Shown here: positions 1 to 64,000 of the stretch, piece by piece | Layout: every line of letters begins with the position of its first letter | Numbering within the stretch: the first letter of the stretch is position 1 | Assembly: GCA_022870745.1 (NCBI GenBank) | Contig: CP085323.1 | Location: 2,604,001 to 2,668,000, forward strand | Length of the DNA: 64,000 nt | Origin: Silvibacterium acidisoli | Lineage (GTDB): Bacteria; Acidobacteriota; Terriglobia; Terriglobales; Acidobacteriaceae | Direction: 5' to 3' | Translations under genes and position numbers: made by a program | The notes under the pieces: model-generated | The model's input: the letters and a program-made list of their open reading frames with translations, nothing else | What the model was told of the DNA's origin: nothing | The model's database searches: none

Positions 1-3000
1 GCCGCAACCCCCCTGCTGCTGCGCGACCCTGCGATCAGCAAAGACAAGGTCGCGTTCGTCTATGCCGACGATGTCTGGACCGCCTCCCGCGAAGGCGGCG
101 AAGCCCAGCGGCTGACCTCGACTGGCGCCATCGTCGCCGGACCGTATTTCTCCCCTGACGGTTCGCAGATCGCCTACTCCGCCCGCATCGCCGGAAACAT
201 CGATGTCTACGTCATGCCTGCTGGTGGAGGCATTCCCCGCCGCCTTACCTGGTACACGGGCGCGAATATCGTCTCCAGTTGGAGCCCCGACGGTAAGGAC
301 CTGATCTTCGCCAGCACCCGGCAAAGCGCGTCGGATTATGTAAATCTCTTCCGTGTGCATGTAAGCGGAGTCGGCACGCCCGAACCGCTTCCGCTGCCCC
401 GCGCAGTCGAAGGCAGCCTCTCGCCCGACGGCCACACCATCGCCTATGTGCCGCTGGAGAAATGGCAGCAGGCATGGAAGCAGTACCACGGGGGCCAGAA
501 GACGGCCGTGTGGCTTGTCGATCTGAAGACGCTCGACCTCGTGAAGGTTCCGCGCGAAGACTCGGACGACTCAAGCCCGGTCTGGGTAGGCGATACCGTC
601 TACTTCCTTTCGAACCGTAAAGGTCCGGTCTCGCTCTTCTCCTACAACACCAAGAGCAAAGAGGTGAAGGAAGTCGTCGAGAATCACGGCTTCGACTTCA
701 AGACCGTCAATGCCGGTCCTGACGCGCTGGTCTACGAACAGTTCGGCTCGCTGCACCTCTACGACATTGCCAGTCATAGCGAACACGCGATTCCGATCAC
801 CATCCACGGCGATCTCACCAGCCTTGAGCCGCAACTGGTCAACATCTCGCCCATGGAAATTCAGAACGCCTCGGTTTCTCCGACTGGCGCGCGTGCTGTC
901 TTCGAAGCGCATGGAGAGATCTTTACCGTTCCCGCCGAGAAGGGCGACGTCCGCAACCTGACCAGGACTCCTGCCGTGGCCGAGCGCGATCCTGCGTGGT
1001 CGCCCGATGGCAAGTCTGTCGCCTACTTCAGCGATGCCTCCGGCGAATACCAGCTCTACATCCGCGCACAGGACGGACTGACGCCGCCCAAGGTCATCGA
1101 TCTCGGCCCCAATCCTTCCTACTTCTATTCGCCGCTCTGGTCGCCTGATTCGAAGCACATCGTCTACAGCGACAAGCACCTGCATCTCTGGTATGTCGAC
1201 GTGGAGGCAGGCAAGCCGGTAAAGATCGACACCGGCATCTACGGCGGCTTCGGAACGGCCTTCGGAAACATCAGCTGGTCGCCCGACTCCAAGTGGATCG
1301 CCTACTCGCGCGATCTGGAGAACCAGCTGCACGCGATCTTCTTCTACTCGATGGAGACGCACAAGTCCACGCAGATCACCGACGGCATGAGCGACGCCAT
1401 GCACCCGGTCTTCGATCGCGGAGGCAAGTATCTCTACTTCGTCGCATCGACTGACGATGGTCCATCGGATGCCGGTATCGATCTCTCATCGCTCGATCGC
1501 GCCACCACCAGCGCTGCTTACATCGTCGTGCTCTCGAAGGATGGCGAGTCGCCGATCCCACCCGAGAGCGACGACGAGAAGTCCAAGGACGAAAAGAAGG
1601 ACGACAAGAAGGACGACAAGCCAGCGCCCGATGCTGATAAAGATAAGGCGGCAAAGCCCGCCGACGCAGCGAAGGATGCCAAGGACAAAGACAAGGACAA
1701 AGACAAGGACAAAGATAAGGACAAAGATAAGGACAAGAAGGACGACAAGCCCGTCGAAGTGAAGATCGATCTCGACGGCATCGGCAACCGCATCCTCTCC
1801 CTGCCCATTCCTCCGCGCAACTACGTAGACATCGGCGCAGGCAAGACCGGTGTCCTCTATCTCGCCGAAGGCAGCCCGGTAGGCCGTGCAAGCGGCGGCG
1901 GAGGCTCAGGCATTCAATCCTTCTGGCGCTTCACGCTTGAGAAACGCGAGACCGAAGAAGTCCTGCACGGCATCGATGCCTTCGTGATTTCATCGAACGG
2001 CGAAAAGGTGCTATACGCCCGAGGCGGAGAGCACTGGGCTATCGCCGACGCTTCCGATCTGAAACCCGGCGCGCCCAATGCGCCCGCAGGCAAGCAGCTG
2101 AACCTCGGAGCCATGGAGGCGAAGGTCGATCCGCGCGCCGAGTGGAAGCAGATGTACCAGGAAACTTGGAGGATCGAGCGTGACTTCTTCTATGATCCCA
2201 ACCTGCATGGGCTGAGCATCGCGAAGATCAAGGCCCGTTATGATCCTTATCTCGATGGCCTCGCCTCACGCACCGAGTTCACCTACCTCTCGAACGAGAT
2301 GCTCGGCGAAATCAACGTGGGCCACATGTTCGTACGCGGTCCGCGCAAGCCCGACCACTCGCCGAAGACTGGTCTGCTCGGCGCAGATTATGCCGTCGAA
2401 AGCGGTCGCTACAAGTTCGCGAAGATCTACAACGGCCAGAACTGGACGCCCTCGCTCGTCGCACCGCTGACGCTCCCCGGCGTCAACATCACCGAAGGCG
2501 AGTACCTGCTTGCAGTAAACGGCCAGGAACTGCACGCAACCGATAACCTCTACAGCTTCTTCGATGGAACAGCCGGCAAGCAGACCGTGCTGCGCGTTGG
2601 CCATAAGGCCGATGGCAGCGATGGCCGCAATGTAACAGTCGTTCCTGCCGATTCAGAGTTTGGCCTGCGCCATCTCGACTGGATCGAGGGCAATCGCCAC
2701 AAGGTCGACCAGCTGAGCGGCGGCAAGGTGGCTTACATCTACATGCCGAACACTGGCGGCGCTGGCTACACCAACTTCAACCGCTACTTCTACGCACAGC
2801 TCGACAAGCAGGCCGTGGTGCTCGACGAGCGTTACAACGAAGGCGGATTCATCGCCGACTATGTAACCGACGTGCTGCGCCGCGTGCCCATGAGCAACGC
2901 CATCGAACGCGACGGCAAGGCGATACATGATCCGGTCGGAGCCATCTTCGGACCGAAGGCCATGATCATCAATGAATCAGCAGGCTCGGGCGGCGACGCC

Positions 3001-3348
3001 ATGCCATGGTATTTCCGCAAAGCCAACCTGGGTCAGCTTGTAGGCATGAAGACCTGGGGCGGCCTCGTCGGCATCGGCGGATATCCCACTCTGCTCGACG
3101 GCGGCGGTGTCACCGCACCGCGCTACGCCATCTATGGACTGAAAGGCGAATGGGAGGTGGAAAACCACGGCATTGCACCAGATGTCGAGGTCGAAGATCT
3201 TCCGAAGGATGTTGCCGCCGGGCATGATGCGCAGCTAGAGAAAGCTGTGCAGGTAGTGCTCGATCAGTTGAAGGAGCATCCGGTGCCGCAGTTCCCGGTC
3301 CCGCCGTATCCGAACTATCACCAGCACGACGACCTCGGCAATCGCTAG
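1..3348 (+). CDS. Tricorn protease homolog (S41 family), 5' end outside window
   Basis: The frame is open from base 1, so the N-terminus lies upstream of the window; about 1,115 residues are present. The first ~500 residues are TolB/WD40-type propeller blades with recurring W-S-P-D motifs (near nt 1000 and 1275). A Lys/Asp-rich linker follows (nt 1575-1755), then a PDZ-like region and an S41 tail-specific protease core. Residues matching the archaeal tricorn active site are His in NVGHMF (nt ~2320), Ser in ESAGSGGDA (nt ~2980) and Glu in VENHGIAPD (nt ~3165). Known tricorn trims peptides released by larger proteases. Cellular location cannot be judged without the missing start. A strong hairpin follows the stop. 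Confidence 0.9.
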   Translation, partial: AATPLLLRDPAISKDKVAFVYADDVWTASREGGEAQRLTSTGAIVAGPYFSPDGSQIAYSARIAGNIDVYVMPAGGGIPRRLTWYTGANIVSSWSPDGKDLIFASTRQSASDYVNLFRVHVSGVGTPEPLPLPRAVEGSLSPDGHTIAYVPLEKWQQAWKQYHGGQKTAVWLVDLKTLDLVKVPREDSDDSSPVWVGDTVYFLSNRKGPVSLFSYNTKSKEVKEVVENHGFDFKTVNAGPDALVYEQFGSLHLYDIASHSEHAIPITIHGDLTSLEPQLVNISPMEIQNASVSPTGARAVFEAHGEIFTVPAEKGDVRNLTRTPAVAERDPAWSPDGKSVAYFSDASGEYQLYIRAQDGLTPPKVIDLGPNPSYFYSPLWSPDSKHIVYSDKHLHLWYVDVEAGKPVKIDTGIYGGFGTAFGNISWSPDSKWIAYSRDLENQLHAIFFYSMETHKSTQITDGMSDAMHPVFDRGGKYLYFVASTDDGPSDAGIDLSSLDRATTSAAYIVVLSKDGESPIPPESDDEKSKDEKKDDKKDDKPAPDADKDKAAKPADAAKDAKDKDKDKDKDKDKDKDKDKKDDKPVEVKIDLDGIGNRILSLPIPPRNYVDIGAGKTGVLYLAEGSPVGRASGGGGSGIQSFWRFTLEKRETEEVLHGIDAFVISSNGEKVLYARGGEHWAIADASDLKPGAPNAPAGKQLNLGAMEAKVDPRAEWKQMYQETWRIERDFFYDPNLHGLSIAKIKARYDPYLDGLASRTEFTYLSNEMLGEINVGHMFVRGPRKPDHSPKTGLLGADYAVESGRYKFAKIYNGQNWTPSLVAPLTLPGVNITEGEYLLAVNGQELHATDNLYSFFDGTAGKQTVLRVGHKADGSDGRNVTVVPADSEFGLRHLDWIEGNRHKVDQLSGGKVAYIYMPNTGGAGYTNFNRYFYAQLDKQAVVLDERYNEGGFIADYVTDVLRRVPMSNAIERDGKAIHDPVGAIFGPKAMIINESAGSGGDAMPWYFRKANLGQLVGMKTWGGLVGIGGYPTLLDGGGVTAPRYAIYGLKGEWEVENHGIAPDVEVEDLPKDVAAGHDAQLEKAVQVVLDQLKEHPVPQFPVPPYPNYHQHDDLGNR
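1681..1740 (+). repeat. In-frame 12-bp tandem repeat coding a Lys-Asp tract
   Basis: About five copies of a unit close to AAGGACAAAGAC lie head to tail inside the tricorn gene and encode an alternating KDKD tract in the linker between propeller and protease domains. Later copies differ only by GAC to GAT. The unit length is a multiple of three, so copy-number slippage would lengthen or shorten the linker without breaking the frame. Confidence 0.85.
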
Positions 3349-3354
3349 GTCAAA

Positions 3355-3391
3355 GCAAACGGGGGGAAGCCTTCAGGCTCCCCCCGTTTGC
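3355..3391. terminator. Strong hairpin after the tricorn gene
   Basis: GCAAACGGGGGG and CCCCCCGTTTGC form the arms of a long GC-rich hairpin with a TTCA loop region, starting 6 bases after the tricorn stop. It lies between convergent genes and may serve both strands. No clear T-tract follows. Confidence 0.7.
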
Positions 3392-3394
3392 TTT

Positions 3395-3422
3395 GTCATC
3401 CCGAACGAAGTGAGGGACCTGC
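3395..3422. repeat. Dispersed 28-nt intergenic repeat, copy 1
   Basis: The motif begins GTCATCCCGAAC and ends GAGGGACCTGC. A copy differing at one base lies at 29422-29449 and a diverged copy at 35392-35418, all between genes. It overlaps no coding sequence and looks like a short dispersed genome repeat. Confidence 0.7.
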
Positions 3423-3434
3423 CTTTCCCTGCTT

Positions 3435-3752
3435 CTAGTGAATCGGACCGTGCGGCGAGGGTAGCGGCTGCTGCGCCTGCGGTTCGAGTGCGATCGTGCC
3501 GAAGGTCTGCTCGTACTGCGCGATGTTCTGCCCGAGGACATTCCAGAGCGCCTTGGCCTGCTGCGGGCTCAGGTACACGCCATGGCTGGCCTCGATAGTG
3601 ACCTTCTCGGGCGAATCCTGGTGAACCAGCCCGAAGGCAACGAAGAAGTCCCATACGCTCACGCGTACCTGGACGCTGTTGGAGTAGCTCTCGCCATAAT
3701 TCGGCGATTTGGTCATCTGGATTTGCGGCTGGGGTTGCTGTGTCTGGCTCAT
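3435..3752 (-). CDS. DUF3467 family protein
   Basis: 105 residues, with a Gln/Pro-rich start (MSQTQQPQPQ), a beta-rich core (SNSVQVRVSVWDFFVAFG, then KVTIEASHGVYLSPQQAKAL) and a Gln/Pro-rich tail. The core with the 'V.LSP..AK.L...L..NI..YE..FG.I' pattern matches the DUF3467 family, whose function is unknown. There is no signal peptide or membrane segment. It stands alone between the tricorn terminator and the tRNA-Leu gene, about 30 bp downstream of the tRNA on the same strand. Confidence 0.75.
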   Translation of the reverse strand: MSQTQQPQPQIQMTKSPNYGESYSNSVQVRVSVWDFFVAFGLVHQDSPEKVTIEASHGVYLSPQQAKALWNVLGQNIAQYEQTFGTIALEPQAQQPLPSPHGPIH

Positions 3753-3781
3753 ACTGCATTCAGACTACAGCAGGGAAGGTA

Positions 3782-3865
3782 TGGTGCGGGAGAAGGGACT
3801 TGAACCCCCATGGATTGCTCCGCCAGATCCTAAGTCTGGTGCGTCTGCCATTTCGCCACTCCCGC
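3782..3865 (-). tRNA. tRNA-Leu (anticodon UAG)
   Basis: On the minus strand the gene runs from GCGGGAGTGGCGAAATGGCA to CTCCCGCACCA. The acceptor stem GCGGGAG/CTCCCGC pairs fully and CCA is encoded. The anticodon stem CCAGA/TCTGG encloses CTTAGGA, giving anticodon TAG (Leu, CUA codons). GGTTCAAGTCC forms the T-loop, and an extended variable arm is present as in class II tRNAs. Length 84 nt with CCA. Confidence 0.95.
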
Positions 3866-3923
3866 AGACATCCTTTTGTATTGTACTGTGCCACGCCACG
3901 ATCGTGGCGGGCCGATTTCGAAG

Positions 3924-5345
3924 CTAGAAGTGATAAGTTATGTCGCCCGCAAAAATGAACTGCGTCGACTTTGTACCTTTGTCGTAGGCAGGCCGGTCAT
4001 ATGAGTGCTCCAGCCGTAGTTCCGGCCGGAACAGGATGGTCGAACCGATCCAGTGGCCCCAGCCAATCAAGTGTTCTGAATACTTCGTAGGCGTGCCGGT
4101 GCGTTGGCCCTTGATGTCGTTGAGAAAATCCGTGCGAAACGAAAAGTAGTTGTGCGTGTCGTGCTCATACTCGACATAGTTCACGACTGCAAACTCGGGC
4201 GCGAAACATTTCTGTTCGCCCGCCGAGCAGAACGCGCCATTTGCGCCGGTCTCGGTCGGTATCGGATTGCTTACGTTACCGGCAATGTTCGGCACATTGC
4301 GCTCGTACATGTACCAGCTTTCTGTGTCCGTGTGCCAGCGGGAGTTGAACTTGTGATACCAAGTCTCAAAGTAGCTTTGAATATTGTTATAAGCATAGTT
4401 GCCGCGATTGAACGAATTGGCGCAGGTGTAAGAGGCATCACGCCCCTCATGCCATGTGTAATCGACGCAGGCGGTCCCTGTGGGCTCCGCGTCCTTCGTC
4501 CAGAGCGCAACGTCGTTGCCGCCGGAAATACCGACCTGGACCATCCAGTGATCGGAGAGCTTGGTGCTGGTGACGATTCCCGTCTGCGTATACGGATCCA
4601 CGGTGTAAAGCAATGAGTGGGAGTAGGTGTAGTTGTTCGGCGCCAGCTGCGCTTCGATATCCGGCAGAGAGATGTAGCGGCCGATGCGGATATTCATACC
4701 CTTCGCGATGTGTGGATTGTAGAGATCGAGGTAGAACATCACAGGGTCATAGCCGTATTCATGGTTCTTCTGTAACAGCTGCTGCGAAAATATGCCCTTG
4801 GCGGTCGTGTAGCGATAGTCCTGCCCCCAGAGCTGGGCCAGGCGAAATCCCCAGTCCCAGTGCGCGGTCTGCACGGTGTCAGGCAGCCGCTCGATATACA
4901 GAACTTCCTGGTCAGGAGTAACACGATTGGGGTTGTAGTAGTACGAAGCTGGAGAGTTGGCGGCATCGCCCTTGTTTGAGGTGCTTACGTTGAAGCCTCC
5001 ATTGAGCCAGCCGTAGATCTTCACCCGGCCGCGATTCCCATTGATCGCCTGCATCATGATGTACGTCTGCGTGTCAGGCGCGCCAATCACAGGTGTACCG
5101 CCCACGGAGTAGTCGCTGCTGGGAAAGGGCGGCGAATCCAGCGGGGCCGGATAACCTCGGCGAGGCGCTGCAGCCGATGCAGATGTAGAAGGCTTCCAGT
5201 CGCTCAGATAAGCATTGCCCAGGCGCTCGAAGAAGTTACCTGTTGGAGCGGGTGCATTCGGTAATGGTGAGGAGGATTGCGAAAGAAGCGAAGCCGGCCG
5301 GAAAAGCGAAAGGCAAAACAAACCTGTAACTAGAAAAAGTCGCAT
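3924..5345 (-). CDS. Outer-membrane beta-barrel porin, OmpL-like (bbp2 family)
   Basis: 473 residues with an N-terminal Sec signal (MRLFLVTGLFCLSLFRPASLLSQ), a Pro/Ser-rich linker, then alternating aromatic beta strands ending in a terminal Phe (DITYHF), typical of outer-membrane barrels. Segments such as VKIYGWLNGGFN, MNIRIGRYISLPDIEAQ and RTDFLNDIKGQRTGTPTKYSEHLIGWGHW match the putative beta-barrel porin-2 family. It is the last gene of the minus-strand set GH5, AGE epimerase, LacI, porin, so it probably admits oligosaccharides to the periplasm. An AGGATC ribosome site precedes the ATG. Substrate is inferred from context only. Confidence 0.8.
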   Translation of the reverse strand: MRLFLVTGLFCLSLFRPASLLSQSSSPLPNAPAPTGNFFERLGNAYLSDWKPSTSASAAAPRRGYPAPLDSPPFPSSDYSVGGTPVIGAPDTQTYIMMQAINGNRGRVKIYGWLNGGFNVSTSNKGDAANSPASYYYNPNRVTPDQEVLYIERLPDTVQTAHWDWGFRLAQLWGQDYRYTTAKGIFSQQLLQKNHEYGYDPVMFYLDLYNPHIAKGMNIRIGRYISLPDIEAQLAPNNYTYSHSLLYTVDPYTQTGIVTSTKLSDHWMVQVGISGGNDVALWTKDAEPTGTACVDYTWHEGRDASYTCANSFNRGNYAYNNIQSYFETWYHKFNSRWHTDTESWYMYERNVPNIAGNVSNPIPTETGANGAFCSAGEQKCFAPEFAVVNYVEYEHDTHNYFSFRTDFLNDIKGQRTGTPTKYSEHLIGWGHWIGSTILFRPELRLEHSYDRPAYDKGTKSTQFIFAGDITYHF

Positions 5346-5407
5346 GAGATGATCCTGAAGACCATTTCACATCGGCTTCCATAGCAAGTCCGTAGAGAGT
5401 CCATAAA

Positions 5408-5421
5408 GCTTTTATAAAAGC
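5408..5421. promoter_or_regulatory. Perfect 14-bp palindrome upstream of the porin
   Basis: GCTTTTATAAAAGC is fully self-complementary and lies between the lacI-type stop and the porin ATG, about 63 bp upstream of the latter. It could be an operator. Its centre is TA, not the CG usual for LacI operators, so the binding protein is unknown. Confidence 0.4.
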
Positions 5422-5441
5422 GGCGGCATCGCAGGCCCCGG

Positions 5442-6479
5442 TCATTCCTCGACCGTGCTCGCTCCAAAGGCGCAACCGCATGATGCGCGCAGGACAAGCT
5501 GTACTTTCAGGGAGGTGCGGCTTTCCTGCTCTGGCCATTCCTCCATAGGCAGCCTCAACTTTTCGAAAAGCACGTCGGCAGCGGTTCTGCCCATCAGGTC
5601 TACCGGTTGATTGATGACGGTAAGCGGCGGTTGCATCATGTCTGCCATGTCAAAATCGTCGAATCCAATGACAGCGATGTCATCGGGAATGCGAAGTTCC
5701 AGTCGATTCAGTGCTCGGAATGTGTAGCGGCTGATGCGATTATTTCCCGCAAAGATCGCGCTCGGAGCATGAGGCTCCGCAAGGACGCGCTTGAGGTAGT
5801 CGAAAACCGCCTCCTCCGAGTTGCAGGTCATGCATTCTCCAGGTGTAAGCTTTGCCGCCAGCAGTGCGCGGCGGTACCCTTCATGCCGGGTTTTGATGGT
5901 GAAGAGGTCAGGAGCATCTCCAAGGAAGTGGATATGTTTATGGCCATGCTCGATCAGGTGCTGCGTCCCTTTTTTTGCGCCTGCATGATTCTCAACCACC
6001 ACGCTGGCAACATTCGGTAGCGCGAGCGGGCGATCGAATGAAACGATCGGAGTGCGCTGGAAGATGGGATCGCCGAGTCTCGAAGGATGTGCGGCCGACA
6101 CAGGGCAGATAAGCAACCCCTCCACGTGCTTCTGCAGCATCCACTCCGCCTGCGCGAACTCCGTATCGGGACTGTCGTTCGACGAGGCCAGAATCATGGC
6201 ATAGCCCTGCGATCGGGCAACGGTGTTGATGTTGTGAGCGCAGATTGCAAAGAAGGGATCCGCGAGCGATGGCACGATCAGGCCGATAGACTTTGATTTC
6301 GCTCCACGCAGCGCGCGTGCAATTTCGTTGGGGCGATAACCAAGCCTCTCAATGGCGGCATGTACTCGGCTGGCTGTCTCAGGACTGACATGCGTGGAAT
6401 TGTTCAGAACGCGTGAGACGGTCATTGTCCCCACGTTTGCCAGCCTTGCAACTTCTATCATGGTCGCGCGTTTGGTCAT
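5442..6479 (-). CDS. LacI-family transcriptional regulator
   Basis: An N-terminal LacI helix-turn-helix (MIEVARLANVGTMTVSRVLNN, then RVHAAIERLGYRPNEIARAL) is followed by a periplasmic-binding-protein-like sensor domain from SIGLIVPSLADPFFA to the end. Met at 6479 gives the usual LacI N-terminus (345 residues); the frame extends upstream to ATG 6497 (351 residues), and neither has a good ribosome site. It sits inside the carbohydrate locus, between the epimerase and porin genes, and is the obvious candidate regulator for it. The effector is not predictable from sequence. Confidence 0.9.
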   Translation of the reverse strand: MTKRATMIEVARLANVGTMTVSRVLNNSTHVSPETASRVHAAIERLGYRPNEIARALRGAKSKSIGLIVPSLADPFFAICAHNINTVARSQGYAMILASSNDSPDTEFAQAEWMLQKHVEGLLICPVSAAHPSRLGDPIFQRTPIVSFDRPLALPNVASVVVENHAGAKKGTQHLIEHGHKHIHFLGDAPDLFTIKTRHEGYRRALLAAKLTPGECMTCNSEEAVFDYLKRVLAEPHAPSAIFAGNNRISRYTFRALNRLELRIPDDIAVIGFDDFDMADMMQPPLTVINQPVDLMGRTAADVLFEKLRLPMEEWPEQESRTSLKVQLVLRASCGCAFGASTVEE

Positions 6480-6552
6480 GGTGTGAGGGTCCGTCATGGA
6501 TCATTCGATCAGCAACTGCCAGCAGTTCATGTTACCTCTTTGACTCAAAGGC

Positions 6553-6560
6553 AAGCGATT
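6553..6560. promoter_or_regulatory. Possible LacI-type operator core
   Basis: AAGCGATT fits the AANCGNTT core of LacI/GalR operators and lies in the 73-bp gap upstream of the lacI-type gene, which would allow autoregulation. It is an eight-base match only, so this is a weak call. Confidence 0.3.
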
Positions 6561-6570
6561 GTCTTTTCAG

Positions 6571-7971
6571 CTAATCGGACGCGGCTGACGCCAGCCTCTG
6601 CAGCCGCTCGGAGACATTCAGCAATGCGCGCCCATCGTGATAAGCAGCTTTCCAGATCACGCCTTTGTCAGTGCTCTGCGGAGTGCCGTCAGGCTTCACC
6701 ATGTTGTACATGCCGTGATACTGGTGATCGACCTGGTACTTCGTAATGTACTGCCACTGCATCTGGAAATGCTTCCAATACGTATCTGTCTCCTTGCCAT
6801 ACTTTTCATGCAGCAGGAGCAGCGTGTTCAGCGTCTCCATCTCGACCCACCATTCCTTGCGCAGGCCGTCGGGCTTGCCGATGTAGCCTCCGGACTCATA
6901 GACGCCGCCATGAGCCTCGTCCCATCCGTAGGCGATGGCGTGGTCGGCCATCATCTTTCCCACCCGTTCTGTTTCTTCATCGTCGCTTCTGCCCAGGGCC
7001 TCTGAAGCTTCGAGCATCAGGTAGGTCGTCTCGATGTCATGCCCATAGGAATCATGATCCGGCACTGGGCGCCATGTTGCGGTGAAAAACAGATTCATCA
7101 CACCGGGTTCGACAGCGACTTTGTCGCGAACGATTGTGAGCAGCTCAGCCACACGTTGCCTGAGCGTGTCGTCTTTCCATACTCCGTATAACTCGGTCAG
7201 CGATTCGAGCAGGTGAATGTGGGTGTTCATCGACTTGTAGCCGACAGGAAAGCCCGAATCCAGCTTTACGACGGATGCGTATGGCTCGGCCTTCATCGGC
7301 TCGCCTTCACGCGTAAGCCACTCGTAGTAGCCGCCATTCACCTTGTCGTGTGCATGCTCTTCGATCCACCGGAAAGCCTCCTGCGCCTTCGCCAGCGCCT
7401 TGGGATCGTGAGTGGCTTTGTATGCGGCGGCGAGCCCGTAGATGCAGAAGCTGATGCCATACATCTGCTTGCCATCGGTGAACTCCGGCGTGACTTTGCC
7501 ATTGTCATCGAGCCCCCAATAGAAGCCTCCGTATTGCTTATCCCACATTACGTTCGAAAGGAAGTCGACTCCGTGTGAGACGTAGGGAAGAAACTGATCG
7601 CGCAGGTCAGGACGCCGCATGACGACCTGCGCGGAGATCCAGGTCATTCTTCCCTGGAAGACAGAAAACTTTCCGTGGCTCGGCATTCGCTGCCAGTCTC
7701 TTGAGAAGTCGGAGTAGAAGCCTCCGTGCTCGTTGTCGACGGCCTTCGGGAACCATGCCAACAGCACGTCCTGGCGAAGCGTTGTCTCCACTTCTTTCTG
7801 CAGCTTTTCGTAGGAAGCTTTATTGGCCGGGAGATAAGTGATCGAGTCTAGCGGGGACGCTGCTTTTCTACCGCCAGGCTGGGCTTGAAACGCAAGCGCG
7901 GGGATACACATCGCAACGCTGAGTACGGCAATAGCAATTCGCACCCTGAATGCTGGCTTCGGCAATGACAT
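6571..7971 (-). CDS. Exported AGE-family sugar 2-epimerase (cellobiose/mannobiose 2-epimerase-like)
   Basis: 466 residues with a Sec signal (IAIAVLSVAMCIPALAFQA), then an (alpha/alpha)6 barrel of the N-acylglucosamine 2-epimerase superfamily. Landmarks include HGGFYSDFSRDW, KQMYGISFCIYGLAA, NTHIHLLESLTELY, SYGHDIETTYLMLEAS and WKAAYHDGRALLN; these His residues occupy the positions of the catalytic histidines of cellobiose 2-epimerases. The closest function is epimerising the reducing-end sugar of beta-1,4 disaccharides such as mannobiose. Its neighbours are GH5, GH2 and an acetylesterase, with no sialic-acid genes. The export signal is notable because characterised enzymes are mostly cytoplasmic. 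A GAGG ribosome site precedes the ATG. Confidence 0.75.
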   Translation of the reverse strand: MSLPKPAFRVRIAIAVLSVAMCIPALAFQAQPGGRKAASPLDSITYLPANKASYEKLQKEVETTLRQDVLLAWFPKAVDNEHGGFYSDFSRDWQRMPSHGKFSVFQGRMTWISAQVVMRRPDLRDQFLPYVSHGVDFLSNVMWDKQYGGFYWGLDDNGKVTPEFTDGKQMYGISFCIYGLAAAYKATHDPKALAKAQEAFRWIEEHAHDKVNGGYYEWLTREGEPMKAEPYASVVKLDSGFPVGYKSMNTHIHLLESLTELYGVWKDDTLRQRVAELLTIVRDKVAVEPGVMNLFFTATWRPVPDHDSYGHDIETTYLMLEASEALGRSDDEETERVGKMMADHAIAYGWDEAHGGVYESGGYIGKPDGLRKEWWVEMETLNTLLLLHEKYGKETDTYWKHFQMQWQYITKYQVDHQYHGMYNMVKPDGTPQSTDKGVIWKAAYHDGRALLNVSERLQRLASAASD

Positions 7972-7998
7972 GATCGAACCTCGTTTCCTATCCCCGAA

Positions 7999-9135
7999 CT
8001 ATGCCTTCTTCAGAACCTCAAGCATCTTTCTGTCGAGCTTGTGTCCCTTGTAGTCCTCATAAGCAACATCTTTCCGTTCGCTGTCGAGCACGCCAAAGGT
8101 GCCGCGCAGGTTCCACAGGGCATTGCCCCAGCCAGCCTGCTTCCAGACGCTTGTGCAATCGCTCATCCACGCGAGCGCCACGTCATGAGGTGTCTGGTTA
8201 TAGCAGCCCCACTCGCCCACGTGAATCTGCACGCCAAGGTCGGTCAGCTCCTTGTACTTATCGACATACTCAACCTGTAGCCGCGCGCGATCCCAGCGCG
8301 TGCCCTTGTCATCTGTGAGCGGCCATGTAGGCACCTTCGTCGTTTCGTACTCATCTTTCGGAACCCAGTTGGCGCCATAGTGGCTTACAGCTTTGGGCTG
8401 ATAGCCACGCGTACTCTGCACGATGTTCATCGGGGCCAGTTCGATCACGGGATTCTGGCCGATGTTGATGCCATCGGCGAAGATCAGCCGACGCGGGCTC
8501 TCTTCGCGAATCGCAGCGACCAGAGCCTTTACTACCTCGACATATCGCTCCTGGAATTCGCCTTCATAAGACCGCATCTTCGGCGGTTCGTTGATCAGGT
8601 CGAAGCTGAGCTGCGTGGTGGGAACGCCCTTGAAGCGCTTCGCAAAATAACGCCAGTGATAAACCGCTGCCTCCAGCGCTCTCCTGCGCTCATCCACGCG
8701 TCCCGTGAACAGGTCCGCAGGCTCCAGTTCGCGCTGGTTGATGCAATAACCCGGAATGCGATGAAAGTTCAGGTTGATGTGGATACTATGTTGCTTGCCC
8801 AGGTCGATGGCCCGGTCGAGTTCCTTCAACGGCTCTTCGTTGATATAGGTCCAGTCCGTCGGCTTGCCCCATATCCAATAGGACAAAGGCAGGCGGGCGA
8901 AGTTGAAGCCCCAGTCCTGCATGGTGGCGAAATCTTCTTCCGCGAAGGGGTGAGCCATGGCGTCGCCCTGGTGCCGTTCCCACTGCAGGTTGAAGCCACG
9001 CCAGCGCGGGATCTTTTCGATAGGCAAAGCCGTCGGCTGACCCGTAGTTTGCGCCGCTGTGGGATATGGGGACAAAAGGGTGTGCCCGGCAACTCCAACT
9101 GCCGCGACCCCGGCAAGAAACTCTCTGCGATGCAT
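7999..9135 (-). CDS. Exported glycoside hydrolase family 5 protein
   Basis: 378 residues. The start MHRREFLAGVAAVGVAG has a twin-arginine-like signal. A TIM barrel of the GH5 (cellulase/mannanase) family follows: RWRGFNLQWER, NFARLPLSYW, LNFHRIPGYC, then the acid/base Glu183 in FDLINEPP and the nucleophile Glu308 in IHVGEWGCYN. Likely cleaves a beta-1,4-linked glucan or mannan; the subfamily cannot be assigned by eye. An AGGAGT ribosome site precedes the ATG. It is the first gene of the minus-strand set, 27 bp upstream of the epimerase, and divergent from the acetylesterase. Confidence 0.85.
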   Translation of the reverse strand: MHRREFLAGVAAVGVAGHTLLSPYPTAAQTTGQPTALPIEKIPRWRGFNLQWERHQGDAMAHPFAEEDFATMQDWGFNFARLPLSYWIWGKPTDWTYINEEPLKELDRAIDLGKQHSIHINLNFHRIPGYCINQRELEPADLFTGRVDERRRALEAAVYHWRYFAKRFKGVPTTQLSFDLINEPPKMRSYEGEFQERYVEVVKALVAAIREESPRRLIFADGINIGQNPVIELAPMNIVQSTRGYQPKAVSHYGANWVPKDEYETTKVPTWPLTDDKGTRWDRARLQVEYVDKYKELTDLGVQIHVGEWGCYNQTPHDVALAWMSDCTSVWKQAGWGNALWNLRGTFGVLDSERKDVAYEDYKGHKLDRKMLEVLKKA

Positions 9136-9291
9136 TACGACTCCTGTGGTCAGTTCGCCCGATCAGGAATCCTCGAGCCCCGCGGCAAGATAACGTAATC
9201 ATCAAAGAGTTTTCAATCGAAATATGGATATGTTTGAATGGTCCACACCGGGACGGACCTGTTACCGGAAATTCATGTATAGCGAGCTCCC

Positions 9292-10794
9292 ATGAAACCT
9301 CTCCGCTCTGCCCTTGCCCTGGTTGCCGTGCTCACCTGCTCCACGGCCATGATGGCTGAAGTGTCGTTGCCGAAAGTGCTTGGCAGTCACATGGTGATTC
9401 AGCGAGGGCAGCCGGTGCACGTCTGGGGAGATGCCTCGCCGGGCGAGAAGGTCAGTGTTGAATTCCACGGAGCCAAAGGCGAAGCCACCGCCGACGCCGT
9501 CGGTCGATGGAGCGTCTACCTCGCACCCCAGCCCGCTGGCGGCCCCTACACGCTCACAGTGCAGGGCACGAACACCATCACACTCGACGACATCCTGGTC
9601 GGCGATCTCTGGTTCGCCTCCGGCCAGTCGAACATGGAGATGCCTCTTGCCGGCTTCGGTCCCGATACGCCCGTTAAGAACGGAGAGCAGGAGATCGCCG
9701 CCGCCAACTATCCGCAGATGCGCCTGCTGCGCGTCGACAAAAAAGGCGCGACCTATCCGCTTGAAGACATCGTCTCCGGCACGCCCTGGCAAAGCTGCAC
9801 GCCGGAAACTGCAAGGCAGTTCTCCGCGGTAGCATATTTCTTCGGACGCGATCTGCTGAAGCATGAGAAAGTGCCAATCGGCCTGATCGACAGCACCTGG
9901 GGCGGAACGCCCGCTGCAACCTGGGTAAGCCTCGACACCATCGGAGCCGACGCGTCGCTCATGCCGGTCTACGCCGCCTACAACCAGCTGGCAAACGGAG
10001 AAACTACGCAGGCCCGGCATGAAGCCCTCGATAAAATCGCCATCGCCAAAGGCCAGCCACCGGCCAAGCGCGGCTGGCATCCCGATCTCGTTTCGTATGC
10101 GCCGGCCTCGCTCTACAACGCGATGGTCGCGCCTTTCACGCCCATGCCCATCAAGGGAGTGATCTGGTACCAGGGCGAAACTGACTCCTCGATGGCGCGA
10201 AACTTCCTTTATAAAAAGCTGTTCCCATCGCTCATCCAGGATTGGCGCCAGCACTGGCAGGAGCCGGATATGCCCTTCCTGTACGTGCAGCTGTCGAGCT
10301 TCACCTCCACGCCGCAGGAGGTATGGCCAATCGTGCGCGAAGCCCAGCGAACGACGCTCGCCCTGCGCAACACCGGCATGGCAGTGACGACCGATATCGG
10401 CAAGGCAGACAACGTGCATCCGCCAGACAAAGAGACGGTAGGAGCACGTCTGGCTCTGTGGGCGCGCGCAACCGTATACGGAGAAAAGCTCGAATACTCA
10501 GGCCCATTGTTCGAGCAGGCGAATCCCGAAGGCGCGACCATCAAGGTCTGGTTCACCCACGCCGAAGGAATGCAGCCGCATGGCACACTCACCGGATTTG
10601 AAGTCGCAGGAGCCGACAGGAAATTTGTGCCTGCCACTGGTCAGATTCAGGGAGAGACGATTATCGTCAGCAGCCCGTCTGTTCCAGAACCGAAGTACGT
10701 TCGCTACGGCTGGCAGAACTACACCGATGCCAATCTCTATAACAACGAAGGACTGCCCGCGTCACCCTTCACGTCGATCGTGAATCCGGAATAA
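9292..10794 (+). CDS. Sialate O-acetylesterase-type (SASA domain) carbohydrate esterase
   Basis: 500 residues with a Sec signal (MKPLRSALALVAVLTCSTAMMA). The N-terminal beta domain starts SLPKVLGSHMVIQRGQPVHVWG, and the SGNH-like esterase core holds the nucleophile Ser in FASGQSNMEMPL and the block GVIWYQGETD. Proteins of this type are named for sialate but many deacetylate plant polysaccharides. Here the neighbours are GH5, GH2 and an epimerase, and no sialidase or NanA-like gene is seen, so removal of acetyl groups from hemicellulose is more likely. It heads a plus-strand pair with the GH2 gene. Confidence 0.8.
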   Translation: MKPLRSALALVAVLTCSTAMMAEVSLPKVLGSHMVIQRGQPVHVWGDASPGEKVSVEFHGAKGEATADAVGRWSVYLAPQPAGGPYTLTVQGTNTITLDDILVGDLWFASGQSNMEMPLAGFGPDTPVKNGEQEIAAANYPQMRLLRVDKKGATYPLEDIVSGTPWQSCTPETARQFSAVAYFFGRDLLKHEKVPIGLIDSTWGGTPAATWVSLDTIGADASLMPVYAAYNQLANGETTQARHEALDKIAIAKGQPPAKRGWHPDLVSYAPASLYNAMVAPFTPMPIKGVIWYQGETDSSMARNFLYKKLFPSLIQDWRQHWQEPDMPFLYVQLSSFTSTPQEVWPIVREAQRTTLALRNTGMAVTTDIGKADNVHPPDKETVGARLALWARATVYGEKLEYSGPLFEQANPEGATIKVWFTHAEGMQPHGTLTGFEVAGADRKFVPATGQIQGETIIVSSPSVPEPKYVRYGWQNYTDANLYNNEGLPASPFTSIVNPE

Positions 10795-10856
10795 TTCCTC
10801 ACGGTCGCCGGGAAAATACAATGTCGTTAACAGTTCTTCCAAGTCAGGAGCACCCC

Positions 10857-13559
10857 TTGCTGGTCCGTACAGGAAAAATCGTCACACTTCTTTCTTCACT
10901 CTTGCTGTCCTCTGTCTGCTGCCTTACTGCGAGGGCCAGTTCCGATCTTCCGGCCGACGTCACCGTCTCATCCGGATGGCAGTTGCAGGCGCAGCCCAAG
11001 GTCACGCAGACCGGCGACGTGCTCTCGAAGGCCGACTACAAGCCCGAAGGCTGGCTCGCCGCGACCGTGCCTGGAACCATCCTGACCAGCCTCGTGAATG
11101 ACGGCGTCTATCCCGAACCGCTCTATGGCGAGAACAATCGTCCCGATCGCATTCCCGAATCGATCGCCCGCACGCCGTACTGGTACCGGACTACCTTCGA
11201 CGTGCCAAAGTCTTACTCGGGCAAGCACATCTGGCTCAACTTCGACGGCATCAACTACACCGCTGAAGTCTGGGTCAACGGAACCAAGCAGGGCATGATC
11301 CACGGAGCCTTCAGCCGCGGTATCTTCGACATCTCTTCGATTGTCAAACCCGGCAAGACAGCAACGCTTGCCGTGCTGGTCACGCCGCAGCCGCATCCCG
11401 GCGTGCCGCACGAGCACACCATCGTGAACGGCATGGGTCTCAACGGCGGCGTCAGCGCAATCGATGGCCCAACGTTCCTCTCGACCATCGGATGGGACTG
11501 GATCCCCGCCATTCGTGATCGCGATTCGGGCATCTGGCAGAAGGTATTTCTTTCTGCGACCGGCCCGGTGCTCGTAAAGAATCCTCTCATCACGACTGAC
11601 CTGCCGCTGCCGAAGACCGACTCGGCCGATGTGACGGTGAAGGCAACGCTGGAAAACGTCTCCGATAAACCTGAAAAAGGGGTGCTCAAAGGCAGCTTTG
11701 GCGGCATCGTCTTTCAAACAGAGGTAGAGGTCGCTCCTCATGCATCGCAGGATGTCGAATTCAACCCGAAGACAATGCCGGTCCTGCACATGATGAACCC
11801 GAAGCTCTGGTGGCCCAACGGATACGGTCCGCAGAACCTCTACACGCTTCACCTCAGTTTCGATCTCAAGAACAAGCCATCCGACGCGCACGATGTCTCC
11901 TTCGGCGTCCGCAAGATCACCTATGCCGTGCCTGACTCCGAGTTCCTGACCATCTCGGTCAACGGCGTCAAAATCTTCATCCGCGGCGGCAACTGGGGCC
12001 TTGATGAAGCGATGAAGCGCATTCCACGCGAACGCCTCGAAGCGCAGGTCCGCATGCACCAGCTCGCCAACATGGACCTCATCCGCAACTGGGTCGGCCA
12101 GAGCACGTCGGAAGACTTTTACGAGATGTGCGACAAGTACGGCATCCTGCTCTGGGACGAATTCTTCCAGCCCAACCCGAGCGACGGCCCGAACCCTGAC
12201 GACCTCGATACCTACATCGCCAACGTGCGTGAAAAGATCCTGCGCTACCGCAACCATCCTGCCATCGCCGTATGGTGCGCCCGCAACGAAGGCTATCCGC
12301 CCAAGGAGATCGATGATCGCCTCCGCGTGTTGATGAAAGAACTCGAGCCCTCACGCCTCTACCAGCCCAGCTCGACCGATGGCCGCGGCGTAAGCTCGCA
12401 CGGCCCATACCACTGGCGCACGCCCCGCGAATACTACAGCTTCGACGAAGCTTTTAAAACGGAAGTCGGCAGCACCTCGATTCCCACCATCGAATCGCTG
12501 CAGGGCATGATGCCGCAGAAGGACTGGGAGAGCATCAACGACGATTGGGCCGAGCATGATCTGGCCAAGGGTGCGCAGGGCGGCGACGTCTACCCGCAGA
12601 TTCTCGCCGATCGCTACGGCAAACTCGCGAACATGGCCGACTTCGTCCGCAAGTCGCAACTCGCAAACTACGAAGCCTTCCGCGCCATGTACGAGGGCCG
12701 CAACGCGAAGCTCTTCAATTCAACCACCGGCGTCATCACGTGGATGAGCAACCCGGCGCAGCCCAGCTTCACCTGGCAGATATACCATCATGACCTGGAA
12801 CCGATGTCGTCGCTCTTCGCAGTGCAGAAGGCCGGTCAGAGCCAGCACATCCAGCTCAACGAGAGCAACGGTAACATCGAAGTCATCAACAATCAGCCGG
12901 TTGAACTGTCAGGCGCGAAAGCGCACGTCGCAATCTATAACCTCGACGGCTCCGTTCAGTACCAGCACGACTATCCGGTGACCGCAGGCCCAAGCAAGGC
13001 GACGGTTCTCGAAAAGCTCGCGCTGCCGCAGACGCTCTCCTCGGTCTACTTCGTAAAGCTCACGCTGCACGATGCATCGGGCAAGCTCTTGTCAGACAAC
13101 TTCTACTGGCAGGCGCAGGCCGCTCACCAGGACGACCTGCGCGACATGAACAAGCTGCCGACTGTCACGCTCGACGCGAAGATCGAACGCCACGATGCTG
13201 ATGGCAAGACTCTTCTCACCGTCACGCTGCACAACCCCACAAACCAGGTCGCGGTCATGGCGCACATCCAGCTTCGCCGCAAGCAGTCGGGAGAACGCGT
13301 GCTGCCGGTCTACTACACCGACAACTACGTTTCACTGGTTCCAAACGAAAGCAAGGAGATTCACATTGAGGCCGCACAGGCGGACCTTAAAGGTGACGCT
13401 CCGCTGGTCGTTGTCGATGGATGGAACATCGGCGTGAACCCGGTGTCAAACGCAGATGGTTCGGTTGCGCTCAACACCAACGCACAGGTCGATCACTATC
13501 CGCAGAACGGAATCTCGATCATTCCGGTCTCGGAGAGCAAGACTTACAAAGATCAATAG
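10857..13559 (+). CDS. Exported glycoside hydrolase family 2 protein (beta-mannosidase / exo-glucosaminidase-like)
   Basis: About 900 residues. A TTG at 10857 has AGGAG six bases upstream and gives a clean Sec signal (KIVTLLSSLLLSSVCCLTARA); an in-frame ATG at 10821 lacks a ribosome site. GH2 sugar-binding, immunoglobulin-like and TIM-barrel domains follow. The acid/base Glu lies in WCARNEGYPP (codon at 12288) and the probable nucleophile Glu in FKTEVGSTSIP (codon at 12462). The layout resembles exo-beta-D-glucosaminidases and endo/exo-beta-mannosidases of GH2. With GH5 and esterase neighbours, beta-mannosidase is favoured. The last 7 bases overlap the convergent fabH-like gene. Confidence 0.8.
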   Translation: MLVRTGKIVTLLSSLLLSSVCCLTARASSDLPADVTVSSGWQLQAQPKVTQTGDVLSKADYKPEGWLAATVPGTILTSLVNDGVYPEPLYGENNRPDRIPESIARTPYWYRTTFDVPKSYSGKHIWLNFDGINYTAEVWVNGTKQGMIHGAFSRGIFDISSIVKPGKTATLAVLVTPQPHPGVPHEHTIVNGMGLNGGVSAIDGPTFLSTIGWDWIPAIRDRDSGIWQKVFLSATGPVLVKNPLITTDLPLPKTDSADVTVKATLENVSDKPEKGVLKGSFGGIVFQTEVEVAPHASQDVEFNPKTMPVLHMMNPKLWWPNGYGPQNLYTLHLSFDLKNKPSDAHDVSFGVRKITYAVPDSEFLTISVNGVKIFIRGGNWGLDEAMKRIPRERLEAQVRMHQLANMDLIRNWVGQSTSEDFYEMCDKYGILLWDEFFQPNPSDGPNPDDLDTYIANVREKILRYRNHPAIAVWCARNEGYPPKEIDDRLRVLMKELEPSRLYQPSSTDGRGVSSHGPYHWRTPREYYSFDEAFKTEVGSTSIPTIESLQGMMPQKDWESINDDWAEHDLAKGAQGGDVYPQILADRYGKLANMADFVRKSQLANYEAFRAMYEGRNAKLFNSTTGVITWMSNPAQPSFTWQIYHHDLEPMSSLFAVQKAGQSQHIQLNESNGNIEVINNQPVELSGAKAHVAIYNLDGSVQYQHDYPVTAGPSKATVLEKLALPQTLSSVYFVKLTLHDASGKLLSDNFYWQAQAAHQDDLRDMNKLPTVTLDAKIERHDADGKTLLTVTLHNPTNQVAVMAHIQLRRKQSGERVLPVYYTDNYVSLVPNESKEIHIEAAQADLKGDAPLVVVDGWNIGVNPVSNADGSVALNTNAQVDHYPQNGISIIPVSESKTYKDQ

Positions 13560-14521
13560 CGCAGCACAGCCCCGGCACTGATCATGCCGGCACCCACCGA
13601 GGTCAGCAGAAGACGCTGGCCTCGTTTTATTTTGCCCGCACGAATCGCATCATCGAGCGCGATCGGAATCGTCGCGGCCGAGCTGTTTCCAAATCGATCC
13701 GCCGTAAACACGGTACGGTCGCGAGCAATGCCAAGCATCTCGCCTGTTTCCTCAATCAGCCGCAGGTTCGCCTGGTGCGGAATCCACCAGTCGACGTTGT
13801 CGATCGACACATCGGCATGTCGCATGGCGCGAACACCGGCATCGGCCATCATGCGGATGGCATGGCGATACAATCCGCGCCCGCGAAGCATCGTGATGCG
13901 ATTGCGCTCTGCAGCCAGGTTCTCCGCCGTCAGCGGTTCGCGGCTGCCGCCCGCCGGAATCATGATCGACTCATACTGCGAACCATCCGAGCCGAGAAAA
14001 AATCCCTCAAGGTTTGACGAAGCATCGGGCACCAGCAATACAGCACCCGCACCATCGCCGAACAGAACGGAAGTGTCACGATCCTCGCCACTCACACGCC
14101 GCGAAAGCAGGTTGGCTCCAATAACAAGCACAGGCTTGCCCATTGCCGCGCCTGTCGTATAAGCCATCACCAGCGCATAGAGAAAGCCCGAGCACGCTCC
14201 CGCCAGGTCGATCGCTCCGGCTTGTTGCAATCCAAGTCGATGCGCCACCAGCGGAGCCGTTGGCGGAAGCAAATGGTCGGGAGTGCTCGTCGCGAGCAGC
14301 AGCAAGCCAATCTCTGTAGGGTCAATAGAAGCGGATGCAACCGCCTGCGCCGCCGCTGCAACCGCAAGGTCAGAGACAGCGGCCTTCGGATCGGCAGTCG
14401 GTCGAAAGTGAATGCCGGTGCGGCGCGCGATCCATCCTTCTTCAAGCGCAAATCGCGCTTCCAGTTCTGCGTTGCCCGTGCCGGAAGATGGCACAGCCGC
14501 ACCTGTCGCGGCGATCCTCAT
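13553..14521 (-). CDS. bioZ: FabH-like 3-ketoacyl-ACP synthase, probable BioZ
   Basis: 322 residues from the ATG at 14521, which overlaps the bioA stop as ATGA. It has the thiolase fold of KAS III with a full catalytic triad: Cys110 in LAGACSGFLYAL, His249 in WWIPHQANL and Asn279 in RFGNSSAAT. It closes a bioB-F-D-A operon, the position held by bioZ in alphaproteobacterial bioBFDAZ operons. There BioZ condenses glutaryl-CoA with malonyl-ACP to start pimeloyl-ACP synthesis. No bioC, bioH, bioW or bioI is nearby. The BioZ role is inferred from context; housekeeping FabH is the alternative. Confidence 0.7.
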   Translation of the reverse strand: MRIAATGAAVPSSGTGNAELEARFALEEGWIARRTGIHFRPTADPKAAVSDLAVAAAAQAVASASIDPTEIGLLLLATSTPDHLLPPTAPLVAHRLGLQQAGAIDLAGACSGFLYALVMAYTTGAAMGKPVLVIGANLLSRRVSGEDRDTSVLFGDGAGAVLLVPDASSNLEGFFLGSDGSQYESIMIPAGGSREPLTAENLAAERNRITMLRGRGLYRHAIRMMADAGVRAMRHADVSIDNVDWWIPHQANLRLIEETGEMLGIARDRTVFTADRFGNSSAATIPIALDDAIRAGKIKRGQRLLLTSVGAGMISAGAVLRY

Positions 14522-15828
14522 GCCACCCATTCGGTCAGCACTTCTTCCATCTTCGCAAATGCCCACGCAACCTGCTCGTCGCTCACGCAGTAAGGCGGCA
14601 TGAAGTACAGCACGTTGCCAAGGGGACGCAGCAGCAGGCCGCGCCGCAGAAACTCCCGCGCAAGCTTCGGGCCGTTCGCATCCAGGTAGCCGCCTCCAGC
14701 CTCTTCCTGCAGGTCGAGAATAAAGACACCGCCGATCGTGCGCGCATCAGCAACACGATCCATCGCGGCAAAGCGAGGCAGTTCGGTCTGGAACTTCGCC
14801 TCGATACGCTTCACGCGATCAAGCGTGCCTTCCCTCGAGAAAAGATCAAGACTGGCAAGCGCAACCGCACAAGCCAGCGGATTCGCCGTAAACGAATGCC
14901 CGTGGAAGAAGGTCTTACGACGATCATCGCTCAGGAAGGCCTCGTAGATCGACCCGGTGCAGGCGGTCACGCCCATCGGCATGTAGCCGGCGGTAAGGCC
15001 CTTCGAAAGACAGATGATATCCGGACTCACACCAGCGTGGTTGCAGGCGAACATCGCACCGGTGCGGCCGAAGCCGGTAAGAACTTCATCGGCAATAAAA
15101 AGAACGCCGTAGCGGTTACATAATTCACGAACCCCGCGCACAAAGCTCGAAGGCCACACGATCATGCCTCCAGCACCCTGCAGCATCGGCTCGATCAGCA
15201 CTCCGGCGATGGTGTCGCCCTGGCTCTTCAGCAGATTCTCCATCGCTTGCAGGCAAAGCAGGCTGCGAGTCTCGGAGTCTTCCGAGAGATCTACTGGCGC
15301 GCGTAAAACAGAAAACAGGAACGGCGAGAAGGGAGCGGTGAACAGCGACGGCGAACTCGCCGACATCGCGCCGACCGTGTCTCCGTGATAAGCATGTTTC
15401 AACGCAATAAACTGCGTGCGTTTCGGCTCGCCCAGGTTGCTCCAGTACTGCAGCGCCATCTTCATGGCGACTTCCACAGCGGTCGATCCATTGTCAGAGT
15501 AGAAGATGCGTTCGAGGCCGTGCGGCAGTACACCGGCGAGGCGTTCTGCCAGTTCCACCGCAGGGCGATGTGTAAACCCTGCAAACATCACATGCTCGAG
15601 CTCATTTGCCTGCTGCGCAAGCGCCTCGTTCAGATACGGATGGCTGTGCCCATGAATGTTCACCCACCACGATGAGACGCCATCCAGGATCTCGCGGCCA
15701 TCCGCGGTGTAGAGCATCGCGCCCTTGGCGCGCACAATGGGCAAAGGCGCAGGCGCGGTCTTCATCTGCGTGTATGGATGCCAAAGGTGGCGATCTGAAA
15801 TCTCCCAGTTCTGTTGTGTCAATCCCAT
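14518..15828 (-). CDS. bioA: Adenosylmethionine-8-amino-7-oxononanoate aminotransferase
   Basis: 436 residues, a class III PLP aminotransferase. Diagnostic parts are LWHPYTQMK near the N-terminus (BioA signature), DGVSSWWVNIHGH, the ALKHAYHGDTVGAMS block, IADEVLTGFGRTG and the PLP lysine in LSKGLTAGYMPMG. It converts KAPA to DAPA with S-adenosylmethionine as amino donor. The ATG lies within the last codons of bioD (10-bp overlap) and the stop overlaps the start of the fabH-like gene, so the operon is translationally coupled. Confidence 0.95.
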   Translation of the reverse strand: MGLTQQNWEISDRHLWHPYTQMKTAPAPLPIVRAKGAMLYTADGREILDGVSSWWVNIHGHSHPYLNEALAQQANELEHVMFAGFTHRPAVELAERLAGVLPHGLERIFYSDNGSTAVEVAMKMALQYWSNLGEPKRTQFIALKHAYHGDTVGAMSASSPSLFTAPFSPFLFSVLRAPVDLSEDSETRSLLCLQAMENLLKSQGDTIAGVLIEPMLQGAGGMIVWPSSFVRGVRELCNRYGVLFIADEVLTGFGRTGAMFACNHAGVSPDIICLSKGLTAGYMPMGVTACTGSIYEAFLSDDRRKTFFHGHSFTANPLACAVALASLDLFSREGTLDRVKRIEAKFQTELPRFAAMDRVADARTIGGVFILDLQEEAGGGYLDANGPKLAREFLRRGLLLRPLGNVLYFMPPYCVSDEQVAWAFAKMEEVLTEWVA

Positions 15829-16493
15829 CTTCCTTCCATCGCTTTCGCCAGTACGCCATCGCGATCCAGTTCACGCTGCGCCCAATGGCGAATCTGTCCT
15901 TCCGTAACCGCCGCCAGATGTGGCATCCGCCCCAGGATCTTCACATTTCCAAACTCAGCAATCGAATCTGCGTTGTCATCGATGCCCTCGCCAGTCAGCA
16001 CCACACCGGCAACGGTGATCGAACGAGCACGCAACGCAGAGACGGTGAGCAGCGTGTGGTTGATCGTTCCCAGACCTGCGCGGCCTACGATGACGACCGG
16101 CAGCGTGAGCGCATCGATCAGGTCGATCATCATTTGTTTGCGATTGAGCGGAACCAGCACGCCACCAGCGCCTTCTACAATCCAGCTCTTGCCGGCAGTA
16201 TTCGCAGGCAAGTATTTCATCACCTGTTCAATGCTGATCTCCGTCCCGGCGAGACGGGCCGCGAGATGCGGAGAAACCGGCACAGGGAGCCGAATGCCGT
16301 TGTCGAACATCTCCCCATCCGTGCAGCCGCCAAGCCCGCGCACGGTTTCCGTATCGTTATCCGGAGGCGCGCCTGTCTGCACCGGCTTCCAATAGCAAAG
16401 CTCATGCGACATGCGATAACGCTGCATCAGCGCCGCCGAAACAGTCGTCTTGCCCACATTTGTATCCGTACCGGTGACAAATACACCCTTCAA
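15819..16493 (-). CDS. bioD: Dethiobiotin synthetase
   Basis: 224 residues, usual size. The P-loop GTDTNVGKTT near the N-terminus, WKPVQTGA (substrate lysine region) and WIVEGAGGVLVPLN are classic BioD motifs. It forms the ureido ring of dethiobiotin from DAPA, CO2 and ATP. Start is TTG at 16493, overlapping the bioF stop as TTGA, another sign of coupled translation in the bio operon. Confidence 0.95.
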   Translation of the reverse strand: MKGVFVTGTDTNVGKTTVSAALMQRYRMSHELCYWKPVQTGAPPDNDTETVRGLGGCTDGEMFDNGIRLPVPVSPHLAARLAGTEISIEQVMKYLPANTAGKSWIVEGAGGVLVPLNRKQMMIDLIDALTLPVVIVGRAGLGTINHTLLTVSALRARSITVAGVVLTGEGIDDNADSIAEFGNVKILGRMPHLAAVTEGQIRHWAQRELDRDGVLAKAMEGRWD

Positions 16494-17650
16494 GCGCCGT
16501 GCTCCTTTACTGCCCGGACCAACGTTTCCGCAAAGCGATCCAGGATTTCATGCGTCAGCTTGGTATTAACCGAGATACGAAGTCTGCTCGTTCCCTCCGG
16601 AACCGTTGGCGGGCGGATCGCTCTCACATCGAACCCCGCACCCTGCAGTGTCGTCGCAACGTTCACAGCGCGCACCGTGCCGCCAAGAATGATAGGAACA
16701 ACTTGCGAACCCGCTTCCTCAACCTCGAAGCCGTTCTGTCTGAGGAGACCGCGCAGGTAGCCCGACAACCGGTGGAGTTCCACAATGCGTTCCGGCTCTT
16801 TCGCGAGAACGTCCAGCGCAGCATCAATCGCCGCGGCAACCGACGGTGGCGGCGCAGTCGAAAAGATGAAGCTGCGTCCGCGCTGCAGCAGGTACTCGAT
16901 AGCCTGCGCAGAGCCGGTGACAAACGCCCCGCTGACTCCAAGCGCCTTCCCGGCGGAATTGATCGAGAGAAAGGTTTTGCTGCACAGGTTCAGCGCTTCC
17001 AGCATGCCGCTGCCTGTCGCCCCATACGCGCCGACAGCATGCGCCTCATCCACGATCAGCGCCGCGCCTGTCGAGTCACACAGCGCTGCGTACTCGGCGA
17101 GCGGAGCAGCATCGCCATCCATGCTGAAGAGTGATTCCGTCACGAGAAACGTCTGCCTGTCTTTGCCGTAGCGATCAAGGCAGCGCCTTACATCTTCTAT
17201 GTCGCAGTGGCGATAGATCACCTTCTTCGCACCGCCCAGCTTCATGCCATCGATCAGGCTGGCATGATTCAGGCGGTCGAAGAGAACAATATCGTCCTCT
17301 TCGAGAAAGGTCGAAAGCACGGCGAGGTTCGCGAGGTATCCGCTGCTGAAGTAGAGCGCGGCCTCTGCGCCTTTGAAGGCGGCGAAGCGGCGTTCAATTT
17401 CGGAAAAGCAGCGGCGCTCTCCGCGCAGCAATCTCGATCCAGTCGCCCCGCAGCCATATTCTTCGATTGCCGCACGCATCCGCTCTTTCACAAGCGGATG
17501 ACTGGCAAGCCCGAGATAATCGTTCGAGGAAAGATCGATGCCTTCCGGCTCGCGCAGGCAGCGAGCGAGGCCCTTGCTCCGAATGGAAGCCAGCCTCGCG
17601 TCGAGCCGTGCGCCGATGCTCTCTGTCTCTTCAGTTCGCGGCATGAGCAC
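16490..17650 (-). CDS. bioF: 8-amino-7-oxononanoate synthase
   Basis: 386 residues, alpha-oxoamine synthase family. Motifs include [43 protein letters not shown] and the PLP lysine in [14 protein letters not shown]. It joins a pimeloyl thioester to alanine to give KAPA. The start is GTG 17650 with GGAA upstream, or ATG 17644; either overlaps the end of bioB. Confidence 0.95.
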
Positions 17651-18605
17651 TGCTTCCGCTGAGCGCGGCGAACAATGCCTGGTCTCCCGAGAGGGAACTA
17701 TTGGAAGCCGTCAGCAGCTTGTCGCCAATAAAGATCGAGTTTGCGCCTGCGAAGAAGGCGAGAATCTGCGCCTCCTGCGAGAGCGTGATGCGCCCGGCAG
17801 AGAGCCTGACGCGCGCCTTCGGCATCATCAGGCGAGCCACGGCGATGGTGCGGATAAGGTGGGGAATCGGCACCTGCGGAGCGTCCTGCAGCGGTGTGCC
17901 CTTCATCGGCATAAGCAGGTTGATCGGCACTGACTCCGGCTGAGGATCGAGCGACGCAAGCTCCGCCAGCATCGCGCAGCGGTCGTCCACGCTCTCACCC
18001 AGTCCGAGAATGCCACCGCTGCACACGGTAAGGCCCGCGGCGCGCGCGGAGTGGATCGTATCCAGGCGGTCATCGTACGTGCGTGTGCTGATGATGTTCG
18101 GATAATGCGTGCGGCTCGTATCGAGGTTGTGGTTGTAGGCGTCGAGTCCGGCTTCCTTCAGCTTCACGGCCTGCTCCGGATTAAGCATGCCCAGCGTTAC
18201 GCACGCCTCCATGCCCAGCGCCTTCACCTCGCGCACCATCTGCAGCACGCGGTCGAAAGGCTCGCCTTCCGGAGCCTGTCTCCACGCTGCGCCCATGCAG
18301 AAGCGCTGCGCACCGGCTTCCTTTGCCCGCTGCGCTGCTTCGCGGACTGTCTCTACAGACACCAGCGGCTCACGCGGCAGCTTGCTGTCGTGGTGCGCGG
18401 ATTGCGAGCAGTAGCCGCAATCCTCCGGGCAGCCACCCGTCTTGATCGAGAGCAGGACACACTTCTGTATCTCCGATTCAGCGTGATACTCGCGATGCAC
18501 GGAGTGTGCTTCATAAAGCAGTTCGAGCAGAGGCTTGTTGTAGTGCTCGAGCGCAAGCAGTGTCAGCTCGGGTGTGGAAGGCGCGGATAAAGTTGTAGGG
18601 CTCAC
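17631..18605 (-). CDS. bioB: Biotin synthase
   Basis: 324 residues, radical SAM protein. The [14 protein letters not shown] block holds the CxxxCxxC cluster ligands; [23 protein letters not shown] and [11 protein letters not shown] are further BioB signatures. It inserts sulfur into dethiobiotin. First gene of the operon, with a GTG start at 18605. The 87-bp gap to the divergent marR-type gene carries a perfect inverted repeat, so transcription is probably controlled there. Confidence 0.95.
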
Positions 18606-18639
18606 GCTGTCATCATCCGCCCATTCGCTGGTTCGTAGA

Positions 18640-18685
18640 AATTTAGTTTAGTGTTTTATTAAATAATTGAGTGCTAAACTAAATT
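18640..18685. promoter_or_regulatory. Perfect 12-bp inverted repeat between bioB and marR-type gene
   Basis: AATTTAGTTTAG (18640-18651) and CTAAACTAAATT (18674-18685) are exact reverse complements separated by 22 bp of AT-rich sequence. The arms are about 34 bp apart centre to centre, close to three helical turns. Each arm also has an internal TTTAGTTTAG-type direct repeat. The right arm ends 7 bases before the marR-type ATG, so a bound protein could block both divergent promoters. Confidence 0.7.
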
Positions 18686-18692
18686 CGTAACC

Positions 18693-19172
18693 ATGCAGAT
18701 CCGTGTAGGCTCGTTCCTCGAACAGAATCCGGTCTTCCAGGTCAGCCGCGTGGCGCGCCGGTCAGAAGCTTTGCTCAACAGCGTCTTCCGGTCGGAGGGA
18801 TTGAGCTTTCTCGAGTCGCTCGTCCTCGCCGCCATCTTCTTCGAGAAGAAGGGGACAGCGCAGCCGTCCTCGCTCGCCGAGGCCTTCCAGATGACACGCG
18901 GCAATATCAGCCACTGCATCTCGTCCCTCGAAGCCAAGGGGCTGGTGCAAAGAAGGATCGATCCCAACGATGCCCGGGCAATCCAGTTGAGCCTGCTGCC
19001 TCTGGGCCGGCGGCGTGCCGCACGCGTCGCCGGAATTCTCGATCGTGTTCAGAAGTATTTTGAAGCGGCAATGGGAGCGGCCCAGCACCGCGCGGCGCTC
19101 GATCATCTACATGCCATCGAAGACATCTGCGGCCGTCTCGCCGACTCCACAGCCCGGCAACGGAGCGGCTGA
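18693..19172 (+). CDS. MarR-family transcriptional regulator, candidate biotin regulator
   Basis: 159 residues. A winged helix lies in residues ~45-105: LSFLESLVLAAIFF, SSLAEAFQMTRGNISHCISSLEAKGLVQRRIDPNDARAIQLSLLPLGRR, the last part being the MarR wing motif. Flanking helices would form the dimer interface. It is divergent from bioB with a perfect inverted repeat directly upstream of its ATG and no ribosome site, so the mRNA may be leaderless. Control of the bio operon is inferred from position; known biotin regulators are BirA, BioR (GntR) and BioQ (TetR), so a MarR type would be uncommon. Confidence 0.8.
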   Translation: MQIRVGSFLEQNPVFQVSRVARRSEALLNSVFRSEGLSFLESLVLAAIFFEKKGTAQPSSLAEAFQMTRGNISHCISSLEAKGLVQRRIDPNDARAIQLSLLPLGRRRAARVAGILDRVQKYFEAAMGAAQHRAALDHLHAIEDICGRLADSTARQRSG

Positions 19173-19176
19173 AAGC

Positions 19177-19206
19177 AGAAGCGCCGCGAATCTTCGCGGC
19201 GCTTCT
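19177..19206. terminator. Perfect 14-bp hairpin between convergent genes
   Basis: AGAAGCGCCGCGAA and its exact reverse complement are separated by two bases, placed 5 bases after the marR-type stop and 20 bases before the end of the convergent aldolase gene. No long T-tract follows; probably a bidirectional terminator. Confidence 0.65.
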
Positions 19207-19226
19207 GTCATTCCAATCCCATCAGC

Positions 19227-20240
19227 TTAGGCCAGGGTCGTTTCCTTTACATCGACCTTGTCATACCAGCTGCTGGCGGCCTTCAAAGCCTTGTTCACGT
19301 TGTTGATGTTTTCGACGCCGGTGGTGTTCAGCCATTCTTCGAATGCCTTCGCACCCTGCTTGGCGTAAACGGCGATGCCGTCCTTCCAGGTAGCGCGGCC
19401 GCAGAGCACGCCGTTGAAACTCGTGCCGCTCTCGGCTGCCAGTTCCAGGGTTTCGATAAAGACCGGGTTGCTGACGCCAGCCGAAAGATAAATAAAGGGC
19501 TTATGCGTCGACGAAGCAGCCATGCGGAAATGTTCGAGAGCCTGGGCGCGGGTGTAGGCTTCTTCGCCCTTGAAGGCCTTCGTGCCGGATACGAACTCCA
19601 TCTGCACTGGAACCTCGACCTTCAGCACATCGACGCCGTACTTCTCCTTGCCGAACTCTTCCATGGAGCCGCTGACGATCTCAGGCTTGCGCTTGGCGTA
19701 GCCTAGTCCCTTCTCGTCTTCGCCATGTACGTCATAGCCTACGAACTCCAGGAAAAACGGAATGTCATGAGCGCGGCACTCATCGCCGATGCGCTCAATC
19801 CACGCATGCTTGAGGTCGTTGACGTGCGACTTCTCGTAGGGGGTGTAGTAGAGCAGAATCTTGATGCAGTCCGCGCCGGCCTCTTTCAGGCGGCGAACCG
19901 ACCATACGTCAAGCAGGTCAGGAAGGCGGCCCGGCGTGGCGGCGTCGTAACCGGTCTTCTCGTAGGCCAGCAGCAGGCCCTTGCCATTGCGCTTCTTCGA
20001 GGCGGGCAGGCCGTATTCCGGATCCAGCAGGATGGCCGAAGCGTGCTTGGTCAGAACTTCGGTGACCAGCTCCTTGAACTCAACCAGTGCAGAGTCAGGC
20101 AGATCGGCAACGCCTTTTTCCTTGGCCAGCGATTTCTTCAGTGAGCCGCGCTGGTCCATAGCAGCAGCAGCGATCACGCCGCGCTCATCGGAGACGGCCT
20201 TCAATCCTTCGAGTTTCCCAGGGGTCAGCTTAATAGACAT
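19227..20240 (-). CDS. lacD: Tagatose 1,6-diphosphate aldolase-like class I aldolase
   Basis: 337 residues, LacD family. N-terminal LTPGKLEGLKAVSDERGVIAAAAMDQRGSL, then ILLDPEYGLPA, GADCIKILLYYTP, the Schiff-base lysine region VDVLKVEVPVQ, and YLSAGVSNPVFIETLELA. It cleaves tagatose or fructose 1,6-bisphosphate to DHAP and glyceraldehyde 3-phosphate. No tagatose or galactose genes are adjacent, so it may act as a general ketose-bisphosphate aldolase. An AAGGAG ribosome site supports the ATG at 20240. Confidence 0.85.
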   Translation of the reverse strand: MSIKLTPGKLEGLKAVSDERGVIAAAAMDQRGSLKKSLAKEKGVADLPDSALVEFKELVTEVLTKHASAILLDPEYGLPASKKRNGKGLLLAYEKTGYDAATPGRLPDLLDVWSVRRLKEAGADCIKILLYYTPYEKSHVNDLKHAWIERIGDECRAHDIPFFLEFVGYDVHGEDEKGLGYAKRKPEIVSGSMEEFGKEKYGVDVLKVEVPVQMEFVSGTKAFKGEEAYTRAQALEHFRMAASSTHKPFIYLSAGVSNPVFIETLELAAESGTSFNGVLCGRATWKDGIAVYAKQGAKAFEEWLNTTGVENINNVNKALKAASSWYDKVDVKETTLA

Positions 20241-20360
20241 TCCGTTTGCTCCTTGCCGAAAATGATCGTTTCTCTAAGGGTATTGCCGTGGCCACAGGCC
20301 GCCCAGAGGGGTCGAGAACTCCAGACGGCTACGATTCTACCTGACCGGGCGCATGAGCGT

Positions 20361-21110
20361 TTACTTCGCAACAGCGGCGTCGATTGCGGCCCGTTGCAGG
20401 GCCAGCAGGTCGCGAATGCCGGCTTCCGCCAGGTCCATCATCTCGAGCATGCGGGCACGCGGAAAGGCCTTGCGCTCGGCCGTAGCCTGCACCTCGACCA
20501 GTCCGCCGTCCTCCGTCATCACGACGTTCATATCGACCTCTGCCTGCGAGTCTTCTTCGTAAGCAAGATCGAGTAAGGCAATGTCCTCTACGATGCCCAC
20601 GCTGGTAGCGGCTACGAGTTGCTTCAGGGGAGATGTCTTCAGCGCACCGGTCAGCTTCATCCGTTCGAGGGCAATCGCCAGCGCTGCGCATGCGCCCGTG
20701 ATGGCGGCTGTGCGCGTGCCGCCATCCGCCTGCAGAACATCGCAGTCGAGAATCACGGTGCGTTCACCCAGCGCTTCCATGTCCACGACTGCGCGCAGAG
20801 AGCGGCCAATAAGCCGTTGAATCTCATGGGTGCGCCCGCCGATCTTGCCGCGTTCTGCTTCTCGTGCGGTGCGCGTCAGCGTGGCGCGCGGAAGCATGCC
20901 GTACTCTGCCGTCACCCAGCCGCGGCCACTGTTCCGCATCCATGCGGGAACACCCTGGTCCACCGTGGCGTTACACAGCACCCGCGTGTAGCCAACTTCA
21001 ATCAACACCGAACCCTCCGCTGTCGACACGAAGCCGGTATTGAGACGGGTGGCACGCAACTGGGCCGGACCGCGCCCTTCAGAACGAAAGAAAACTGGAT
21101 CGCTAGTCAT
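20361..21110 (-). CDS. rph: Ribonuclease PH
   Basis: 249 residues. RNase PH features: [107 protein letters not shown] and [12 protein letters not shown]. It is a phosphate-dependent 3'-5' exoribonuclease trimming tRNA 3' ends. Upstream of the aldolase on the same strand, separated by 120 bp with no clear signal. Confidence 0.95.
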
Positions 21111-21421
21111 AACTATCTGATTGTACGAGTCCGGAGCGCCGAGCCGCCCGCGCCCGTCAATTTGAGCATGGAGAACGGAAAGTTGATGGTGCCAAATTAA
21201 AAGCGCCGGGCTGTCGCGAGTTGATTCAGCTCTAGCAACACAATTTGTGGCCGTCGCTTCACAGTCGGAATAAGAACTGAGCGCTACGGGGAATAATGGG
21301 AAGCCTAAAGTAACCGGTTGCCAGTTTCACTGGTCTGAGTTTCTCCCAGATTGCTGTGTACGTGTCTTCACGTCAGATAGTGCCGTTGTGCGCTGAAATC
21401 TTTTCTTCAGGGGGGAAACCC
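21111..21421. other. Non-coding gap between rph and the signalling genes
   Basis: This divergent intergenic region must hold the rph promoter and that of the plus-strand signalling genes. No convincing sigma-54 element, palindrome or RNA structure was recognised. AGGGGGGAA just before 21422 is a clear ribosome-binding site for the next gene. Confidence 0.5.
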
Positions 21422-21934
21422 ATGTCCGCAGCCGCTCGTAATCAACAAGTTACTCGCATGAAGGCAAAGCCGGAATCGAATTGCCGATTTTCGACTACCG
21501 GTTGCTGCGATCTGGGAGCGGCTACGCTCGAGTTGCGCCCTCTATTAAGAAGCGTCATTCCTCCTGATGTCGATCTCGAAGTCGAAACGATGCCCTGCCC
21601 GGGCCAGACGCGGCTCACGCGCGAAGATCTTGCGTGCGTGCTGCTTCACCGTGTGCGCTGCTCTGCCGGCGAGATGCCTGCCGGTGGAAGGCTGCGTGTC
21701 ACGGCCCAATATGGGAATGGTTTTAGCTTTCTCGATCGCAGCCTCTTTCCTGATGCGCAGCCTCAAAATGTCGTCATCACGATTGAGGAAAGTTGCGCGA
21801 AAGTTACTGATACTTCAATAGATTCTGTGCCAGAGGACATAAGGAAATGCATGCAGGCTGCTGGTGCGGAACTGCGTAGCTGGTTACCTTCCGGACGCGG
21901 AATACATCTCGAGCTCGAGATCCCAGTTACTTAG
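21422..21934 (+). CDS. Degenerate histidine-kinase ATPase-domain (HATPase_c-like) protein
   Basis: 170 residues from ATG 21422, chosen for its AGGGGGG ribosome site; the frame is open further upstream. The pattern follows a kinase catalytic domain: LTREDLACVLLHRVRCSAGEMPAGGRLRVTA mirrors the usual 'D...VLLNLV.NA.DAMP.GG.L.I.T' N-box, with the ATP/Mg Asn replaced. NVVITIEESCAKV takes the place of the G1 box without DxGxG, and SGRGIHLELEIPVT resembles the closing 'G.GT.F.I.LP'. ATP binding is therefore doubtful. It lies just before an NtrC-type gene and may be a non-catalytic partner. The family call is by pattern only. Confidence 0.5.
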   Translation: MSAAARNQQVTRMKAKPESNCRFSTTGCCDLGAATLELRPLLRSVIPPDVDLEVETMPCPGQTRLTREDLACVLLHRVRCSAGEMPAGGRLRVTAQYGNGFSFLDRSLFPDAQPQNVVITIEESCAKVTDTSIDSVPEDIRKCMQAAGAELRSWLPSGRGIHLELEIPVT

Positions 21935-22047
21935 GGAACGTATTTTACTGCTGACTTCGGGAATTTATAGTTCCACACTGAAGTACTCCTGCATAGAATG
22001 CGAGTAACAGCATTCTGTATCTGTAGTTGAATAAGACATTTAAATAT

Positions 22048-23472
22048 ATGACGACTTACCATCCTGCCTCGGAACGCTCGGGACGGTTGCACGTTCTGGT
22101 CGTTGACGAAGATTCTGCCGTGCGATCGGCCTGTTCTGAAATCGCCGTCAGCCTAGGTTTTGTTTCCCATCAACTGGATAACCCCTCTGCGGCACGTGAA
22201 TTGTTGAGAAGCAACAGCATCGACATCCTGTTGCTTGATTTGAAACCATCCAGCCCCGTTGGGCTGGAACTGCTTGAAGAAGTCAGGATGTTACACCCCG
22301 ATATCGCAGTTATCGTGATGACTGCGTATGCCACCGTGACTTCCGCCGTGGAAGCTATGCGTACGGGCGCTGCGGATTTTCTCGAGAAACCTTTTTCCGT
22401 GGAAGAGCTCTCCCACACGCTTGTGTGGGCAGCGGATCGTCGCACGGTCGATGCCTCCAACCGTGAGCTGCGTGAAATGCTGCGGAACCGGCAGGGACTT
22501 CGCCAGATCATCGGCAGCAGCCCGGAGATGGAGAAGCTTTACAGGATTCTTTCCAAGGTCGCACAGACAGCGCATCCTGTTCTCATTCTCGGTGAAAGCG
22601 GAACGGGCAAAGAGCTTGTCGCGCGCACCATTCATTCCAGCGGTCCGAATGCGCATAAGTCTTTTCTGCCGATCGATTGCGGCTCGCTTATGTCCTCTCT
22701 CGTCGAGAGTGAGTTGTTCGGCTATGCGGAGGGTGCTTTCCCCGGAGCCAACCGGGCGAAGCTCGGTGTCCTGGCATCTGCCGGGGGCGGAACTGTGTTC
22801 CTCGACGAGATAGCCGAGATGCCGCTCGATCTGCAGGGCAGGCTGCTGCGTGCTTTACAGGAGAAGCAGGTGCGGCCCCTGGGAGCTCTCGAGTCGGTGC
22901 CAATCAACGTTCGCATCGTTGCGGCAACCAGTCGTGACCTTGCCGCAATGGTGGCGCAGGGCAAGTTCAGGAAAGATCTTTATTACCGTCTCAATGTTGT
23001 GAGCCTGCGCATCCCGCCATTGCGCGATCGCCGTGAAGATATTCCCTTGCTTGTAAAGCACTTTCTCGATGCTGCCGGCCGTAAGGATAATGCGACCTAT
23101 ACGCTGAGCGACAATGCGCTGCGTACCCTGACGAGTTACACGTGGCCGGGGAATGTGCGCGAGCTTGAAAATGCGGTGGAACGTGCATGCAGCATGTCAT
23201 CGGGCCCCATGCTGCACGCAGGTGACCTGCCGACGCAGCTGCAGAATTTTCACCTCGAGATTCATCGCGAGGAACTGCCGGCCGTCGATACTGAGGCGGT
23301 GGAAAAAAACGCCGTCATTCCTCTGGCGGACCTGGAACGGCAAGCCATCCTCGATACGTTGCGTGTCCTCAAGGGCGACAAGCTGACGGCTGCTCGCATG
23401 CTTGGAATCGGTAAGACAACCCTCTACCGCAAGCTGAAGGAATACGGCATCGAATCTGCGGTCAGAGCTTGA
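22048..23472 (+). CDS. NtrC-family response regulator with altered GAFTGA loop
   Basis: 474 residues from ATG 22048; an in-frame TTG lies at 22027. A receiver domain comes first (phospho-acceptor Asp64 in ILLLDLK, Thr92 in VIVMTAY, Lys114 in FLEKPF). An AAA+ domain follows, with Walker A GESGTGKE (182-189) and Walker B GGTVFLDEI. A Fis-type helix-turn-helix ends the protein (LTAARMLGIGKTTLYRKLKEYGI). The sigma-54 contact loop reads GAFPGA at 229-234: the threonine that contacts sigma-54 is proline (CCC for ACC). It may act poorly on, or independently of, sigma-54. It sits between the ATPase-like and DHp-like genes. Confidence 0.9.
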   Translation: MTTYHPASERSGRLHVLVVDEDSAVRSACSEIAVSLGFVSHQLDNPSAARELLRSNSIDILLLDLKPSSPVGLELLEEVRMLHPDIAVIVMTAYATVTSAVEAMRTGAADFLEKPFSVEELSHTLVWAADRRTVDASNRELREMLRNRQGLRQIIGSSPEMEKLYRILSKVAQTAHPVLILGESGTGKELVARTIHSSGPNAHKSFLPIDCGSLMSSLVESELFGYAEGAFPGANRAKLGVLASAGGGTVFLDEIAEMPLDLQGRLLRALQEKQVRPLGALESVPINVRIVAATSRDLAAMVAQGKFRKDLYYRLNVVSLRIPPLRDRREDIPLLVKHFLDAAGRKDNATYTLSDNALRTLTSYTWPGNVRELENAVERACSMSSGPMLHAGDLPTQLQNFHLEIHREELPAVDTEAVEKNAVIPLADLERQAILDTLRVLKGDKLTAARMLGIGKTTLYRKLKEYGIESAVRA

Positions 23473-23487
23473 GAAAGCGGGAGCAGA

Positions 23488-24039
23488 ATGCAGGAAAACA
23501 TGTTGATGATTACAGGTATCGCCGGCGCTGAAAACTGCGCCGCAGTGCTGGCCAAGCAGTTCAACATGACGGTGGAAACCGCCGCTGACCGTCAGGAGGG
23601 ACTGGCGGCGCTTCTCCGCAAGTCGTTCACCCTGGTTGTGATCGACGACTCACTCATTGAGCCGAGCAACGAAGGCGGCGACGTGCTGCTTCGCAACGCA
23701 GGGCTGGCCATTCCGTTGGAGATCAACTTCGCGATCTCGGGTTGCGGCCGCCTGGTCCGGGAGGTCCGTTCGGCATTGCATCGCCGCACTCATGAGCAGT
23801 CGGTTGCGGCAAAGGCGGTGGCGGCTTCCATGCAGAGCGACATGCGGGACATGATCACCGGCCTCGTCCTTCATGCGCAGCTGGCGCTGGGCGACCCGGC
23901 GGTTTCTCCGCAGCTGGCGGAAAAACTGCGAACAATCTCCGATCTCGCTGGAAAGCTACGGGGCAAGCTCGATCAGCCGCCATCTCTTCCGGCCGCCATG
24001 CACGCACGGCAGGGCATCCCGCCGGTTCACATCGTCTGA
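23488..24039 (+). CDS. Receiver-like plus DHp-like protein lacking the phospho-accepting His
   Basis: 183 residues, 15 bp after the NtrC-type stop. Residues ~4-100 resemble a receiver (LVVIDDSLIEP... INFAISGCGRLVREVRSAL) without the usual Thr/Lys switch motifs. Residues ~113-165 mirror a kinase dimerisation (DHp) helix pair: SDMRDMITGLVLHAQLALGD aligns with HEIRNPLTGI..., placing Ser117 where kinases have His. LAEKLRTISDLAGKLRGKLDQ forms the second helix. No ATPase domain follows. Together with the ATPase-like gene upstream it looks like a dismantled histidine kinase. Function unknown. Confidence 0.5.
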   Translation: MQENMLMITGIAGAENCAAVLAKQFNMTVETAADRQEGLAALLRKSFTLVVIDDSLIEPSNEGGDVLLRNAGLAIPLEINFAISGCGRLVREVRSALHRRTHEQSVAAKAVAASMQSDMRDMITGLVLHAQLALGDPAVSPQLAEKLRTISDLAGKLRGKLDQPPSLPAAMHARQGIPPVHIV

Positions 24040-24044
24040 TTTCG

Positions 24045-25286
24045 TCAGTGGATGGTTCGGCTGCGGCGCTGCATGTAGTCCATCAGGAGATATTCGCCGA
24101 GCTTGTCCGGGCTGGTGAAGTAGGCTTTGCCCCGGCACATCTCCGTGACCTGGTGTACAAACTGCACCAGGCCTGGGTCGGAGGCCAGCATGAAGGTGTT
24201 GATCATCACGTTCGAACGTTTGCAGCGGGCGACCTCTTCTAGCGTCTCGCTCACCACCAGCGGATCGAGTCCGAAAGCATTTTTGTAGATGCGGCCGTCC
24301 GGCAGCGTGAGTGCCGAGGGCTTGCCGTCGGTAATCATCACGATCTGCTTCATGTCCTTGCGCTGCGCCCGCAGGATGCGCTGAGCCACGCGCAATCCTT
24401 CGCGCGTATTGGTGTGGTACGGTCCCACCTTCGCTCGCGCCAGCTGGGAGATAGGCATCTCTTCGGCGGAATCGTGGAAGAGCACCAGGGAAAGTGTGTC
24501 GCCGGGAAACTGGGTGCGCAGCAGATGCGACAGCGCCATTGCCACGCGCTTGGCGGGCGTGAAGCGGTCCTCGCCATACAGAATCATCGAGTGCGAGCAG
24601 TCGAGCATCACCACCGTTGCGCAGGAGCTCTGGAACTCGCATTGCTGCACCTGTAGATCACGGTATTCGATGTTCAGCGGAAGCGTAAGTCCCTCGCGGG
24701 AAATCGCCGACGTCAGCGTCGCTACCGGGTCGAGGTTCATCACGTCGCCAAATTCGTAGGGACGCGAAGCGCCGATAGTTTCGATTCCTGTAGCCCAGTG
24801 GCGCGTATCGTGCCGCCCCTGGCTGGCGCGGCCCATGGAGCCAAGCAGGTCGCGCAGCGTTCTGTAGCCGAGAAAGTCGAGGCTCTTGTCCGTCACCTCA
24901 AAGCGAGCCTGCTGTGCCGTGCCCTGACCCGCCTGTCCGGAAGTCTCCGACACTTCACCCATACTCTGCGAAGGCATGCCGCTGGAGATGTAATTCTCGT
25001 TCTCCATGCGTTCGAGAATCTTGTCGATCAGCTCATCGAGCTTGCCATCTTCTGACATAGCATCGATGGCATCCTGCATCTGCTCGTCAAACAGATTGCC
25101 CGATTCAAGCGCCCGTCGCAGCGCCTCGCGCAGGTCGTCGAGCGTGTGATCGAGATCCTGGTAGTCGGAGAGCGGGTCGCGGAAGCCCGAGTCGAGCAGG
25201 TAATCGGAGAGAGCCTGGATGAGGTCATCCATGTTCATCTCCGACGCGAGATCGCCCTTGTATTTGGTATACCGGACCCGTTTCAT
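24045..25286 (-). CDS. VWA-domain protein, partner of the adjacent MoxR/BchI-like ATPase
   Basis: 413 residues. An acidic helical N-terminal half ([44 protein letters not shown]) is followed by a von Willebrand A domain from ~residue 210. The metal site there reads DCSHSMIL, a variant of DxSxS with Cys-Ser-His, with [10 protein letters not shown] near the end. No signal peptide. The start is 3 bases after the upstream ATPase stop, so the pair is one operon. Such pairs act in chelatase-like or chaperone-like assembly of metal-dependent enzymes; the client here is unknown. Confidence 0.75.
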
Positions 25287-25288
25287 AG

Positions 25289-26812
25289 CTAGTTCAATCC
25301 GCCTCTGCGGGAACGACGCGACTGCCAGGCTTCGTATTCGTCTTCGGCCTGCACACGTTCGCGCTCCTGCCGTGGATTCTGTTGACGCTTCTGCGCAACG
25401 AAGGCGCGCTCTTCACTGCGGCTGAGCCGCCGGTGCGAACACATCCCTTCAAGCAGAAACTCCGACGCTGCGACGATTGCCTCCGGAGCATCGCTGTTCT
25501 TGATGCCCAGCGGAGAAAGCTTTTCGAACAATCCCTGGATCTGCTTCAGCTCCGCAAGCGTCTCCTTCGCGGCAACGCTGTCTTCTACCTTGGTCGTGCC
25601 GCCCAGGTTGAACCACTGCTCAATCTGCTGCGTATTCGTCTCGCCGAAGTACTGATCGTAGACCTTGCCGATCGCGGTGCGGACAACATCCTTTACCACC
25701 GTGTCTGCGCCGCGCATCTCGCCCTCGTACTCCAGCTCGAGCTTGCCGGTAATGCCGGGCAGCGCCGCGTAAAGATCGCCGACGCGGGGGACGACAAGCT
25801 TCTCGCCATGCAGCAGCGCGCGCCTCTCCGCGTTTGAGATCACCAGCTCCATCGTTGAGATAGGCAGGCGCTGGCTCACGCCGCTGCGCTTGTCCACGCG
25901 CTTGTCTTCGCGGGCCGTGAAGGCAACCTGTTCCACAATTTCGCGGATGTAGTGCGGGACCTCGATCTTTGTCAGCCCGCGCTCCGTCCACGCTTCCTGC
26001 GCAGTGATGGCAAGGCCTTCCTCAATGTTCTCGGCGTAGTGGGTGCGAATCTCTGAGCCGATGCGGTCCTTGAGTGGCGTAACAATCTTGCCGCGTGCCG
26101 TGTAGTCTTCCGGGTTCGCGCTGAAGACCAGCGCGACGTCTAACTCCAAACGCACCGGATAGCCCTTGATCTGTACATCACCCTCTTGAAGGATGTTGAA
26201 GAGCGCCACCTGGATCTTTCCCGCAAGATCGGGCAGTTCGTTGATCGCGAAGATGCCGCGGTTGGCGCGTGGCAGCAGCCCGTAGTGCATGGTCAGTTCG
26301 CTGGCAAGGTCTTCGCCTCCGCGTGCCGCCTTGATCGGGTCAAGATCGCCAATCAGATCAGCCACGGTTACATCCGGCGTTGCCAGCTTTTCGATATAGC
26401 GCTCATCGCGCGTCATGTAGGCGATTGGCGTGGCATCGCCCTTTGCCGCAACCAGGTCGTGGCTCCACTTGCTGAGTGGCCTGTAAGGATTGTCGCGAAT
26501 CTCGGAGCCGGCAACGTAAGGGACGAATTCGTCGAGCAGGGAGGTCAGCGCGCGCAGAATGCGGCTCTTTGCCTGCCCGCGCAGGCCGAGCAGGATAAAG
26601 TTCTGCTTCGAAAGCAGTGCATTTACTACCTGTGGGATAACGGTATCTTCGTAGCCGATCACGCCAGGAAAGATCGTCTCGCGCTTCTGCAGCCGCTCGA
26701 TCAGGTTTTCGCGCAGCTCATCCTTCACCGTGCGCGCAGCCATCCGCGACTCAGGGAAGTCCTTACTGTTGCGGAGTTCGCCGAGTGTCTTCGGCAGATG
26801 TCGAGTCGCCAT
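25289..26812 (-). CDS. MoxR / magnesium-chelatase I-like AAA+ ATPase
   Basis: 507 residues. An AAA+ core carries the P-loop GLRGQAKSR (LLGLRGQAKSRILRAL), a long beta-hairpin insert typical of the helix-2-insert clade, a Walker B-like GIFAINELPDLAGKIQ, and VALVFSANPEDYTARGKIVTPLKDRIGSEIRTHY as sensor 1 and Arg finger region. This is the BchI/ChlI-MoxR type. It is the upstream gene of a two-gene operon with a VWA protein. No bacteriochlorophyll or cobalamin genes lie nearby, so a generic metalloprotein or complex chaperone role is more likely than chelation. Confidence 0.8.
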   Translation of the reverse strand: MATRHLPKTLGELRNSKDFPESRMAARTVKDELRENLIERLQKRETIFPGVIGYEDTVIPQVVNALLSKQNFILLGLRGQAKSRILRALTSLLDEFVPYVAGSEIRDNPYRPLSKWSHDLVAAKGDATPIAYMTRDERYIEKLATPDVTVADLIGDLDPIKAARGGEDLASELTMHYGLLPRANRGIFAINELPDLAGKIQVALFNILQEGDVQIKGYPVRLELDVALVFSANPEDYTARGKIVTPLKDRIGSEIRTHYAENIEEGLAITAQEAWTERGLTKIEVPHYIREIVEQVAFTAREDKRVDKRSGVSQRLPISTMELVISNAERRALLHGEKLVVPRVGDLYAALPGITGKLELEYEGEMRGADTVVKDVVRTAIGKVYDQYFGETNTQQIEQWFNLGGTTKVEDSVAAKETLAELKQIQGLFEKLSPLGIKNSDAPEAIVAASEFLLEGMCSHRRLSRSEERAFVAQKRQQNPRQERERVQAEDEYEAWQSRRSRRGGLN

Positions 26813-26884
26813 TCTTCCTCCCGAGGGTTATCTCTTAAAAGAGTAGACGATTGCCAGGGCCGAAACGATTCCGCGTCTAAGGAG

Positions 26885-27484
26885 CTACATCACGTGTCCC
26901 GAGGATTTCACAGGCAGGCGTGTACTGCCGCGAAGTTTGGGCAGGATCGCCTCGTAGAAATCGCAGAGATACTCCGTCCGCAGCGCGTCGGAACGTGCAC
27001 TCAGGAGTTGCTGGCGGAAGCCTAGGTCCGATGGCAGGGAGGAGGCGAGTTCAAAGGAGATGGGCCGGTCTAGGCTGAGATGCGCCGCGGGCATCTCCAT
27101 TCCGGCAAGTTCCATGGTTTCAAAGTGGAGCGCTGCGCACTCTTCGCGACGGTTGCGCGCGGCCTCATCGCCCTCGTCGCTGAAGAACTCCACTTCAGCC
27201 TGCAGAAAAGTACGGTCTTCTTCGAGCGACTCGATCTCGAACCGTTCTTCGCCATGGCAGAGAATATCCATGCGGCCGTCGTCGTAGCGTTCCAGCACCT
27301 GCGTGATGCGCGCCGAACAGCCGATCACGGCAAGGCCTTCGGCGTGCTGTCTTACAACACCAAACGCCTGCCCGGTCTTGATGCATTCACTGATCATCTC
27401 CTTATAGCGATCTTCGAAGATGTGGAGCGGCAGAGTGGCTCCCGGAAAAAGAACAAGGTCCAAAGGAAACAGGGGGATCTTCAT
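26885..27484 (-). CDS. Lon N-terminal (substrate-binding) domain protein
   Basis: 199 residues. KIPLFPLDLVLFPGATLPLHIFEDRYKEMISECIKTGQAFGVV is the hallmark start of the Lon protease N-terminal (LAN/PUA-like) domain, and no AAA or protease domain follows. Standalone versions are common in bacteria and of unclear role. ATG at 27484 or GTG at 27487 starts it; neither has a clear ribosome site. It may share a transcript with the ATPase-VWA pair downstream, 72 bp away. Confidence 0.85.
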   Translation of the reverse strand: MKIPLFPLDLVLFPGATLPLHIFEDRYKEMISECIKTGQAFGVVRQHAEGLAVIGCSARITQVLERYDDGRMDILCHGEERFEIESLEEDRTFLQAEVEFFSDEGDEAARNRREECAALHFETMELAGMEMPAAHLSLDRPISFELASSLPSDLGFRQQLLSARSDALRTEYLCDFYEAILPKLRGSTRLPVKSSGHVM

Positions 27485-27567
27485 CACTTCGTCATTATGC
27501 GCGCAATATCTTGTCAGATGGGCCTGATTCCGCCGCCTCTTTGCGCGAGGTCAAAACCTGGAATTCG

Positions 27568-27885
27568 TCAGATGCCGAGTTCCAGGTCGTCCAGCATCGC
27601 TTGCATCTCGCTCAAAGCATGCTGGTTACCGGTACGGCGTGCGCTGGCTATACCCAGTGCCAGCCGGGCCTTGGCCTCTTCCGTGCGCTCCACCTTGGCT
27701 AGGGTCTGGGCAGCCATGAAATAGCCCGCGGTGTAGTCCGGATGCGCGGTCGCCAGGGTATCGAATTCGGTCAGGGCATTCTCCACTTCACCGCGTCCGG
27801 CATACTCCATGGCCAGCCCGTAGCGGGCAAAAGCATCATTGGGGTTCATGCCCAGAATTTCCTTCAGCATCGCAATCTTGTCCAT
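27568..27885 (-). CDS. Small TPR-repeat protein
   Basis: 105 residues from ATG 27885 (MDKIAMLKEILG); the frame runs further upstream to 27942 but that part is not TPR-like. Two to three helical repeats fit the tetratricopeptide pattern: NDAFARYGLAMEYAGRGEVENALTEFDTLATAHPDY, then TAGYFMAAQTLAKVERTEEAKARLALGIASA. No signal peptide. It probably mediates protein contacts; the partner is unknown. It ends 80 bp before the Lon-domain gene on the same strand. Confidence 0.7.
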   Translation of the reverse strand: MDKIAMLKEILGMNPNDAFARYGLAMEYAGRGEVENALTEFDTLATAHPDYTAGYFMAAQTLAKVERTEEAKARLALGIASARRTGNQHALSEMQAMLDDLELGI

Positions 27886-28005
27886 GCGGCTATTGTCGTT
27901 GAAACGGCGAAAATTTGCGTAATTGCCACCGATTGCCCACACTAAAAGAACTGTCCCAAACGCGCAGCGAAGCAGTTCGAATCAGGCAATGTGGAGGGAA
28001 AACGC

Positions 28006-28515
28006 GTGGAAGCTGGCGGTAACGTAGTCAAGGTGCGCACCCCCGCCGAATCGCGGTCAGAGATGACCGAACTGATTCTGCCCAACGACACCAATACGCT
28101 CGGAAACCTGCTGGGCGGGCGTCTCATGCACTTCATCGATCTGGTCGCGGCCATGGCTGCCTATCGCCACTCCCGCACCCATGTCGTCACCGCCTCAATG
28201 GATCACATCGATTTCATCGCCCCGGTGCATGTCGGCGATTTCCTTATCCTCAAGTCCTGCGTGAATCGCGCCTTCAATACATCGATGGAAGTTGGCGTGA
28301 CCGTCTGGGTAGAGAATCCCATCGCAGGCGTGAACCGTCACGTGGCCTCTGCTTATCTAACGTTTGTAGCCGTCGACGCCCAGGGGCGAAAGGTTCCCGT
28401 GCCCCGGCTTGAGCCGGAGACCGATGAAGAGAAGCAGCACTACGAAGACGCCGGCCGCCGCCGCGATCAACACCGTGAAGAGTCGGGCCGCCGGCAGGGC
28501 GCAAAATCCATTTAG
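28006..28515 (+). CDS. Acyl-CoA thioesterase, hotdog fold
   Basis: About 169 residues from GTG 28006, which has GGAGG 8 bases upstream; a GTG at 27991 is an alternative. The YciA/BFIT-type hotdog core is clear: ELILPNDTNTLGNLLGGRLMHFIDLVAAMAA with the catalytic Asp/Asn region, then VVTASMDHIDFIAPVHVGDFL and SAYLTFVAVDAQGR. The tail is charged (EEKQHYEDAGRRRDQHREE). It hydrolyses acyl-CoA thioesters; chain-length preference is not predictable. The next gene is the Mrp ATPase, 46 bp on. Confidence 0.85.
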   Translation: MEAGGNVVKVRTPAESRSEMTELILPNDTNTLGNLLGGRLMHFIDLVAAMAAYRHSRTHVVTASMDHIDFIAPVHVGDFLILKSCVNRAFNTSMEVGVTVWVENPIAGVNRHVASAYLTFVAVDAQGRKVPVPRLEPETDEEKQHYEDAGRRRDQHREESGRRQGAKSI

Positions 28516-28561
28516 CTCGTTCCATTTGCCCGTTTATTTGAAAGACCAGGAGTAAGCAGTT

Positions 28562-29392
28562 ATGGCACATTCCCACGTTCCGCAGGGCCCCACGGCGCTA
28601 CCCGGCGTCGCCAATGTCGTCGCAATCGGTTCCGGTAAAGGCGGAGTCGGCAAGACCACTCTCACCGCCAACATTGCCGTCGCGCTCGCGCAACTCGGCT
28701 TCCGTGTTGGACTGATCGACGCCGACATCTACGGCCCGAACATTCCCCTGATGTTCGGCAGCACACAGCAGCCGAAGGTTCTGCCCAGCAACCAGATCGA
28801 TCCAAACCTTGCACATGGCGTAAAGGTGATCTCGGTCGGCCTCATCTCCCCCGGGGACAAGCCGCTGGTCATGCGCGGACCCATGCTGCACCAGATCATC
28901 CGCCAGTTCCTGCAACAGGTGGAGTGGGGCGAGCTCGACTTCCTGCTCATCGACCTGCCGCCGGGCACCGGCGATGTCGTTATATCGCTGGTGCAGACCG
29001 TTCCGCTCACCGGAGCCGTCGTCGTCTCCACGCCTTCCGACGTCGCACTGCAGGACGCACGCAAGGCGCTCGAGATGTTCCACCAGGTGAACGTGCCCAT
29101 CCTTGGCATCGTCGAGAACATGAGCCACTTCACCTGCCCGCACTGCCACCAGGAGATCGACATCTTCTCAAAGGGCGGAGCGGAGCGCACGGCGAAGCAG
29201 TTCAACCTGCCGTTCCTAGGCTCGATCGAGCTCGATCCCGAGATTCGTAACGGCGGCGATCGGGGCCTGCCCATCGCGCTCGCAGGCAAAGGCTCTCCCA
29301 AGGCTGCACCGTTCTACGAAATCGCCCGGCAGGTCGCCGAGCGAGCCCAGATGCAATCGGAAAAGCAGGAAGACGTCTTCGAAATCAGCTAA
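28562..29392 (+). CDS. Mrp/NBP35-family Fe-S cluster carrier ATPase
   Basis: 276 residues. The deviant Walker A GSGKGGVGKTT at residues ~22-32, Walker A' IDADIYGPN, switch LIDLPPGTGDV and a CxxC pair in FTCPHCHQEID mark an ApbC/Mrp ATPase. The MIP18 domain often found at the N-terminus of bacterial Mrp is absent. It probably moves Fe-S clusters to apo-proteins in the cytoplasm; BioB and NadA elsewhere in the window are Fe-S proteins that need such loading. Confidence 0.9.
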   Translation: MAHSHVPQGPTALPGVANVVAIGSGKGGVGKTTLTANIAVALAQLGFRVGLIDADIYGPNIPLMFGSTQQPKVLPSNQIDPNLAHGVKVISVGLISPGDKPLVMRGPMLHQIIRQFLQQVEWGELDFLLIDLPPGTGDVVISLVQTVPLTGAVVVSTPSDVALQDARKALEMFHQVNVPILGIVENMSHFTCPHCHQEIDIFSKGGAERTAKQFNLPFLGSIELDPEIRNGGDRGLPIALAGKGSPKAAPFYEIARQVAERAQMQSEKQEDVFEIS

Positions 29393-29421
29393 GCGACGTT
29401 GCCCCCTCAATTCAGGAGATT

Positions 29422-29604
29422 GTCATCCCGAACAAAGTGAGGGACCTGCATCAGGGCTTTCAACAGGCAAGACAAAGGGTGCCCCATCCATGACAGTTCC
29501 ATCGTCATGGGTGGGATGCGAAGATCTCAATCAAGCGAACGAACAGGTAGCGTGGGGCTTCAGCCCCACGAATAAAAATCCAGCCAGAACGCGGCTTCAG
29601 CCGC
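29422..29604. repeat. Composite intergenic repeat block, copy A
   Basis: 29422-29449 is a near-exact copy of the 28-nt repeat at 3395. Then comes GTGCCCCATCCATGAC with a nearby GGGTGGG, shared with the block at 46937-47122, followed by two perfect hairpins with TTCA centres: 29553-29570 (GTGGGGCT/AGCCCCAC) and 29591-29604 (GCGGCT/AGCCGC). No ORF is supported here. The hairpins may act as terminators for the Mrp gene or the convergent GNAT gene. Confidence 0.65.
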
Positions 29605-29617
29605 TGAAGTCCAACCG

Positions 29618-30091
29618 TTACCGGTGCCCCAGCTCCTTAGTCATACAAATGAAATGACAAGGCTGCGAAACCGGCATCGAGTCCGCGGGAAATGTCTCCG
29701 TGCCGGTTACAACATATCCAAGCTTCGTATAGATCGTCGGTAATTCCGCACGCAGATTCACCAGCTTCAGGTCCATAAAATGAGCCCCGCGCTCGCGGGC
29801 AAACTCTTCCGCCGCACCCATCATGCGCGTGCCCAGCCCCGTCTTCTGCCGCGAAGGATCGACCGACAACAGTCCAAGATAAAAGCGTTCCCCATGCTCT
29901 TCGAGATAGATCGAAGCCGCCATGATGCCGTTCTCTTCAAAGAGCAGAAACCGCCCTTTCTCGAATAGCTCGCGCAACGTTACAGGATTCAACCTGTCTT
30001 CAAGCTTGAAAAACCGCTCCACCTGGAAGGCGGCGTTTGTGAGGGCGAGCAGTGCGGGGAGATCTTTTTCTTCGGCGAAACGAAAAGGCAT
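29618..30091 (-). CDS. GNAT-family N-acetyltransferase
   Basis: 157 residues spanning one GNAT fold: FRFAEEKDLPALLALTNAAF at the start, AASIYLEEHGERFYLGLLSVDPSRQKTGLGTRMMGAAEEFARERG with the acetyl-CoA-binding Q/RxxGxG/A loop (QKTGLGTRM), then YTKLGYVVTGTE. Substrate unknown. It is alone on the minus strand, downstream of the CtpA-type protease gene, from which a GC hairpin at 30164-30181 separates it. Confidence 0.85.
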   Translation of the reverse strand: MPFRFAEEKDLPALLALTNAAFQVERFFKLEDRLNPVTLRELFEKGRFLLFEENGIMAASIYLEEHGERFYLGLLSVDPSRQKTGLGTRMMGAAEEFARERGAHFMDLKLVNLRAELPTIYTKLGYVVTGTETFPADSMPVSQPCHFICMTKELGHR

Positions 30092-30163
30092 AGCGTGAAT
30101 CTACTCCAGTGAAATTTGTAACCGACATGCCGCGGCTTTGTCGAAGCGGCGGCCAAAAGTAAT

Positions 30164-30181
30164 GGCGGGCCGAAGCCCGCC
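30164..30181. terminator. GC-rich hairpin after the S41 protease gene
   Basis: GGCGGGC and GCCCGCC pair around a CGAA tetraloop, 20 bases beyond the minus-strand protease stop. No strong T-tract follows. It resembles the other 'gggc-ga-gccc' intergenic hairpins of the window and could be a terminator or a repeat. Confidence 0.5.
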
Positions 30182-30200
30182 ACTCTCTGCTGAAAACAAG

Positions 30201-31820
30201 TTACTGCGCAGCCGGACCGTTGTTGCGAGCCGTCTGCTTGGCCACGTTGCTCTTCACCGCATTCTGCTCAAGAGCGGCAGCCTGTGGCATGTAAGAGACC
30301 GCCTGCGCGATCATCGGATCCCATGCGGCGCGAATCCGCAGGCCCTGCAACTGGCCGAACTGCGACGTCATGATGTCCGCGGCAATGTTCGTCTTCACCC
30401 AGTCCATTACACCCGCCCCGTTGAAGTCCTGGTCGGTGTAAGCAATGTTCTGCTCGGTAAGGAACTGTTTGAACGCCTGCATCACCTGGTCATCTACCTG
30501 GAAGTTCTTCTCGACCGTGCGGTTCGCCAGGTAGTGCTTGGTGAAGTTGAAGAAAACATTATGGGCCGAAAGCAGGTCTTCGAAGTGATTCGACTTCGGG
30601 GTGTCGATCTTGTAATCCGGCGTAATTCCGCCGCCACCGTAGACGGTGCGGCCCGAGTCGGTCAGCTTGACTTCGCGGTCTTTCGTATCCTGCGGCTGAT
30701 CGTGGTTGTAGTAGTAGTCGTATAGCGAAACGCCGTTGTAGTTGCGCTGGATCAGGCGGCCGCTCGGCGTGTAGTAGTGATAAGTCGTCAGCGCAAGACC
30801 GGTATTTTCCGACAGCGGATAAACCGTCTGCACCAGTCCCTTGCCGAAGGTGATTTCGCCCACGACGATGGCGCGGTCATGATCCTGCAGTGCGCCGGAG
30901 ACGATCTCCGCCGCCGAAGCGGTTCCATGGTTCACCAGCACGATCACCGGGAAGTCGCGTCCGCCGTTGCCGTGCGTCGCACGGTAAATCTGCTCGGGAT
31001 AGGCGCGTCCACGCTGCGAAACGATGATCTGTCCGCGGCTCAGCAGCTTGTCGCAGACCGCGACCGCCTCCGTCAGCAGGCCGCCGGGGTTGCCGCGCAG
31101 GTCGAGAACCAGGCCCTTGAGGTCTCCGAACGAATCCACCGCGTCGGAGAATTCCCGGCCGGTCGTCTCCTGGAACTGGGTGATGTGAACGTAACCGATT
31201 CCCGGCTTGATCTCATATTTCAGATCCACCGAGGGATGCGGAATCTCATCACGCACCAGGTCGAAGCTCAGCGGAGCGGATGAGCCCTCGCGGTTCACCG
31301 AAAGCTTCACATGCGTGCCACGCGGGCCCTTGAGCATGTTCGCCACTTCTTCGGAGTTCATGTTCGAGGTCGATTTGCCGTCGACCGACAGGATCACATC
31401 GCCCGGACGCAGCCCTGCCTTGAACGAAGGAGTGTTTTCATACGGATAGACCACGACAATTTTGTTGTTCTGCGGCTGGATCACCATGCCCACGCCGTAA
31501 TATTTGCCGTGCTGGTCCTCACGCATCTTCGCGTAAGCCTTTGGATCGTAAAAGTTAGAGTGCGGATCGAGCGTGCGCAGCATTCCCGGAATGGCGCCGT
31601 CATAGATTGCGATATCCGGCTTATCGCCCGTCAGCGGCTCCGCATAGTTGTCGGCAACGATCTGGTAGACCGAACTGAACGATTTCAGGCTGTCGCGAAA
31701 GACCGATTCGTCGGTTGAAGACTGGGCGCCCACCCTCTGGCTGATAAACACGCCCGCAAATCCGCAGGCAACAAAGAACACCACGAGGGAGAACAAGGTA
31801 CGGCGAAGACGGGAAGACAT
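30201..31820 (-). CDS. C-terminal processing peptidase (S41A, CtpA/Prc-like)
   Basis: 539 residues with an N-terminal signal or anchor (LFSLVVFFVACGFAGVFI). A PDZ domain lies at ~100-185 (GVGMVIQPQNN, AGLRPGDVILSVDG), then the S41 core with LRGNPGGLL, nucleophile Ser302 in VNHGTASAAEIVSGAL and general base Lys327 in GEITFGKGLVQT, with Gln331 also conserved. A C-terminal helical region follows DYKIDTP. It is periplasmic and would trim or degrade proteins from their C-termini. Divergent from the SurA-like gene, so two envelope quality-control functions share one intergenic region. Confidence 0.9.
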   Translation of the reverse strand: MSSRLRRTLFSLVVFFVACGFAGVFISQRVGAQSSTDESVFRDSLKSFSSVYQIVADNYAEPLTGDKPDIAIYDGAIPGMLRTLDPHSNFYDPKAYAKMREDQHGKYYGVGMVIQPQNNKIVVVYPYENTPSFKAGLRPGDVILSVDGKSTSNMNSEEVANMLKGPRGTHVKLSVNREGSSAPLSFDLVRDEIPHPSVDLKYEIKPGIGYVHITQFQETTGREFSDAVDSFGDLKGLVLDLRGNPGGLLTEAVAVCDKLLSRGQIIVSQRGRAYPEQIYRATHGNGGRDFPVIVLVNHGTASAAEIVSGALQDHDRAIVVGEITFGKGLVQTVYPLSENTGLALTTYHYYTPSGRLIQRNYNGVSLYDYYYNHDQPQDTKDREVKLTDSGRTVYGGGGITPDYKIDTPKSNHFEDLLSAHNVFFNFTKHYLANRTVEKNFQVDDQVMQAFKQFLTEQNIAYTDQDFNGAGVMDWVKTNIAADIMTSQFGQLQGLRIRAAWDPMIAQAVSYMPQAAALEQNAVKSNVAKQTARNNGPAAQ

Positions 31821-31872
31821 GCTGGATGCAATCCTTGCGGCTCCCGTCGTTGCCGGAAAAGAGTAAACGGGA

Positions 31873-31988
31873 ACCCTTTATATAGGGTGAAGTATACACC
31901 GCGCGGCCTGGAAGAAGCTCCGGCAGGCCCAGCCGGCGCGGTACCGGAAGTCCCGCCGTTGGCATTCGTTGCAGCGGGTGTTTAGAAT
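31873..31988. promoter_or_regulatory. Promoter region between ctpA-type and surA-type genes
   Basis: The 230-bp gap holds a near-palindrome ACCCTTTATATAGGGT (31873-31888) and, for the plus strand, a possible sigma-70 promoter TTGGCA (31959-31964), 18-bp spacer, TAGAAT (31983-31988), about 60 bp before the SurA-type start. Both are read by eye. Confidence 0.4.
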
Positions 31989-32050
31989 GACACCAGCGAA
32001 CCCTCGGACTATTTTCGGAAGACGAAAAAGACGGCGGTCGTTTACCCGAG

Positions 32051-33943
32051 ATGTTGATGCAGATGACCCTTCGATCCGTGAAATTTTCTTCAAAGCCTAC
32101 CCGCGCCGCGCTTGCCGCCGGCCTTGCCGTTGCGATGTTGCCTGGTGCCTTCGGGCAGTCGGTCAAGCCGACGGAGCTTCCCGCTGATGCTACCCAGTCG
32201 CCCTACCAGGGCTCTGTGGTGGAGGACATCGTCGCCCGGGTCAACGATCAGGTCATCAGCAAGTCTGATTTCGCCCGTGCGGAACAGGATCTGGATGCTC
32301 AGGCCAAGCAGCAGCAGTGGACTCAGCAGCAGCTCTTCGAGCAGCGCCGCGAGCTCCTGCGCGACCTGATCGACCAGCAGCTCCTCATCTCGAAGGGCAA
32401 AGAGCTCGACATCAACGGAGAAACCGAGCTGGTAAAGCGCCTCGACGAGATGCGCAAGCAGAACCACCTCGATTCGATTGACGATCTGCAAAAGGCCGCT
32501 GAAGCCCAGGGCGTCTCCTGGGAAGACTTCAAAGCCAGCATCCGCAACCGCATCATTACGCAGGAAGTGATCCGCGACGAAGTCGGCCGTCACGTCAACG
32601 TCACCCCCAGCGAAGTTCAGAAGTATTACGACGATCATCAGCAGGAGTTCGAGCAGCCCGAGAAGGAAAAGCTGAGCGAAATCATGGTGACCACCGCGAA
32701 CCCTGATGACGCCGCGCAGGTTGAAGCCGCCAAGAAGAAGGCGGACGATCTTTATTCGCAGCTCAAGAGCGGAGCGGATTTCGCAGCGCTGGCCAAGAGC
32801 TCTTCCGGCGGACCGACCGCCGCACAGGGTGGCGATCTCGGCGAGTGGGAAAAGGGCAAGCTCGGCAAGGTCTTCGAGGATCAGACATTCAATCTCCAGG
32901 CTGGCCAGTTCACCGAGCCGATCCGTACCAAGCAGGGCTTTGTCATCCTTAAGGTGGACAAGCACACGCCGGGCGGTGTGGCTCCTTTGAAGGATGTTGA
33001 GGCCCAGGTAGAGGACGCGGTCGGTATGGCGAAGATGAATCCCGCTCTCCGCGATTACCTCACCAAGGCTCGCGAAGACGCCTACATCGAGATTCGCAAT
33101 GGTTACGAAGATTCCGGCGCCAGCCCGAACGAAATGCGTCCGGTCTACAGTGCATATCAGCCCCCGACGCCGAAGAAAAAGAAGAAGGTGCAGCGCACCC
33201 GCTTCCGTGGCGTGAAGAGAGGATCTGCAGGACCCTCGACGACCGAGACTGCACAGTCCGCACCGGCTCCCAGTGTTCCTTCGTTGGCTTCAGTGCCGCA
33301 GGGCGCCGCGCCGGCTGCGGCCGCCAGCACAACATCCACATCGGCTCCTGCTGCGGAACCAACGGGCAAGACCCGCTTGGCCAGCAAGTCCAAAACGACT
33401 ACGCAGAAGGCTGGCAAGAAAGAAAAGATCCGCTTCGGTCAGGCTCCGCGTGAAACGCTGCCCTCGGCCGAGACGAAGACAGAAGATGCTTCCCCGCAGG
33501 ACGCGGCAGGTGAGCAGGTCGCAGCCAGCAATGCTCCGTCCGACCTTCGCACCCTCAACCCGGATGGCACACCAGCCACTCCGGACGCGCAGGCTGCACC
33601 GAAGGAAAAGAAGCGCTTTCAGGATCGCCTGAAGCAGCCGAAGCAGAAGAAGGACAAGAACAAGGTTGATCCCTTCGCGCCGGCTCCCGAGACGACGGAC
33701 GAAACCGCCGACCGCAGCCAGCAGACCAAGGCTCTCGGCCTCAACGGCGATACCTCCAAGGCCAAGAAGGTGAACCCGGCCAAGCTTGGACCGAAGCGCC
33801 GCATGACGGACCAGCCCAAGGACAATTCGACGACGCCGGATAACCAGCAGCAGCCTGCGCCGGCACCCTCGTCATCGGGTCCGTCCACTGACAACGGCAC
33901 GCCTACGGCGCCTGCTCCGGCCTCGCCGACCTCCAACAACTAG
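32051..33943 (+). CDS. SurA-like periplasmic peptidyl-prolyl isomerase with long low-complexity tail
   Basis: 630 residues. A signal peptide lies in the first ~35 residues (AALAAGLAVAMLPGAFGQ). The SurA N-terminal chaperone helices (VEDIVARVNDQVISKSDFARAE to RNRIITQEVIRDEV) span ~56-180. One parvulin rotamase domain lies at ~205-305 (KLSEIMVTTANPDDAAQ, ADFAALAKSSSGGPTAAQGGDLG, FTEPIRTKQGFVILKV). Residues ~370-630 are Pro/Ala/Lys/Thr-rich and look disordered. It probably chaperones outer-membrane proteins. The tail is much longer than in typical SurA proteins. The next gene starts 4 bp after the stop. Confidence 0.85.
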   Translation: MLMQMTLRSVKFSSKPTRAALAAGLAVAMLPGAFGQSVKPTELPADATQSPYQGSVVEDIVARVNDQVISKSDFARAEQDLDAQAKQQQWTQQQLFEQRRELLRDLIDQQLLISKGKELDINGETELVKRLDEMRKQNHLDSIDDLQKAAEAQGVSWEDFKASIRNRIITQEVIRDEVGRHVNVTPSEVQKYYDDHQQEFEQPEKEKLSEIMVTTANPDDAAQVEAAKKKADDLYSQLKSGADFAALAKSSSGGPTAAQGGDLGEWEKGKLGKVFEDQTFNLQAGQFTEPIRTKQGFVILKVDKHTPGGVAPLKDVEAQVEDAVGMAKMNPALRDYLTKAREDAYIEIRNGYEDSGASPNEMRPVYSAYQPPTPKKKKKVQRTRFRGVKRGSAGPSTTETAQSAPAPSVPSLASVPQGAAPAAAASTTSTSAPAAEPTGKTRLASKSKTTTQKAGKKEKIRFGQAPRETLPSAETKTEDASPQDAAGEQVAASNAPSDLRTLNPDGTPATPDAQAAPKEKKRFQDRLKQPKQKKDKNKVDPFAPAPETTDETADRSQQTKALGLNGDTSKAKKVNPAKLGPKRRMTDQPKDNSTTPDNQQQPAPAPSSSGPSTDNGTPTAPAPASPTSNN

Positions 33944-33947
33944 CTCA

Positions 33948-34958
33948 ATGAAAGAAATCTTCATTGCAGATCTGGCGAAGTACGACAACAGCTCGATAAC
34001 CGGGTACTTCGCCGTCAGCTCCAAACAGGTCCGCACTAAGAAAGACACTACGCGTTACTTCGCGCTGACCTTCGCCGACCGCACCGGATCGATCGAAGCT
34101 CGCATGTGGGACACCGACGGAGCCGGCGAATTCAGCACCGGAGACGTCGTCAAGGTCCGCGGCCAGGTCAGCCGCTACCAGGAAAAACTCCAGATCAACG
34201 TCGACCGCATCCGCGCGGCCGAGCCCGGCGAATTCCAGCTTGGAGACTTCGTTCCCCAGACCGAGCGCAATGTAGACGAACTCTGGGCCGAGCTGAACGG
34301 CTACGTCTCCACTTTTACCGAGCCGCATCTGCAGGCGCTGGTACGGGCCTTCCTCGACGATCCCGAAATCGCGGCAGCCTTCCGCGAAGCTCCCGCAGCC
34401 AAGAGCATGCACCATGCCTGGATCGGCGGCCTGCTCGAGCACGTCGTCTCGCTGCTCGGCATCTGCGAGCTCTCCGCGAAGCATTATCCAGTCCATCGCG
34501 ACCTGCTGCTGACCGGAGCCATCCTGCACGACATCGGCAAGCTCCACGAGCTGCGCTGGGGCACCAGCTTCGAATACACCGTCAGCGGACAGCTTCTCGG
34601 CCACATCACCATGGGCATCTCCATGATCGAGCGCAAGCTCGCCGCTCTCGAAGACTTCCCGCCAGAACTGCGTCTTCTGGTCGAGCACATGGTGCTCAGT
34701 CACCACGGCAAATACGAGTTCGGGTCTCCCAAGCTGCCCATGATCCCCGAGGCCATCCTGTTGCATTACCTCGACGACATGGACGCCAAGATGCAGACCG
34801 TCGCCAACGAGTTCGCGCGCAGCGCAGCCGCTGGACGCGGCCCTGGAGACGTAACCGACTGGGTGCGCTCCATGGATCGCCCGCTGCTCAACACCACGGC
34901 GTTTCTCGACAAGCACGCACAGAATCGTCCTCTTGAAGTCGCCGAACCAGAGGAATAA
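33948..34958 (+). CDS. YhaM-like 3'-5' exoribonuclease (OB fold + HD domain)
   Basis: 336 residues. An N-terminal OB-fold nucleic-acid-binding domain (ITGYFAVSSKQVRTKK to QINVDRIRAAEPGEF, ~15-95) is followed by an HD phosphohydrolase domain with metal ligands in MHHAWIGGLLEHVVSL, AILHDIGKL, VEHMVLSHHGKYEFGSP and LHYLDDMDAKM. This OB-HD order matches YhaM/CbpA-type exonucleases of RNA or single-stranded DNA. It directly follows the SurA-like gene in the same operon. Confidence 0.85.
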   Translation: MKEIFIADLAKYDNSSITGYFAVSSKQVRTKKDTTRYFALTFADRTGSIEARMWDTDGAGEFSTGDVVKVRGQVSRYQEKLQINVDRIRAAEPGEFQLGDFVPQTERNVDELWAELNGYVSTFTEPHLQALVRAFLDDPEIAAAFREAPAAKSMHHAWIGGLLEHVVSLLGICELSAKHYPVHRDLLLTGAILHDIGKLHELRWGTSFEYTVSGQLLGHITMGISMIERKLAALEDFPPELRLLVEHMVLSHHGKYEFGSPKLPMIPEAILLHYLDDMDAKMQTVANEFARSAAAGRGPGDVTDWVRSMDRPLLNTTAFLDKHAQNRPLEVAEPEE

Positions 34959-34972
34959 TCCGGAGAAAGAAC

Positions 34973-35356
34973 ATGGCCGCCTACCTGCTCAAAACCGAAC
35001 CTTCCGTCTACTCCTTCGCCGATCTCCAGCGCGATGGCGAAACCATCTGGGACGGCGTGACCAACCCCGCTGCCGTAAAGAATCTGCGCGAGATGAAGCC
35101 CGGATCGAAGCTGATCATCTACCATACCGGCGACGAAAAGACGGCAATGGGCACCGCCAAGGCGCTCTCCATCGACCCAACCGACCCCAAGGTGCCGCTC
35201 GTCCGCATCAAGGTAGGAAAGGCCATCAAGGCCCCCAAGAACCTCGCCCAGATCAAGGCCAGCCCGCTCTTCGCAAAGTCTCCGCTCGTCACGCTCGGCC
35301 GCCTCTCGGTAGTTCCGCTCACCGACGACGAATACACCTGGCTGGTAGAAGGCTAA
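34973..35356 (+). CDS. EVE-domain protein
   Basis: 127 residues, a single EVE domain (PUA-like fold): AYLLKTEPSVYSFADLQRDGETIWDGVTNPAAVKNLREMKPGSKLIIYHTGDEKTAMGTAKA is the typical core. EVE proteins bind modified bases in DNA or RNA. It ends an operon with the SurA-like and YhaM-like genes, 14 bp after the latter. No restriction genes are seen nearby, so an RNA-related role alongside YhaM is possible but unproven. Confidence 0.85.
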   Translation: MAAYLLKTEPSVYSFADLQRDGETIWDGVTNPAAVKNLREMKPGSKLIIYHTGDEKTAMGTAKALSIDPTDPKVPLVRIKVGKAIKAPKNLAQIKASPLFAKSPLVTLGRLSVVPLTDDEYTWLVEG

Positions 35357-35739
35357 GCTCGGTTCCAACGAACCCCATCCCGGCTTGGCTTGTCATTCCG
35401 AACAAAGTGGGAACCCGCTTTAAAGGATGCTCATTGAGAGATGAGCTTGTCTCAAGGCAAGAGCGTTTTCACCACAGGGGACACGGAGAGCACAGAGGAA
35501 TCACGGTTGGAGCGAACGCCTCCAGCACCAGAAAATCCCTCTGTGCTCTCCGTGTCCTCCGTGGTAAATCAACAACTCCAAAGTAAGACCTGAAAAACTT
35601 TGCGGCCTTTCTGAGCGGAACTTGGCGCCCTTAGCGGTGAAGCCGTTCAAACACTAGACCACCCCCGAACCCCACCCCCGCGATTGATCTAAAATAAACA
35701 ATTAGAAACAAACCCAAGAAAACGCAGGCTAAAGCACGT
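35357..35739. other. Non-coding gap upstream of aroC with repeats
   Basis: It contains a diverged copy of the 28-nt dispersed repeat (35392-35418) and a long inverted repeat (35471-35565, listed separately). An AT-rich stretch (35680-35720) before aroC probably holds its promoter, but no clear -35/-10 pair stood out. No ORF is supported. Confidence 0.6.
35471..35565. repeat. Long imperfect inverted repeat (about 30-bp arms)
   Basis: The left arm 35471-35500 starts ACCACAGGGGACACGGAGAG; the right arm 35536-35565 is its reverse complement with only a few mismatches, around a 35-base loop. The CACGGAGAGCACAGAGG core recalls dispersed palindromic elements seen in several phyla. It could fold into a long RNA stem upstream of aroC or be a non-autonomous mobile repeat. 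Confidence 0.65.
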
Positions 35740-36921
35740 ATGTTACGTTTTTCTACCGCAGGAGAGTCGCACGGCGAGAGCCTGATCGCGATGGTCTCCG
35801 GAATGCCCGCCGGCGTTCCCATCGACAACGCGAAGATCAACCGCGAGCTCTGGCGCCGCCAGCAGGGTTACGCCCGCGGCGGACGCATGCGCATCGAGCA
35901 GGACACCGCGCACTTTCTCTCCGGCGTCCGCCACGGCAAGACCATCGGCTCGCCCATCGCCATGGAGATCGCCAACCGCGACTGGAAGAACTGGACCGAG
36001 AGCCTGCCCGTCGAAACCGGCGACCCTGCGAAGCACAAGGCCGTAGCCTCTCCGCGCCCGGGCCACGCCGACCTCGCCGGAGCACTGAAGTACGATTTCC
36101 CCGACGCCCGCTACGTGCTCGAGCGCGCCTCCGCCCGCGAGACCGCGGCCCGCGTCGCCGCCGGAGCCGTCGCCAAGGCCCTGCTGCTTGAGTTGGGCAT
36201 CGACGTCGCCAGCCACGTCACTCGCGTCGGCCGCGCCGAGCTCACACGCGAAGCCTCGTGGGAAGAGATCAGCAGGCTGCGCGACAAGGAAGAAGTCATG
36301 CTCGGCTGCGTCGACGAAGAGTCCGAAGCGCGCATGAAGGCCGAAGTGGACATCGCCCTGCGCACCGGCGACTCCATCGGCGGCATCTTTGAAGTGATTA
36401 TTCACGGAGCGCCCGCCGGAATCGGCACGCACTCCAACTGGGACGAGCGCCTCGACGGCATTCTCGCCCAGGCCGTCATGTCGCTGCAGGCGGTGAAGGC
36501 CGTAGAGATTGGCCGTGGCGTGACCGCAGCGGAATCCCTCGGCTCGCAGGTTCACGATGCCATCGGCTACGCGGATTCGCTCGTAGACGGCGCACACACC
36601 CGCTTCACCCGCGAGCGCAACAATGCAGGCGGCATCGAGGGCGGTATCTCGAACGGCGAAGAGATCGTCGTTCGCGGCTACCTCAAGCCCATCTCCACGC
36701 TGCGCCGTCCGCTTGAGTCGGTCCGCTTCGATACCCGCGAGGTGACCAAGGCGGCCTACGAACGCAGCGACGTCTGCGTGGTTCCGGCCGCGGGAGTAGC
36801 AGCCGAAGCGATGGTCGCGCTGGCCTTCAGCCGTCTCCTGTTGGAAAAATTCGGTGGCGATTCGCTCCGCGAGCTCAAGCGCAATTTCGACAGCTATCTT
36901 GAGCAGATTCGGGCGTACTGA
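35740..36921 (+). CDS. aroC: Chorismate synthase
   Basis: 393 residues. Signature blocks: MLRFSTAGESHGESLIAMVSGMPAGVPID, YARGGRMRIEQDTAHFLSGVRHGKTIGSPIA, SPRPGHADLAGALKYDFPDARYVLERASARETA, RERNNAGGIEGGISNGEEIVVR and FDTREVTKAAYERSDVCVVPAAGVAAEAM. It makes chorismate from EPSP with FMN as cofactor. First gene of an aroC-def-fmt-rsmB set; def starts 2 bp after its stop. Confidence 0.97.
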   Translation: MLRFSTAGESHGESLIAMVSGMPAGVPIDNAKINRELWRRQQGYARGGRMRIEQDTAHFLSGVRHGKTIGSPIAMEIANRDWKNWTESLPVETGDPAKHKAVASPRPGHADLAGALKYDFPDARYVLERASARETAARVAAGAVAKALLLELGIDVASHVTRVGRAELTREASWEEISRLRDKEEVMLGCVDEESEARMKAEVDIALRTGDSIGGIFEVIIHGAPAGIGTHSNWDERLDGILAQAVMSLQAVKAVEIGRGVTAAESLGSQVHDAIGYADSLVDGAHTRFTRERNNAGGIEGGISNGEEIVVRGYLKPISTLRRPLESVRFDTREVTKAAYERSDVCVVPAAGVAAEAMVALAFSRLLLEKFGGDSLRELKRNFDSYLEQIRAY

Positions 36922-36923
36922 CC

Positions 36924-37433
36924 ATGGTGATGGAGATCGTCAAATACCCCGACCCGGTTCTCGAAAAAACAGCCGAGCCCGTCACCGAGTTCGACGACAA
37001 GCTGGCAAAGTTTGTCGATGACATGTTCGAGTCGATGTACGAGGCCAAGGGCATCGGCCTGGCCGCGCCTCAGGTAGGCGTGTCGAAGCGCATCACCGTG
37101 ATCGATCTCAGCTTCAAGGAAGATCCCGAAGACAAGATCGTCCTCATCAATCCCGAGATCATAACCCGCGAAGGTAAGCAGTACGAGGAAGAAGGCTGCC
37201 TCAGCCTGCCCGACATTCGCGAGAAGGTAGCGCGCGCCGCCAAGGTCACCGTGCGCGCACAGGACGTAAAAGGCGAGTGGTTCGAGATGGATGGCGAAGA
37301 GCTACTGGCCCGCGCCTTCCAGCATGAAATCGATCACCTCGACGGCGTGCTCTTCTTCAAGCGGGTCAGCGGCCTCAAGCGCGACCTCATTCTGCGCCGC
37401 ATCCGCAAGCTGATCAAGGCTGGCGACTGGTAG
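36924..37433 (+). CDS. def: Peptide deformylase
   Basis: 169 residues. The three deformylase motifs are GIGLAAPQVG, EEGCLSLPDI (metal-binding Cys) and AFQHEIDHLDGVLF (metal His pair and catalytic Glu). It removes the formyl group from nascent proteins and is followed by fmt, which adds that group to initiator tRNA. ATG 36924 or 36930 may start it. Confidence 0.97.
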   Translation: MVMEIVKYPDPVLEKTAEPVTEFDDKLAKFVDDMFESMYEAKGIGLAAPQVGVSKRITVIDLSFKEDPEDKIVLINPEIITREGKQYEEEGCLSLPDIREKVARAAKVTVRAQDVKGEWFEMDGEELLARAFQHEIDHLDGVLFFKRVSGLKRDLILRRIRKLIKAGDW

Positions 37434-37470
37434 AACGGAAAAGGTAGGGCGTTCAGAAGGAGGGCGTTCC

Positions 37471-38403
37471 ATGAATTTGGTTTTTTGCGGGACCCCGGCC
37501 TTCGCCGTCCCGACCTTCAAGGCCGTGCTCGACGCAGGGCACCACATCGCGCTCGCCGTCACGCAGCCCGATCGCCCGGTCGGGCGCACCGCCGAGATGA
37601 CCGCTCCGCCCGTAAAGCTGGCAGCCATCGAAGCGGGCGTGCCCGTCGCGCAACCGGAGAAGATCAAGACCAACGCCGAGTTCCGCGCGCAGCTTGAGGC
37701 CATCGCGCCCGATGCAATCCTGGTCGTCGCCTACGGACGCATTATTCCAAAGTGGATGCTCGATCTGCCGCGTCACGGCAACATCAACCTGCACGGATCG
37801 CTGCTGCCGAAATACCGCGGAGCCGCGCCCATCCAGTGGGCCGTTGCCAGCGGCGAAACCGTCACCGGCAACACCACCATGCGCATCGACGAAGGCCTCG
37901 ATACCGGCGACATGCTGCTGCAGCGCGAACTTGCAGTCGGTCCCGATCAGACCTCGGCCGACGTCTATCCGCTGCTGGCGGAGATGGGCGCAGGGCTCAT
38001 GGTCGAAACCCTCGCCGGTCTCGAAGCAGGCACACTCCAGGCGCAGAAGCAGGACGATTCACTCGCCACGCACGCGCCCATTCTCACCCGCGACGATGCC
38101 CGCATCGATTTCAGCCAGTCTGCCGCCACCATCTACAACCGCTGGCGCGGCTTCCAGCCCTGGCCCGGAGCATGGACCATGATGAACGGCAAGAAGCTCA
38201 CTGTGCATCAACTCAAGCCAGTAGAGCAGGCCTCAGTAGAACCCGGCACGATGAATGTCGCCAGCGGAAAACTCATCGTCGGCTGCGGTCAAGGTACCGC
38301 AATCGAGCTGATCGAAGTGCAGCTCGAAGGCAAGAAGCGCATGCCTGCGGCAGACTTCCTGCGCGGCTACCAGCTAAAGACAGGCGACAGGCTCGGCCAG
38401 TGA
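37471..38403 (+). CDS. fmt: Methionyl-tRNA formyltransferase
   Basis: 310 residues. MNLVFCGTPAFAVPTFKAVLDAGH, TQPDRPVGR, NLHGSLLPKYRGAAPIQWA (formyl-folate site with conserved His and SLLP), and GNTTMRIDEGLDTGDML match Fmt, with the C-terminal OB-like domain from KLTVHQLKPV. A strong AGGAGG ribosome site precedes ATG 37471. Its stop overlaps the GTG start of rsmB. Confidence 0.97.
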   Translation: MNLVFCGTPAFAVPTFKAVLDAGHHIALAVTQPDRPVGRTAEMTAPPVKLAAIEAGVPVAQPEKIKTNAEFRAQLEAIAPDAILVVAYGRIIPKWMLDLPRHGNINLHGSLLPKYRGAAPIQWAVASGETVTGNTTMRIDEGLDTGDMLLQRELAVGPDQTSADVYPLLAEMGAGLMVETLAGLEAGTLQAQKQDDSLATHAPILTRDDARIDFSQSAATIYNRWRGFQPWPGAWTMMNGKKLTVHQLKPVEQASVEPGTMNVASGKLIVGCGQGTAIELIEVQLEGKKRMPAADFLRGYQLKTGDRLGQ

Positions 38404-39752
38404 CCGGACCAAGCATCGCGCCGGCACGCTCCGCCGCCTTTCGCATCCTGACTGAAGTAGCATCGTCCAATGCGCACAGCGACGACCTGCTCGGTGGAGC
38501 AGAAGTCAACCGCCTCAGCCCTCCCGATCGCGCACTCACCACAACGCTCGTCCTGGGAGTGCTGCGCTGGCAGCCTCGCCTCGACGCGCAGATTCGCAGC
38601 TTCCTGGCGCGTCCCGACGCCGACGTGCCGCTCGCAGTCGAGATGGCGCTGTTGCTGGGCGCGTACCAGCTGCTCCACCTCGATCGCATCCCCGCCTACG
38701 CAGCCATCGGGGAAAGCGTGGAGCTGGCCAAACAGGCCGGCGAAGTGCACGCCTCCCGCATGGTGAATGCCGTACTCCGCAAGGTGTCGGCGCTGCCGCG
38801 TTCGCAGTCACAGCCTGAAGCAAAGAACGTCACCCAGCTCGCCAACCTCTTCGCGCATCCTGAATGGATGGTCAGCCGCTGGAAGCAGTTCTTCGGCTTT
38901 GCCGCCGCCGCCGCGATCTGCCGCGCAGACCAGGAGCCATCCTTCCTCTCCATCCGCCTGCTGCATCCGGAAGCAGAAGCGACGCTGGCAGAAGACGGCA
39001 TCGAAACCGCTCCCGGCGAATTTCTCACCAGTGCCCGCCGCATCGTCTCCGGAGACGTGTTGCGCAGCCGCGCACTGCGCACCGGCCAGATCCGCATCCA
39101 GGAAGAAGCCTCGCAACTCGTCGCCGAACTCGCTGGAACTGGAAACAACATCCTCGATACCTGCGCCGCACCGGGAGGCAAAACAGCCATCCTGGCCGAG
39201 CGCAACCCTCAGGCTCACATCACCGCATGGGAGATCAGCAAAGCGCGCATGGCGGCCATGAAGCGCCTCCTCGGCGAGCAGGAGAAGATGATCTTCGAAG
39301 TCTGCGACGCTACGCAGGCGCATCCAGAACCCGTCTACGACCTCATCCTTTGCGACGCGCCCTGCTCCGGCACCGGAACCATCGGCCGCAACCCAGAGAT
39401 CCGTTATCGCCTCGACGAAGACGATATTCTCCGCCAGCAGAGCCGCCAGTTGAAGATCCTCAACGCAGCCGCCGCAGGCGTCGCCGAAAACGGATCGCTC
39501 CTCTACTCCACCTGCTCGCTCGAGCCCGAGGAAAACGAAACCGTCATAGATACGTTTCTCAAATCGAACCCAGCCTTCGAGCTCGCCTCGCTCGAAGAGC
39601 AGGCAGAAAAGCTCGCATCGGCAGGAAGAATTCACACCGAAGGGCTCAGCAAACTCAAACAGTCCGCACTCATCAAAGGCAAGCTCCGCACCATCCCAGG
39701 CATGCAGAACTGCGACGGCTTCTTCGCCGCAAGACTGAAGCGCAAAGGCTAA
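38400..39752 (+). CDS. rsmB: 16S rRNA (cytosine-C5) methyltransferase RsmB
   Basis: 450 residues from GTG 38400, which overlaps the fmt stop (GTGA); the frame is open far upstream inside fmt, but homology starts at ARSAAFRILTEV. The N-terminal NusB-like RNA-binding domain (~8-135) is followed by a Rossmann methyltransferase: TCAAPGGKTAILAE (SAM site), LCDAPCSGTGTIGRNPEIRYR and YSTCSLEPEENE, with both catalytic cysteines in PC and TC. It methylates C967 of 16S rRNA. The def-fmt-rsmB order is conserved in many bacteria. Confidence 0.93.
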   Translation: MTGPSIAPARSAAFRILTEVASSNAHSDDLLGGAEVNRLSPPDRALTTTLVLGVLRWQPRLDAQIRSFLARPDADVPLAVEMALLLGAYQLLHLDRIPAYAAIGESVELAKQAGEVHASRMVNAVLRKVSALPRSQSQPEAKNVTQLANLFAHPEWMVSRWKQFFGFAAAAAICRADQEPSFLSIRLLHPEAEATLAEDGIETAPGEFLTSARRIVSGDVLRSRALRTGQIRIQEEASQLVAELAGTGNNILDTCAAPGGKTAILAERNPQAHITAWEISKARMAAMKRLLGEQEKMIFEVCDATQAHPEPVYDLILCDAPCSGTGTIGRNPEIRYRLDEDDILRQQSRQLKILNAAAAGVAENGSLLYSTCSLEPEENETVIDTFLKSNPAFELASLEEQAEKLASAGRIHTEGLSKLKQSALIKGKLRTIPGMQNCDGFFAARLKRKG

Positions 39753-39804
39753 AAAGCTAACCGCACCAAAGCTAACGACTGACCGCTACCAGGCTGGTTG
39801 CCAG

Positions 39805-40566
39805 CTATTCAGCCACCGTCAACTCGACAGGCGTAGAAGCATCCACCCGGCTACCCGGCAGCGGCTTCTGGCTGATGACAGCCCCGATCTGTACCGGGGG
39901 CTTAGGCGGAGCAGCAGAGTTAGCATCTCCAACCGCAGGCACAGCAGCCTGCACCGTATGCACCGGCTCCAGCTTCAAGCCCGCATGCGTTACCGCAAGG
40001 GCTGCATTCGAAAAGAGCTGCCCCGTAAGATCCGGCATCACCAAACCGGTGGTATTCGCCGTCGGCGGGGCAGCTACCAGCAGGCTCACGCTCGGCCGCT
40101 CCACGCCCGCCGCTCCCGGCGCGGGATTCTGCGCGATCACCGTGCCCGGAGCAGCATAGGCATAAGGCATCTCCACCACCGAACCCAACTCCAGACCGGC
40201 ACGCCGCACCTGGATCGAGGACACGCGCTGATCGACTCCTGTAAGGGAGGGAATCGCAACCTTCTGCGGCCCGATGCTCTCTGTGAGGCGCAGATGCCAC
40301 TCGCGCCGCACAACAGTTCCTGCAGCAGGAGACTGGTTGAGAACGTGCCCTTCCGGAATGTCCACGCTGTAGTAGCGGTTTTCGACAGACATGTTCAGCC
40401 CCAGCGAAGCCGCCTTGCGCGTAGCGTCGGTGATGGTGAGGCCGCGGAGGTCAGGAACCTTCACCTCCGCGCCGTGAATCGCAAAGTGCATAGTGGTGAT
40501 CGCCGAAAGCAGCGCCAGCATGGCGAGCATCAGCACCACCAGCACAAATTGGAAGCCTCTCAGCAT
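39805..40566 (-). CDS. Membrane-anchored PASTA-domain protein
   Basis: 253 residues with an N-terminal transmembrane segment (FVLVVLMLAMLALLSAITTMHF) and three PASTA repeats: VKVPDLRGLTITDATRKAASLGL, KVAIPSLTGVDQRVSSIQVRRAGLELG and GLVMPDLTGQLFSNAALAVTHAGLKL, each followed by a 'V..Q.P..G' element. There is no kinase or transpeptidase domain. PASTA repeats usually bind muropeptides, so it may sense or anchor at the cell wall. Its ATG overlaps the OsmC-type stop (TGATG), so it is the end of a coupled operon. Confidence 0.85.
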   Translation of the reverse strand: MLRGFQFVLVVLMLAMLALLSAITTMHFAIHGAEVKVPDLRGLTITDATRKAASLGLNMSVENRYYSVDIPEGHVLNQSPAAGTVVRREWHLRLTESIGPQKVAIPSLTGVDQRVSSIQVRRAGLELGSVVEMPYAYAAPGTVIAQNPAPGAAGVERPSVSLLVAAPPTANTTGLVMPDLTGQLFSNAALAVTHAGLKLEPVHTVQAAVPAVGDANSAAPPKPPVQIGAVISQKPLPGSRVDASTPVELTVAE

Positions 40567-40967
40567 CAGCCGGCGTACTCGATGGCGTAGCTGATCTCGA
40601 CCGACTTCTCCAGCATCAGCGAGACCGAGCAGTACTTGTTCTTCGAGAGCGCGACTGCATCTTCAGCAGCTTTCTCGCTCACTTTGCCGCGAACGCGATA
40701 CACCAGATGAATCTTCGTGAAGACGCGCGGAGCCTCCGCGGGCTGCTCCGCTGTCGCAGACACCGTAAGTCCGGTAATAGGCTCACGCTTCTTCTCGAGA
40801 ATGCTTACCACATCGACCGAAGTGCAGGCGCACAATGCGGCGAGCACCGCTTCCATCGGGCTAGGCCCCGCAGCATGCTCGCTGGTTGCGTCGAACAGGA
40901 TCTCGTGGCCGCTCTCCGAACGGCCTGTAAACAGCTTGCCTTCTTTCCACTCTGCGCTGGCGATCAT
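40566..40967 (-). CDS. OsmC-family protein
   Basis: 133 residues from ATG 40967, chosen for its GAGGAC ribosome site. ATSEHAAGPSPMEAVLAALCACTSVDVVSILEKKREPITGL holds the conserved Cys region, and ALSKNKYCSVSLMLEKSVEISY holds the second Cys. OsmC/YhfA-type proteins are thiol-based (organic) peroxidases, and some lack proven activity. Coupled to the PASTA gene downstream and 8 bp from the CDF transporter upstream. Confidence 0.88.
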   Translation of the reverse strand: MIASAEWKEGKLFTGRSESGHEILFDATSEHAAGPSPMEAVLAALCACTSVDVVSILEKKREPITGLTVSATAEQPAEAPRVFTKIHLVYRVRGKVSEKAAEDAVALSKNKYCSVSLMLEKSVEISYAIEYAG

Positions 40968-40974
40968 AATGTCC

Positions 40975-42423
40975 TCAGTGATGTTGATTATCTGTAGCCG
41001 GTTCGGGATGGATGAGCACGCGGTAAACCTCCGGGCATTCCACCTTGAAGCGGTCTTCCAGTTCGGTGATAACTTCGTGTACGTCGCGCATCGACAACTC
41101 ATCGGGCAGCGTGCAATGGCATGAAACCTGGACCTTGTCGCCGAAGCGGGACGTCACGACTTCATGAATATCGATGATCTGCGGCAGGCCCGAAGCCGCA
41201 TGTCGCAGATGGCTCTCCAGCTTGCGGTCATGCTTCATGCTCTGCGGACGCTCGATGGTTGCAGGCTCGCTCTCGATGTGCGTCAGCACGGACGTCACCT
41301 GCGGTAGCTCGCGGCGAATCTGGTCTTCGATGTCGCGGACGAATTTGTGCGCATCGATGAGCGGCATCTTCTCGTCGACTTCAATATGCTGCTCGATGCG
41401 CAGAGCGTCGTGATACGACTGCACGCTCACATCGTGCAGCAGCACGTTGTTGCGCATGGCAACACCGCGCACCTTGTCGAAGACGCTTTCTGTGCTCGAC
41501 GAACGCGGCACGGTGTGAATCACCACGTCCGCACCCGGCAGCACGCGATGCACCGCCGCCGTAGCTTCCTTCACCAGATCTTCCGTGCGTTGAAAGGTAA
41601 GTTGCCGCGAGAGAGAAAGCGTAAAGTCCGCAAAGTAAGAGCTGCCGGCGCGGCGAATGCGTGCCTGGTCGACGGACAGCACGCCATCGGTCTGCTCCAG
41701 CTCTGAAAGCACCCGGTAGCGCGTCTCGCTGGGAATCGCATCCGTCAGCGCCCAGATCGTGCGCCACGCCAGCTTCCACGCAAAGTGCAGGATGAGGATC
41801 GAGACGACGATAGCAGCAATCGGATCGGCAAAGTGCAGCCAGCCCAGATGCATCTTCACGCCGATCGCCGAGTTGCCCAGCCACGTGGCTCCAAGGCCGA
41901 GAAGCACGGCGCAGCTCGACCAGATATCGGAAGCGAAATGCAAAGCGTTCGCGGCGAGTGCATCGCTGTGATACTTCTCGGCCACGGCTTTCAATTTACG
42001 AGACCGCGTAAAGTCCACGGTGATTGAAAGCGCCAGCACCAGGAACGGCCAGATGCTTTGCTTCACCGCAACCGGATGAATAAAGATGCGCAGGATGGCC
42101 TCGGCGGTAATCCACACGCTCGAGGCGACCATCAGGAATGTTTCGACGAAGCCGGAGAGGTTCTCGACTTTACCGTGTCCGTAGGAGTGATCGTCGTCCG
42201 CGGGCTTGTCCGAGATGCGGACCGAGATCATCGTCAGGCCGGCGCCGATCAGGTCCACACCCGAGTGCGCCGCGTCAGAGAGCATACCCAGCGACCCGGT
42301 AAGCACGCCGACTACAACCTTGAGAATCGTGATGCCGCAGGCCGCGGAAACTGACAGGAATGCCGCTGCCCGCTTCTCTGTGCTGCCCTCGATCATCGGA
42401 TCTTCCGCCGTTGCCTGCGTCAT
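40975..42423 (-). CDS. Cation diffusion facilitator (CDF) metal transporter
   Basis: 482 residues, longer than the usual ~300. Six membrane helices lie in the first ~230 residues (AAFLSVSAACGITILKVVVGVLTGSLGMLSDAAHSGVDLIGAGLTM..., DDDHSYGHGKVENLSGFVE with HSxGH metal motif). A cytoplasmic region follows with two ferredoxin-like CDF domains (~235-320 and ~385-470), the second apparently extra, with HIEVDEKMPLIDAHKFVRDIED between. It exports divalent cations such as Zn or Fe. Member of the aroB-ubiE-CDF-osmC-PASTA operon. Confidence 0.9.
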   Translation of the reverse strand: MTQATAEDPMIEGSTEKRAAAFLSVSAACGITILKVVVGVLTGSLGMLSDAAHSGVDLIGAGLTMISVRISDKPADDDHSYGHGKVENLSGFVETFLMVASSVWITAEAILRIFIHPVAVKQSIWPFLVLALSITVDFTRSRKLKAVAEKYHSDALAANALHFASDIWSSCAVLLGLGATWLGNSAIGVKMHLGWLHFADPIAAIVVSILILHFAWKLAWRTIWALTDAIPSETRYRVLSELEQTDGVLSVDQARIRRAGSSYFADFTLSLSRQLTFQRTEDLVKEATAAVHRVLPGADVVIHTVPRSSSTESVFDKVRGVAMRNNVLLHDVSVQSYHDALRIEQHIEVDEKMPLIDAHKFVRDIEDQIRRELPQVTSVLTHIESEPATIERPQSMKHDRKLESHLRHAASGLPQIIDIHEVVTSRFGDKVQVSCHCTLPDELSMRDVHEVITELEDRFKVECPEVYRVLIHPEPATDNQHH

Positions 42424-42435
42424 CGTTTCCCCAGC

Positions 42436-43233
42436 CTACACCCTGCGTTTCACTCCGCGGTAAAGCCCCGCGATGCCAAAACTGTACGGCGTCCACGACA
42501 CGTCTTCATATCCGCACGCACGCATCCGCTCCAGCATCTGGTCCGGAGCAGGAAAGCGTTCGACCGACGAAGGCAGATACTTGTACGCGCTGCCCATACC
42601 GGAGATGCGCGATCCGATCGCCGGCAGCACGCGCCGGAAGTAAAACGCATACAGCTTGCCCAGCATCCCGCCCGGTTCGCTGAAGTCGAGAATGCCCAAC
42701 TCGCCGCCGTCGCCCAGCACGCGATGAAACTCCCGCAGTCCCGCTTCATAATTCGCAAGATTGCGAAAACCGAAGGCGCTCGTCACCAGAGCCAGCGAGC
42801 CCGGAGCGATCGGCAGATGCAAAGCATCGGCCTCGACCACGACAGCATTATGCCCACGCAGCTTCTCCGCTCCACGCGACAACATGGCGTGCGAAAAATC
42901 CGCCGCAATCACCGGAGCGCCCTTCGCCGGACGCCGCTTCAGCAGCGCCAGCGTCATATCGCCGGTGCCGCAGCAGATATCCAGCACCTGCGCATCGGGC
43001 CTGGCCAGTACATGACGAAAACGCCGCGCAGCCTTCCACCACCACAGCCGGTCAATGTTGCACGACAGCACATGGTTCAGCAGGTCATAGCGTGGAGCGA
43101 TGCTGTTAAACATCTCCTGGATCGCCGCCGCGGAGCTCCTCTCATCGAAGCCCTCCGCAGGACTCGCGCCCGTCGCCGCATGCGTACTGGCTCTCGCGCT
43201 CAACTGCGTGCCTCGTTCAGAATCAGTTCGCAT
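42436..43233 (-). CDS. ubiE: Demethylmenaquinone / ubiquinone methyltransferase
   Basis: 265 residues. After a variable N-terminus, [28 protein letters not shown] and [18 protein letters not shown] (SAM motif I), [34 protein letters not shown] and [17 protein letters not shown] are UbiE/MenG signatures. It methylates the quinone ring; in this phylum the product is most likely menaquinone (MenG role). The annotated ATG lies 34 bp inside aroB; a TTG at 43203 overlapping the aroB stop is an alternative start. Confidence 0.93.
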
Positions 43234-44321
43234 GCGCCCGTCATCTCGGCCTCGGTTACGTTTTCAACCACAACAGCCTTGCCGATGCCATCGGCCAGCA
43301 CAAAGCGCCGCAGCCCGGCCTTGTTCTTCTTGTCGCGTCCTGCCGCATCGAGCAGCGCGGCCACGCTGGTGCGAAAACGCGGCAGCGGACCATAGGCATG
43401 GATCACATCCACAATACGTCCCGCGTCTTTGTCGGTAAGCAGGCCGCGCCTGCGGCTGATCTCCGTCGCCGCCAGCATGCCCCAGCCCACGGCCTCGCCA
43501 TGCAGCATCTTCTTGTATTGCGTCGCAGCTTCAATGGCATGCCCAATGGTGTGGCCGTAATTCAGAATCATCCGCAATCCTGACTCGCGCTCGTCGATGC
43601 CCACAACCTCGGCCTTCATCTTGATCGACGCACTGATCACGCGCTCCATCGCAGCATCGCCGCCAAGCACAGCCTCGTGATTCTTCTCAAGAAAGCGGAA
43701 CAGACCCGCATCGCGAATAATGCCGGCCTTGATGCTCTCGTAGAGCCCGGCTCGCACTTCGCGCTCGGGCAGTGTCTTCAGCACGCCCGCGTCGGCAAAG
43801 ACAAACTTCGGATGGTGGAAACTGCCGATCAGGTTCTTGCCAGCCACAAGGTTCGCGCCCGTCTTGCCGCCGACAGAGGAATCCACCTGCGCCAGCAGCG
43901 TCGTCGGAACCTGCACGTAATCGATACCGCGCATGTAGATCGCCGCAAGAAAGCCACCCATGTCGCCGATAATGCCGCCGCCAAGAGCAATCAGCAGGGA
44001 AGAACGATCCGCACCCGCCTCGGCCATCGCATTGGCCAGCCGCTCAATCTGCCCCATCCGCTTATGCGTCTCACCCGGAGCAAGGAACAGCACATTCGGC
44101 TGCCTCGCGGCAGCAAACGACTTCGCAACCGTCTTACCCCAGAGCGCCCAGATTTCAGGCGAGGTCAGCAGGAAAATCTTCGCAGCCGGAGCACGCAAGA
44201 GTTTCTCTGCCTCACGCCCCAGCTTCGCAACCAGCCCGCTGCCCACATGCACCGGATAGCTGGCCGACGCAGTCTTTACCTTGATCGTCTTCACATCTCT
44301 ATCGTATCGAAGCCCAAGCAC
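43200..44321 (-). CDS. aroB: 3-dehydroquinate synthase
   Basis: 373 residues from GTG 44321 (GAGGCGG upstream) or 364 from GTG 44294 (VKTIKVKT). Key blocks: [115 protein letters not shown] with Zn-binding His and Glu. It closes the first ring of the shikimate pathway; aroC lies 7 kb away in another operon. Confidence 0.95.
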
Positions 44322-44358
44322 TTAGTCCGCCTCGCCGGCGGCTTTATCGCTGAAAGCC

Positions 44359-44384
44359 GGTCAGCTGAAGAAACAAAGCTGACC
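44359..44384. promoter_or_regulatory. Inverted repeat between aroB and nadB
   Basis: GGTCAGCT (44359-44366) and AGCTGACC (44377-44384) are exact reverse complements with a 10-bp spacer in the 88-bp divergent gap, 26 bp before the nadB ATG. It could be an operator for nadB or a short RNA hairpin in its leader. Confidence 0.4.
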
Positions 44385-44409
44385 GCCCCATCTGCTAATC
44401 TCAAATGTT

Positions 44410-45978
44410 ATGGCCGTAGCAGTGGATACTGATTTCCTGATCGTAGGCGCTGGCATCGCAGGCCTGCGCGCAGCCATCGAACTCGCCGAATCCGGCCGCG
44501 TTCTCGTTCTCACCAAGGAAGCTCTCGGCGAATCGAACACCAGCTACGCGCAGGGCGGCATCGCCGTGGCCCTCGGCGGTGAAGAAGACATCGCCCTGCA
44601 TCTCGAAGACACGATAGCCGCCGGCGATGGCCTCGTCGATCGCGCTGCAGCAGAAGTTCTCGTCAGCGAAGGTCCCTTGCGCGTCGAAGAACTTCTCGCC
44701 TGGGGCACCGGCTTCGACCGCGAAAACGGCCAGCTCATGCTCACCCGCGAGGCCGCCCACAGCCGCAACCGCATCCTGCACGCCAACGGAGATGCCACCG
44801 GCGCCGAAATCGGCCGCTCCCTGCTCGCCCACGCGAAGTCGCACCCGCAGATCGCGCTCGTCGAATGGGCAACCACCGTCGACCTCATCGCCAGCAATGG
44901 TGAAGTCACCGGGGCGACATATCTTGATCGCGAAGGCACACTCCACGCGGTAAACGCCCGCGCCACGCTGCTCACCAGTGGCGGAGCAGGACAGGTATAC
45001 AGCGACACAACCAATCCCGCCGTAGCCACCGGAGATGGTATCGCCATGGCCTGGCGCGCCGGCGCAGTCATCGCCGACATGGAGTTCTACCAGTTCCATC
45101 CCACCGCGCTCAGCCTGCCCGGCGTCCCGCGCTTCCTGCTATCGGAAGCCCTGCGCGGCGAAGGCGCGTACCTGCGTAACAGCGAGGGCGAGCGCTTCAT
45201 GGAGCGCTACCATCCGCTGCTTGAACTAGCTCCACGCGACGTCGTCGCACGCGCCATCACCCGCGAAGGCTTCGGCCCTGACAACACCTCGCTGCCTGTC
45301 TATCTCGACATGCGCCACGTTACCGGTCTCGACTTCACGAAGCGCTTTCCCGGTATCTCGCGATTCCTCGCACAGCACGGCCTGAGCCTGGCGACAGATA
45401 TGATTCCGATTCGCCCGGCAGCGCACTACCTGATGGGCGGCGTCCGCACCAACCTCAATGGCGAGACAAACCTCAAGCGCCTTTACGCCGCAGGAGAAGC
45501 CGCCTGCACCGGCGTCCACGGAGCCAACCGGCTCGCCAGCAACTCGCTGCTCGAAGGGCTGGTCTTCGGAGCACGCGCCGCAAAAGCCATGCGGAACGCA
45601 GCGCCCCCGGCTCCGCAGGCAGCCTCTGCACCTGTGCTCTTCACGCCATTTGTGATGGATGAGGCCGAAGCGTTAAGAGAATTGCGACAGAAAATGTGGC
45701 AGGATGCAGGCTTGCTGCGTGACGCTGAAGGCCTGAATGCGATGCGGACGCTTCTGGATCAGGTGGCGATGCAGGCCGTGAAAACACCCACCCGCGAACT
45801 GGTGGAGTTCGCCAATATCTATACAGTCGCCAGCCTCATCGTTCTCGCCGCCCAGGCAAGGCTCGAAAGCCGTGGCGCACACTATCGCAACGATTTTCCT
45901 GAGCGTAACGATCAGCAATACGGCCAGCAGCACTCGCTTATCGAGGGTAGCGAAGTCAGCTTTGGACCGATCGTTTAG
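44410..45978 (+). CDS. nadB: L-aspartate oxidase
   Basis: 522 residues. FAD-binding GAGIAGLRAAIELAESGRVLVLTK, SNTSYAQGGIAVALG (substrate loop), YQFHPTALSLPG, RPAAHYLMGGVRTNLNGET and TGVHGANRLASNSLLEGLVFG are NadB hallmarks, followed by a helical C-terminal domain. It oxidises aspartate to iminoaspartate, the substrate of NadA, whose gene is 2.7 kb downstream. No NAD+-I riboswitch is seen here. The 3' end overlaps the convergent terC gene by 23 bp. Confidence 0.95.
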   Translation: MAVAVDTDFLIVGAGIAGLRAAIELAESGRVLVLTKEALGESNTSYAQGGIAVALGGEEDIALHLEDTIAAGDGLVDRAAAEVLVSEGPLRVEELLAWGTGFDRENGQLMLTREAAHSRNRILHANGDATGAEIGRSLLAHAKSHPQIALVEWATTVDLIASNGEVTGATYLDREGTLHAVNARATLLTSGGAGQVYSDTTNPAVATGDGIAMAWRAGAVIADMEFYQFHPTALSLPGVPRFLLSEALRGEGAYLRNSEGERFMERYHPLLELAPRDVVARAITREGFGPDNTSLPVYLDMRHVTGLDFTKRFPGISRFLAQHGLSLATDMIPIRPAAHYLMGGVRTNLNGETNLKRLYAAGEAACTGVHGANRLASNSLLEGLVFGARAAKAMRNAAPPAPQAASAPVLFTPFVMDEAEALRELRQKMWQDAGLLRDAEGLNAMRTLLDQVAMQAVKTPTRELVEFANIYTVASLIVLAAQARLESRGAHYRNDFPERNDQQYGQQHSLIEGSEVSFGPIV

Positions 45979-46870
45979 GCTGTGATTCCTTCGGAGCGGT
46001 CAGTAAGCTGGCCGCCGTGAAGGCTCCCAGCACTGCAACGATGAAGAGCAGCGACCACGTCACCGGGATCTCGATCCAGTGTGACGCGATCATCTTCAGT
46101 CCCACAAACGCCAGGATCACCGCCAGTCCGTAGTGCAGCAGTCGCAGCTTATCGAGCGCATTCGACAACGCAAAGTACAGCGACCGCAAGCCCAGGATCG
46201 CAAAGATATTCGAGGTGTAAACCACGAATGTATCGCGCGTAATTGCCAGCACCGCGGGAATCGAGTCCAGCGCGAAGATCAGGTCGGTCGCCTCGACCGC
46301 CAGCACGATCATCAGAAACGACGACATCGGGATCTTTCCGCCTGCCCCATCCACGCTGCGCGACTGCAGCCAGCGCAGCAGGCCCGAGGAAGAGTCGTGC
46401 TTCGCCGGCTGCATCAGCTTGACTGCCGCATAGAGCAGAAACGCGCCGAAAACATATTCGACCCATGCGAATCGCATGAGCAGGGAAGTCCCGGCAACGA
46501 TAAACAGCGCACGCATCACAATCGCCCCAAGAATGCCCCACAGCAGCACGTGGTGTTGCTGGTGGCTGTTCAGCTTGAGCGTGCGAAACATCAGCAGGAA
46601 AACGAAAAGGTTATCCACGCTGAGCGAGCCCTCAACAAGATAGCCCGAGAGGAACTCCAATGCCGGCTGCTTGCCCTGCGTCTGCGAAAGAAAAAGCGCA
46701 AAGCAGAAGGCCAGCGCCGCGACCACGGCCGTCCATCCCCACGCCGCACGGATCGATCCGCCGCCGCCCTTGCGCTGCAGCACGATCAGGTCGACGACAA
46801 GCAGCACGACGACAATCACGTGAAATGCGATCCAGTAGCTTAACGATGCGCCGGCAAAAATGTGGGTCAT
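45956..46870 (-). CDS. TerC-family integral membrane protein
   Basis: 304 residues with about eight membrane helices, starting SYWIAFHVIVVVLLVVDLIVL. TerC signatures: EFLSGYLVEGSLSVDNLFVFLLMF, HHVLLWGILGAIVMRALFIVAG, AVEATDLIFALDSIPAVLAITRDTFVVYTSNIFAILGLRSLYFALS. The acidic residues within helices suggest metal ion transport; relatives (Alx, MeeY/F) export manganese and aid metalation of exported proteins. It lies upstream of the Tat genes in map order but reads alone. Confidence 0.9.
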   Translation of the reverse strand: MTHIFAGASLSYWIAFHVIVVVLLVVDLIVLQRKGGGGSIRAAWGWTAVVAALAFCFALFLSQTQGKQPALEFLSGYLVEGSLSVDNLFVFLLMFRTLKLNSHQQHHVLLWGILGAIVMRALFIVAGTSLLMRFAWVEYVFGAFLLYAAVKLMQPAKHDSSSGLLRWLQSRSVDGAGGKIPMSSFLMIVLAVEATDLIFALDSIPAVLAITRDTFVVYTSNIFAILGLRSLYFALSNALDKLRLLHYGLAVILAFVGLKMIASHWIEIPVTWSLLFIVAVLGAFTAASLLTAPKESQPKRSVQS

Positions 46871-46936
46871 AGCAATATCAGAGTTTAAATACGATCCAAA
46901 CGGCGCAATATCCTCGATCTCGCCGAAGAAAGGTAG

Positions 46937-47122
46937 GGCAGGGCTTTAGCCCTGCCATGAAAGCTGAAAGGAGCCAAGGTGCCGGGTGCCCCATCCATGA
47001 CGGATTCTAGTCAAGGGTGGGTGCAAGCCTGAAACGTTGAACGAACCCACAATCAGCCGCTCTGTATCAGGGCACGGCTTCAGCCGTGCCATCTCCAGCG
47101 CAAAGAACGGGGCTTTAGCCCC
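46937..47122. repeat. Composite intergenic repeat block, copy B
   Basis: Three perfect hairpins: 46937-46956 (GGCAGGGCT/AGCCCTGCC), 47071-47090 (GGCACGGCT/AGCCGTGCC) and 47109-47122 (GGGGCT/AGCCCC), each with TT or TC at the centre. Between them are GTGCCCCATCCATGAC and GGGTGGG, both also in block A at 29422-29604. It lies between the terC start and the tatC stop. No gene is supported here. Confidence 0.65.
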
Positions 47123-47128
47123 TGAGAC

Positions 47129-47959
47129 CTACGAAGCCTCTTCCCGCAACTTCCGTCGCCGCGCCGGATGCACCATGAACGACACGCCGATGCTGATCAG
47201 GTACAAAGCCAGCAGCGGAGCCGCGAACACAAACATCGTCAGCGGGTCCGGAGTCGGCGTAATAATCGCCGCGATGATGAAGATAATCAGCACCGCATAA
47301 CGGATGTTCTTCCACAAAAACTTCGGGCTCACAATACCGAAGAGCGAAAGAAACAGCACCACAATCGGCAGTTCAAACGTTATGCCCAGGCCCAGAATCA
47401 CCGTCAGGAACAGGTCAGTGTATTCATTGACTTCGATCAGTGGTCGAAACTCGTGGCTGTACGCGAACAGAAAATCGAGCGAACCCGGAAACACCCAGCG
47501 ATAACCGAAATAGGCACCGCCGAGGAAAAGCGTAACCGTCGCCGCCATGAACGGCGTCACGTACTTCTTCTCGTTCTTGTACAGTCCCGGCGAAATGAAC
47601 AGCCACACCTGGTACAGCACAAAGGGAGCCGCAAGAATGCAGCCGCCCATGAAGCTGATCTTCAGGTACATGTTGAAGCCGTCAATCGGGTTATGAATGA
47701 TCAGCTGCGTCGGCAGGTGGTGCTTCGCCAGCGCGAAGGTAATCGGCTTCTGCATCGCCGCGTAGATGCGCTCGTGGAAGTAGTACGCCACGAAGAATGC
47801 GACCACAATGTAGATAGCGGAATGGATCAGGCGGCGGCGCAGTTCCTCGAGGTGCTCGAGAAGGCTCATGCCCGGCAGTTCGGCTCGTTCGCTCACCGCC
47901 GACCGGGCGCGAGTTACAAGGTCATCATCGTCATCAGCCATGAATCGGGGCCTGCTCAC
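47129..47959 (-). CDS. tatC: Sec-independent protein translocase TatC
   Basis: 276 residues with six membrane helices. MSLLEHLEELRRRLIHSAIYIVVAFFVAYYF is the signal-recognition start of TatC; ISFMGGCILAAPFVLYQVWLFISPGLYKNEKK and VILGLGITFELPIVVLFLSLFGIVSPKF are further conserved parts. It forms the receptor core of the twin-arginine pathway; the GH5 enzyme in this window carries a possible Tat signal. Its start overlaps the end of tatB/A by 26 bp. Confidence 0.95.
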   Translation of the reverse strand: MSRPRFMADDDDDLVTRARSAVSERAELPGMSLLEHLEELRRRLIHSAIYIVVAFFVAYYFHERIYAAMQKPITFALAKHHLPTQLIIHNPIDGFNMYLKISFMGGCILAAPFVLYQVWLFISPGLYKNEKKYVTPFMAATVTLFLGGAYFGYRWVFPGSLDFLFAYSHEFRPLIEVNEYTDLFLTVILGLGITFELPIVVLFLSLFGIVSPKFLWKNIRYAVLIIFIIAAIITPTPDPLTMFVFAAPLLALYLISIGVSFMVHPARRRKLREEAS

Positions 47960-48386
47960 TCTCTGGTTCCGTCTTTGCCGCTTCGACAGCCTCGTCGGTC
48001 TTGGCCGGAGGGAGTTCCGGTGGGGTCACGGGGGAATAAGGAGACGAAGCGCTGACCGTCTCGCCGGTCGAGGGTGGCATGATCTGCGGAGTCGTTTCGG
48101 TGGCGGCGGACGTGTCAGCCGGAAGCTGTGCCTGCTCCTGCGCGACCTTCGCGTCGTGGATCGCCATCTCGGCCGTTGCCTTTTCCGTCGCCTCTTCCAG
48201 CCGTTTCTGGCGCTCCTGCTGTTCAGCAGCACGCAGCTCTTCGTCGATCTGCATCTTGAAGTCGTTTGAGGCGCGCCGGAACTCCGCCAGCAGCTTACCG
48301 ATCTGCTTTCCGATCTCCGGCAGGCGCTTTGGCCCGAAAAGAACGAGCGCAATCAGAAAGATAATGATGGAGTCAGCAAAATGCAT
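47934..48386 (-). CDS. tatB: TatA/TatB-family translocase subunit
   Basis: 150 residues: one membrane helix (FADSIIIFLIALVLFG), the hinge FGPKRLPEIGKQIGKLLAEFRRASNDFKMQIDEEL forming the amphipathic helix, a charged coiled stretch (ERQKRLEEATEKATAEM) and a Pro/Glu-rich tail. The length and the LPEIGKQIGK...FRRASNDF pattern favour TatB, but a dual TatA/B role is possible. Overlaps tatC, so the two are one operon. Confidence 0.85.
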   Translation of the reverse strand: MHFADSIIIFLIALVLFGPKRLPEIGKQIGKLLAEFRRASNDFKMQIDEELRAAEQQERQKRLEEATEKATAEMAIHDAKVAQEQAQLPADTSAATETTPQIMPPSTGETVSASSPYSPVTPPELPPAKTDEAVEAAKTEPESEQAPIHG

Positions 48387-48598
48387 TGTTTGTCATGATA
48401 CCTGCGCCGCACCCGCCTAACAAATAGAGCAAAATACGCCGGATTCAATGCAGGTACGAGGCAGCCATGCTCACCGGATGCCGCCCCGTCCGTCAATTAC
48501 AGTTGTATTAAACTAATTGCAATGGAAGGCCTTGCCGGGCGCTGTTTTTTGCGACCGGCTCCCCCACGGAGCATCCATTGAATGTGCGGAATGTAACA
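48387..48598. other. Divergent gap between tatB/A and the nadA riboswitch
   Basis: It must contain promoters for tatB/A (minus) and nadA (plus). An AT-rich patch at 48494-48520 is the likeliest nadA promoter site, but no clean -35/-10 pair could be assigned. No ORF is supported. Confidence 0.5.
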
Positions 48599-48708
48599 AG
48601 CTGCAACATCCCCGTCGGCTGGGTGGCACTGCCACAGTGAGTCGGCTGCAGCTCTGATTTGCTTTCAACATCCCCGTCCTGAAGCGCCAATGCCCAGGGA
48701 CTGAGAGC
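48599..48708 (+). ncRNA. NAD+-I riboswitch (nadA motif), two tandem domains
   Basis: Domain 1 (48599-48653): AGCTGC pairs with GCAGCT around CAACATCCCCGTCGGCTGGG and a GCCACAGTGAGTCGGC block. Domain 2 (48661-48708): GCTTTC pairs with GAGAGC around CAACATCCCCGTC. The CAACAxCCCCGU core, the two-domain layout and the position before nadA match the NAD+-I class known from Acidobacteriota. The 3' strand of the second P1 stem is followed at once by GGAAGGA, the nadA ribosome site, suggesting translational control: ligand binding would hide the site. Confidence 0.9.
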
Positions 48709-48718
48709 GGAAGGACCA

Positions 48719-49870
48719 ATGAGCGTACTTGATGTCTTAGAATCCCCTGTCTTGGAACAGGTTAGCGAGGCCGACAGCTGCTCGCTTGAAAATTATCTCT
48801 CCCTGCCCGATCACAGCATGGATGAGCGTATCGCCGCAGCCCGTAAGAAGCTTGGCGCCAGCACCGTTCTGCTCGGCCACCATTACCAGCGCGACGAAAT
48901 TATCCGTTTCGCCGACCACACCGGCGATTCCTACAAGCTTTCGAAGATCGCCGCCGAAACCTCGGCGGAATACCTCGTCTTCTGCGGTGTTCACTTCATG
49001 GCAGAAAGCGCCGACGTCATCGGCCGCCCCGAGCAGCAGGTCATCCTGCCCGATCTGAATGCCGGCTGTTCCATGGCCGACATGGCCGAGATCAGCCAGG
49101 TCGAAAATTGCTGGGATACCCTGATGGCCGCCGGCCTCAAGCCCGGCGACGTCCTTCCGCTGACCTACATGAATTCGACGGCCGCCATCAAAGCCTTTTG
49201 CGGCGAGCGCGGTGGACTGGTCTGCACCTCGTCCAACGCGCGGCAGGCCTTTGAATGGGCTTTTAAGCGCGCAGAGAAGATTCTTTTCCTGCCCGATCAG
49301 CACCTCGGCCGCAATACCGCCTTCGCCATGGACATCCCCATGAGCGAGATGGTGGTCTTCGACCCCTACCAGATCGGCGGAGGCATTTCTCCCGAGCGCC
49401 TGCGCGCCGCCCGCGTCATTCTCTGGAAAGGCCATTGCTCGGTCCACCAGCGCTTCCTGCCGCAGCATGCCGACAACGTTCGCGCCAAGTACCCCGGCAT
49501 CCAGGTCATCGTGCATCCGGAGTGCCGCTGGGAGGTATGCCAGAAGGCCGACGCCACCGGCTCGACCGAGCGCCTGATCCAGCTGGTAACCGAGGCTCCC
49601 GAAGGCTCCATGTTCGCCATCGGAACGGAAATTCACCTGGTCAACCGCCTGGCGAAGCAGTTCGCTCCGCTGGGGAAGAAAATTATTACCCTCGACGATA
49701 CAGGGTGCCTCTGCACTACCATGTACCGCATCAGCCCTCAGCACCTGGCATGGGCGCTCGAAAATCTCGTTGAAGGACGCGTCGTCAACCGGATTAAGGT
49801 TCGCGACGACATAAAGCACTGGGCGCGCGTCGCGCTCGACCGTATGCTGGAGGTCAAGGCAGCTTCTTAA
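48719..49870 (+). CDS. nadA: Quinolinate synthase
   Basis: 383 residues. GHHYQRDEIIRFADHTGDSYKLSKIAA, VFCGVHFMAESADVI, LNAGCSMADMAE, VCTSSNA, VHPECRWEVCQKADATGSTERLI and DDTGCLCTTMYRISPQHLAWALENL carry the substrate site and the three [4Fe-4S] cysteines. It condenses iminoaspartate (from NadB) with DHAP to quinolinate. GGAAGGA lies just before the ATG and directly after the riboswitch. The stop overlaps the next ATG (TAATG). Confidence 0.97.
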   Translation: MSVLDVLESPVLEQVSEADSCSLENYLSLPDHSMDERIAAARKKLGASTVLLGHHYQRDEIIRFADHTGDSYKLSKIAAETSAEYLVFCGVHFMAESADVIGRPEQQVILPDLNAGCSMADMAEISQVENCWDTLMAAGLKPGDVLPLTYMNSTAAIKAFCGERGGLVCTSSNARQAFEWAFKRAEKILFLPDQHLGRNTAFAMDIPMSEMVVFDPYQIGGGISPERLRAARVILWKGHCSVHQRFLPQHADNVRAKYPGIQVIVHPECRWEVCQKADATGSTERLIQLVTEAPEGSMFAIGTEIHLVNRLAKQFAPLGKKIITLDDTGCLCTTMYRISPQHLAWALENLVEGRVVNRIKVRDDIKHWARVALDRMLEVKAAS

Positions 49871-50334
49871 TGGATGACTTCGAAACCAGAACGTTCACCC
49901 TGGACGAGGCGCAATCCCTGCTGCCGGTCCTCGAATCGCTGATCAAGCGCGCTGTCGATGCCAAGCGTGCTGTCGAAGTGATCGAGGGCCGCCTGCAGGA
50001 GCTCGCCCGGAAGATCTTTCTCTCTGGCGGTTACTTCGTCGATGTCACCACCGTCGCCCGCGACCGTACTGCGCTCAACACGCACGTTCAGGCGGCAAAG
50101 GATTCGGTCGCCGAGATCGACGCCATCGGTGTGCAGGTGAAAGACCTCGACTCCGGTCTGCTCGACTTCCCCTGCTTCCTCGACGGCGAAATCGTCCTGC
50201 TCTGCTGGAAGCTCGGCGAAACCCGCATCACCCACTGGCACACCATCGACGCCGGTTTCCGCGGTCGCCAGCCGATCGACGAACGCTTCCATGTCCGCCG
50301 CAGCGGAAAAAGCGACACAGAACTGCCGAACTAG
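49870..50334 (+). CDS. DUF2203 family protein
   Basis: 154 residues: RTFTLDEAQSLLPVLESLIKRAVDAKRAVE, a helical middle, then VKDLDSGLLDFPCFLDGEIVLLCWKLGETRITHWHTIDAGFRGRQPID. The 'GL.DFP....G..V.LCWK.GE..I..WH....GF..R.P' pattern defines DUF2203, of unknown function. The start overlaps the nadA stop, so it is on the riboswitch-controlled transcript and translationally coupled; a link to NAD synthesis is possible but unproven. Confidence 0.85.
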   Translation: MDDFETRTFTLDEAQSLLPVLESLIKRAVDAKRAVEVIEGRLQELARKIFLSGGYFVDVTTVARDRTALNTHVQAAKDSVAEIDAIGVQVKDLDSGLLDFPCFLDGEIVLLCWKLGETRITHWHTIDAGFRGRQPIDERFHVRRSGKSDTELPN

Positions 50335-50381
50335 GTACCGGTTTCCACGCTTTCACAAATCTGAGGCGGAGGTTTCGCAGC

Positions 50382-50930
50382 ATGGCAAAGCTCGTCTTCG
50401 CAATGAACCAGTCCCTCGACGGATATGTCGATCACCGGGAAATCGGTCCGCCCGATCCGGCCGCATTCCGACACTTCATCGAGGCTGTACGCGGTCTGAC
50501 CTGTATGGTTTACGGTCGCCGCATATACGAAATCATGCGCTATTGGGATGACGACCTTCCTGACTGGGACGCGGACGACCATGATTTCGCGGCTGCCTGG
50601 CGGAGCAAGCACAAATGGGTCGTGTCGCGTTCGTTAGAGTCGGTCGGCCCCAACGCCACGCTCATCCAAAATGATTTCGAGGAAGCAATACGCGGGCTCA
50701 AAGCTCAGCTGTCAGGTGAGATCGACGTGGCCGGGCCGGAACTGGCGGGAAGCCTGACCAGTCTCGGACTGATTGATGAATACCGGCTATACGTCCACCC
50801 CGTTGTTCTCGGTCGTGGCACGCCGTTCTTTGCTGTCCCGCCGCCACCGCTCCGTCTCGTGGGCAACGATCTGATCGCCGGGAATCTGGTTCGTTTGACT
50901 TACGTCCCCGCCTCAAACGATCCGGCCTAA
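50382..50930 (+). CDS. Dihydrofolate reductase-like (RibD C-terminal domain) protein
   Basis: 182 residues. MAKLVFAMNQSLDGYVDH, MVYGRRIYEIMRYW, KWVVSRSLESVGPNATLIQ, EIDVAGPELAGSLTSLGLIDEYRLYVHPVVLGRGTPFF match the stand-alone RibD_C/DHFR-like family (YyaP/YwjB type). Substrate unknown; NADPH-dependent reductase activity is the family expectation. GGAGG lies 10 bases before the ATG. It ends just before the perR promoter. Confidence 0.85.
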   Translation: MAKLVFAMNQSLDGYVDHREIGPPDPAAFRHFIEAVRGLTCMVYGRRIYEIMRYWDDDLPDWDADDHDFAAAWRSKHKWVVSRSLESVGPNATLIQNDFEEAIRGLKAQLSGEIDVAGPELAGSLTSLGLIDEYRLYVHPVVLGRGTPFFAVPPPPLRLVGNDLIAGNLVRLTYVPASNDPA

Positions 50931-50943
50931 AGTTTGATAAGAG

Positions 50944-50972
50944 TTGACTTTTAATAACTATTATCGTTTAAT
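50944..50972 (+). promoter_or_regulatory. perR-ahpC promoter with PerR-like box in the spacer
   Basis: TTGACT (50944-50949) and TTTAAT (50967-50972) are spaced by 17 bp, and the spacer contains TAATAACTATTATCG (50952-50966), which matches the PerR box TTATAATNATTATAA at 11 of 14 defined bases with a TAATA/TATTA palindrome. The start point would lie near 50980, a few bases before the ATG. Confidence 0.6.
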
Positions 50973-50983
50973 AGCTCTTGACG

Positions 50984-51427
50984 ATGACAGTTTCCGACGC
51001 CAATCAGTTCCGTGCACTGTGTGACAGCGCCGGAATCGCAGTTACCCACCAGCGCCAGGTTGTATACGAGGAGCTGTGCGCGATGCACGGGCATCCCAGC
51101 CCGGAAGAGGTGTACCTGCGGGTGAAGGAGCGGATCCCGGCAATCTCGCTGGCGACCGTCTACAAGAACATCCATACCTTCATCGAGAGCGGAATCTTCC
51201 GCGAAGTGAGTCTGCACCATGGCTCGCTGCGCGTGGAGACGAACGCGCACTCTCATCACCACCTCGTGTGCACACAGTGCAAGTCGATCACCGATATTGA
51301 CGCCGATGAGTTTCTGCTCTCGTCGCGAGGACAAAGTCTTCCGAACAAGTTCCTGCCCGAACGTTTCTCCGTAGAGGTTCTGGGCCTTTGCGTGGAATGC
51401 CAGCAAAAGCAGGCAAGCCTGTCTTAA
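50984..51427 (+). CDS. perR: Fur-family peroxide regulator, PerR-like
   Basis: 147 residues from ATG 50984 (a TTG at 50978 is also in frame). A winged helix (AGIAVTHQRQVVYEELCAMHGHPSPEEVYLRVKERIPAISLATVYKNIHTFIESGIFREV) precedes the dimer domain with regulatory metal ligands (RVETNAHSHHHLVC) and two structural Zn pairs (CTQCK and CVECQ). Its gene heads an operon with ahpC and ahpD, which supports PerR over Fur. No ribosome site is visible and the promoter is very close, so the mRNA may be leaderless. Confidence 0.88.
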   Translation: MTVSDANQFRALCDSAGIAVTHQRQVVYEELCAMHGHPSPEEVYLRVKERIPAISLATVYKNIHTFIESGIFREVSLHHGSLRVETNAHSHHHLVCTQCKSITDIDADEFLLSSRGQSLPNKFLPERFSVEVLGLCVECQQKQASLS

Positions 51428-51475
51428 TCCCTTCATCCTTTTTTGTCATATTCCACCTTCATACAGGAGTCATAC

Positions 51476-52012
51476 ATGCTGACAGTAGGCGAGAAGTTCC
51501 CTTCGTTTTCCGTGACCGCAGTCGTAAGCACCGACAAAGACAAGGCTTTTGAAACCATCACCGAGCAGAGCTTCCCCGGCAAGTGGAAGGTTTACTTCTT
51601 CTGGCCCAAGGACTTCACCTTCGTCTGCCCGACCGAGATCGCTGCTTTCGGCAAGATCAACACCGAGTTCGCCGACCGCGACTGCCAGGTTCTGGGCGGC
51701 AGCACCGACTCCGAGTTCGTGCACCTGGCGTGGCGCAACAACCATGCCGATCTGAAGGATCTGCCCTTCCCCATGCTCTCCGACATCAAGCGCGATCTCT
51801 GCGAGCAGCTTGGCATCCTCGACGTGAACGCCGGCGTTGCCCAGCGCGCCACCTTCATCGTTGACCAGGAGAACATCATCCGCTTCGTTTACGTCACCGA
51901 CCTCTCGGTTGGCCGCAATCCGCAGGAAGTTCTGCGCGTACTCGATGCGCTTCAGACCGACGAGCTCTGCCCCTGCAACTGGCAGAAGGGCGAAGCCACC
52001 ATCAACGCGTAA
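51476..52012 (+). CDS. ahpC: Alkyl hydroperoxide reductase AhpC-type peroxiredoxin
   Basis: 178 residues from ATG 51476 with AGGAGT upstream. The peroxidatic Cys51 lies in FWPKDFTFVCPTEIAAFGK; Cys165 and Cys167 in ELCPCNW are the resolving/additional cysteines, as in the mycobacterial AhpC type that pairs with AhpD. It reduces peroxides in the cytoplasm. Between perR and ahpD; a hairpin with a short T run follows the gene. Confidence 0.95.
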   Translation: MLTVGEKFPSFSVTAVVSTDKDKAFETITEQSFPGKWKVYFFWPKDFTFVCPTEIAAFGKINTEFADRDCQVLGGSTDSEFVHLAWRNNHADLKDLPFPMLSDIKRDLCEQLGILDVNAGVAQRATFIVDQENIIRFVYVTDLSVGRNPQEVLRVLDALQTDELCPCNWQKGEATINA

Positions 52013-52032
52013 GCAGTTGATGCTTTCCCAGG

Positions 52033-52061
52033 CAGGCCAGCGGATTCCGCTGGCCTGTTTT
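52033..52061 (+). terminator. Hairpin with T run between ahpC and ahpD
   Basis: CAGGCCAGCGG and CCGCTGGCCTG form an exact 11-bp stem around ATT, followed by TTTT. It looks like a partial intrinsic terminator and could lower ahpD expression relative to ahpC. Confidence 0.65.
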
Positions 52062-52091
52062 GCCAGCACCGTTTCAAGAAAGGATTGAATC

Positions 52092-52643
52092 ATGTCGATC
52101 GACACTTTGATTGACGGTCTTCCGGCGTATGCCAAGGACCTGAAGCTGAACTACTCCACCCTGGTTCGTCAGAACACCGAGCTTTCCCCCTCGCAGCTCT
52201 GGGGCACCGTCGTCGCCTCCGCGCTTGCGACCCGCAGCGAATCCCTGACCCCGGCACTGCTTGAAGAAGCGGCAAAGCACGTGGATGCGCAGACCATCGA
52301 AGCAGCGAAGACCGCTGCCGCCCTCATGGGCATGAACAACATCTTTTACCGCTTCCTGCACCTCTCTTCGAACGAGAAGTACGCCACGCTGCCTGCCCGT
52401 CTGCGCATGAACGGCATGCGCACCCACGGTGCCGACCACATCGACTTCGAGCTTTGGTCGCTGGCGGTTTCAGCTCTCAACGGCTGCGGCAAGTGCATCG
52501 ATTCGCACGAGAAGGTCATTCGCGACAAGGGTGTGACCGAAGAGATTATCCTCGCCGTTGTCCGCCTGGCCTCGGTCGTTCACGCCATCGGAGTGGTTCT
52601 AGACGCCGAACGCGTCGCGGTTGCCGAACCGGTTGCGGTGTAA
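52092..52643 (+). CDS. ahpD: Alkylhydroperoxidase AhpD
   Basis: 183 residues, all-helical CMD-like fold. The active site NGCGKCIDSHEK has Cys132, Cys135 and His139, the CxxCxxxH thiol relay of AhpD. It acts as a disulfide reductase handing electrons to AhpC, with lipoamide-linked enzymes as usual donors. Third gene of the perR operon, with a good terminator 8 bp after its stop. Confidence 0.95.
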   Translation: MSIDTLIDGLPAYAKDLKLNYSTLVRQNTELSPSQLWGTVVASALATRSESLTPALLEEAAKHVDAQTIEAAKTAAALMGMNNIFYRFLHLSSNEKYATLPARLRMNGMRTHGADHIDFELWSLAVSALNGCGKCIDSHEKVIRDKGVTEEIILAVVRLASVVHAIGVVLDAERVAVAEPVAV

Positions 52644-52650
52644 GTACTGC

Positions 52651-52680
52651 AAAGCCCGCCAACGGCGGGCTTTTCTTTTT
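52651..52680 (+). terminator. Rho-independent terminator after ahpD
   Basis: AAAGCCCGCC and GGCGGGCTTT pair around AAC, followed by a T-rich run (TTTTCTTTTT). A classic intrinsic terminator closing perR-ahpC-ahpD. Confidence 0.9.
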
Positions 52681-52754
52681 CCGAACAAAACCCGCCAGGG
52701 AATCGTCTTACTAGTGCGTCGCACGCAAACAGGCGCGAGTAAGATTGAGTCTGC

Positions 52755-53879
52755 ATGAACGTACGAAAGTCTATTTCGGTCCTGATCCGCTTCGCACCAT
52801 TGGTCCTCGCGCTGTCTGCAACCGGCTGCGGCAAGTTTTTTGTGAAGCAGACAAGTGGCGGGGGCGGCACCACGACCGGCGGTTCGGCATTTTATGTGGC
52901 GAATGCGACCACCAGCTCTGTTTCGGAATTCACGGTATCGAGTTCCGGCGTCAGCACGCTTTCGGGATCTCCTATCGTTCTGGCGTCCATACCCTCTTCG
53001 CTGGCCGTGACTCCGAGCAACGGGCTTGTATATTCCGGCAGCCTCGAAGGTACCATCTACGCCTTCACGGTCGGCAATGGCGGCGTGCTGAGCGTTGGAC
53101 TGGGTGGCAGCGCGGCGGCGGTGGTCAGCGCCACGGCTCTTAAGGTCGATCCTTCAGGGAAGTGGCTTATCGCGGTCGATCCTACGCCGGCCGCGTATGT
53201 TTTCGCGATCAATACGAGCAACGGAGCTTTGACACCGCAGGGGCAGCCGCTCACTCTCGCCGGCGGCAGCCCGAATCACATCGCCTTCAACCCGGCTGGA
53301 AATCTGATGTATGTGTCGCTTGGCACCGGCGGCGTACAGGCTCTTACCTTCAATCCGACTTCCGGAACTCTCAGCACCAACAACCTTGTGCTCAAGACGA
53401 AAGGCAATCAGTATTCGGACGAAGGCATTGTCGTCGATCCCAGTGGCGCCTTCCTGCTCGTCTCCGAGGTTGGTGCCGGCACCGTGCGAGTGCTCTCGAT
53501 CAATGCCAGCACCGGAGCGCTGACAGAAGTTTCAGGCTCGCCCTTTGCCGCGGGAACAGGACCTCAGGGCATCATCTTCGACTACACCGGAGCCTATGTG
53601 TACACGGCGAATATCGGGTCGAACAATATCAGCGGCTGGAGTTTCAACAAGACCAGCGGAGCACTGACCGCCATCAGCGGATCGCCGTTTTCCGCCGGGA
53701 CACAGCCCGTGGATCTGGCTGAAGACAGCAGCCACACCTACATCGGCGTCGTGTCGGAAGGCGGCAACCCTGATCTCCAGTTCTTCACCATCGGAACCGG
53801 TGGCGCTTTGACATCGTTCAAGAGCATCGCGACTGATACCGATCCAGCCGGGCCGGCCGCTGTAGTGGCCTTGAACTGA
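52755..53879 (+). CDS. Lipoprotein with seven-bladed beta-propeller (YncE/lactonase-like)
   Basis: 374 residues. Signal with lipobox LSATGCGK (Cys ~28), a Gly/Thr linker, then repeated blades of about 45 residues: FYVANATTSSVSEFTVSSSGVSTLSGSPI, VFAINTSNGALTPQGQPL, LSINASTGALTEVSGSPFAAGTGPQGIIFDYTGAYVYTANIGSNNISGWSFNKTSGALTAISGSPF. The 'G.LT...GSPF..G..P....' pattern is that of lactonase-like surface propellers common in Acidobacteriota. Enzymatic activity is doubtful; a binding role at the cell envelope is likelier. Confidence 0.8.
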   Translation: MNVRKSISVLIRFAPLVLALSATGCGKFFVKQTSGGGGTTTGGSAFYVANATTSSVSEFTVSSSGVSTLSGSPIVLASIPSSLAVTPSNGLVYSGSLEGTIYAFTVGNGGVLSVGLGGSAAAVVSATALKVDPSGKWLIAVDPTPAAYVFAINTSNGALTPQGQPLTLAGGSPNHIAFNPAGNLMYVSLGTGGVQALTFNPTSGTLSTNNLVLKTKGNQYSDEGIVVDPSGAFLLVSEVGAGTVRVLSINASTGALTEVSGSPFAAGTGPQGIIFDYTGAYVYTANIGSNNISGWSFNKTSGALTAISGSPFSAGTQPVDLAEDSSHTYIGVVSEGGNPDLQFFTIGTGGALTSFKSIATDTDPAGPAAVVALN

Positions 53880-54023
53880 GTCCGTTTCCCAATTGGGTTC
53901 GAGCACGTCAATCCTGAGGCATATGCAGGCAGGGGCGCGTTTTACCGATGCTATTCTTGAATCACAGGCGAAGATAGTGCGCATAATGCACGGGCTTCGC
54001 CGCATCGTTTTGCTGTAGACATC

Positions 54024-55190
54024 ATGCTTTCTTCTGCCAGGCGCGCACTTCCAGGTTTTCTGCTTGCACTCGTCTTCGTCGGCGGCTGCGGACGCTTCGT
54101 ACCCAAGCCGAAGCAGGACTACGTATATGTCTCGGCCAAGGGTACTTTCCTGCGCGACCGGCTGGCCGCGGTTTCAAACCGTGTTGCCGAGGTGACCAAC
54201 GGCCAGCGCCTTGCGGTGCTCGAGCACAACCGCAGATTTTTCAAAGTCAAGACCGAGAAGAACGAGGTCGGCTGGGTTGACGAGCATGCCGTGATCACGC
54301 AGCAGGTCTTCGATCAGTTCGAGGCTTTGAAGCAGCAGCACGCGCACGACGCGTTGATCGCCACCGGCACGCTGCGAGACGACTCATACCTGCACGTTGC
54401 ACCGGGTCGCAAGACAGACAGGTATCTCCTGCTTTCGGAAAATGCGAAATTGCAGATGCTGGTGCGCGCTTCGGTCGAGAAGCCCGTTCCTGCGCAGGCT
54501 GTTCCTGTTCCTAAACCGATAGATAAGCCTTTACCGGTTGCGAAAAAAGGGAAGCAAAGCCAACAGCCGCAGGCGCCCGCGGGGCCGCCCATGCAGGACT
54601 GGTGGCTGGTGCGGGATGGACAAGGGAATGCGGGATGGGTCCTGTCCCGGATGATCGACATCGATATCCCTGACGAAATCTCCGGCCTGGCCGAAGGCCA
54701 GCGTTATGTGGGAGCCTACCGGCTTACGACAGTCAACGACCCGGACTCGAATTTTCCTGATAAGAAGGCGCCGGAGTACGTTGTGCTGCTGAATTCCTGG
54801 AAAGATGGGCTGCCCTACGACTTCGACCAGGTGCGTGTCTTTACATGGAATACGCGGAAGCATCGCTACGAGACGGCCTTCCGGGATCGCAACCTGGAAG
54901 GCTATCTGCCGGTGACCGTCGGCTCTGACGTTTTCAACGGACAGACCGAACCGACTTTCAGCTTCAAGGTCGCCGATGGCGACGACGTCTCCATCGATCC
55001 CGCTTCGGGAGCGACTCGTCCCGCGAAGTTCGACTCCGAGAGTTACCGTATGGAAGGTGTGCTGGTGAAGCGGGTCGGTGGCCCTGCTGCTGCCACTCCG
55101 GCAGTGGCAAAGACCGCTCCGAGTTCCAAAACGAAACCGGAGCGCACCAAAAGACACCACCCCCCTGTGCGCAGGAAGAAACATCGCTAG
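54024..55190 (+). CDS. Lipoprotein with SH3-like domains
   Basis: 388 residues. Signal and lipobox LVFVGGCGR near residue 23. Two bacterial SH3-like regions: DYVYVSAKGTFLRDRLAAVSNRVAEVTNGQRLAVLEHNRRFFKVKTEKNEVGWVDEHAV (~33-95) and LRDDSYLHVAPGRKTDRYLLLSENAKLQML through DWWLVRDGQGNAGWVLSRMIDI (~117-215), split by a Pro/Lys linker. The second half, with YRLTTVNDPDSNFPDKKAPEYVVLLNSWKDGLPYDFDQVRVFTWN, is not recognised. The basic tail (KRHHPPVRRKKHR) may touch peptidoglycan or lipid. Envelope function unknown. Confidence 0.7.
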   Translation: MLSSARRALPGFLLALVFVGGCGRFVPKPKQDYVYVSAKGTFLRDRLAAVSNRVAEVTNGQRLAVLEHNRRFFKVKTEKNEVGWVDEHAVITQQVFDQFEALKQQHAHDALIATGTLRDDSYLHVAPGRKTDRYLLLSENAKLQMLVRASVEKPVPAQAVPVPKPIDKPLPVAKKGKQSQQPQAPAGPPMQDWWLVRDGQGNAGWVLSRMIDIDIPDEISGLAEGQRYVGAYRLTTVNDPDSNFPDKKAPEYVVLLNSWKDGLPYDFDQVRVFTWNTRKHRYETAFRDRNLEGYLPVTVGSDVFNGQTEPTFSFKVADGDDVSIDPASGATRPAKFDSESYRMEGVLVKRVGGPAAATPAVAKTAPSSKTKPERTKRHHPPVRRKKHR

Positions 55191-55213
55191 AAGGCCGTTT
55201 GTCGACTCCTATT

Positions 55214-55241
55214 AGAACCCGATATATTTCTATCGGGTTCT
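55214..55241 (+). terminator. Hairpin after the SH3 lipoprotein gene
   Basis: AGAACCCGATA and TATCGGGTTCT form an exact 11-bp stem around TATTTC, 23 bp after the stop. No T-tract follows, so strength is uncertain. Confidence 0.6.
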
Positions 55242-55588
55242 GCTCCCGAATGGGCAATCAGGGAATCCAATACCAGTACGAGTAGAAACAACGTCGTCCA
55301 GACGACATCCGGAGCCGATTTTGCATCTCACGACCATCCGAGGAAAAGGGTTTTCTTTCTTGATTGCGGTTTACTAAGTAACGTGCATTTCGGCTTCGGT
55401 GCTGCTGTCGTGGCTGTACCGATTAGTTCCTTAGTTTTCGTATAGATGAGCCCGGATAAAGGTTGGAAGCGAATATAAAGACTGTAGAGCTTGCCCGCTG
55501 ACCGGGTTTAGTGAATGAAGAGCATTTTGCTGGACATCAAAAATACAGGAAGCCCCCAAAGGGTTCCGAGATAGATGGAGATCGGCAC
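55242..55588. other. Long non-coding region upstream of hfq
   Basis: About 350 bp with no supported gene. It must hold the hfq promoter and perhaps a long leader. The hfq frame is open back to 55511, but the upstream residues do not look like Hfq. GGAG at 55577-55580 serves the hfq ATG. Confidence 0.5.
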
Positions 55589-55891
55589 ATGGATAACAAG
55601 CCGGCACAGAATATTCAGGACACCTTTCTGAATACGGTTCGCAAAGACAAGACGCCTATAACGATTTACCTGGTGAGCGGTGTAAAGCTGACTGGAAAGA
55701 TCCGGTCGTTCGACAAGTATTCCGTTCTGCTTGAGAACAATAGTCAGGAACAGCTCATTTTTAAACACGCCATTTCCACGGTCGTAAGCAGCCGTTCTGT
55801 TCTGCATAGCGATCATCGGCCGCCGGCCTCTGCTCATTCTTCAAGCCATGCAGCGTCCACGGCAGCGCAGCCGGATTTGGTGAATTCCTAG
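55589..55891 (+). CDS. hfq: RNA chaperone Hfq
   Basis: 100 residues from ATG 55589 with GGAG 8 bases upstream. [62 protein letters not shown] contains the Sm1 and Sm2 motifs ([12 protein letters not shown] and the YKHA-like FKHAISTV). In Hfq, Sm2 His of KHAI lines the U-binding pore. A Ser/Ala/His-rich tail of about 30 residues follows. It binds sRNAs and mRNAs as a hexamer. hflX follows, as in many bacteria. Confidence 0.95.
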
Positions 55892-55909
55892 TTGGGAAGT
55901 AACGGTCTT

Positions 55910-55955
55910 CACGCAGCCGGGGCATTCATGCCCCGGCTGCGTGCCAGAGTTTTTT
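55910..55955 (+). terminator. Strong terminator-like hairpin between hfq and hflX
   Basis: CACGCAGCCGGGGCAT and its exact reverse complement (55928-55943) form a 16-bp stem with a two-base gap, followed by a TTTTTT run at 55950-55955, just 5 bases before the hflX ATG. It should end most hfq transcripts and also sits where a ribosome would load on hflX. Confidence 0.85.
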
Positions 55956-55959
55956 GTCC

Positions 55960-57324
55960 ATGAGGGGAAGTTTGGAACGCGCTCTGCTGGTGGCTGTAGA
56001 TTTCACCGGCCAGCGTCGCCGTTTGCCCTCGACCGCAGCTCTTGCGCGCGAAGCCGCGCTTCTGGATGCTGAATCAGACGCACATGCGTCTGCTGCTGTC
56101 ACCTTTTCCGATGTCACGGAACGGCTGGCGGAGTTCAGGGAACTCGTCACCTCAGCAGGTGCCGAGGTTGAAGCAGAGGTCATTCAGCGCCGCCCCAAGG
56201 CTGACCCCGCCACGCTGATCGGCAGCGGCAAGGTGGAAGAGCTTGCCGGGCTCGCCGCTTCGGCACAGGCCGATGTCATCCTCTTCGATCACGATCTTTC
56301 TCCAACGCAGCTTCGTAACCTGGAAGAGGCTTTGCCCTGCCGAGTTCTCGACCGCACCCAGCTCATACTCGATATTTTTGCCCGCCACGCGCGGACGCGT
56401 GAAGGCCAGCTCCAGGTAGAGCTTGCCCAGCTTGAATACATGCTGCCCAGGCTGACCGGCCGTGGCAAGGCGATGTCGCAGCTGGGCGGCGGAATCGGCA
56501 CCCGTGGTCCCGGTGAAACGCAGCTTGAGACTGACCGGCGGCGCATCCAGCGCAGGCTGATCCAGTTACGGCAGGAGATCGAGAATGTTCGCCGTATCCG
56601 CGCGCAGCAGCGACAGCGCCGCGAGTCTGTGCCGGTTCCGACGGTAGCGCTGGTCGGCTATACGAACGCCGGTAAGAGCACGCTCTTCAATCAGATCACG
56701 CAGGCGGGGGTGCTCGAGTCCTCGCGCATGTTCGCGACGCTCGACCCGAAGCTGAAGGCGATGCAGCTTCCCAGCCGGCGCAAGATCCTGCTGTCGGACA
56801 CGGTCGGATTCATTCGCGACCTGCCGCACACGCTGGTGACCTCCTTCCGGGCCACGCTTGAAGAAGTGCAGAAGGCAGAGGTCCTGTTGCATGTGCAGGA
56901 TTGTTCCAGCCCTGCGCAGGACGAGCATCGCGCCGAGGTCGAAAAAGTACTCGAGGAACTGGGAGTCCTCAGCAAGCCACGAATCGAAGTCCTGAACAAG
57001 ATCGACCTGCTGCCCGCGGAGGAGTTAGAGAGCCTGAAGGGCCGTGGGGCTGTCCTGGTCTCGGCGAAGACGGGGGCCGGCATCCAGGCGCTGCTTGAGA
57101 GGGTCGATGAGTTTTTGGTGGCCGACCCGATCGTTGAGCAGCGGTTCGAGGTGCCTCAGTCGCAGGGAGACGTCCTGGCGGCGCTCGGCGCCGGGGCGCT
57201 GATCAGAAAGCGTGAGTTTGTGGCGAACAAAGTGGCGATGACCGTCACCGGCCCCGCCTCTTTACTGGGCAGGTACCGCCAGTATCGCGTTTTCGGGGCT
57301 GAAGAGAATCAAGAAACGGGCTGA
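55960..57324 (+). CDS. hflX: Ribosome-associated GTPase HflX
   Basis: 454 residues from ATG 55960 (in-frame TTG at 55954 also possible). The HflX N-terminal domain ([110 protein letters not shown]) precedes the G domain with P-loop [23 protein letters not shown] and NKID. It splits or rescues ribosomes under stress. There is no ribosome site and a terminator ends just upstream, so expression is probably limited or conditional. Confidence 0.95.
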
Positions 57325-57365
57325 ACTTTCAGGAAGCGGAGGTAAGTCCCGAATATTCAGCCCGT
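57316..57365. other. Inverted repeat at the end of hflX
   Basis: ACGGGCTGAA (57316-57325) and TTCAGCCCGT (57356-57365) are exact reverse complements with a 30-base loop, spanning the hflX stop. It may be a weak terminator; no T-tract follows. Confidence 0.4.
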
Positions 57366-57489
57366 CTGGACCCTGAACCGGGTCATAGGTGATATCTTGA
57401 GTGTACGCCGGTGACCCATTGAGTCAAGAGTTTTCAGGTATCCTTGTTTGGTGAGGCGAAGCCTGAAACGGCCGGTGCGGTGTGCCTCA

Positions 57490-57518
57490 TTGACACCCGA
57501 TTTTTATCTTTGTTAAAA
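57490..57518 (+). promoter_or_regulatory. Putative sigma-70 promoter of the ATP synthase operon
   Basis: TTGACA (57490-57495), 17-bp spacer, TTAAAA (57513-57518). The -35 is consensus and the spacing ideal. It lies about 60 bp upstream of the first atp gene, with nothing else between. Confidence 0.6.
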
Positions 57519-57576
57519 ACCTAGAGTTTCAACAAACCTTTCCAAGAGATTCCACCCGGTAGACTTCGGCGAAATC

Positions 57577-58044
57577 ATGGTTAACGAAATGCTGCGCCAA
57601 CTCGGCGATCTGATGCTCGGCTCTGTGCCGACGATGATCATTTTCCTGGTGCTGGTGCTGGCTTACAGATTTATCTTGTTCAATCCCCTGTCACGCGTTC
57701 TGGCGGAACGCCGTGAGCGTACGCTGGGAGCGGTTGAGAAGGCGCATGCCGCCATCGCCGCCGCAGATGCGAAGACTCAGGAATATGAGGCGAAATTGCG
57801 CTCGGCGCGCGCGGAGATCTTCCGCCTGCGCGAACAGCGCGTACAGCAGTGGACGGCGCAGCGCGATGCGGCCCTGGCCAGCGCCCGTTTTGCCGCGCAG
57901 GAGCGGGTTGAGCAGGCCCGTCACGCGATCGAAGCCGATGCCGCCGATGCGCGGCGTCAGCTGCAGGGCGCAGTCGACCAGCTTGCAGGCCAGATTCTCC
58001 GGGCAGTTCTTCCTTCGGAGCATGCGGAAGGAGTAACCCGTTGA
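57577..58044 (+). CDS. atpF': ATP synthase F0 subunit b' (b-type stator)
   Basis: 155 residues. One N-terminal membrane helix (VPTMIIFLVLVLAYRFILF, ~17-35) with the FNPLSRVLAERRERT turn typical of b subunits, then a long heptad coiled coil (EKAHAAIAAADAKTQEYEAKLRSARAEIF... ADAADARRQLQGAVDQLAGQI). It forms a heterodimeric peripheral stalk with the next gene product. First gene of the operon; subunits a and c are not upstream. Confidence 0.85.
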   Translation: MVNEMLRQLGDLMLGSVPTMIIFLVLVLAYRFILFNPLSRVLAERRERTLGAVEKAHAAIAAADAKTQEYEAKLRSARAEIFRLREQRVQQWTAQRDAALASARFAAQERVEQARHAIEADAADARRQLQGAVDQLAGQILRAVLPSEHAEGVTR

Positions 58045-58745
58045 AAAAAAATCTGAACGTGAAGTTTCTCGTACTGCTGCTGGCATCGTTCTTCGTGCTG
58101 ACCACGGCGAACGGCTTTGCACGCGCCCAGGAAGCTCCTGCTGCCACTGACGCATCCGGCGCCCAGAAAGACTCCTCGCAGCCGGCGGCGGAAGACTCCG
58201 AGAAGGAGATGGATTCATTTCGCCATGCCGCTCCGGTAGTTGCTCTCGCCAATAAGACGGGCATGCCGGTCGAGACGATGGCCAAGATCTTCGAGGATCT
58301 GAACTCGGGCATCCTGATTGCCGTCATCCTGTTCTTCGTTCTCAAGATCGTTCCCAAGACCTTCCGCAAACGCTCGGAGACACTGCAGCAGCAGCTGGTG
58401 GAAGCGCGCACGGCTACCGCCCATGCAAATGAGCGTCTCGCGGTCGTCGAAGAGCGCCTGTCGAAGCTTGGCGTCGAGATTGACAGCATTCGCGAGCAGT
58501 CCGAGCGCGATAGCGCAGGCGACGAGAAGCGCATCCAGGAAGCGCTCGAGGAAGAGCGCAAGCGTATTGTGGCCTCGGCCGAGCAGGACATTGCCGCGGC
58601 ACAGTCGGCGGCGCAGCGCGGACTCAAGAAGTTTGCAGCGGAACTCGCGCTCGAGCGCGCGAAGCAGCAGATTCACCTCGGTGTAGAAGGGGATCGCGCA
58701 TTGATTCACAGCTTCGGCGAGAGCCTGAAGGGGGACCGGAACTGA
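58041..58745 (+). CDS. atpF: ATP synthase F0 subunit b with N-terminal extension
   Basis: 234 residues, about 70 more than a usual b subunit. A signal-like hydrophobic stretch (KFLVLLLASFFVLTTANGFARA, ~8-29) is followed by an acidic, Ala/Ser-rich linker, then the expected membrane helix (GILIAVILFFVLKIVPKTF, ~90-108) and coiled coil (RSETLQQQLVEARTATAHANERLAVVEERL). The start is TTG 58041, overlapping the b' stop (TTGA). The extension would lie outside the membrane if the first segment is cleaved. Confidence 0.85.
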   Translation: MKKNLNVKFLVLLLASFFVLTTANGFARAQEAPAATDASGAQKDSSQPAAEDSEKEMDSFRHAAPVVALANKTGMPVETMAKIFEDLNSGILIAVILFFVLKIVPKTFRKRSETLQQQLVEARTATAHANERLAVVEERLSKLGVEIDSIREQSERDSAGDEKRIQEALEEERKRIVASAEQDIAAAQSAAQRGLKKFAAELALERAKQQIHLGVEGDRALIHSFGESLKGDRN

Positions 58746-59284
58746 TGGCAGCTTTTGCGGCAAGGTATGCACGCGCACTGGCGGATGTTGCGGCCCACGA
58801 GCACCTCGACCGTGCTGTGATCGAGAGCCAGCTGGCAGATTTTGGCGCAGCCTGGAAGGAAAGCTCCGACCTGCGCGAGGTCTTTCTCGATCCGACGATC
58901 CCCTCGGAGCAGAAGATCGCCATTCTCGACAAGCTCAATGAGCGCATGGCACTCTCTGTGCAGGTACGAAACTTTCTTGCGGTGCTGATCGACCACGCCC
59001 GCCTGAATGCCTTTTCCCAGATCGTGAAAGAGTTTCGCCACGAGATGAACCGGCGGATTGGGATCGCGGAAGTGGAAATCACCACGGCGCGCGCTCTCGG
59101 TGAAGAGGAGCGCCATGCGCTGGCCTCGCAGATCGGCTCGCGGGTGGGGAAACAGGTGAGTGCGACGTATCACGTGGATGAGTCCCTGCTGGGCGGCGTG
59201 ATTGCACGTGTCGGCAGCACGGTGTATGACGGTTCGGTTAGAGGACGGTTGGAGCGGCTGGAAGATCAGCTCGTCAAGAATTGA
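58745..59284 (+). CDS. atpH: ATP synthase F1 subunit delta
   Basis: 179 residues: FAARYARALADVAAHEHLDRAVIESQLADFGAAW at the start, FLDPTIPSEQKIAILDKLNERMALSVQVRNFLAVLIDHARLNAFSQIVKEFRHEMNRRIGIAEVEITTARALGEEERHAL and the C-terminal VDESLLGGVIARVGSTVYDGSVRGRLERL match OSCP/delta. It links the b stalk to the top of F1. ATG overlaps the b stop (TGATG). Confidence 0.95.
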   Translation: MAAFAARYARALADVAAHEHLDRAVIESQLADFGAAWKESSDLREVFLDPTIPSEQKIAILDKLNERMALSVQVRNFLAVLIDHARLNAFSQIVKEFRHEMNRRIGIAEVEITTARALGEEERHALASQIGSRVGKQVSATYHVDESLLGGVIARVGSTVYDGSVRGRLERLEDQLVKN

Positions 59285-59368
59285 GCGGCAAGAGTTAAGC
59301 GGCGCGAATCAAGCTGTGCGTCGGCTATAGAGATTTGAAGATTTAACACCCAGGTTGGAAAGTGGAGC

Positions 59369-60895
<1,527 letters not shown>

Positions 60896-60901
60896 GGACC
60901 C

Positions 60902-61984
60902 ATGGCGAACGTTCTCGATTTACGACGGCGCATTCGCAGTGTGAAGAACACGCGCCAGATCACCAAGGCCATGAAGATGGTGGCCGCGGCCAAGCTGCGC
61001 CGCGCGCAGGAGCGCGCACTCGCATCGCGGCCGTACTCGGCGATGCTGGCTGGCGTGCTCGAGAGCCTGAAGCGGCGTATTGAAATTCACGATCCTTTCA
61101 CGGGCGACCTGCGGCATCCGCTGCTCGAAACCCGCGAAGAGAAGCGCATTCTCGTGGTTGTCGTCTCCGGCGACAAGGGCTTTGCCGGCGGCTTCAACGC
61201 CAACATCGTCAAGGCCACAACCCAGTTTCTGAACAAGAACGGCAAGAAGGAAATCGACATCGAGGCGATCGGCCGCAAGGCACGCGACCAGTTCCGCCGC
61301 ATGTACCGCGATGCCGAGATTCCGCAGGCTTCGGGCGACGAGCACGCAGAGCTGCCGCAGCGCCATCGTTCGGGACCCATCGAGAATTACGGCGACCATA
61401 CGGGGATACTCAACAAGATCGAATTCGAGCAGGTCCGTGAGCTGGGCGAGGATATTGTCGCCCGCTACTCGCGAGCCGAGATCGACGCCGTGTACATCGT
61501 CTACAACGAATTCAAGTCAGTCATCCTGCAGCGCGTGGTGGTCGAGAAAGTTCTGCCCATTATCGAATTCGGACAGCGGCAGGTAGCCGATTCGCAGGAG
61601 TTGAGCGCGCAGGACCGCACTGATGCGGCCAAGGCAGCCGCGACCTCGGGCGTGAGTGTTCGCGAAGGCGAGCCCGAGGCGAACGCGAAAGAGTTTGAAG
61701 AGGAAGCGAAGAAGTTCGGTACGGCGGAGACGGATTACATCTACGAGCAGTCGCCCGAGGATATCTTCAACGCCATTCTTCCGCGCTACATCACCTCGCA
61801 GCTCTACCATGCCATGCTTGAGTCGGTAGCGGCTGAGCAGGCGGCACGTATGACGGCGATGGATTCGGCAACGAACAACGCCTCCGAGATGATCGATTCG
61901 CTGACGCTCACGATGAATCGCGTGCGCCAGGCAGCGATCACCAAGGAGATTATCGAGATCGTGAGCGGCGCGTCGGCTATCTGA
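60902..61984 (+). CDS. atpG: ATP synthase F1 subunit gamma, enlarged
   Basis: 360 residues, against about 285-300 usual. The N-terminal helix (LRRRIRSVKNTRQITKAMKMVAAAKLRRAQ) and C-terminal helix (ASEMIDSLTLTMNRVRQAAITKEIIEIVSGASAI) of the rotor shaft are intact. Extra sequence appears at ~140-172 (PQASGDEHAELPQRHRSG...) and ~225-277, an acidic Ala/Glu-rich insert (SQELSAQDRTDAAKAAATSG, EFEEEAKKFG) before YEQSPEDIFNAILPRYI. Both lie in the globular domain, so they may change coupling or regulation. Confidence 0.95.
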   Translation: MANVLDLRRRIRSVKNTRQITKAMKMVAAAKLRRAQERALASRPYSAMLAGVLESLKRRIEIHDPFTGDLRHPLLETREEKRILVVVVSGDKGFAGGFNANIVKATTQFLNKNGKKEIDIEAIGRKARDQFRRMYRDAEIPQASGDEHAELPQRHRSGPIENYGDHTGILNKIEFEQVRELGEDIVARYSRAEIDAVYIVYNEFKSVILQRVVVEKVLPIIEFGQRQVADSQELSAQDRTDAAKAAATSGVSVREGEPEANAKEFEEEAKKFGTAETDYIYEQSPEDIFNAILPRYITSQLYHAMLESVAAEQAARMTAMDSATNNASEMIDSLTLTMNRVRQAAITKEIIEIVSGASAI

Positions 61985-61991
61985 GAACACG

Positions 61992-63880
<1,889 letters not shown>

Positions 63881-63892
63881 CAAGGGGAAACG

Positions 63893-64000
63893 ATGGCAGA
63901 GTCCTCCACCAATACATTGCGGGTCCGGTTGGTCACCCCTGACCGCATCCTCGTCGACCAGACGGCGGATGCAGTCGAGGTGCCCTCCGAGACCGGCTAC
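63893..64000 (+). CDS. atpC: ATP synthase F1 subunit epsilon, 3' end outside window
   Basis: The first 36 codons are present from ATG 63893, which has AAGGGGAAA upstream. NTLRVRLVTPDRILVDQ, followed by VEVPSETGY, is the start of the epsilon beta-sandwich. It follows atpD by 12 bp, the standard order. The rest lies beyond the window. Confidence 0.9.
   Translation, partial: MAESSTNTLRVRLVTPDRILVDQTADAVEVPSETGY

Follow-up and report, generated by a model that had tools for sequence, protein, structure and literature searches.

A BioZ-containing biotin operon in Acidobacteriaceae and its divergent MarR gene, a candidate regulator of biotin synthesis and import

The stretch of DNA analyzed here (64 kb, referred to as the window) stems from a complete genome of 5.36 Mb and carries bioB, bioF, bioD, bioA, and bioZ as one minus-strand run (18605–13553), in which all five neighboring genes overlap pairwise (with the starts used here) and the stop codon of bioA and the start codon of bioZ share an ATGA. 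Divergent from bioB and separated from it by 87 bases lies a gene for a MarR-family regulator.

18693..19172, plus strand: MarR-family regulator gene (PF12802, 40.1 bits vs. a cut-off of 27; fold model)
18644..18681, minus strand: predicted MarR operator, 38 bases, with the blocks TAGTTTA / TCAATTATTTA / AAACTA
17631..18605, minus strand: bioB, biotin synthase (TIGR00433, 381.5 bits vs. a cut-off of 225)
16490..17650, minus strand: bioF (best family TIGR00858, 398.3 bits, below the cut-off of 426.45; fits the operon order)
15819..16493, minus strand: bioD, dethiobiotin synthase (TIGR00347, 141.6 bits vs. a cut-off of 83.3)
14518..15828, minus strand: bioA, adenosylmethionine–8-amino-7-oxononanoate transaminase (TIGR00508, 574.5 bits vs. 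a cut-off of 405)
13553..14521, minus strand: bioZ, putative KAS III-type 3-oxopimeloyl-ACP synthase (PF08545 and PF08541, clade, pocket residues)

The gene order, the ATGA coupling, and the divergent MarR gene had been recognized in a first-pass annotation of the sequence and hold with their coordinates, as does the intact Cys-His-Asn triad of the KAS III protein (Cys110, His249, and Asn279 in the 322-residue numbering). The span assigned to this protein (13553–14566) corresponds to the longest open reading frame with a GTG at 14566; its start was revised to the ATG at 14521, because this agrees with the homologues and with the ATGA overlap. The interpretation offered at the time, namely a BioZ-type route from glutaryl-CoA outside Proteobacteria together with MarR control of the biotin genes, stands in part.

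The KAS III encoded at the end of the operon is very probably BioZ, judging from its sequence relationships. Both KAS III domains are present (PF08545 with 65.9 bits and PF08541 with 98.6 bits), and in a phmmer comparison with solved structures the top three chains scored 265.5, 263.3, and 260.2 bits, as compared to at most 220 bits for FabH-type chains. Two of these three bear the name 3-oxopimeloyl-ACP synthase, and we take the top chains to be BioZ of A. tumefaciens, since C115 fits in the alignment. For this enzyme, S84, R147, and S287 have been proposed to neutralize the glutaryl carboxylate (Zhang et al., PMC8024396, as excerpted); S84A and S287A supported growth poorly, and partial activity was left in R147A. 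Mapped by alignment to the solved chains, their counterparts in the window protein are S79, R142, and S281, which are kept in 14 of 14 aligned BioZ rows, whereas the genome's own FabH has I, I, and T at these positions. In a KAS III tree, all 29 bio-operon rows, including that of the window, fall into one clade (SH-aLRT 99), with the window BioZ in an acidobacterial sub-clade of eight rows (SH-aLRT 97). This is a quick tree of 98 of 132 rows with SH-aLRT support only and no bootstrap; 34 near-copies, seven of them bio-operon rows, had been dropped by hand or by length, and the KAS IIIs of named genomes were sampled from among the matches listed, so that the tree may lack named BioZ from other phyla.

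One result counts against the assignment to BioZ: the best family of the window protein, NF004623, gave 377.5 bits and thus less than its cut-off of 437. The same model, which bears no BioZ name, gave 388.0, 350.5, and 372.7 bits for the relatives at L082, L087, and L095, and 259.8 bits for the genome's own FabH; its cut-off was passed by two alpha-type BioZ scanned (L118 and L097). Matches with at least 50 % identity to the window BioZ were found in 4 of 247 genomes of the phylum, all four within bio clusters. In the family, 17 of 398 genomes had a match at E 1e-70; the twelve with at least 49 % identity all adjoin bioA, and the stretches read around the other five (41–44 % identity) contained no bio gene. 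Three actinobacterial KAS IIIs (L168, L209, and L199) branch beside the BioZ clade, with no bio genes in the stretches read.

According to the proposed pathway, BioZ would form 3-oxopimeloyl-ACP by condensation of malonyl-ACP with a glutaryl thioester, the enzymes of fatty acid biosynthesis would reduce this product to pimeloyl-ACP, and BioF, BioA, BioD, and BioB would then build biotin from the latter. That no other pimeloyl-ACP genes accompany the operon had been noted before, and this holds genome-wide as to BioC and BioH, neither of which has a match over its cut-off (best scores of 65.1 vs. 184.95 bits and 72.3 vs. 206.95 bits, respectively). The claim that the route starts from glutaryl-CoA fared less uniformly: the pocket residues make it likely, but the A. 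tumefaciens-type supply enzyme is without a match. In A. tumefaciens, CaiB is needed for glutaryl-CoA supply, as described in the excerpted text of PMC7645780. The window genome has 0 matches of PF02515 (CaiB-family CoA-transferases) and, over its 5.36 Mb, no match of PF02771 (N-terminal domain of acyl-CoA dehydrogenases), and therefore no known glutaryl-CoA route; a lysine route via CaiB or glutaryl-CoA dehydrogenase was accordingly rejected. A BioZ genome devoid of CaiB turns the source of glutaryl-CoA into a checkable question.

Two other readings of the KAS III deserve consideration. It might be a housekeeping FabH that adjoins bioA by chance, as its domains and triad are common to FabH; however, a second fabH is located at genome position 2531254, outside the bio-operon clade, and groups with acidobacterial FabH, including those of Paracidobacterium and Edaphobacter, whereas the window protein groups with the bio-operon KAS IIIs. 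The position of this FabH among named Acidobacteriaceae sequences is also the basis on which the organism is regarded as Acidobacteriaceae-like. Tree position, second fabH, and pocket residues led us to reject this reading, which is hardly conceivable, and both the phylogeny and the search for a separate fabH suggested in the first-pass annotation thus came out on the side of BioZ. Alternatively, the enzyme may be BioZ-like yet use another primer, dicarboxylic or else, and provide pimeloyl-ACP without glutaryl-CoA. The missing CaiB-family and acyl-CoA dehydrogenase matches would fit such a scenario, as would the presence of a CaiB-family gene in just 4 of 14 BioZ genomes. On the other hand, all three carboxylate-pocket residues are retained, and an active-site mutant of BioZ made in E. 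coli carried glutaryl acquired from the cytosol (PMC7645780, as excerpted), so that a dedicated supply enzyme may be dispensable. We regard the use of another primer as unlikely and favor BioZ acting on a glutaryl thioester.

A BioZ route outside Proteobacteria, presented as a novelty in the first-pass annotation, is not new, because bioZ of Rhodothermus marinus and Marinithermus hydrothermalis had been found to complement E. coli (Hu and Cronan, PMC7645780, as excerpted); in the excerpts of Zhang et al. (PMC8024396), the route seems confined to Alphaproteobacteria. Like the window BioZ, the Rhodothermus and Marinithermus enzymes lie outside Proteobacteria, but they belong to other phyla and their sequences are not among the tree rows. 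No description of an acidobacterial BioZ was found in the open-licence literature searched. By itself, the BioZ part is ordinary. The bioBFDAZ operons of Rhizobiales (A. tumefaciens and Mesorhizobium; PMC7645780 and PMC8024396, as excerpted) share with the window the order B-F-D-A-Z, the triad, the pocket residues, and the clade, and the ATGA coupling of bioA and bioZ recurs in one plasmid case (L120). In contrast to Rhizobiales, the window BioZ (~48–49 % identical to the three rhizobial BioZ aligned) falls into its own acidobacterial sub-clade and below the NF004623 cut-off, the genome has no CaiB-family match, and a MarR gene is found where Rhizobiales have a GntR gene.

Two BioZ lineages are present in the family, one native-looking, with MarR at several of its operons, and one nested among Alphaproteobacteria. 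The latter forms part of a second bio-operon sub-clade of 21 rows (SH-aLRT 99) that is alphaproteobacterial but for six Acidobacteriaceae rows (L091, L092, L097, L122, L123, and L124), which nest as one group (SH-aLRT 99) and on their tree position look like the result of a transfer; one carrier, G350, belongs to the window's own genus. A GntR/FCD gene is divergent from bioB in three of the five alpha-like operons read upstream (L097, L122, and L123), with 49–51 % identity to the GntR at the bio operon of Phyllobacterium; the stretch read at L092 contained no GntR gene, and L125 neither a GntR gene nor a box. The exact sequence TTATCTATAA, which we take to be the BioR box pattern, precedes bioB in L092 and L097, and near matches were seen by eye in L122 and L123. 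With native-looking MarR operons next to alpha-like GntR operons, the family therefore appears to hold two control regimes. The loci L088, L089, and L090 contain bioBFDA (L090 read as bioFDA) without bioZ and without this MarR nearby.

The divergent regulator has a MarR winged-helix domain (also PF01047, 33.6 bits vs. a cut-off of 24.6), and Foldseek matches of its fold model include MftR and MepR, with the heme sensor PefR and FabT also among the matches. On comparative grounds it is quite probable that this MarR controls the bio operon of the window, and the earlier proposal that a MarR protein acts in place of BirA, BioR, or BioQ gains support in two respects. The arrangement of MarR, operator, and target is conserved, and the single biotin ligase match in the genome comprises the ligase domain only, without the N-terminal DNA-binding domain of class II BirA (alignments to bifunctional BirA models start at position 67–83). 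The regulators of biotin genes named in the excerpted text of a review are BirA, BioR, and BioQ (PMC11089781). BirA, BioQ (TetR), and BioL (MocR) regulate biotin genes as proposed for the MarR, but none of them is a MarR protein. BioR (GntR, Alphaproteobacteria) likewise is a divergent or neighboring regulator whose reach extends to biotin synthesis as well as transport, in Brucella acting before bioR, bioY, and bioB (PMC11089781, as excerpted). It belongs, however, to another protein family, recognizes another DNA site, and targets BioY as transporter instead of a TonB receptor; the operon neighbor in the window, being a MarR and not a GntR protein, falls outside BioR. Neither a MarR-type biotin regulator nor a TonB biotin receptor under a MarR-type regulator was found described in the open-licence literature searched.

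The divergent MarR would bind the predicted 38-base site between marR and bioB and thereby make transcription of the bio operon, and probably also of marR, depend on biotin status, presumably by repression. The site sits within an inverted repeat (18640–18651 / 18674–18685) with perfect 12-base arms, 22 bases apart, which was equaled by none of 500 shuffles and whose 10-base core arms occur a single time in the genome. With a simple palindrome as the operator, the best repeat was equaled by 0, 2, 1, 7, and 8 of 500 shuffles in the window, L082, L083, L084, and L087, respectively, the best repeat of L087 being another element; this form was rejected and a gapped three-block form was used. No sigma-70-type promoter was found in the marR–bioB spacer.

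A profile built from five MarR proteins found matches in 52 of 399 genomes of the class, which together with G321, G373, and G344 form a set of 55 genomes, picked for carrying this MarR. The divergent neighbor of marR is bioB in eight of them (G000, G255, G321, G373, G344, G762, G714, and G860), a TonB-dependent receptor in 46, and neither in one (G422). Four of the receptors were scanned, with barrel and plug over the cut-off in each, and the others were called by similarity to these; no downstream gene is common to all 15 receptor loci listed. An operator matrix trained on 25 spacers, all of the receptor type (28 minus G422 and two near-copies), takes the form TAGTTtA / TCAACTATTTA / AAACTA. 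The window spacer, although held out, scored 40.1 (training range 28.1–41.7); the best unrelated position elsewhere in the 64 kb reached 13.5. Held-out scores were 18.9–30.0 for the seven other bioB-type sites and 14.7–41.4 for 21 receptor-type sites; that the bioB-type operators except the window's lie below most receptor-type scores was counted against the best explanation. G868 (14.7) and G422 (10.7) score at or near background, and the operator at L257 (G422) breaks off behind block one, the receptor's place being taken by a gene that by eye is PadR-like.

Mapped onto the MarR tree, bioB as the target requires five changes, with at least four of them forced by starred branches and gain and loss not distinguishable; 4 of 500 label shuffles were as low (mean 7.6). 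The window's MarR, whose nearest relative by identity is a receptor-type MarR (64 %), sits on a long branch, which again was counted against the best explanation. In G347, a relic of the bioB start (42 residues, 50 % identity to BioB of G762, E ~2e-8) lies between operator and receptor; a shorter bioB trace in G301 was seen by eye only. There is no KAS III after bioA in G762 and G714. In another family, L262 and L263 combine MarR with bioBFDA without a KAS III after bioA. The close operons of G316 and G354 (L085 and L086, on short contigs) have another gene upstream of bioB, and no MarR site was found there, which also was counted against the best explanation. A search for BioF covered 15 of the 46 receptor-type genomes: at E 1e-40, nothing matched in three of them (G007, G061, and G371), which was counted in favor of the best explanation, and in the other twelve the surroundings read of the best BioF-like match lacked bioA, bioB, and bioD, with scattered bio genes possible. 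In three such proteins scanned, a BioF/Kbl model came first; all three passed the glycine C-acetyltransferase cut-off, and two narrowly passed that of bioF. The BioF-like proteins of these twelve genomes, which leave a loss of synthesis there no more than possible, were counted against the best explanation.

The gene identities, the clade and its residues, the conserved arrangement of MarR, operator, and target, and the repeated change of target are established at the level of sequence. As a whole, they are best explained by a BioZ biotin operon under a MarR regulator of biotin supply that would act on synthesis or import, a reading we consider likely. The MarR looks like a new biotin-supply switch because in relatives it and its DNA site precede a nutrient-import gene; in most MarR-bearing relatives, the operator would precede a TonB-dependent importer of biotin or a close precursor, and import of such a compound by the receptor is reasonably plausible. 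Conceivably, with the balance tipping slightly in its favor, this amounts to a new class of MarR-type biotin regulators in Acidobacteriaceae with an operator of its own, which runs bioBFDA(Z) or, in genomes that have lost this operon, a dedicated TonB-dependent biotin receptor of the outer membrane, with targets swapped at least four times.

It is also possible, though rather doubtful, that the signal sensed by the MarR is a different one, be it heme or iron, cobalamin, an acyl thioester, or some toxic compound, that the receptor imports this compound, and that the bio operon has become a target on other grounds. The receptor profiles point in this direction insofar as B12 and heme receptors match best, albeit all below the cut-off, and the MarR fold is common to many ligand types, with PefR and FabT among the matches. 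Such a signal would, however, leave unexplained why the whole bio operon and the receptor alternate behind one operator, with at least four forced changes, and why a bioB relic lies at precisely this spot in G347. Moreover, 17 loci, 16 of them of the receptor type, gave no Rfam match and so contain no cobalamin riboswitch, and a riboswitch before the receptor was rejected. If biotin supply is indeed what the MarR governs, a common soil family would harbor a testable make-or-import switch for biotin, and a candidate outer-membrane biotin receptor would be named. Elsewhere in the window, a nadA riboswitch was detected on the plus strand (48599–48653, 59.9 bits vs. a gathering score of 37.5).
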